Source of the DNA: Chloroflexi bacterium RBG_13_46_14
GTDB lineage: Bacteria > Chloroflexota > Dehalococcoidia > Dehalococcoidales > UBA2162
Length of the DNA stretch: 7,913 nt
Assembly (NCBI GenBank): GCA_001796415.1
Contig: MGML01000188.1
Coordinates: 1 to 7,913 of the forward strand
Direction of reading: 5' to 3'
The notes beneath the pieces are model-generated. The model worked only from the letters and a program-made list of their open reading frames with translations. It ran no database searches and was not told the DNA's origin. Positions 1 to 7,913 of the stretch are shown one piece after another. Made by a program: the position numbers and the translations under genes. How positions within the stretch are numbered: the first letter of the stretch is position 1; every line of letters starts with the position of its first letter.

Positions 1-2
1 CC

Positions 3-245
3 GATACTCCCCGGTCGGCGGATATGGTAATCGGCACGATTAGAGAAGACGAGGGTGTCAAGGCAATCAGTGCCGACATTTCCAGGATTGCCGAGGAGCT
101 TATTCCGGGCGGGAAAGCCCTGCTATCGGCCAGTTCAACCGCCATAACCCGCATCGTGACAGGATTACAGAACCAGAACAGGCTGACCGTGAAGAAGAGA
201 GAGAAACGCAGGGGCAACAGCCTGCTTATCGTCGAACGGAGATAA
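3..245 (+). CDS. C-terminal fragment of an unidentified protein, possibly a class I methyltransferase fold
   Basis: An open frame enters from the left edge with no stop and ends in TAA at 243-245, so about 80 C-terminal residues are visible. An internal ATG at 24 is probably not the start, because the frame is open back to the edge and no ribosome binding site precedes it. The order of predicted elements is a strand (MVIGTIRE), a helix ending in IPGG, a strand (KALLSASS), a helix, and a basic C-terminal strand pair (KKREKRRG, then SLLIVER). A helix ending in PGG followed by a hydrophobic strand is typical of the late part of class I SAM-dependent methyltransferases, and the basic tail would suit an RNA or DNA substrate. 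This assignment is inference from fold order only, since the SAM-binding half lies outside the window. Codon use resembles that of gyrB. Confidence 0.55.
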   Translation, partial: DTPRSADMVIGTIREDEGVKAISADISRIAEELIPGGKALLSASSTAITRIVTGLQNQNRLTVKKREKRRGNSLLIVERR

Positions 246-351
246 GCGGACCACCTGCTTACCAGGGCCAGGGCAATCTCTGCCGTTACCTTTACTTACC
301 GCGGGATATCCGCCGAAGGTGTACCAGATATTACCGACTGAGCTGACCGAC

Positions 352-1215
352 TCATACTTTCTTTGCTACAACCGCCAACCAGTCGCCGCCTTCTTCACAG
401 GGTGTGCCATCCAGGTCGTTCCAGATCTGCAGGATAGAGAAGCCGGCTTTTTCCAGTACGTCTCTTATAGTCTTGAGTGAATAATCGCGAAACCAGTTAC
501 GGTATACCGTTACTTTTTTCTCATCTACAATAATATACTGGTCGAGCCAGACATCATCATCGGGGTAGTCGAACCCTTCCTCGAGGAACAGGTGTTTACC
601 CGGACGCCAGAAACCGCCATCGAACAGGTACCAGCGGTTTCCCGCTCCTTCTTTATTCCTCAACTCTCTCGTAGTGACATCGAATATAAACAGGCCTTCA
701 GGCTTCAGAGCTTTATGCATCAGCGCAAGGAACATGTCTCGCTTTTCATCCGAAAATGTATTTAGTTCGCCGTATATCTGCATTACGGCGTCGAACTCAC
801 CAGAAAAGTCGACGCTGAAAAAGTCGGCAAGACGGTAATCGATATCCAGGCCGTTTCCCACGGCGTATTTAATCGCGTATTCTATGGACCTGCGGGATAT
901 GTCAACCCCGGTAACTATCAGTCCTTTCCGGCAGAGTTGGCTCGCATAAAGTCCCGGACCGCATCCAAGGTCAAGGACCCGGTCGCCTTCTTTCAGAATA
1001 CCGGTGAATGTCAGGTGTTCGACCTGGGCGTCGATAGCTTCAGTCTTTCTACTGGCTGCTTCGTGTTCCTGGCTGAGGTGTGCCTGCAGCATACCTATCG
1101 ATATATAGTCGTCATCCCAGAATGTTTCTTCGCCCGGCTCGAACAGGGAAGGTTTTCTGGAATATTCGTGTACTGTCTTTAAAATATCTTCAATATTAAT
1201 AATAGTTACTCCCAT
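352..1215 (-). CDS. class I SAM-dependent methyltransferase (287 aa)
   Basis: This cytosolic Rossmann-fold methyltransferase has the SAM-binding motif I VLDLGCGPG at residues 80-88. The acidic end of strand 2 follows in GVDIS (103-107). The motif II/III region has LADFF (129-133), motif IV is FDAVMQIYGE (141-150), and KPEGLFIFDV (171-180) is the usual strand-5 region. The C-terminal part, about residues 195-287, is rich in Trp, Asp and Tyr and probably forms the substrate cap. The substrate cannot be read from the sequence. The frame opens upstream at a GTG (1278), but I prefer the ATG at 1213-1215. A good promoter overlaps the extra 21 codons, and those residues (rich in Cys and Pro) look unlike the family. 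No clear Shine-Dalgarno precedes the ATG, so the start is moderately secure. The gene is transcribed divergently from gyrB. Confidence 0.85.
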   Translation of the reverse strand: MGVTIINIEDILKTVHEYSRKPSLFEPGEETFWDDDYISIGMLQAHLSQEHEAASRKTEAIDAQVEHLTFTGILKEGDRVLDLGCGPGLYASQLCRKGLIVTGVDISRRSIEYAIKYAVGNGLDIDYRLADFFSVDFSGEFDAVMQIYGELNTFSDEKRDMFLALMHKALKPEGLFIFDVTTRELRNKEGAGNRWYLFDGGFWRPGKHLFLEEGFDYPDDDVWLDQYIIVDEKKVTVYRNWFRDYSLKTIRDVLEKAGFSILQIWNDLDGTPCEEGGDWLAVVAKKV

Positions 1216-1247
1216 ATTTATTATGGGCGGACAGGACAACCCGCATA

Positions 1248-1276
1248 GTATGAACAGGTTTCTTGCGTTTGTCAAC
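1248..1276 (-). promoter_or_regulatory. promoter of the - strand methyltransferase
   Basis: On the - strand a consensus -35 TTGACA (1276-1271) is followed after 17 nt by CATACT (1253-1248), a 4/6 match to the -10 box. Transcription would start near 1240, leaving a leader of about 25 nt before the ATG at 1215. This is the main argument against the longer GTG-initiated frame at 1278. Confidence 0.55.
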
Positions 1277-1277
1277 A

Positions 1278-1354
1278 CGCCGCCTGCGACCAGAACAGTC
1301 CCATACCTTTAGTACAAAGACGGTGTTGGTTGGAGGAACGGCGAGCAGGCGGCG
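1278..1354. repeat. 10-bp inverted repeat pair in the divergent spacer
   Basis: The arm CGCCGCCTGC at 1278-1287 is the exact reverse complement of GCAGGCGGCG at 1345-1354, with 57 nt between them. The arms are GC-rich in an otherwise mixed spacer. The spacing is too long and T-poor for an intrinsic terminator. It could be part of a structured RNA, a small non-autonomous repeat, or chance. Confidence 0.4.
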
Positions 1355-1436
1355 AATCTCGCAAAGACATTAGTACCAACAAGATGTACCCTCAACACTG
1401 TACTTTTAAAAACTTCACTTTACGCTCGATTTATGG
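1279..1436. other. divergent intergenic spacer without a supportable gene
   Basis: The gap between the two divergent genes (1216-1589) is 374 nt. It contains the methyltransferase promoter, the long-range inverted repeat, the gyrB promoter and a gyrB leader of about 140 nt. Between 1290 and 1430 I see short repeated words (CAAAGAC at about 1315 and 1362, TAGTAC at about 1310 and 1371) and a 7-bp inverted pair TGTTGGT/ACCAACA (1324-1330 and 1375-1381). There is no coding frame with a credible start and no tRNA or rRNA signature. Confidence 0.5.
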
Positions 1437-1442
1437 TATAAT
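1414..1442 (+). promoter_or_regulatory. gyrB promoter with extended -10
   Basis: A perfect -10 TATAAT lies at 1437-1442 and is directly preceded by TGG (1434-1436), an extended -10 element. At 17-nt spacing the -35 is TTCACT (1414-1419), a 4/6 match. Transcription would begin near 1449, giving a leader of about 140 nt before the gyrB ATG. The long leader leaves room for regulation, but I see no recognisable riboswitch in it. Confidence 0.7.
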
Positions 1443-1571
1443 AGAGTTCGATGCTAACTTATAAATCCGCATATACTACCGGTTGCCTTTCGGAGTTATT
1501 AGCAAGCACCTGTTCATCCCAAAAAAATCTACGCTGTGTTCATTTGTCCGGTCACTTTTCAGGCACTATAT

Positions 1572-1577
1572 AAGGAG
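1572..1577 (+). promoter_or_regulatory. gyrB ribosome binding site
   Basis: AAGGAG lies 12 nt before the ATG at 1590. The spacing is on the long side, but a TAA stop in frame at 1578-1580 rules out any earlier start, so this site fixes the gyrB start. Confidence 0.75.
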
Positions 1578-1580
1578 TAA

Positions 1581-3524
<1,944 letters not shown>

Positions 3525-3577
3525 CCATCACACGCTAAGTTAATGTATGTAATACGGAAATCAATGGAGGGATGATT

Positions 3578-3634
3578 ATGACTGCGATAAAGTGTGACGA
3601 ACTGGTAATAACATCCCGGAAGGTTTCCGGCTAG
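3578..3634 (+). CDS. 18-residue ORF with strong RBS: leader peptide or 5' remnant of a lost gene
   Basis: An ATG at 3578 is preceded by GGAGG (3566-3570) at an ideal 7-nt spacing. It opens a frame encoding MTAIKCDELVITSRKVSG before a TAG at 3632-3634. The first ten residues resemble the start of ABC-transporter ATP-binding proteins, which often begin with a short Met-x-Ala-Ile-x-Cys stretch before the first strand. The product could therefore be the stump of a deleted gene. It could equally be a genuine small peptide encoded between gyrB and the terminator. The translation signal is better than that of several full-length genes here, but the length is too short to settle the matter. Confidence 0.35.
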   Translation: MTAIKCDELVITSRKVSG

Positions 3635-3661
3635 ATATAATTTAACAATCTTAAATATATT

Positions 3662-3690
3662 GCCGTTCCTTCGGGAGCGGCTTTTTGTTT
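3662..3690 (+). terminator. rho-independent terminator after gyrB
   Basis: An 8-bp stem GCCGTTCC/GGAGCGGC with one G-U pair closes a C(UUCG)G tetraloop (stem-loop 3662-3681). It is followed at once by the T-rich tract 3682-3690. This is a textbook intrinsic terminator for the gyrB transcript. Its tract ends only 30 nt before the next start codon. Confidence 0.9.
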
Positions 3691-3702
3691 ATTCTTATAA
3701 TA

Positions 3703-3708
3703 AAGGAG
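3703..3708 (+). promoter_or_regulatory. ribosome binding site of the second methyltransferase
   Basis: AAGGAG lies 12 nt before the ATG at 3721, the same spacing as at gyrB. It selects 3721 over an in-frame TTG at 3685, which lies inside the T tract of the terminator. Confidence 0.7.
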
Positions 3709-3720
3709 TATCAACAAACA

Positions 3721-4467
3721 ATGGATTTTTTTGAATTGATGGATATATCACATAAATACCTGGAGATACTGAATCCGTCATCACCTGAGAAAATACTCGC
3801 AGTCGGCGACGTACTTGACCTTAATGCTGACAGCCGCGTGATCGATTTCGGCTGCGGCAAGGGCGAATTGCTGGCACTCTGGGCAGAAAAATTCGGAATC
3901 TCGGGTACGGGTATAGATATCAGCGAATACTTTTATAAAACAGCAATTAACAGGATAAAAGGAAAAAAACTGGATAAGCGTATAGATTTGGTATGTGCGA
4001 ACGGCAGGGAGTACGCGCCAGATGATCGGGTTTATGACGCAGGTTTATGTATCGGCGCCACCTTTATCTGGGATGGTTTCAGACCAACTATCCAGGGTTT
4101 AAAGCGATTCGTCAAGCCAGACGGCAGGCTGGTTATCGGTGAACCTTACTGGCTGAAGAGCGATATTCCACAGGATTATATCGACCATGCGGCGCCACCC
4201 GGCACCTTGTACGAACATGAGATTTTACAGGTCTCAAACGAAGAAGGGTATGATATAGAGTACATGGTCAGGGCGAGTCACGATGACTGGGACAGGTACA
4301 ACGCGGGAAACTGGCGCGGTCTGGTGCGATGGATAAGCGATAATCCTGATCATCCTGAACGTCAGGATGTTATCGACCGCCTTCGGAAAGACCAGTACAA
4401 TTACCTCCGGTATGAGCGGGAGTTCCTTGGCTGGGCTATCTATGTGTTGAATCCGATGAGGTATTAG
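3721..4467 (+). CDS. class I SAM-dependent methyltransferase (248 aa)
   Basis: This soluble Rossmann-fold methyltransferase has motif I VIDFGCGKGEL at residues 40-50 and strand 2 ending in GTGIDIS (62-68). It has an Asn-Gly turn in the motif III region (VCANGREY, 91-98), VYDAGLCIGATF (104-115) in the motif IV position, and VKPDGRLVIGEPYW (131-144) as strand 5. The start of the protein (LMDISHKYLEILNPSSPEKI) is a helical lid seen in small-molecule methyltransferases. The C-terminal part, about 150-248, is rich in Tyr, Trp and Asp and probably closes over the substrate. The acceptor cannot be deduced. It shares only the generic fold with the methyltransferase at 352-1215, so the two are not a recent duplication. 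No convincing promoter lies between the gyrB terminator and this gene. Confidence 0.87.
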   Translation: MDFFELMDISHKYLEILNPSSPEKILAVGDVLDLNADSRVIDFGCGKGELLALWAEKFGISGTGIDISEYFYKTAINRIKGKKLDKRIDLVCANGREYAPDDRVYDAGLCIGATFIWDGFRPTIQGLKRFVKPDGRLVIGEPYWLKSDIPQDYIDHAAPPGTLYEHEILQVSNEEGYDIEYMVRASHDDWDRYNAGNWRGLVRWISDNPDHPERQDVIDRLRKDQYNYLRYEREFLGWAIYVLNPMRY

Positions 4468-4507
4468 TGTTATTACTCTTATTAATCGGATGTAAAAGTC
4501 TTTAGCA

Positions 4508-4527
4508 CAAGAGTATAGTTACTCTTG
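4508..4527. promoter_or_regulatory. perfect palindrome overlapping the island promoter, probable operator
   Basis: The arms CAAGAGTA (4508-4515) and TACTCTTG (4520-4527) are exact reverse complements around the 4-nt centre TAGT. The right arm overlaps the first three bases of the proposed -35 box. A third copy of the half-site word TTACTCTT lies at 4473-4480. This arrangement suits a dimeric DNA-binding regulator that blocks RNA polymerase. As a terminator it would be poor, because the stem is AT-rich and no T run follows. Confidence 0.5.
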
Positions 4528-4554
4528 AAATATATTATTTTATAAGTATATATT
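4525..4554 (+). promoter_or_regulatory. promoter of the AT-rich three-gene block
   Basis: TTGAAA (4525-4530), a 5/6 match to the -35 box, is followed after 18 nt by TATATT (4549-4554), a 5/6 match to -10. Transcription would start near 4561, about 27 nt before the ATG at 4588. The region is AT-rich, so other -10-like words exist nearby, for example TATACT at 4563-4568. Confidence 0.5.
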
Positions 4555-4587
4555 ATTAACAGTATACTAAGCTGTTAGGAGTAAACA

Positions 4588-4932
4588 ATGGGAAGAGTCC
4601 CAATCACATTGATGGGCTTCAGATGTGAACGTTGTAGTCACGAATGGTTTCCGAAAAAAGAAAATAAAGAACCTAGAGTTTGCCCCAGGTGTAAAAGCCC
4701 TTATTGGAATGTTCCGAAAACAAAGTCGCCTATGTCATATCAAGAATTTGCCAATACCATCAAATCAGTACTGGATAAGGAAGGAAATCCTATGACTTGG
4801 ACAGAAATCCGGACCAAAGCTCATCTTCCTCAAAAATGGCCGAATAATAAATGGGTGTATCGTATGGAAGATAATATAGGATTAGTGCGAGAAAAAGATC
4901 ATAATGGTATAATTCGTTGGCGCATTCAATAA
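4588..4932 (+). CDS. zinc-ribbon protein with putative C-terminal winged-helix domain (114 aa)
   Basis: The N-terminal part carries two CxxC knuckles, Cys13/Cys16 and Cys32/Cys35, in FRCERCSHEW and VCPRCKSPYWN, which form a rubredoxin-like zinc ribbon. After a short linker, residues 50-114 look like a compact winged-helix domain. A helix (YQEFANTIKSVLDKEG) leads to TWTEIRTKAHL, which fits a helix-turn-helix entry. Next comes the basic, aromatic stretch KWPNNKWVYRMEDNIGL, and two closing strands (REKDHNGIIRWRI) form the wing. AGGAG at 4577-4581, 6 nt before the ATG, supports the start. It is the first gene of the AT-rich block, behind a promoter with a palindrome, so it may be the regulator of the block or a DNA-targeting partner. 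I do not recognise a named family for the full length, and the function is inference. Confidence 0.8.
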   Translation: MGRVPITLMGFRCERCSHEWFPKKENKEPRVCPRCKSPYWNVPKTKSPMSYQEFANTIKSVLDKEGNPMTWTEIRTKAHLPQKWPNNKWVYRMEDNIGLVREKDHNGIIRWRIQ

Positions 4933-4951
4933 ATACTTCGGAGTCTGTACA

Positions 4952-5476
4952 TTGGTAGAATCATATCTCAAACTTCCCGAAAAAAAAAGAGTAGACCAGA
5001 TTCGTAGTAAAAGAAGATGGAATATACTTCACCACACATCAGAGCCAGATTTTTTTACCATTGGATATTCGGGCAGAAATATAAATGAGTTTATTGATTC
5101 GCTCCAAATGGCTGGTGTGGTAACTTTAGTAGATATACGATTTTCACCAGTAAGTCGATATAAACCAGAATTCAGTAAGAGTAATCTGGGAAAAAAACTT
5201 GAAACTCACGGATTAATATATATACATCGACCAGATTGGGGAGTACCCCGCGAGATACGGGCATTTAGTATAGGTAAGTCAAATCGTGATGATATATGGA
5301 ATTGGTATGACACATATATTCTTCCGAATATCATTAAGAAAAATCTTGATTCTTTCTTTAATACAATGGATCATCCTATTGTTCTTATGTGTTCGGAATT
5401 AGATCCTACTGAATGCCATAGACATAGAATTTTTCTCGGCCTTGAAAGATTAGGATTTACAGGTTGTGATTTGTAG
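4952..5476 (+). CDS. DUF488-family protein (174 aa)
   Basis: The body matches the DUF488 family (Pfam PF04343). It starts with TIGYSGR (36-42), followed by helix EFIDSLQMAGV and LVDIRFSPVSR (59-69). The phenylalanine-lysine segment PEFSKSNLGKKL (72-83) comes next. The hallmark late motif is LMCSE (145-149) with CHRHR (155-159), which holds the two conserved cysteines. Family members are small soluble proteins with solved structures but no firmly assigned reaction. The Cys/His/Arg cluster suggests a catalytic or metal-binding site. The start is TTG at 4952 with CGGAG 8 nt upstream, and the first internal Met is too far in. The N-terminal 30 residues are basic and precede the core domain. It lies 19 nt after the zinc-ribbon gene and 23 nt before the next, so the three are probably co-transcribed. 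Sampled codon composition is near 32% GC. Confidence 0.88.
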   Translation: MVESYLKLPEKKRVDQIRSKRRWNILHHTSEPDFFTIGYSGRNINEFIDSLQMAGVVTLVDIRFSPVSRYKPEFSKSNLGKKLETHGLIYIHRPDWGVPREIRAFSIGKSNRDDIWNWYDTYILPNIIKKNLDSFFNTMDHPIVLMCSELDPTECHRHRIFLGLERLGFTGCDL

Positions 5477-5492
5477 TTCATATACATATAAT
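5464..5492 (+). promoter_or_regulatory. possible internal promoter giving a leaderless mRNA
   Basis: TTGTGA (5464-5469, 4/6) and a perfect TATAAT (5487-5492) are 17 nt apart. Initiation would then fall at about 5499-5500, exactly on the ATG of the next gene, which has no Shine-Dalgarno. A second TATAAT overlaps at 5492-5497. The extreme AT content makes chance matches easy. Confidence 0.3.
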
Positions 5493-5499
5493 ATAATAA

Positions 5500-6279
5500 A
5501 TGGAAACCTATGAAAAATGGGTAAAGAAAAAAGTTCTTATTACAGTAAGAACTTATCCGGTTCCTTCTCGTAAATCAATTGAAGTTTCCTGTACAGCAGG
5601 GATTACTGAAGATGGAGAATGGATTAGGTTATTCCCGGTTCCCTACAGGTTTTTAACGCAGGATAAACGTTTTGTTAAATATCAATATATTGAAGCAGAA
5701 GTAACCAAGTCCCACTCTGATTTTAGACGTGAAAGTTATAAACTAAACGTTGATTCTGTAAATATACTAGGTCAAAAACTCTCAACAGAAAACAAATGGT
5801 TGAAAAGAAAAGATATAATATTTCCTTTGATGAGTGATTCACTTTGCTCTCTAAAATCAGAGCGTGATACTAATAAGTATCCAACTCTCGGCTTCTTCAA
5901 ACCCCGAGTGATTACAGGCTTAAAAATAGAATCTACTATAGATCAATGGAATGATGATGAATTGACAAGCCTCAGGCAGTATCCAATGTTCGATAATATA
6001 CCACAACATCAACTTGAAAAACTCCCCTATAAATTTAGTTACCAATTCAAATGTAATGAAAAAAACTGTACAGGGCACGAAATTGAATGCACAGATTGGG
6101 AAGTAGGTGCATCATTCCTATCATGGAGAAGGAAATATGGTAGACAATGGGAACAAAAATTCAGAGATAAATATGAAACCGAAATGGCTTTAGGTAAAGA
6201 TATTCATTTCTTTGTAGGCACGATAAACAATCACCCTGGTGAATGGCTGATTGTTGGTTTGTTCTATCCACCAAAATAA
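5500..6279 (+). CDS. 259-residue protein of unrecognised family with a Cys/His cluster
   Basis: I do not recognise a named family. The N-terminal part begins with a strand (KVLITVRTYPVPSRK, 11-25) and EVSCTAGITEDGEWIRLFPVPYRFL (28-52). This looks like a small beta-barrel with a Gly-rich turn and a basic loop. The middle (about 60-180) is mixed, with many Lys, Arg and aromatic residues. The C-terminal part has a striking cluster: Cys185, Cys190, His193 and Cys197, then Asp199-Trp200-Glu201. After a basic helix (SWRRKYGRQWEQKFRDKY) it closes with two strands, IHFFVGTINN and WLIVGLFYPP. The Cys/His spacing suggests one zinc ion, and the following Asp and Glu could be catalytic. No signal peptide or membrane segment is seen. 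No ribosome binding site precedes the ATG. Order and spacing suggest that it works with the DUF488 protein. Sampled composition is about 35% GC. Confidence 0.78.
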   Translation: METYEKWVKKKVLITVRTYPVPSRKSIEVSCTAGITEDGEWIRLFPVPYRFLTQDKRFVKYQYIEAEVTKSHSDFRRESYKLNVDSVNILGQKLSTENKWLKRKDIIFPLMSDSLCSLKSERDTNKYPTLGFFKPRVITGLKIESTIDQWNDDELTSLRQYPMFDNIPQHQLEKLPYKFSYQFKCNEKNCTGHEIECTDWEVGASFLSWRRKYGRQWEQKFRDKYETEMALGKDIHFFVGTINNHPGEWLIVGLFYPPK

Positions 6280-6395
6280 TCTTGATTATAACCTAGCTGC
6301 GTTCCTTCTTCATCATTATTTTTTAGCCTTTTTCATGGATACGATGAACCTCCTTTCCAAGCGTGTTCCTATTCCTTCAGAGAAGAAAATACAAT

Positions 6396-6424
6396 TTGAC
6401 ATATTAGAATATTCGTTCTATTAT
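6396..6424 (+). promoter_or_regulatory. promoter of the alpha/alpha-toroid gene
   Basis: A perfect -35 TTGACA (6396-6401) and TATTAT (6419-6424, 5/6) are separated by exactly 17 nt. Transcription would start near 6431, leaving a leader of about 60 nt before the ATG at 6490. The promoter sits at the right edge of the AT-rich block and reads out of it. No terminator-like hairpin was seen between 6280 and 6396. Confidence 0.7.
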
Positions 6425-6489
6425 TTATCAAATTTATGCTAAAAACTCATCCGAATATCAACCATGGTTAATAATAAGGCTTTGTTCTT

Positions 6490-7503
6490 ATGACTGGCTG
6501 GAAAGACAAACTGAATGGAGATCCAGTTCCGTGGCTGCTGGAGAATGACAGGAGCCAGCCAGCCATCCGCTATTATGCTTTGCGTGATATCCTCGGCCGG
6601 GACGAGAATGACAAGGAAGTCAAAGCTGCTAAGGCGGCTATCATGACAAGCGGACCTGTACCGGTAATCCTGGAGGAATATTGGGACAAGCCAGGATTCA
6701 GTTTCAGACCTAAATACCGCAGGACTGAATATACTCTCATTAATATGGCGCAACTCGGTGCGGACGGAGCTGATCCGCGCATTCGCGCCGGCTGTGAAAT
6801 CCTGCTTTCCAGATACATCGACAGCAATGGCGGTCTGTCATTTACCGGCGCACTTTCTGATTTCTCGCATTGCACGGCGGGTATCATGGGGGCAGCTCTG
6901 ATAGATTTCGGCTGGCTTGACGATCCACGACTGCAGACAGCAATGGAATGGCTGGCTCAGACTATTACCGGAGAAGGAGTGGCTGACGCTTCGAGCCGTG
7001 ACACAAAAAAACGTTACGAAAAGTCCGGGTATTCATCTCCTCCATTCGCCTGTTCCGACCGCAATGCTAATCTGCCATGCGCCTGGGGAGCAATCAAGGC
7101 AATGATTGCCTTGAACAAGGTACCTCAGGCACAGCGGACCAAGAGTATGCATGAGGCTATCAAACTGGGTGTGGACTTTCTCCTGAGCCGTGACCCGGCG
7201 GTCGCCGATTACCCCTTTAACACGGGGAACAGGCCCAGCTCAAGGTGGTTCACGTTCTTCTATCCACTCGGCACCAGCGCCGATGTACTTCAGAACCTGG
7301 AGGTTCTGGCAGCGATGGGCCAAGCCCAGAATCCCAGATTGGCCAATGCGCTGGACCTGGTCATCAGCAAGCAAAACCGGCAGGGACGCTGGCGGCTGGA
7401 ACATACCTACGTGGGCATACAAGAAAAGAAAGGGCAACCCAGCAAGTGGATCACCCTGAGAGCTTTACGCGTATTGAAAGCGGCTTATCCTGAGAAAGGA
7501 TAA
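6490..7503 (+). CDS. prenyltransferase/squalene-cyclase-like alpha/alpha-toroid protein (337 aa)
   Basis: The protein is nearly all helical with repeated helix pairs ending in Gly or Asp turns. Examples are DPVPWLLEN near 11-19, AIRYYALRDILGR (25-37), GCEILLSRYID (101-111) and EAIKLGVDFLLSRD (222-235). SKWITLRALRVLKAAYP (318-334) closes the chain. Conserved-looking pieces include DFSHCTAGIMGAAL (124-137) and FACSDRNANLPCAWGAIKAM (186-205). The layout is that of terpenoid-cyclase or protein-prenyltransferase toroids. The DxDD acid motif of class II cyclases is not seen, so a cyclase reaction is doubtful. From memory, similar Chloroflexota proteins are often mislabelled as a nitrogen fixation protein NifH, but there is no P-loop or Fe-S cysteine pattern here. 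The start is the ATG at 6490 with a weak AAGG 10 nt upstream. No signal peptide is seen. The gene converges on the flavoprotein at the right edge. Confidence 0.8.
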   Translation: MTGWKDKLNGDPVPWLLENDRSQPAIRYYALRDILGRDENDKEVKAAKAAIMTSGPVPVILEEYWDKPGFSFRPKYRRTEYTLINMAQLGADGADPRIRAGCEILLSRYIDSNGGLSFTGALSDFSHCTAGIMGAALIDFGWLDDPRLQTAMEWLAQTITGEGVADASSRDTKKRYEKSGYSSPPFACSDRNANLPCAWGAIKAMIALNKVPQAQRTKSMHEAIKLGVDFLLSRDPAVADYPFNTGNRPSSRWFTFFYPLGTSADVLQNLEVLAAMGQAQNPRLANALDLVISKQNRQGRWRLEHTYVGIQEKKGQPSKWITLRALRVLKAAYPEKG

Positions 7504-7516
7504 TTTCGCTGCAGAA

Positions 7517-7531
7517 TTGAGATATTCTCAA
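7517..7531. terminator. weak hairpin between convergent genes
   Basis: TTGAGA (7517-7522) and TCTCAA (7526-7531) form a 6-bp stem with a 3-nt loop in the 52-nt gap between the two convergent stop codons. The stem is AT-rich and only a short T run (GTTT) follows, so it could act as a weak bidirectional terminator at best. Confidence 0.3.
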
Positions 7532-7555
7532 GTTTGTCCGGATACTCTAGAATTA

Positions 7556-7912
7556 TTAAGCCTTGAGTTTCTTTACGAGGTGGGCGATGTTTTTACCGAA
7601 GTTCCAGGCGGTCTGGAGGCCTTCTTCATCGTCGTTTACTTCGCCTTTTTCACGGCCGAATGAAATGTTCCAGTAGGTCGAGCCAGGCATGTAGAATCCG
7701 AGTATATGGAACCAGAAAAGCAACTGGGCGTGGGTGAAATTCTGTCCGGCGCGCCGGGCGACTACCAGCGGTCCGCCGACTTTCCCCGCAAATACTCCGC
7801 GCTGACCGCCAATATACCCGACCCTGTCCATCAGAGATTTTATCAGCGAAGTCGCCGAACCGTAATATACCGGCGATGCCAGTATTATCGCGTCCGCCGC
7901 TTTCAGTTTTTC
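7556..7912 (-). CDS. flavodoxin-fold NAD(P)H-dependent FMN reductase or iron-sulfur flavoprotein, C-terminal part
   Basis: The - strand frame runs from the right edge to a TAA at 7558-7556, giving 118 C-terminal residues with the N-terminal part missing. The visible chain begins KLKAADAIILASPVYYGSAT, the classic FMN-binding loop of the NADPH-dependent FMN reductase family (Pfam PF03358). It continues with SLIKSLMDRVG, then FAGKVGGPLVVARRAGQ, the strand and loop near the isoalloxazine ring. HAQLLFWFHILGFYMPGSTYWN resembles the helix and loop of iron-sulfur-flavoprotein-like members. The tail is the final helix of the flavodoxin fold. The CxxC-type iron-sulfur motif of true Isf proteins would lie in the missing half, so that subclass is open. 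An internal ATG at 7831 is not the start, because the conserved loop lies upstream of it. The gene probably encodes a soluble redox protein. Confidence 0.87.
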   Translation of the reverse strand, partial: EKLKAADAIILASPVYYGSATSLIKSLMDRVGYIGGQRGVFAGKVGGPLVVARRAGQNFTHAQLLFWFHILGFYMPGSTYWNISFGREKGEVNDDEEGLQTAWNFGKNIAHLVKKLKA

Positions 7913-7913
7913 G

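Follow-up and report, generated by a model that had tools for sequence, protein, structure and literature searches.

The closest described counterparts of the locus studied here are two candidate systems of the PADLOC collection, PDC-M19 and PDC-M45. Systems with a PDC label were picked out by 'guilt-by-embedding'; they count as putative, and most lack experimental validation (PMC12988326). As a term, PDC-M19 is absent from the main texts of the literature searched, and no mention of PF04343, the Pfam DUF488 family, was found in them either; Pfam still files DUF488 under unknown function. In all seven PDC-M45 loci collected (L064–L070; locus numbers carry an L), the PDC-M45A protein adjoins two DUF488 genes. 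In the three of these seven loci that were scanned, it is the Pfam domain DuOB (PF22557, 'Dual OB-containing domain'), with E-values of 2e-68, 6e-61 and 5e-49, a match that links this PADLOC candidate with a domain already named in Pfam. An archaeal fusion of a ParB-CTPase fold with DUF488-HTH is reported to bind CTP in a published survey (PMC12704722).

The window, that is, the whole stretch of 7,913 nucleotides that was analysed, contains a cassette of three genes on the plus strand (4588–6279), separated by gaps of 19 and 23 nt; the ORF coordinates agree with the initial annotation on this arrangement. The features discussed below are:

4508–4527, no strand: perfect inverted repeat with 8-bp arms and a 4-nt centre, a possible operator overlapping the -35 element
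4525–4554, plus strand: promoter-like site TTGAAA-18-TATATT, 10/12 consensus matches
4588–4932, plus strand: zinc-ribbon and probable winged-helix (ZnR/wHTH) gene, 114 amino acids, ATG start; Pfam zinc ribbons match below cut-off only
4952–5476, plus strand: DUF488 gene, 174 amino acids, TTG start; domain at about 5081–5428
5500–6279, plus strand: U259 gene, 259 amino acids, ATG start; PDC-M19B match
6052–6090, plus strand: C185-x4-C190-x2-H193-x3-C197 in the second OB fold of U259, a candidate zinc site

Judged from their sequences, the three genes are real, because each is conserved across phyla. The TTG start of the DUF488 gene is plausible, since a start codon of its relative in L001 aligns with it. 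The gene anatomy and linkage can be regarded as practically settled.

The U259 protein matches three PDC-M19B models of PADLOC, the best with an E-value of 2.3e-70 over positions 3–262 of 269. For the DUF488 protein, the PDC-M19A match (E = 7e-27) covers positions 137–278 of a 294-position profile, the C-terminal half only, and a second M19A model (2.5e-14) is matched over positions 87–218 of 234; positions 1–136 of the PDC-M19A profile are unmatched in the window protein. The same DUF488 protein matched PDC-M45B/C models too, less well than PDC-M19A. The description of the cassette as an undescribed system therefore has to be withdrawn, as PADLOC-DB already contains the pair as PDC-M19A/B. 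Because the fused N-terminal domain is absent and the ZnR protein is dissimilar to that domain, the cassette is, on sequence grounds, a split variant of the candidate system PDC-M19 and no standard member.

The cassette has a GC content of 0.353, against 0.526 for gyrB, 0.466 for the upstream methyltransferase gene, 0.498 over positions 1–4467 and 0.529 over 6490–7913. The low value reported for the cassette is thus correct, and the 53–55% given for its flanks was slightly too high (0.466–0.529). Low GC extends past U259 to about 6440–6489, in line with the return to host composition placed at about 6440. The stretch 6280–6489 (GC 0.314) shows no convincing gene in the ORF reading. This tail contains a strong promoter-like site (6396–6424, 11/12) ahead of the gene at 6490–7503, for which a Pfam scan gave only a sub-threshold squalene-hopene-cyclase match. 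The best relatives of the gene downstream of the cassette are 54% identical. At the boundaries, the repeats found are short imperfect pairs, none of which brackets the cassette, and a tRNA search around it gave none. In another Chloroflexi contig, L016, a gene at positions 2–1096 reads by eye as gyrB, with U259 about 7 kb downstream; gyrB likewise lies about 2 kb from U259 in the window, a parallel that may be due to chance.

The initial annotation gave the cassette its own promoter with a palindrome. Both sites are present, but they do not clearly exceed chance expectation: eight promoter-like sites are observed in the region versus 8.6 ± 3.1 expected from shuffling, and an inverted repeat with an arm of 8 was reached in 16/300 shuffles of the 130-bp upstream stretch. 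Neither being clearly beyond chance, they are suggestive only. Upstream inverted repeats are longer in the relatives L001, L002 and L003, with arms of 13, 17 and 11 (0/300 shuffles each). That of L002, upstream of ZnR at about 6963–6996, is a 34-nt perfect palindrome without a spacer; the other two have 4-nt centres. All three are possible operators or terminators. None beyond chance was found in the other 13/16 relatives tested, the closest being L022 (20/300).

In the ZnR protein, residues C13, C16, C32 and C35 (about 4624–4692) are invariant and make up a Cys4 zinc ribbon, as had been proposed. The accompanying winged helix (about 4735–4923) is probable; it was read by eye from the sequence and from source names ('predicted Zn-ribbon and HTH transcriptional regulator' on proteins of this type), with no significant profile match. 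Full-length ZnR matches occur in 3/400 Chloroflexota genomes, always adjoining U259, with partial matches only in 18 others. That ZnR is the split-off N-terminal domain of M19A was considered and rejected on present evidence, as it has no similarity to the fused N-terminal domains.

The DUF488 protein matches PF04343 with an E-value of 3e-21 (76.7 bits, against a curated Pfam cut-off of 22.2). It contains a conserved loop, C147-x-E149...C155-H-R157 (5390–5422), whose residues are invariant in the DUF488 alignment. Its predicted structure (pLDDT 89.7) weakly resembles cysteine phosphatases, and the protein probably belongs to the rhodanese/cysteine-phosphatase superfamily. The Pfam names DUF488-N3a and DUF488-N3i, for active and inactive, fit the classification reported for that superfamily. 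The window protein is like the members so classified in having a DUF488 domain with a conserved cysteine loop; it differs in that it matches PF04343 only, and neither the N3a nor the N3i model. We consider it somewhat more probable than otherwise that DUF488 is a cysteine phosphate enzyme, its catalysis being predicted.

For U259, no Pfam family was found in the window protein or in 49 family members scanned; it matches phrog_25907 with an E-value of 1.2e-53, and 1420 proteins are related to it at E <= 0.001. The predicted structure (pLDDT 92.6, pTM 0.90) is read, from Foldseek and VIA comparisons, as two probable OB folds in tandem: OB1, formed by residues of about 5–94 (5512–5781), would be followed by OB2, formed by residues of about 95–258 (5782–6273). 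The arrangement resembles the tandem OB folds of telomere end-binding, RPA, CST and HIN-200 proteins, a likeness at the level of the fold only, with TM-scores of about 0.2–0.35 over the whole U259 model. Searched by sequence against the PDB, U259 had no match at a meaningful E-value. Nineteen columns are invariant in 49 family sequences. The residues C185, C190, H193 and C197 of OB2 are invariant in an alignment of 31 sequences; across the wider family, the full set of four is confined to the clade of the window, where L016 is the one exception.

No DuOB match at E <= 1 was obtained for U259 of the window or for the 49 family members. A test of remote homology between U259 and DuOB gave P 0.068 in hhalign, and HMM scores were weak; two PDC-M45A-type proteins came top among 129 frames, with E-values of 0.014 and 0.56, and in the reverse search no U259 ranked first. 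A main reason for trusting the fold reading of U259 is that two candidate systems share the design of a dual-OB protein with DUF488, and it is likely that U259, a putative nucleic-acid-binding protein, does bind nucleic acid. Where two effectors had been envisaged, one probable enzyme and one probable nucleic-acid-binding protein are the better description. Gene linkage ties one DUF488 lineage to an unannotated, probable dual-OB family, suggesting nucleic-acid ends as a substrate and C147 as the nucleophile.

The distribution was analysed over 71 loci. Besides the window, these are 24 loci that a single pattern-limited scan found in 84,980 species genomes, 29 from a Chloroflexota survey and 17 plasmid or phage stretches. 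Of the 400 genomes of the survey, 47 contain U259 matches at E <= 0.001, including partial ones. Loci were obtained for 30, one being a repeat, and the 17 others comprise 15 partial and two full-length matches. There are 23 plasmid and seven phage records with U259, the phage protein being identical in all seven; the counted stretches come from 16 plasmids and one phage. A scan of viral contigs gave 14 pattern matches, none confirmed as a U259 relative. Outside the count are L025, L026 and L056–L059, which repeat other loci, and L060–L063, which come from an M19A search.

A DUF488 gene is located within 175 bp of U259 in 63/71 loci, in three gene orders and in both bacteria and archaea. As loci were chosen by U259, this fraction tells how often U259 has DUF488 and not the reverse. 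In 13 hand-picked U259 genomes there are 24 DUF488 matches, 12 of them beside U259; the gene is the sole DUF488 in eight of these genomes, and the genome of L031 has none. Two of the loci outside the 63 (L021 and L024) begin inside U259, and in L014 the DUF488 gene immediately upstream belongs to a different subfamily. In L012 and L126, neither DUF488 nor ASCH is seen beside U259. Elsewhere, U259 without DUF488 is found beside ASCH genes: L016:6694–7743 is a ParB-ASCH fusion (E = 4e-9), and L019:8762–9112 and L031:2425–2793 are sub-threshold matches (E = 0.007 and 0.008), hinting at a link to modified bases or RNA.

Five architectures can be distinguished. In the first, that of the window, ZnR is followed by DUF488 and U259. 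All three adjoin in 19/71 loci, in Chloroflexota, Acidobacteriota, Nitrospirota and Vulcanimicrobiota, which bears out the proposal that they form a unit. In the second, from the Chloroflexota survey, DUF488 carries a fused N-terminal domain, giving a protein of about 300 amino acids, and U259 comes next; two of three such domains scanned alone gave sub-threshold matches to SocA/Panacea (E = 0.11 and 0.12). In the third (10/71 loci), DUF488 and U259 are convergent and often overlap at their 3' ends. This form is present on plasmids of Streptomyces canus, Pseudomonas, Burkholderia, Massilia, Rhizobium, Pseudochrobactrum, Arthrobacter and Paraburkholderia, in the Gordonia phage Nymphadora and in one Chloroflexota genome. 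The fourth, on the Sulfolobales plasmids pSOG1 and pBEU9E1, consists of a ParB_N, HTH_ParB and DUF488 fusion (L131:1951–2997 and L132:1939–2985), U259 and a small gene, which by eye is PD-(D/E)XK-like and has no Pfam match above cut-off. The fifth group comprises two cyanobacterial plasmids with DUF488 downstream of U259 on the same strand and three further plasmids (Streptomyces griseorubiginosus, Sulfitobacter and Azospirillum) with DUF488 upstream and no ZnR. What stays constant across bacteria, archaea, plasmids and a phage is the core of DUF488 and U259, and the third part is variable.

In phage Nymphadora, U259 (gp43) follows the immunity repressor gene gp44 with a one-base overlap, both being on one strand, and converges on gp42; the pair is situated between repressor and integrase. 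The gp42 gene (L127:4840–5505) is annotated as 'HipA toxin' (NC_031061) and in fact encodes a DUF488-domain protein. Phage Kita, of the same genus, does not figure among the U259-bearing phage records, and the annotated genes separating its integrase from its repressor are different ones. In the Gordonia phage CarolAnn, a proven defence system, a proposed ion channel, is encoded by genes that share a transcript with the repressor, according to the available part of the study (PMC6426606). By analogy, U259 of Nymphadora may be co-transcribed with its repressor. As experimental support for DUF488-U259, the CarolAnn study was set aside: in that same part of it, the genes are different ones and Nymphadora figures only as an attacker (PMC6426606).

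The nearest U259 relatives of the window protein are all from Chloroflexota, with L001 (Dehalococcoidia) at 67% identity, which points to a host in that phylum. A U259 tree of 69 rows was made by a quick method, with SH-aLRT support only, and drawn with midpoint rooting. A branch with support 97 sets apart 26 rows, from Chloroflexota, Acidobacteriota, Nitrospirota, Vulcanimicrobiota and one Pseudomonadota, and every one of the 19 rows with ZnR is among them. Within this group, Acidobacteriota and Vulcanimicrobiota are intermingled, and the starred branches do not force transfer. GC is lower in the cassette than in its flanks in 28/28 loci, with a mean offset of -0.083 in the 27 others against -0.152 in the window, the third largest of the 28. 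It tracks the GC of flank or host (r = 0.81, n = 27), and in 11/16 loci tested the cassette is the lowest-GC stretch of its length. Low GC is thus largely a family trait, and it is weak evidence of recent transfer because of this shared AT bias. Of the horizontal acquisition put forward initially, mobility holds, with the core on plasmids and a temperate phage; low GC is less telling as its sign. Plasmid and phage carriage is the better evidence.

Nearness to known defence genes, which the initial annotation had suggested counting, is not clearly raised. PADLOC models (E <= 1e-10) were run on the 144 genes that lie no more than 6 kb from 16 loci, on 119 genes near ten Chloroflexota loci and, as a control, on 135 genes from ten stretches of the same ten genomes. 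Genes were called as greedy longest ORFs of at least 100 amino acids, excluding those above 1200 amino acids and the U259-only loci L012, L016 and L019. The families matching at least one gene numbered 91, 163 and 60, respectively. Among the 25 families listed per set, redundant restriction-modification and kinase models dominate, with at most two genes per family. Type I restriction-modification models match two genes near the 16 loci and a type IIG enzyme two near the Chloroflexota loci, with neither among the 25 families listed for the control. Across the three gene sets there is no clear enrichment, at low power, and the result speaks against the locus simply being part of defence islands. 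On some plasmids, the surrounding genes suggest DNA processing.

From linkage, conservation and predicted folds, we infer DNA binding, catalysis and defence as follows. U259 would hold DNA by its tandem OB folds, most likely single strands or ends. DUF488, through C147 and its C-x9-R loop, would transfer phosphates, remove them or alter termini in some other way, its substrate being the nucleic acid held by U259 or a related nucleotide. ZnR/wHTH would direct the pair to DNA or repress the operon, and the benefit would probably be defence against invading phage or plasmid DNA. We hold with middling confidence that the cassette is a mobile nucleic-acid-conflict module, a split form of PDC-M19; that its benefit is defence, with anti-phage activity predicted, is evenly balanced. 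If it is defensive, its anti-phage chemistry would act on DNA termini and would not be cutting. It is doubtful, as a further extension, that these loci represent an immune module spanning domains of life, in which a non-nuclease, cysteine-dependent DUF488 acts on DNA termini held by a tandem-OB clamp resembling telomere proteins, the targeting component being exchangeable (ZnR/wHTH, perhaps a Panacea-like fusion, ParB-HTH).

The same genes could instead protect or repair DNA ends or counter restriction, aiding the DNA of plasmids and phages and having also settled in chromosomes. Carriage on plasmids of many genera (23 records) and by temperate phages (seven records) fits this, as do neighbours such as SSB, RadC and DUF932, RecT with a PD-(D/E)XK gene, ParB fusions and KfrA. 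We nevertheless think it unlikely, since the phage pair is flanked by repressor and integrase, where Kita has different genes, and 54/71 loci do not come from plasmid or phage records but are the window or lie on genome contigs, although some contigs may be plasmids.

Considerably less probable is a toxin-antitoxin-like arrangement, in which a DUF488 toxin would damage nucleic acid or nucleotides, U259 would restrain it and ZnR/wHTH would autoregulate. The genes are small, compact, same-strand and AT-rich, with a possible operator at the promoter, and the N-terminal domain of two A proteins of the second architecture is weakly like the antitoxin SocA/Panacea, below cut-off; yet U259 is large and well conserved, and 10/71 loci are convergent, an arrangement unusual for toxin-antitoxin pairs. 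A housekeeping operon, for stress or for processing RNA or nucleotides and playing no part in conflict, is at least as improbable. Two U259 loci without DUF488 (L012 and L016) lie, read by eye, among core genes, and the absence of defence-gene enrichment would suit such an operon; against it stand the patchy occurrence (47/400 Chloroflexota genomes at E <= 0.001, partial matches included), the plasmid and phage carriage and a GC below the surroundings in 28/28 loci.

Read as a conflict module, the locus can be compared with its known counterparts. ParB-HTH-DUF488 fusions like the archaeal CTP-binding protein adjoin U259 on Sulfolobales plasmids, identity with that protein not being implied, whereas the window has no ParB. 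PDC-M45 likewise places a dual-OB protein beside DUF488, with two DUF488 genes per locus where the window has one among eight ORFs scanned. A 2023 paper on the rhodanese-phosphatase superfamily (Burroughs & Aravind) may already treat part of the dual-OB/DUF488 findings. With PDC-M19, the window shares matched and adjacent A and B components (23-nt gap), in the order A then B of the fused Chloroflexota loci. It differs in that the fused Chloroflexota M19A, of about 300 amino acids, has its own N-terminal domain, where the window has a separate upstream ZnR/wHTH gene, and in that U259 of its clade has the Cys3His candidate zinc site, which the fused clade lacks. The DUF488-U259 pair is thus already catalogued; added here, as far as searched, are the split form with ZnR, the reading of M19B as a dual-OB protein and the range of gene arrangements.
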